A DNA stretch of 6,311 nt from a bacterium. GTDB lineage: Bacteria > UBA6262. The notes below the pieces were generated by a model that worked only from the letters and a program-made list of their open reading frames with translations, did not search any database and was not told the DNA's origin. Position numbers and translations under genes: made by a program. The DNA lies in the NCBI GenBank assembly GCA_028716025.1, contig JAQUQP010000117.1:1-6311 (forward strand). Reading direction: 5' to 3'. Position 1 is the stretch's first letter. Each line of letters begins with the position of its first letter. Below are positions 1 to 6,311 of the stretch, piece by piece.

Positions 1-193
1 AATAAAGATGATAGGCATTTCCCAGGATGATCTCCGCTCCCATCTCTACCACTTCTTCACTGGATAAAGACTTCACTGATGCCTGTGTCCCCACAGGCAT
101 AAAGACCGGGGTCTTGACCACTCCATGAGGCGTCGTCAATTCTCCCAGCCTGGCTTTTGTATTTTTTTCTGTTTTTAACAAACGAAAAGACAT
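1..193 (-). CDS. tgt: Queuine/preQ1 tRNA-guanine transglycosylase, N-terminal part (runs off left edge)
   Basis: Tgt exchanges guanine 34 of GUN-anticodon tRNAs for preQ1 in bacteria, the step before QueA in queuosine synthesis, in the cytoplasm. Only the first 64 codons are present. The visible protein has the family's N-terminal signature: a TPHG motif at residues 21-24, then [16 protein letters not shown] (28-43) and ILGNAYHLY (56-64), as in the start of the TIM barrel. The catalytic Asp residues and the zinc site lie beyond the edge. The ATG at 191-193 is supported by AAGGGG (198-203) four bases upstream; this overlaps the TAA stop of the preceding hydrolase gene, so the two are probably co-transcribed and coupled. 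Codons 1-31 are nearly identical to the start of the M23 peptidase gene at 2233. Since the reading frame continues as ordinary Tgt here, this is taken as the functional copy. Confidence 0.95.
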
Positions 194-204
194 AGTTCCC
201 CTTA
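101..204 (-). repeat. Direct repeat, copy 1: 5' end and RBS of tgt
   Basis: This segment matches 2141-2244 at a constant offset of 2040 bp without gaps. Over 101-193 only five bases differ (104, 108, 176, 178, 183), and 109-175 is identical without interruption. Eleven bases beyond the ATG (194-204), including the Shine-Dalgarno, match at 8 of 11. Similarity stops abruptly on both sides: 91-100 against 2131-2140 is at chance level. Because Tgt continues normally from this copy, it is likely the functional target copy. Confidence 0.95.
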
Positions 205-1431
205 CTCTGTCCATCTTAGTATGGCAAATCGGGTAGCCTGGCCTAGGGAAACAAAACCTTCATAGCTAAACTGGTTTATCCTGGGTTCAGCCGGACCACA
301 GTGAAGGATCAAATCATATTCATCAAGGATGCCATTCGGCTCCCCGGTATCGCTTGAGTCGGCAAATAATATCCCTACGTGGTCCCAACTTTTGTCTGTT
401 TTGTCTGGATTATAATTAAATAATACAACATCCCCTTTACGCACACCGTTCTGCTCTATCTTAATGGTTTCTTGCTCATAAGGCACTCCATCTTCGCCAT
501 TATATTTGGAATAAATAATTCCTTTAGAATCATAGTAATGATCAGGAACAATTAGTTTCATTAATCCGCTATCCACCATTGAATAACGCAGACCGCTTAC
601 GTTAGTGTAGGGGATATTTTTCTTCTTATATTTGTTCCATCCTCCCACTACCAGGTCCGCACAATCGATCCCGGTATAATTATCAACTTGAGCAGGATAA
701 GAGCCAAATACCCCTGGTACATTGAAATACCCAGTTAAAGTTCCCAGATATGAAGTATCATTTTGAATAGTGATTCGAGTGACTTCATTACTTATACCAT
801 TATTAGCATACCTGTTCAGATTCGGGGATTCCAGCTGTTTCTTTCGGCCATCAGCATCCTTATATTCAATGGCGACGCTATAACGCATAGTTCCCAGTCC
901 GTCATGTATATCGTATTCAGAGTCAGTAGGATGGGCATTGGCTGATATTATCCATTTATTATTTTCTGTTATTAATTGATTTTCCCGGTAAGTGATCTTA
1001 TCAACAGATAACGGCTGCCGATCTGTTTTCCCTCCCGGGGCTCCCGCGTTGGTATACCATAAGAACCACGGATTTACCGGATCATTTCCGGGCCCAGTAA
1101 CGTGATACATTTCCGGTTCTATCTTATACCAGTTAATCGTCACTAGCCCTGGATATTCCACTGGTTTTTTAGGAATGATCTCCAGACTGCCAACTTTTAT
1201 TTTTTGCGCCTCACTGAAATAAACAGTCTTATTATCTTCTCTAGCTTTGATCACTAAGTAAAGTAAGCACGAATCTTCTCTCATTATATTCTTAGCGGAA
1301 ATATCAGCTATGACTTTTTCATTTACTCTTGACACAATAAAAACCTTTTCCAGAGTAATGGCAAAAACCAGGCCAGAGTTCAATATAAAACAGATCATCC
1401 ATAGCCATGCCAATATTATTTTACCTGACAT
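202..1431 (-). CDS. Exported NlpC/P60-like (papain-fold) cell-wall hydrolase
   Basis: Predicted secreted cysteine peptidase or amidase of the NlpC/P60-CHAP superfamily, probably acting on peptidoglycan peptides. Residues 1-24 form a signal peptide: K4, hydrophobic core [13 protein letters not shown], and cleavage after VFA. Residues 25 to about 245 are a long, beta-rich region that I do not recognise, possibly a wall- or substrate-binding part. The C-terminal catalytic part shows the expected order: Cys257 in GIDCADLV at a helix start, then KGDVVLF (332-338), then His351 in WDHVGILF, and a third polar residue, probably His377 in LILHCGP. The start overlaps the M23 peptidase stop by 11 nt and has GGAG seven bases upstream, so translation is probably coupled. 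The stop is 8 nt before tgt. The exact family and substrate are inferred; sugar-chain or non-peptidoglycan targets are possible. Confidence 0.8.
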
Positions 1432-2233
1432 TTTTTAACTCCGGATAATATTCATAGGGCTTCAATAAACCATTTTCATATTTTAAAACCATCAAATGCA
1501 CATGGGTCGGACTGGTTTTTTCATAGGCCAGTAACCCAGTCCTCCCTACTGTTCCTATCTCTGTTCCGGCTTTCACAAAATCCCCGGAAGATACCAATAT
1601 TTTATCTAAATGGGCATAGTAAAAAAACATATCCAGCTTTGGATTATACAACCAGATATAGTTTCCACCGCGCAGTTTACTGTTTTTCTGCCACCCGGTG
1701 TATATACTAAGCACTACACTATCAACCATAGCTAAAGCGTCTACCTGTTGCTTTGTTTGGTCATCAAGAGTATTTTGATCTTTATCTCGGATAAAAATAT
1801 CATGCGCCGGATGCCCACCGTGCCGATTGCCGTCAAAAAAATTATATCCTTTAACCGGACTCACCCCATAGACAATACTTGGCTGAAAATCACTGCCCTT
1901 AGGAGCGATACTCGTCAGGCTATAACCTCGCAAGGGGAATATCCAGGTTTGCCCCCCGGTAAAATCATAAGACGCACAAATCTGCCGAAGATCCTTAATA
2001 ATGCCTGGCAAATCGGCTTTAGCCTTGGTTTTATCAATCAATCCATCCCGAACGCTAACCTCATAATTTTCCCAATTGGTTATAGGGGCAGCTTCCAAGG
2101 AAACAACCATAAATCCCATAATTATTAATAAGGAAATAATAAAAACCAGGGTCTTGACCACTCCATGAGGCGTCGTCAATTCTCCCAGCCTGGCTTTTGT
2201 ATTTTTTTCTGTTTTGAGCAAATGAAAAGACAT
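1421..2233 (-). CDS. Exported M23 family metallopeptidase with a Tgt-derived N-terminus
   Basis: Zinc-dependent M23 (LytM/lysostaphin-type) endopeptidase, expected to cut peptidoglycan cross-bridges outside the inner membrane. Metal ligands fit the family: H141 and D145 in HPAHD (H-x3-D), and H246 in the HVH motif (H244, H246). The YAHLD (206-210), G-D-F-V-K-A-G (217-223) and GRTG (230-233) stretches are typical. Residues 1-28 copy the start of Tgt except R4H; P29L follows, then the sequence becomes a hydrophobic core (residues 29-44) ending in SLEA, with likely cleavage near A48. The signal peptide therefore has an unusually long n-region made of Tgt sequence. The ATG at 2231-2233 has AAGGAG four bases upstream, inside the duplicated segment. 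GTG codon 25 (2159-2161) would give a normal-length signal peptide but lacks a convincing RBS. It overlaps the next hydrolase gene by 11 nt, and the pair probably works as one unit. Confidence 0.9.
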   Translation of the reverse strand: MSFHLLKTEKNTKARLGELTTPHGVVKTLVFIISLLIIMGFMVVSLEAAPITNWENYEVSVRDGLIDKTKAKADLPGIIKDLRQICASYDFTGGQTWIFPLRGYSLTSIAPKGSDFQPSIVYGVSPVKGYNFFDGNRHGGHPAHDIFIRDKDQNTLDDQTKQQVDALAMVDSVVLSIYTGWQKNSKLRGGNYIWLYNPKLDMFFYYAHLDKILVSSGDFVKAGTEIGTVGRTGLLAYEKTSPTHVHLMVLKYENGLLKPYEYYPELKNVR

Positions 2234-2244
2234 ACTGCTCCTTA
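2141..2244 (-). repeat. Direct repeat, copy 2: tgt start fused to the M23 gene
   Basis: Second copy of the tgt 5' segment described at 101-204. It carries the same start codon and a similar RBS (AAGGAG instead of AAGGGG), and 31 codons differing in only two of the first 30 residues (R4H, P29L). It then passes in frame into the M23 signal peptide. The sequence upstream of this copy (promoter and 5' hairpin) is not shared with copy 1. Confidence 0.95.
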
Positions 2245-2250
2245 AAAATA

Positions 2251-2272
2251 TAACCCGCTTAAATGCGGGTTA
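2251..2272 (-). other. 5'-terminal mRNA hairpin of the M23 transcript
   Basis: TAACCCGC (2251-2258) and GCGGGTTA (2265-2272) form a perfect 8-bp stem with a 6-nt loop. On the minus strand it is followed by TATTTTTAAGGAG, so it looks like a terminator. However, the promoter at 2277-2305 predicts a start near 2270-2271, which puts the hairpin at the very 5' end of the mRNA, just before the Shine-Dalgarno. A 5' stabilising or translation-modulating hairpin is the likelier role. A terminator for read-through from the CheC-like gene remains possible. Confidence 0.6.
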
Positions 2273-2276
2273 AGAT

Positions 2277-2305
2277 ATTATAAACATAAACTTAGCAAAA
2301 TTCAA
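2277..2305 (-). promoter_or_regulatory. Sigma70-type promoter for the M23 / NlpC-P60 / tgt genes
   Basis: On the minus strand TTGAAT (2300-2305) is followed after exactly 17 bp by TATAAT (2277-2282), a perfect -10 box. The predicted start is near 2270, about 37 nt before the M23 ATG. It is back to back with the plus-strand promoter at 2344-2372. No better promoter is apparent for tgt, so this one probably also serves tgt through the two hydrolase genes. Confidence 0.7.
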
Positions 2306-2343
2306 CTAAAATTACAGACAAATTATCTGAAAATAAATATTTC

Positions 2344-2372
2344 TTGCCTTAATCTTATAGAAATGCTATAAT
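2344..2372 (+). promoter_or_regulatory. Extended -10 sigma70-type promoter for the structured leader and small membrane protein
   Basis: TTGCCT (2344-2349), a 17-bp spacer, and a perfect TATAAT (2367-2372) preceded by TGC, an extended -10. The predicted start is near 2379, giving a leader of about 158 nt before the ATG at 2537. Confidence 0.75.
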
Positions 2373-2441
2373 TCAGCTATACAAAATATGTTAAGGGTTC
2401 GGTGACGAAATTGTCATCGGAGGGTTCAGGAGATAGTCGGG

Positions 2442-2476
2442 CCGCTATCTGGATTTATTCCAGGAGCGGTTTTTTT
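2442..2476 (+). terminator. Intrinsic terminator 1 inside the leader
   Basis: CCGCT (2442-2446) pairs with AGCGG (2465-2469), and inner CTGG (2449-2452) with CCAG (2460-2463) around the loop ATTTATT. Seven T residues (2470-2476) follow directly. It is mutually exclusive with the AGATAG/CTATCT helix just upstream. Confidence 0.75.
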
Positions 2477-2480
2477 ATTT

Positions 2481-2515
2481 CCGCTAACTGGAGTTGAGTC
2501 AGTTAGCGGATTTTT
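2481..2515 (+). terminator. Second terminator-like hairpin before the small gene
   Basis: CCGCTAACTG (2481-2490) and CAGTTAGCGG (2500-2509) form a perfect 10-bp stem with a 9-nt loop, followed by ATTTTTATT. Its outer bases CCGCT/AGCGG repeat those of terminator 1. It lies only about 8 nt before the Shine-Dalgarno, so it may also act on translation or mRNA stability. Confidence 0.6.
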
Positions 2516-2536
2516 ATTAATAAAGGAGGATTTGTC

Positions 2537-2632
2537 ATGTCAGAAAAATGGTTTGTAGCAATACTATTGGGGGTGGTTGCCTGGTTTATACTAACGGTTG
2601 CTATAAAAAGTCGTAAAAACCGGGATAAATAG
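2537..2632 (+). CDS. 31-residue single-pass membrane protein
   Basis: A small gene on the plus strand, the only one on that strand. The ATG at 2537 has a near-ideal AGGAGG (2524-2529) seven bases upstream, and the frame closes at TAG 2630-2632. The protein has a short acidic/polar start (SEK), one hydrophobic helix (about residues 5-23, WFVAILL...ILTVAI) with two Trp residues, and a strongly basic tail KSRKNRDK (24-31). The positive-inside rule predicts an outside N-terminus and cytoplasmic tail. Its own promoter and structured leader support its being a real gene. It ends 24 nt before the convergent CheC-like gene's 3' end. I do not recognise a family; regulatory subunit of a membrane complex, leader peptide, or toxin-like peptide are all possible. 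Confidence 0.7.
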   Translation: MSEKWFVAILLGVVAWFILTVAIKSRKNRDK

Positions 2633-2656
2633 CCTGGATATTTGAAGGATTATAGA

Positions 2657-3256
2657 TCACATGATATTTTTTTGCTGTTTAACGATCTCCATGCAGTTTT
2701 CATTAAGAATGATCACCAGATGGCCTTTGATCGTCTTATGGTTAGCGACAAAAGTGATCACCACATCGATTATTTCCGGGCAGTTCAGGGCTTGCGCCTG
2801 TTCTTCCCTGGACATTTCCGCCATCACCTGCTCTACGATCAGTTCAAACACCCCTAATCCAAAACTGGGCAGGTAAGCATTACCAGCCTTGGCTTCTTTG
2901 CCAAACAGGTAATCCAGATATGTATTTATGAATACGTACCCGATCTCTGAATAATTCGCGATATCGTGCCCTTCAAACTGGGTGGAACTGCCCAAATCTC
3001 TTTTGGCGACCAGGTCGCATAACGTCAAGGCATGTTCTTTCTTAAATAAAAAAAGACACGCCCCTTGAACGTTCTGTGGTACCGGGGCGTATACTATAGC
3101 GCAATTTTCTTGCGGTTCTATGTCGGCATGCAGATCTGTCATCTTGATCGCGCAAGCCTGGGTAGCATGGATGATCACATTGGTGTTATTCGATCTTTCA
3201 AATTTCTTGAATATCTTGGAAATAGCGATACTGCTGATCTCACTCCAATCAACCAT
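2657..3256 (-). CDS. CheC-like protein with degenerate phosphatase motifs
   Basis: CheC-family proteins dephosphorylate CheY-P, and the signature is (D/S)-x3-E-x2-N-x22-P. The 199-residue length fits CheC (about 200), as does the two-half layout with G-x-x-L-F-L-F (65-71) and K-G-H-L-V-I-I-L (177-184) strands. In the second-half helix the spacing is exact, with E104 and P130 kept, but the D/S position is A100 and the catalytic Asn position is Y107 (EIGY). The first-half helix reads EISS (E6, S9), also without Asn. I infer a binding or scaffold protein rather than a phosphatase. The ATG at 3254-3256 is chosen because AGGAG sits 8 nt upstream; the longer frame from TTG 3316 would run back through the promoter. 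No chemotaxis genes are nearby. The PAS-LuxR gene lies upstream, separated by a palindrome. Confidence 0.7.
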   Translation of the reverse strand: MVDWSEISSIAISKIFKKFERSNNTNVIIHATQACAIKMTDLHADIEPQENCAIVYAPVPQNVQGACLFLFKKEHALTLCDLVAKRDLGSSTQFEGHDIANYSEIGYVFINTYLDYLFGKEAKAGNAYLPSFGLGVFELIVEQVMAEMSREEQAQALNCPEIIDVVITFVANHKTIKGHLVIILNENCMEIVKQQKNIM

Positions 3257-3264
3257 GATCTCAA

Positions 3265-3269
3265 CTCCT
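3265..3269 (-). promoter_or_regulatory. Shine-Dalgarno that fixes the CheC-like start
   Basis: AGGAG on the minus strand, 8 nt before the ATG at 3256. The alternative starts at 3280 (ATG) and 3316 (TTG) have no purine-rich site, and the TTG lies within the promoter spacer. Confidence 0.75.
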
Positions 3270-3295
3270 AATAGTGCCATACTTAAATTAGGAGC

Positions 3296-3324
3296 AGTAT
3301 AACCTGCCGGGAGCAAACAGTCAA
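3296..3324 (-). promoter_or_regulatory. Sigma70-type promoter of the CheC-like gene
   Basis: On the minus strand TTGACT (3319-3324), 17 bp, then TATACT (3296-3301); each box has one mismatch to consensus. The predicted start is near 3289, giving a 5' UTR of about 33 nt. A palindrome at 3335-3366 lies directly upstream, in the usual activator position. Confidence 0.75.
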
Positions 3325-3334
3325 CAGGATTTTA

Positions 3335-3366
3335 ATGGGTATATAATGGGTATATTATATACCCAT
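3335..3366. promoter_or_regulatory. Palindromic operator candidate with three half-sites
   Basis: ATGGGTATAT occurs at 3335-3344 and again at 3346-3355, and its exact inverse ATATACCCAT at 3357-3366. The last two half-sites form a perfect 10+1+10 palindrome around T3356. The first half-site is a direct copy placed 11 bp away, about one helical turn. The site covers roughly -46 to -77 of the predicted CheC-like promoter, as expected for an activator, and it directly follows the gene for a LuxR-type regulator. Use as a weak terminator of that gene is less likely, since no T-run follows on the minus strand. Confidence 0.65.
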
Positions 3367-3379
3367 AGCTATGGAGGAT

Positions 3380-4243
3380 TTATAGCTGTTGCAGGTAGGA
3401 GGTCAGATTCTCGTGTTTATTTACTAACCCTATTTTCTTTCTGATATTCTTCCGGTGTTTTTCTACTGTCTGCTTGGATATTCTCAATAAGGACGCTATT
3501 TCTTTGCTGGACAACCCGTTATGGATCATATTACAGATCTCGATCTCTTTCGGGGAAAGTTTCAAGTCTTGCTTAGTTATCCGGTAACCCAATGAGGAAG
3601 TTAATTTTTCAATGCTTTTCTGCAGCAGGTCTAAGTATTTCCAGGAACAGCCATGCATTTTAATTTTCTGGAATATTGGCATTATTAATTCCCGCACATT
3701 GACAGCAATATGCTCAGTGAACCGATTTTTTTCGGTTTCAAACTGCTTCATGACCTCAGCCAGGGCAATATTCTTCTTTTCCAGAGAGATATTCTGCTCT
3801 CGGAGTTTGGCTTCAGCTGCCCGCAGTATATTTTCCGCCTCTTTCTGCTTGGTAATATCCCTGTGCACTCCGCGATAACCGGCAAATTTCCCTTTATTAT
3901 CATAATAGGGCCGGCCATTACTTTCTAATATGACCTTATGCCCGTCCTTATGGTGATTAACAGTAATAACTTTATAAAAAGGAGCCCTTTTATCAGCTAT
4001 ACTTCTTACCAGATGGACTTCTTCTGTCGTCAGGAAGGTTGTCGGCCTTTTACCTAAAATCTCGCTTTCTTCAAATCCCAACACCTCTTTGGTTTTAGGA
4101 CTACTATATGTTAGCCTAAGATCAGCGTCTGTTTCCCAGACCACATCTGAGGATATCTCGATCAATTCTTTATACCTGTTTTCAGATTTCCGGAGTTCTT
4201 CCAATGCTTTTTTTAAATTAAACGTACAGCTTTTCTTAGCCAT
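3380..4243 (-). CDS. PAS domain LuxR-family transcription regulator
   Basis: Cytoplasmic sensor-regulator with a PAS domain plus PAC tail (about 22-135: ENRYKELIE, then SSDVVWETD, ending GYRGVHRDITKQKEAE). A coiled coil follows (about 132-175), then a helical linker with NVRELIMPIFQKIK (182-195), and a C-terminal GerE/LuxR helix-turn-helix (about 228-285: LSPKEIEICNMI, GLSSKEIA, ISKQTVEKHRKNIRKKIGL). There is no receiver domain or transmembrane segment, so input is presumably a cytosolic ligand or redox state read by the PAS domain. The layout is common in Desulfobacterota and uncultured phyla. The ATG at 4243 has AGGG eight bases upstream, overlapping the stop of the flavoprotein gene 8 nt away, so the two form an operon. 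The palindrome downstream is its plausible target. Confidence 0.88.
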   Translation of the reverse strand: MAKKSCTFNLKKALEELRKSENRYKELIEISSDVVWETDADLRLTYSSPKTKEVLGFEESEILGKRPTTFLTTEEVHLVRSIADKRAPFYKVITVNHHKDGHKVILESNGRPYYDNKGKFAGYRGVHRDITKQKEAENILRAAEAKLREQNISLEKKNIALAEVMKQFETEKNRFTEHIAVNVRELIMPIFQKIKMHGCSWKYLDLLQKSIEKLTSSLGYRITKQDLKLSPKEIEICNMIHNGLSSKEIASLLRISKQTVEKHRKNIRKKIGLVNKHENLTSYLQQL

Positions 4244-4251
4244 GCTTTGCC

Positions 4252-5043
4252 CTACTTTTTTCTGCTGGCAGCGAACTTACGGCCTTGTACTGTGCCATGT
4301 TTGTCAGCAAGCGCCCCTACTATTTTTTGAAATAGATCCAGTTTTACGTTATAATAATATGGCTTGGTCAGCCAGCCGTTACTTTCCCAATAAGCATAAT
4401 CTTTGGGAGCTTCCTCCTTGATATACGGCCGCATAGACCTGATGGCGCGGAAGATCACCAGGTATTTCAACAAAGGTGAAGGATTCTTGTGACCGGTTAA
4501 GTAGCAATAAAACCTGGACGCTGCTTTGGCGATCTTTTTCTGATACTTCAGTTGCTCTGCAGTGAACTGTTCTTTATTTACTGAGTTGATACTTACCCCA
4601 GGACAAACAATAAAGCCCCAGAACTCGGAAAGTTCTTTTAGGAATTTTTGTACTCCGCCAGCGCCATAAGCTCCCTGGGTAACGAATCCCATGGCCACCT
4701 TATGGAAAAAACAAGGGCGGTGAAAAACAAAAGAGAAGCGATCGAAAAAGTTTTTCATCACAGCCGGTACTGCCAGGGCATAAACCGGAGTAGCGAAAAT
4801 AATCCCGTCTGCCGCTTTCATAGTATTAAATATCTTATCCCGGTCATCTTTCCGGGGACACCGTTCCTCCCCGTCTCCCAGGCACATAAAACATCCGACG
4901 CATTGTTCCAGGTGTACATCTTTCAAGAACAGGTAATCGAACTGGATATCGCCCTTTTTCTTTAATTCCCGTTCAAAGTCCTGGACGTCCTTGTAGGTAT
5001 CGCCCTTCCGCGGGCTACCGATTATCGCCAATACCTTGTACAT
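4252..5043 (-). CDS. Iron-sulfur flavoprotein / NADPH-dependent FMN reductase family protein
   Basis: Flavodoxin-fold oxidoreductase. The FMN phosphate loop is IIGSPRKGDT (7-16), and a second flavin-contacting stretch TPVYALAVPAVMKNFFDR lies at 85-102. A compact cysteine cluster C48-x2-C51-x2-C54-x7-C62 matches the 4Fe-4S ligand pattern of archaeal and clostridial Isf proteins, suggesting electron transfer between a ferredoxin-like donor and FMN in an anaerobe or microaerophile. The protein is 263 residues, longer than the usual 190-210; the extra C-terminal part (about 180-263) is basic and unassigned. The ATG at 5043 has GGAGG upstream with short spacing. No clear promoter of its own was found; it may be read from queA through the inverted-repeat block or from a weak site inside it. 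It is followed 8 nt later by the PAS-LuxR gene. Confidence 0.85.
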   Translation of the reverse strand: MYKVLAIIGSPRKGDTYKDVQDFERELKKKGDIQFDYLFLKDVHLEQCVGCFMCLGDGEERCPRKDDRDKIFNTMKAADGIIFATPVYALAVPAVMKNFFDRFSFVFHRPCFFHKVAMGFVTQGAYGAGGVQKFLKELSEFWGFIVCPGVSINSVNKEQFTAEQLKYQKKIAKAASRFYCYLTGHKNPSPLLKYLVIFRAIRSMRPYIKEEAPKDYAYWESNGWLTKPYYYNVKLDLFQKIVGALADKHGTVQGRKFAASRKK

Positions 5044-5080
5044 ATCCCCTCCGCTTACATTTAAATCGGTCTTTTGTGCT

Positions 5081-5302
5081 GGTCAGGGAACTGATCATTA
5101 TTTTGAGCGAGCTTGTCGGTTTTAGCCAAAGCACGCTTGCAGACAACGAGGGTATCTTTTGGTTGCTGGATGCCGAGACATGTTTGAGCCCTGTGGGCGA
5201 GTTGTGAGGCACCGAGTTGTCAAAAGACCTTTGGCGCAGGTCCGCCGAAGGCGGACATGAAAACCGACACTGGAGCGAACAAATAGTGACAGTTCACTGA
5301 CC
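5081..5302. repeat. 222-bp MITE-like element with 43-bp terminal inverted repeats
   Basis: The left end (5081-5123) and the reverse complement of the right end (5260-5302) have the same length and match at 28 of 43 positions without gaps. Both start GGTCAG-x-GAACTG and finish TGTCGGTTTT. Inside, GCCAAAG motifs recur in inverted orientation (5125-5131 and 5229-5235), and a perfect hairpin GTCCGCC-GAA-GGCGGAC lies at 5240-5256. No transposase or credible reading frame is present. The right end lies one base past the queA stop (5304). It could be a non-autonomous mobile element, a dispersed repeat, or a long stem-loop that protects or ends the queA mRNA. It fills the gap between queA and the flavoprotein gene; I see no clear target-site duplication. 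Confidence 0.6.
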
Positions 5303-5303
5303 G

Positions 5304-6311
5304 TCACTTGATGAACATCGCGTCGCCGTAGGAGAAGAAGCGGTATTTCTCAGTTATGGCTGTCATATAAGTGTTCCTGATAGCTTCCATTCCGGCAAAC
5401 GCAGAGATCAGCATTAAAAGTGTAGATTTTGGCAAATGAAAATTAGTGATCAAGTGATTCACTATCTTAAATTCGTATCCCGGATAAATAAAAATGTCCG
5501 TACCTTTACATTCAGCTTTCAGTCTCCAACCATCGGCAGTCTGCTCCGTAGCGCTTTCCAGAGCGCGAACTACTGTGGTCCCCACGGATACTATATTTTT
5601 TCCTGCTTTAAGCGCGCTATTTATTTCCCTGGCCGAATCCTCGGATATTTCGTAAAACTCAGTTTCCATTTTGTGCCGGGTGATCTCTTCTTCCCTTACC
5701 GGCATAAAGGTCCCCATGCCGACATACAGGGTAATGGGAACGACTTTGATCCCTTTAGCCTTGATAGTTTCCAGCAGCACCGGGGTAAAATGCAAACCTG
5801 CAGTCGGTGCTGCTACAGCTCCTTCTTTTTGGGCATAAATTGTTTGATACCTGTCTTTGTCTTCTTCTTCTGCCAGGCGTTTGATATATGGCGGGAGAGG
5901 CATTTTTCCTATCCTGGCCAGAACTTTTTCAAAATCCGGTGCATTGAAAGACAGGATCACCTTACCTTCCGGTCCTTTTTCCTTGATCTCTGCCTCCAAG
6001 TTTTCATCATTAAAATATACTTTATCTTTTAATTTGAACTTTTTCGCGTCTGTGATCAAGGCTTCCCAAAGACGGGTATTGGCGCCTATCTTCCGGAGGA
6101 GTAAAATTTCTACTTTGCCGCCGGTTTTTTTATGCGCGAACAAACGCGCGGGAATAACTTTGGCATTATTAATAACCAAAATATCACCTGCAGTCAGGTA
6201 ATTAGGGAGACAATTAAAACCAGAATGTTCTAATTGGCCGGTCTTCCTATTTAACACCAGTAATCTTGATTGGTCTCGTTCTTTGGCAGGAGTCTGGGCG
6301 ATGAGTTCCGG
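5304..6311 (-). CDS. queA: S-adenosylmethionine:tRNA ribosyltransferase-isomerase (N-terminus cut by right edge)
   Basis: QueA moves the ribosyl group of S-adenosylmethionine to preQ1 in tRNA and rearranges it to epoxyqueuosine, following Tgt. The frame stays open to the window edge: the first visible residues PELIAQTPAKERDQSRLLVL match the family just after its first ten or so residues, so the GTG at 6255-6257 is internal, not the start. Visible residues (about 335) include GKMPLPPYI (135-143), GAVAAPTAGLHF (164-175), SVGTTVVRALES, the FIYPGYEFK and NHLITNFHLPKSTLLMLISAF stretch, and the C-terminal YRFFSYGDAMFI. All are conserved, and the length is normal, so the enzyme is probably active. 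The usual neighbour tgt is about 5.1 kb away. Confidence 0.97.
   Translation of the reverse strand, partial: PELIAQTPAKERDQSRLLVLNRKTGQLEHSGFNCLPNYLTAGDILVINNAKVIPARLFAHKKTGGKVEILLLRKIGANTRLWEALITDAKKFKLKDKVYFNDENLEAEIKEKGPEGKVILSFNAPDFEKVLARIGKMPLPPYIKRLAEEEDKDRYQTIYAQKEGAVAAPTAGLHFTPVLLETIKAKGIKVVPITLYVGMGTFMPVREEEITRHKMETEFYEISEDSAREINSALKAGKNIVSVGTTVVRALESATEQTADGWRLKAECKGTDIFIYPGYEFKIVNHLITNFHLPKSTLLMLISAFAGMEAIRNTYMTAITEKYRFFSYGDAMFIK

Follow-up and report, generated by a model that had tools for sequence, protein, structure and literature searches.

The window, as we call the whole 6,311-nt stretch of DNA that was analysed, comes from an uncultured bacterium. It carries on its minus strand queA, an FMN reductase gene, a gene for a PAS/LuxR regulator, one that matched no Pfam profile, the M23 peptidase gene, an NlpC/P60-like gene and the start of tgt, in this order (Table 1). 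The M23 gene matched the Pfam profile Peptidase_M23 with 44.3 bits (cut-off 28.7). The 64 tgt codons inside the window matched the TGT profile with 71 bits (cut-off 26.3), and tgt presumably continues whole beyond the window. Its ATG lies 8 nt past the NlpC stop, and the M23, NlpC and tgt genes would be expressed as one operon.

Table 1. Features of the M23-NlpC-tgt region, with positions in the window
Feature	Position	Strand	Basis
tgt, open over 64 codons, then cut by the window end	1..193	-	ORF and Pfam
Downstream repeat copy (tgt's own RBS, start and first codons)	99..204	-	direct-repeat search and alignment
Joint 2: NlpC stop TAA (202-204) abuts the tgt RBS directly	194..204	-	read from alignments
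NlpC/P60-like gene, partner of M23; overlaps the M23 gene end by 11 nt	202..1431	-	Pfam, 18.6 bits, below cut-off 23
Fusion gene encoding Tgt residues 1-31 (2141-2233), then the hydrophobic core of a signal peptide and an M23 peptidase domain	1421..2233	-	ORF, Pfam, alignment, structure model
Joint 1: word TTTAT common to tgt (codons 31-32) and the unfused G001 M23 gene (TTTTATTATT)	2139..2143	-	read from alignments
Upstream repeat copy (RBS plus codons 1-31 of tgt, start codon included, which now form the M23 gene start)	2139..2244	-	98/106 identical to 99-204
5' hairpin TAACCCGC/GCGGGTTA of the tgt leader	2251..2272	-	hairpin/terminator scan
Sigma-70-type promoter match TTGAAT-17-TATAAT, at the site of the relatives' tgt promoter	2277..2305	-	promoter scan
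nhaA-I RNA, divergent from the captured leader	2395..2450	+	covariance model, 48.8 bits, cut-off 37
Hydrophobic small ORF, 31 residues, behind the nhaA-I RNA	2537..2632	+	read from sequence

The promoter scan returned 4 promoter-like sites in the window against 2.5 expected in shuffles. As this is not above the control, the promoter match is by itself no evidence; the call takes its weight from the position and the leader, which match those in relatives (see below). The leader hairpin at 2251..2272 scored as terminator-like, and attenuation could be possible there. A further terminator-like hairpin was seen at 2480-2510, between the nhaA-I RNA and the 31-residue ORF (window 2395-2632, plus strand). 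The paper on the nhaA-I class gives nhaA genes as common targets and mentions hypothetical genes for variants (PMC9646797). The non-coding region from queA to the FMN reductase gene (5050-5310) contains short repeat-like words, as judged by eye.

Eleven direct-repeat families were found in the window, ten of them of 16-24 nt each. The only large one pairs 99-204 with 2139-2244, two copies of 106 nt that are 92% identical at a spacing of 2040. The alignment is gap-free, with 98 of 106 bases identical; it begins 11 nt 5' of the ATG, at the RBS, and ends inside codon 32. The longest exact run, counted on the alignment, is 67 bases and covers codons 7-28 and one further base (coding bases 19-85); 5 of the 93 coding bases differ. 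Tgt and the M23 protein have residues 1-31 in common except for R4H and P29L, after which the M23 protein turns directly, in frame, into a hydrophobic core. We thus confirmed that the repeat and the in-frame Tgt-M23 fusion are real. The gap-free match described in the initial annotation, with its offset of 2040, its 67 identical bases and its extension through the RBS, was reproduced, though the upstream copy reaches 2139, two bases beyond the 2141 given there. Likewise, the single change reported for the first 28 residues was found, but the shared part comprises 31 residues and two changes. At joint 1 the word TTTAT is present both in tgt (CTTTATG) and in the unfused M23 gene (CTTTTATTATT); at joint 2 the NlpC stop TAA meets the TAAGG of the tgt RBS. 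The bases shared at the two joints number only 5 and 3, which is within chance. Such short words fit illegitimate recombination, though they could also have arisen by chance.

We found 370 homologues of the M23 protein, of which 120 were listed and checked by motif for the Tgt part. It was present in four of the 120: the window's own protein (P0001) and P0002, P0003 and P0004, three metagenomic proteins from other contigs with the same Tgt-M23 junction. Past the junction these are 79.1, 77.4 and 77.7% identical to the window M23, respectively. In all four fused proteins F31 is the last Tgt residue (in P0004, shorter by one residue, it is F30), and IIS and a similar core (FIISL) come next. The initial annotation had called for M23 homologues without the Tgt part, and three were found with short signal peptides of their own, P0005 (from the related genome G001), P0006 and P0008. 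Residues F31-I32-I33 of the fusion align with F9-I10-I11 of P0005. The sequence of P0007 starts too late to show the presence or absence of the Tgt part. A scan of IMG/VR with the M23 protein gave no match.

These homologues bear on whether the fusion could be an assembly chimera, with the tgt 5' end mistakenly attached to the M23 gene. The window is a contig of 6311 bases, and assemblers are prone to fail at repeats. However, an assembly error is unlikely because the same fusion with the same joint recurs in three further metagenomic M23 proteins, which lie on other contigs and are 77-79% identical past the junction. The two copies in the window are not one stretch copied twice, since they differ at 8 of 106 bases. 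We therefore regard a chimera as extremely improbable.

In a tree of 31 M23 bodies, P0001, P0002 and P0004 grouped together (87/82) and P0003 fell near P0007 without a resolved position. The fusion label required two changes on this tree, and the four fused proteins formed one group in 1% of 200 bootstraps (with P0007 scored as unfused); no starred branch forces more than one change. The shared joint suggests that the fusion originated once, which the M23 tree neither shows nor excludes. NlpC homologues were found on contigs equal in size to those of P0002, P0003, P0005, P0006 and P0009; for three close NlpC homologues (P0242, P0246 and P0248) there was no M23 on an equally sized contig among the listed matches. 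When the fused proteins P0002-P0004 were compared with the 14 closest tgt proteins, none was on an equally sized contig. One tgt protein, P0124, starts with MSFHLL exactly as the window M23 does, which is suggestive of an exchange between tgt and M23 copies.

The translation start of the fused gene was examined through the predicted RBS energies. Codon 1 had the strongest RBS (-7.1 kcal/mol), similar to that of tgt itself (-7.0). The internal starts gave -4.8 (TTG19), -4.3 (TTG46), -3.3 (ATG42), +0.2 (GTG25) and +3.2 kcal/mol (ATG39). In principle all or most of the Tgt-derived codons might be an inherited untranslated leader, with translation starting inside: from codon 25 the protein resembles one with a normal short signal peptide, and the RBS at TTG19 is fair, with weaker values at TTG46 and ATG42. 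Against this, GTG25 and ATG39 have no RBS, codon 1 exceeds every internal start, and the open frame and the residues are conserved across the four fused proteins. An internal start is thus improbable. The initial annotation had named two outcomes that would speak against the fusion, an unsupported junction, or homologues with an unrelated N-terminus together with a downstream start; neither was found, as P0002-P0004 share the joint and codon 1 has the strongest RBS.

By hydropathy alone, the fused M23 shows the charged n-region and hydrophobic core of a Sec signal peptide, with an n-region of net +3, a peak at residues 30-44 and a best 15-residue mean of 3.09. In the four fused proteins the n-regions predicted in this way are 24-31 residues long with net charges of +3 to +4; those of the unfused P0005, P0006 and P0008 comprise 3-8 residues with net +1 to +2. 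In an AlphaFold model of the fused protein pLDDT was below 50 at residues 1-21, 23-26 and 42-46, a helix was predicted at 28-41, and the ten-residue mean pLDDT was 75-98 from residue 51 onwards. Given the low pLDDT, the helix at 28-41 and the long charged n-region, the Tgt part most likely serves passively as an n-region and is removed together with the predicted signal peptide. M23 enzymes bind their metal through H-x(3)-D and H-x-H residues. In the fused protein, which is over the profile cut-off, these are present as H141, D145, H244 and H246, and they are invariant in 28 aligned M23 homologues. The closest solved sequences are TagE, LytM and lysostaphin (E 7e-6 to 9e-4). The fused protein is putatively an exported M23 peptidase, which by its family would cut the cell wall. 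Among M23 proteins of the LytM/lysostaphin type, the fused members differ by their Tgt-derived n-region from P0005, P0006 and P0008 with a short one.

Five genomes of the group (G001-G005) were searched with the 106-base tgt segment. It matched tgt itself in four of the five and one decayed tgt copy in G002, and no other gene; G005 gave no match. A close M23 was found in G001 only (about 76%); the best M23 matches in G002, G003 and G004 were 54, 53 and 40% identical, and the search of G005 returned none. The state before rearrangement is therefore represented by one genome and by the unfused homologues. In G001 an M23 gene with its own start and signal peptide overlaps NlpC and is followed, after 375 bases, by tgt; the distance from the NlpC stop to the tgt ATG is thus 375 nt in G001 vs 8 nt in the window. 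The NlpC-like partner, sought in the fetched loci of the relatives, is in G001 71% identical to that of the window. The 375-base gap contains, on the opposite strand, an nhaA-I RNA (30.7 bits, below the cut-off) and a 20-residue ORF, and then a promoter-like pair, the hairpin AACCTGC/GCAGGTT and the tgt RBS. In the window the nhaA-I RNA, the 31-residue ORF, the TTGAAT-17-TATAAT pair, the hairpin AACCCGC/GCGGGTT and the RBS all lie 5' of the fused M23 gene and not of tgt. The window leader aligns with that of G001 over one stretch of 50 bases (98% identical) and another of 45 (89%), and one C-G to T-A pair exchange separates its hairpin from those of G001, G002 and G003. Read from the sequences, the corresponding promoter site in G001-G003 has TTGCCT-17-TATAAT or TAAAAT. 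Promoter and hairpin likewise lie 5' of tgt in G002 and G003, with a 271-base insertion between the hairpin and the tgt start in G003. A promoter/hairpin leader was not found at the G004 tgt.

Because the leader stands before tgt in G001 and before M23 in the window, the peptidase gene now has the promoter, hairpin, RBS, start and 31 codons of tgt. Compared with the unrearranged G001, G002 and G003 (the last with the insertion in between), the acceptor M23 gene stands behind the donor leader. The initial annotation had proposed a 5' capture, and the position of the leader, before tgt in G001 where M23 has its own signal peptide and before the fused M23 in the window, bears this out. The comparison supports a capture in which the M23 gene took the leader, RBS and start of tgt, whose own start is now third in a close M23-NlpC-tgt row.

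Taken together, we consider it very probable that the M23-NlpC pair was placed inside the start of tgt, that M23 was joined in frame to the tgt 5' end, and that the two copies have been kept alike since. A rearrangement would have set the gene pair inside the start of tgt, and the M23 gene would have been left without its own start and without the beginning of its signal peptide. It would have been joined in frame, at tgt codon 31/32, to the tgt sequence from the promoter through the 5' hairpin, RBS and start to codon 31. A second tgt 5' end, beginning 11 nt 5' of the ATG, would have been placed right after the NlpC stop, so that tgt kept a start as third gene. The 31 Tgt residues would act as a long positive n-region ahead of M23's own core, presumably being removed with the signal peptide, and the two 5' copies would since have been kept alike, most likely by gene conversion of the RecA type. 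The joining may have proceeded by tandem duplication of M23-NlpC-leader-tgt5' with subsequent loss of the first gene pair and the second leader. A double template switch would leave the same final anatomy as the duplication and two deletions.

The likeness of the two copies was assessed by counting codons that differ among those coding for the same residue. Between the repeat copies 2 of 28 such codons differ; between the window and G001 the counts are 68/177 for M23 and 121/277 for NlpC. The probability of 2 or fewer differences in 27 codons at a rate of 0.38 is 3e-4 (27 was used where 28 codons were counted). NG86 dS values were 1.34 for M23 and 1.75 for NlpC (window vs G001) and 0.095 for the repeat copies; a second estimator gave 1.14 for M23. 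Within tgt codons 1-31, synonymous differences from the window were found at 9/26 codons in G001, 7/28 in G002 and 9/28 in G003, indicating that this segment is free to change; the contrast of the repeat copies with the G002 tgt alone is weak (P 0.021). For the conserved synonymous positions the initial annotation had offered recent duplication, gene conversion or DNA-level constraint. Strong constraint on the first tgt codons is disfavoured by these synonymous changes in relatives. Of the other two, conversion is favoured over recency, as the shared junction suggests one old fusion, although the M23 tree does not confirm this. Identity of the M23 body is 77-79% to P0002-P0004 vs 76.5% to G001. 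A fusion shared with P0002-P0004 would therefore be nearly as old as the split from G001. A single origin would thus mean that the copies have become homogenised in the meantime, probably by gene conversion. If instead the fusion in the window were separate and young, gene conversion would not be needed. A recent duplication independent of P0002-P0004 would agree with the M23-body tree, which shows no single origin, with the 1% of bootstraps that unite the four fused proteins and with the low count of 5/93 coding differences between the copies. The four joints, however, follow the same Tgt residue and lead into IIS and a similar core, and we judge independent origin to be rather unlikely.

Further observations concern the tgt start in relatives. 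The 271-base insert of G003 (G003:C18 7840-8110, locus L003) has matching inverted ends; sequences 68-82% identical to it occur at four further sites in G003 and at three in G002. Since it recurs and has inverted ends, it appears to be a dispersed element that struck the same tgt boundary as the M23-NlpC pair. The decayed tgt copy of G002 (G002:C10 1350-1560, locus L033) has lost its start codon and part of its sequence, retains 149 bases that are 97% identical to the intact tgt of G002, and stands directly behind a gene that we take to be glycosyltransferase-like. A related gene in G003 is followed by a leader and an open tgt. In a queA tree the window grouped with G001 and G004 (95/91); proxies of the window tgt (P0122-P0125) grouped with G003 and G002 (80/83, 83/89). 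Recombination of tgt between lineages is a possible reading of this conflict, with the window tgt known over 64 residues.

Some integrative elements restore the 5' end of their target gene. As with these, a direct repeat of a gene end flanks the inserted genes here and the target keeps its start; unlike them, there is no recombinase among the proteins scanned and the copied end starts a cargo protein. The M23-NlpC pair might accordingly be viewed as a mobile cassette for which the tgt 5' end is the attachment site and which restores tgt on insertion. The repeat around the two-gene module, the retained tgt start, the separate hit of the same boundary by the dispersed repeat in G003 and the decayed tgt copy behind another gene in G002 are in line with this. 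On the other hand, Pfam scans of seven window proteins revealed no recombinase, no inverted pair of at least 16 nt joins the module ends, and G001 has a single copy of the tgt 5' segment, with the same gene pair lying upstream of the leader. A cassette is very unlikely. It is also conceivable, though we doubt it, that the repeat pair is a maintained device and not a scar: recombination would drop M23-NlpC as a 2040-bp circle or amplify the module, and conversion would keep the ends matched. Loss of the circle would leave leader and tgt restored without trace.

Most of what is known of promoter capture by duplication comes from selection experiments. Capture by tandem duplication has been described for the Salmonella his genes (Anderson and Roth 1978) and for Cit+ in the E. 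coli long-term experiment (Blount 2012), as cited in PMC11111574; the literature search on this subject also returned PMC4718724. The his and Cit+ cases resemble ours in that a rearrangement joins a coding part to the promoter of a neighbour, the donor keeps a copy (in our case presumably a whole one) and the joint has short or no homology. They differ in that the present case is natural, with the same joint in several relatives, and is in frame with the donor start and 31 codons in a putatively exported protein. Furthermore, no full tandem copy is left in the window and the copied 5' ends are still alike. Gene conversion between repeated genes is known to keep copies alike. In such systems, as here, synonymous divergence of the copies is far below that between host lineages; unlike usual gene conversion, the tract here would be a 5' end common to two genes that are otherwise unrelated, one of a cytosolic and the other of a putatively exported protein. 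Our full-text literature search found no paper on queuine tRNA-ribosyltransferase with M23 and fusion, and among papers on partial duplication, in-frame fusion, gene conversion and chimeric genes, titles and opening lines of abstracts described nothing alike. Promoter capture is known, and the present case is a natural variant of it, made in frame.

Comparison of natural relatives reveals the state after capture and a likely state before it, in detail that extends to the leader hairpin and the joint. In the course of this event, a captured coding part would have become the n-region of a putatively exported enzyme, and the housekeeping RNA-modification gene tgt now stands behind two cell-wall-type genes in one row, an arrangement that may be of benefit to the host. 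If the repeat pair were a maintained device, the tgt start would serve this bacterial group as a site where cargo genes land repeatedly and can leave again, and conversion would lock the n-region of an exported enzyme to the N-terminus of a tRNA enzyme of the cytosol. The locus also makes it possible to test in nature for how long gene conversion keeps repeated 5' ends coupled when the genes behind them are unrelated.
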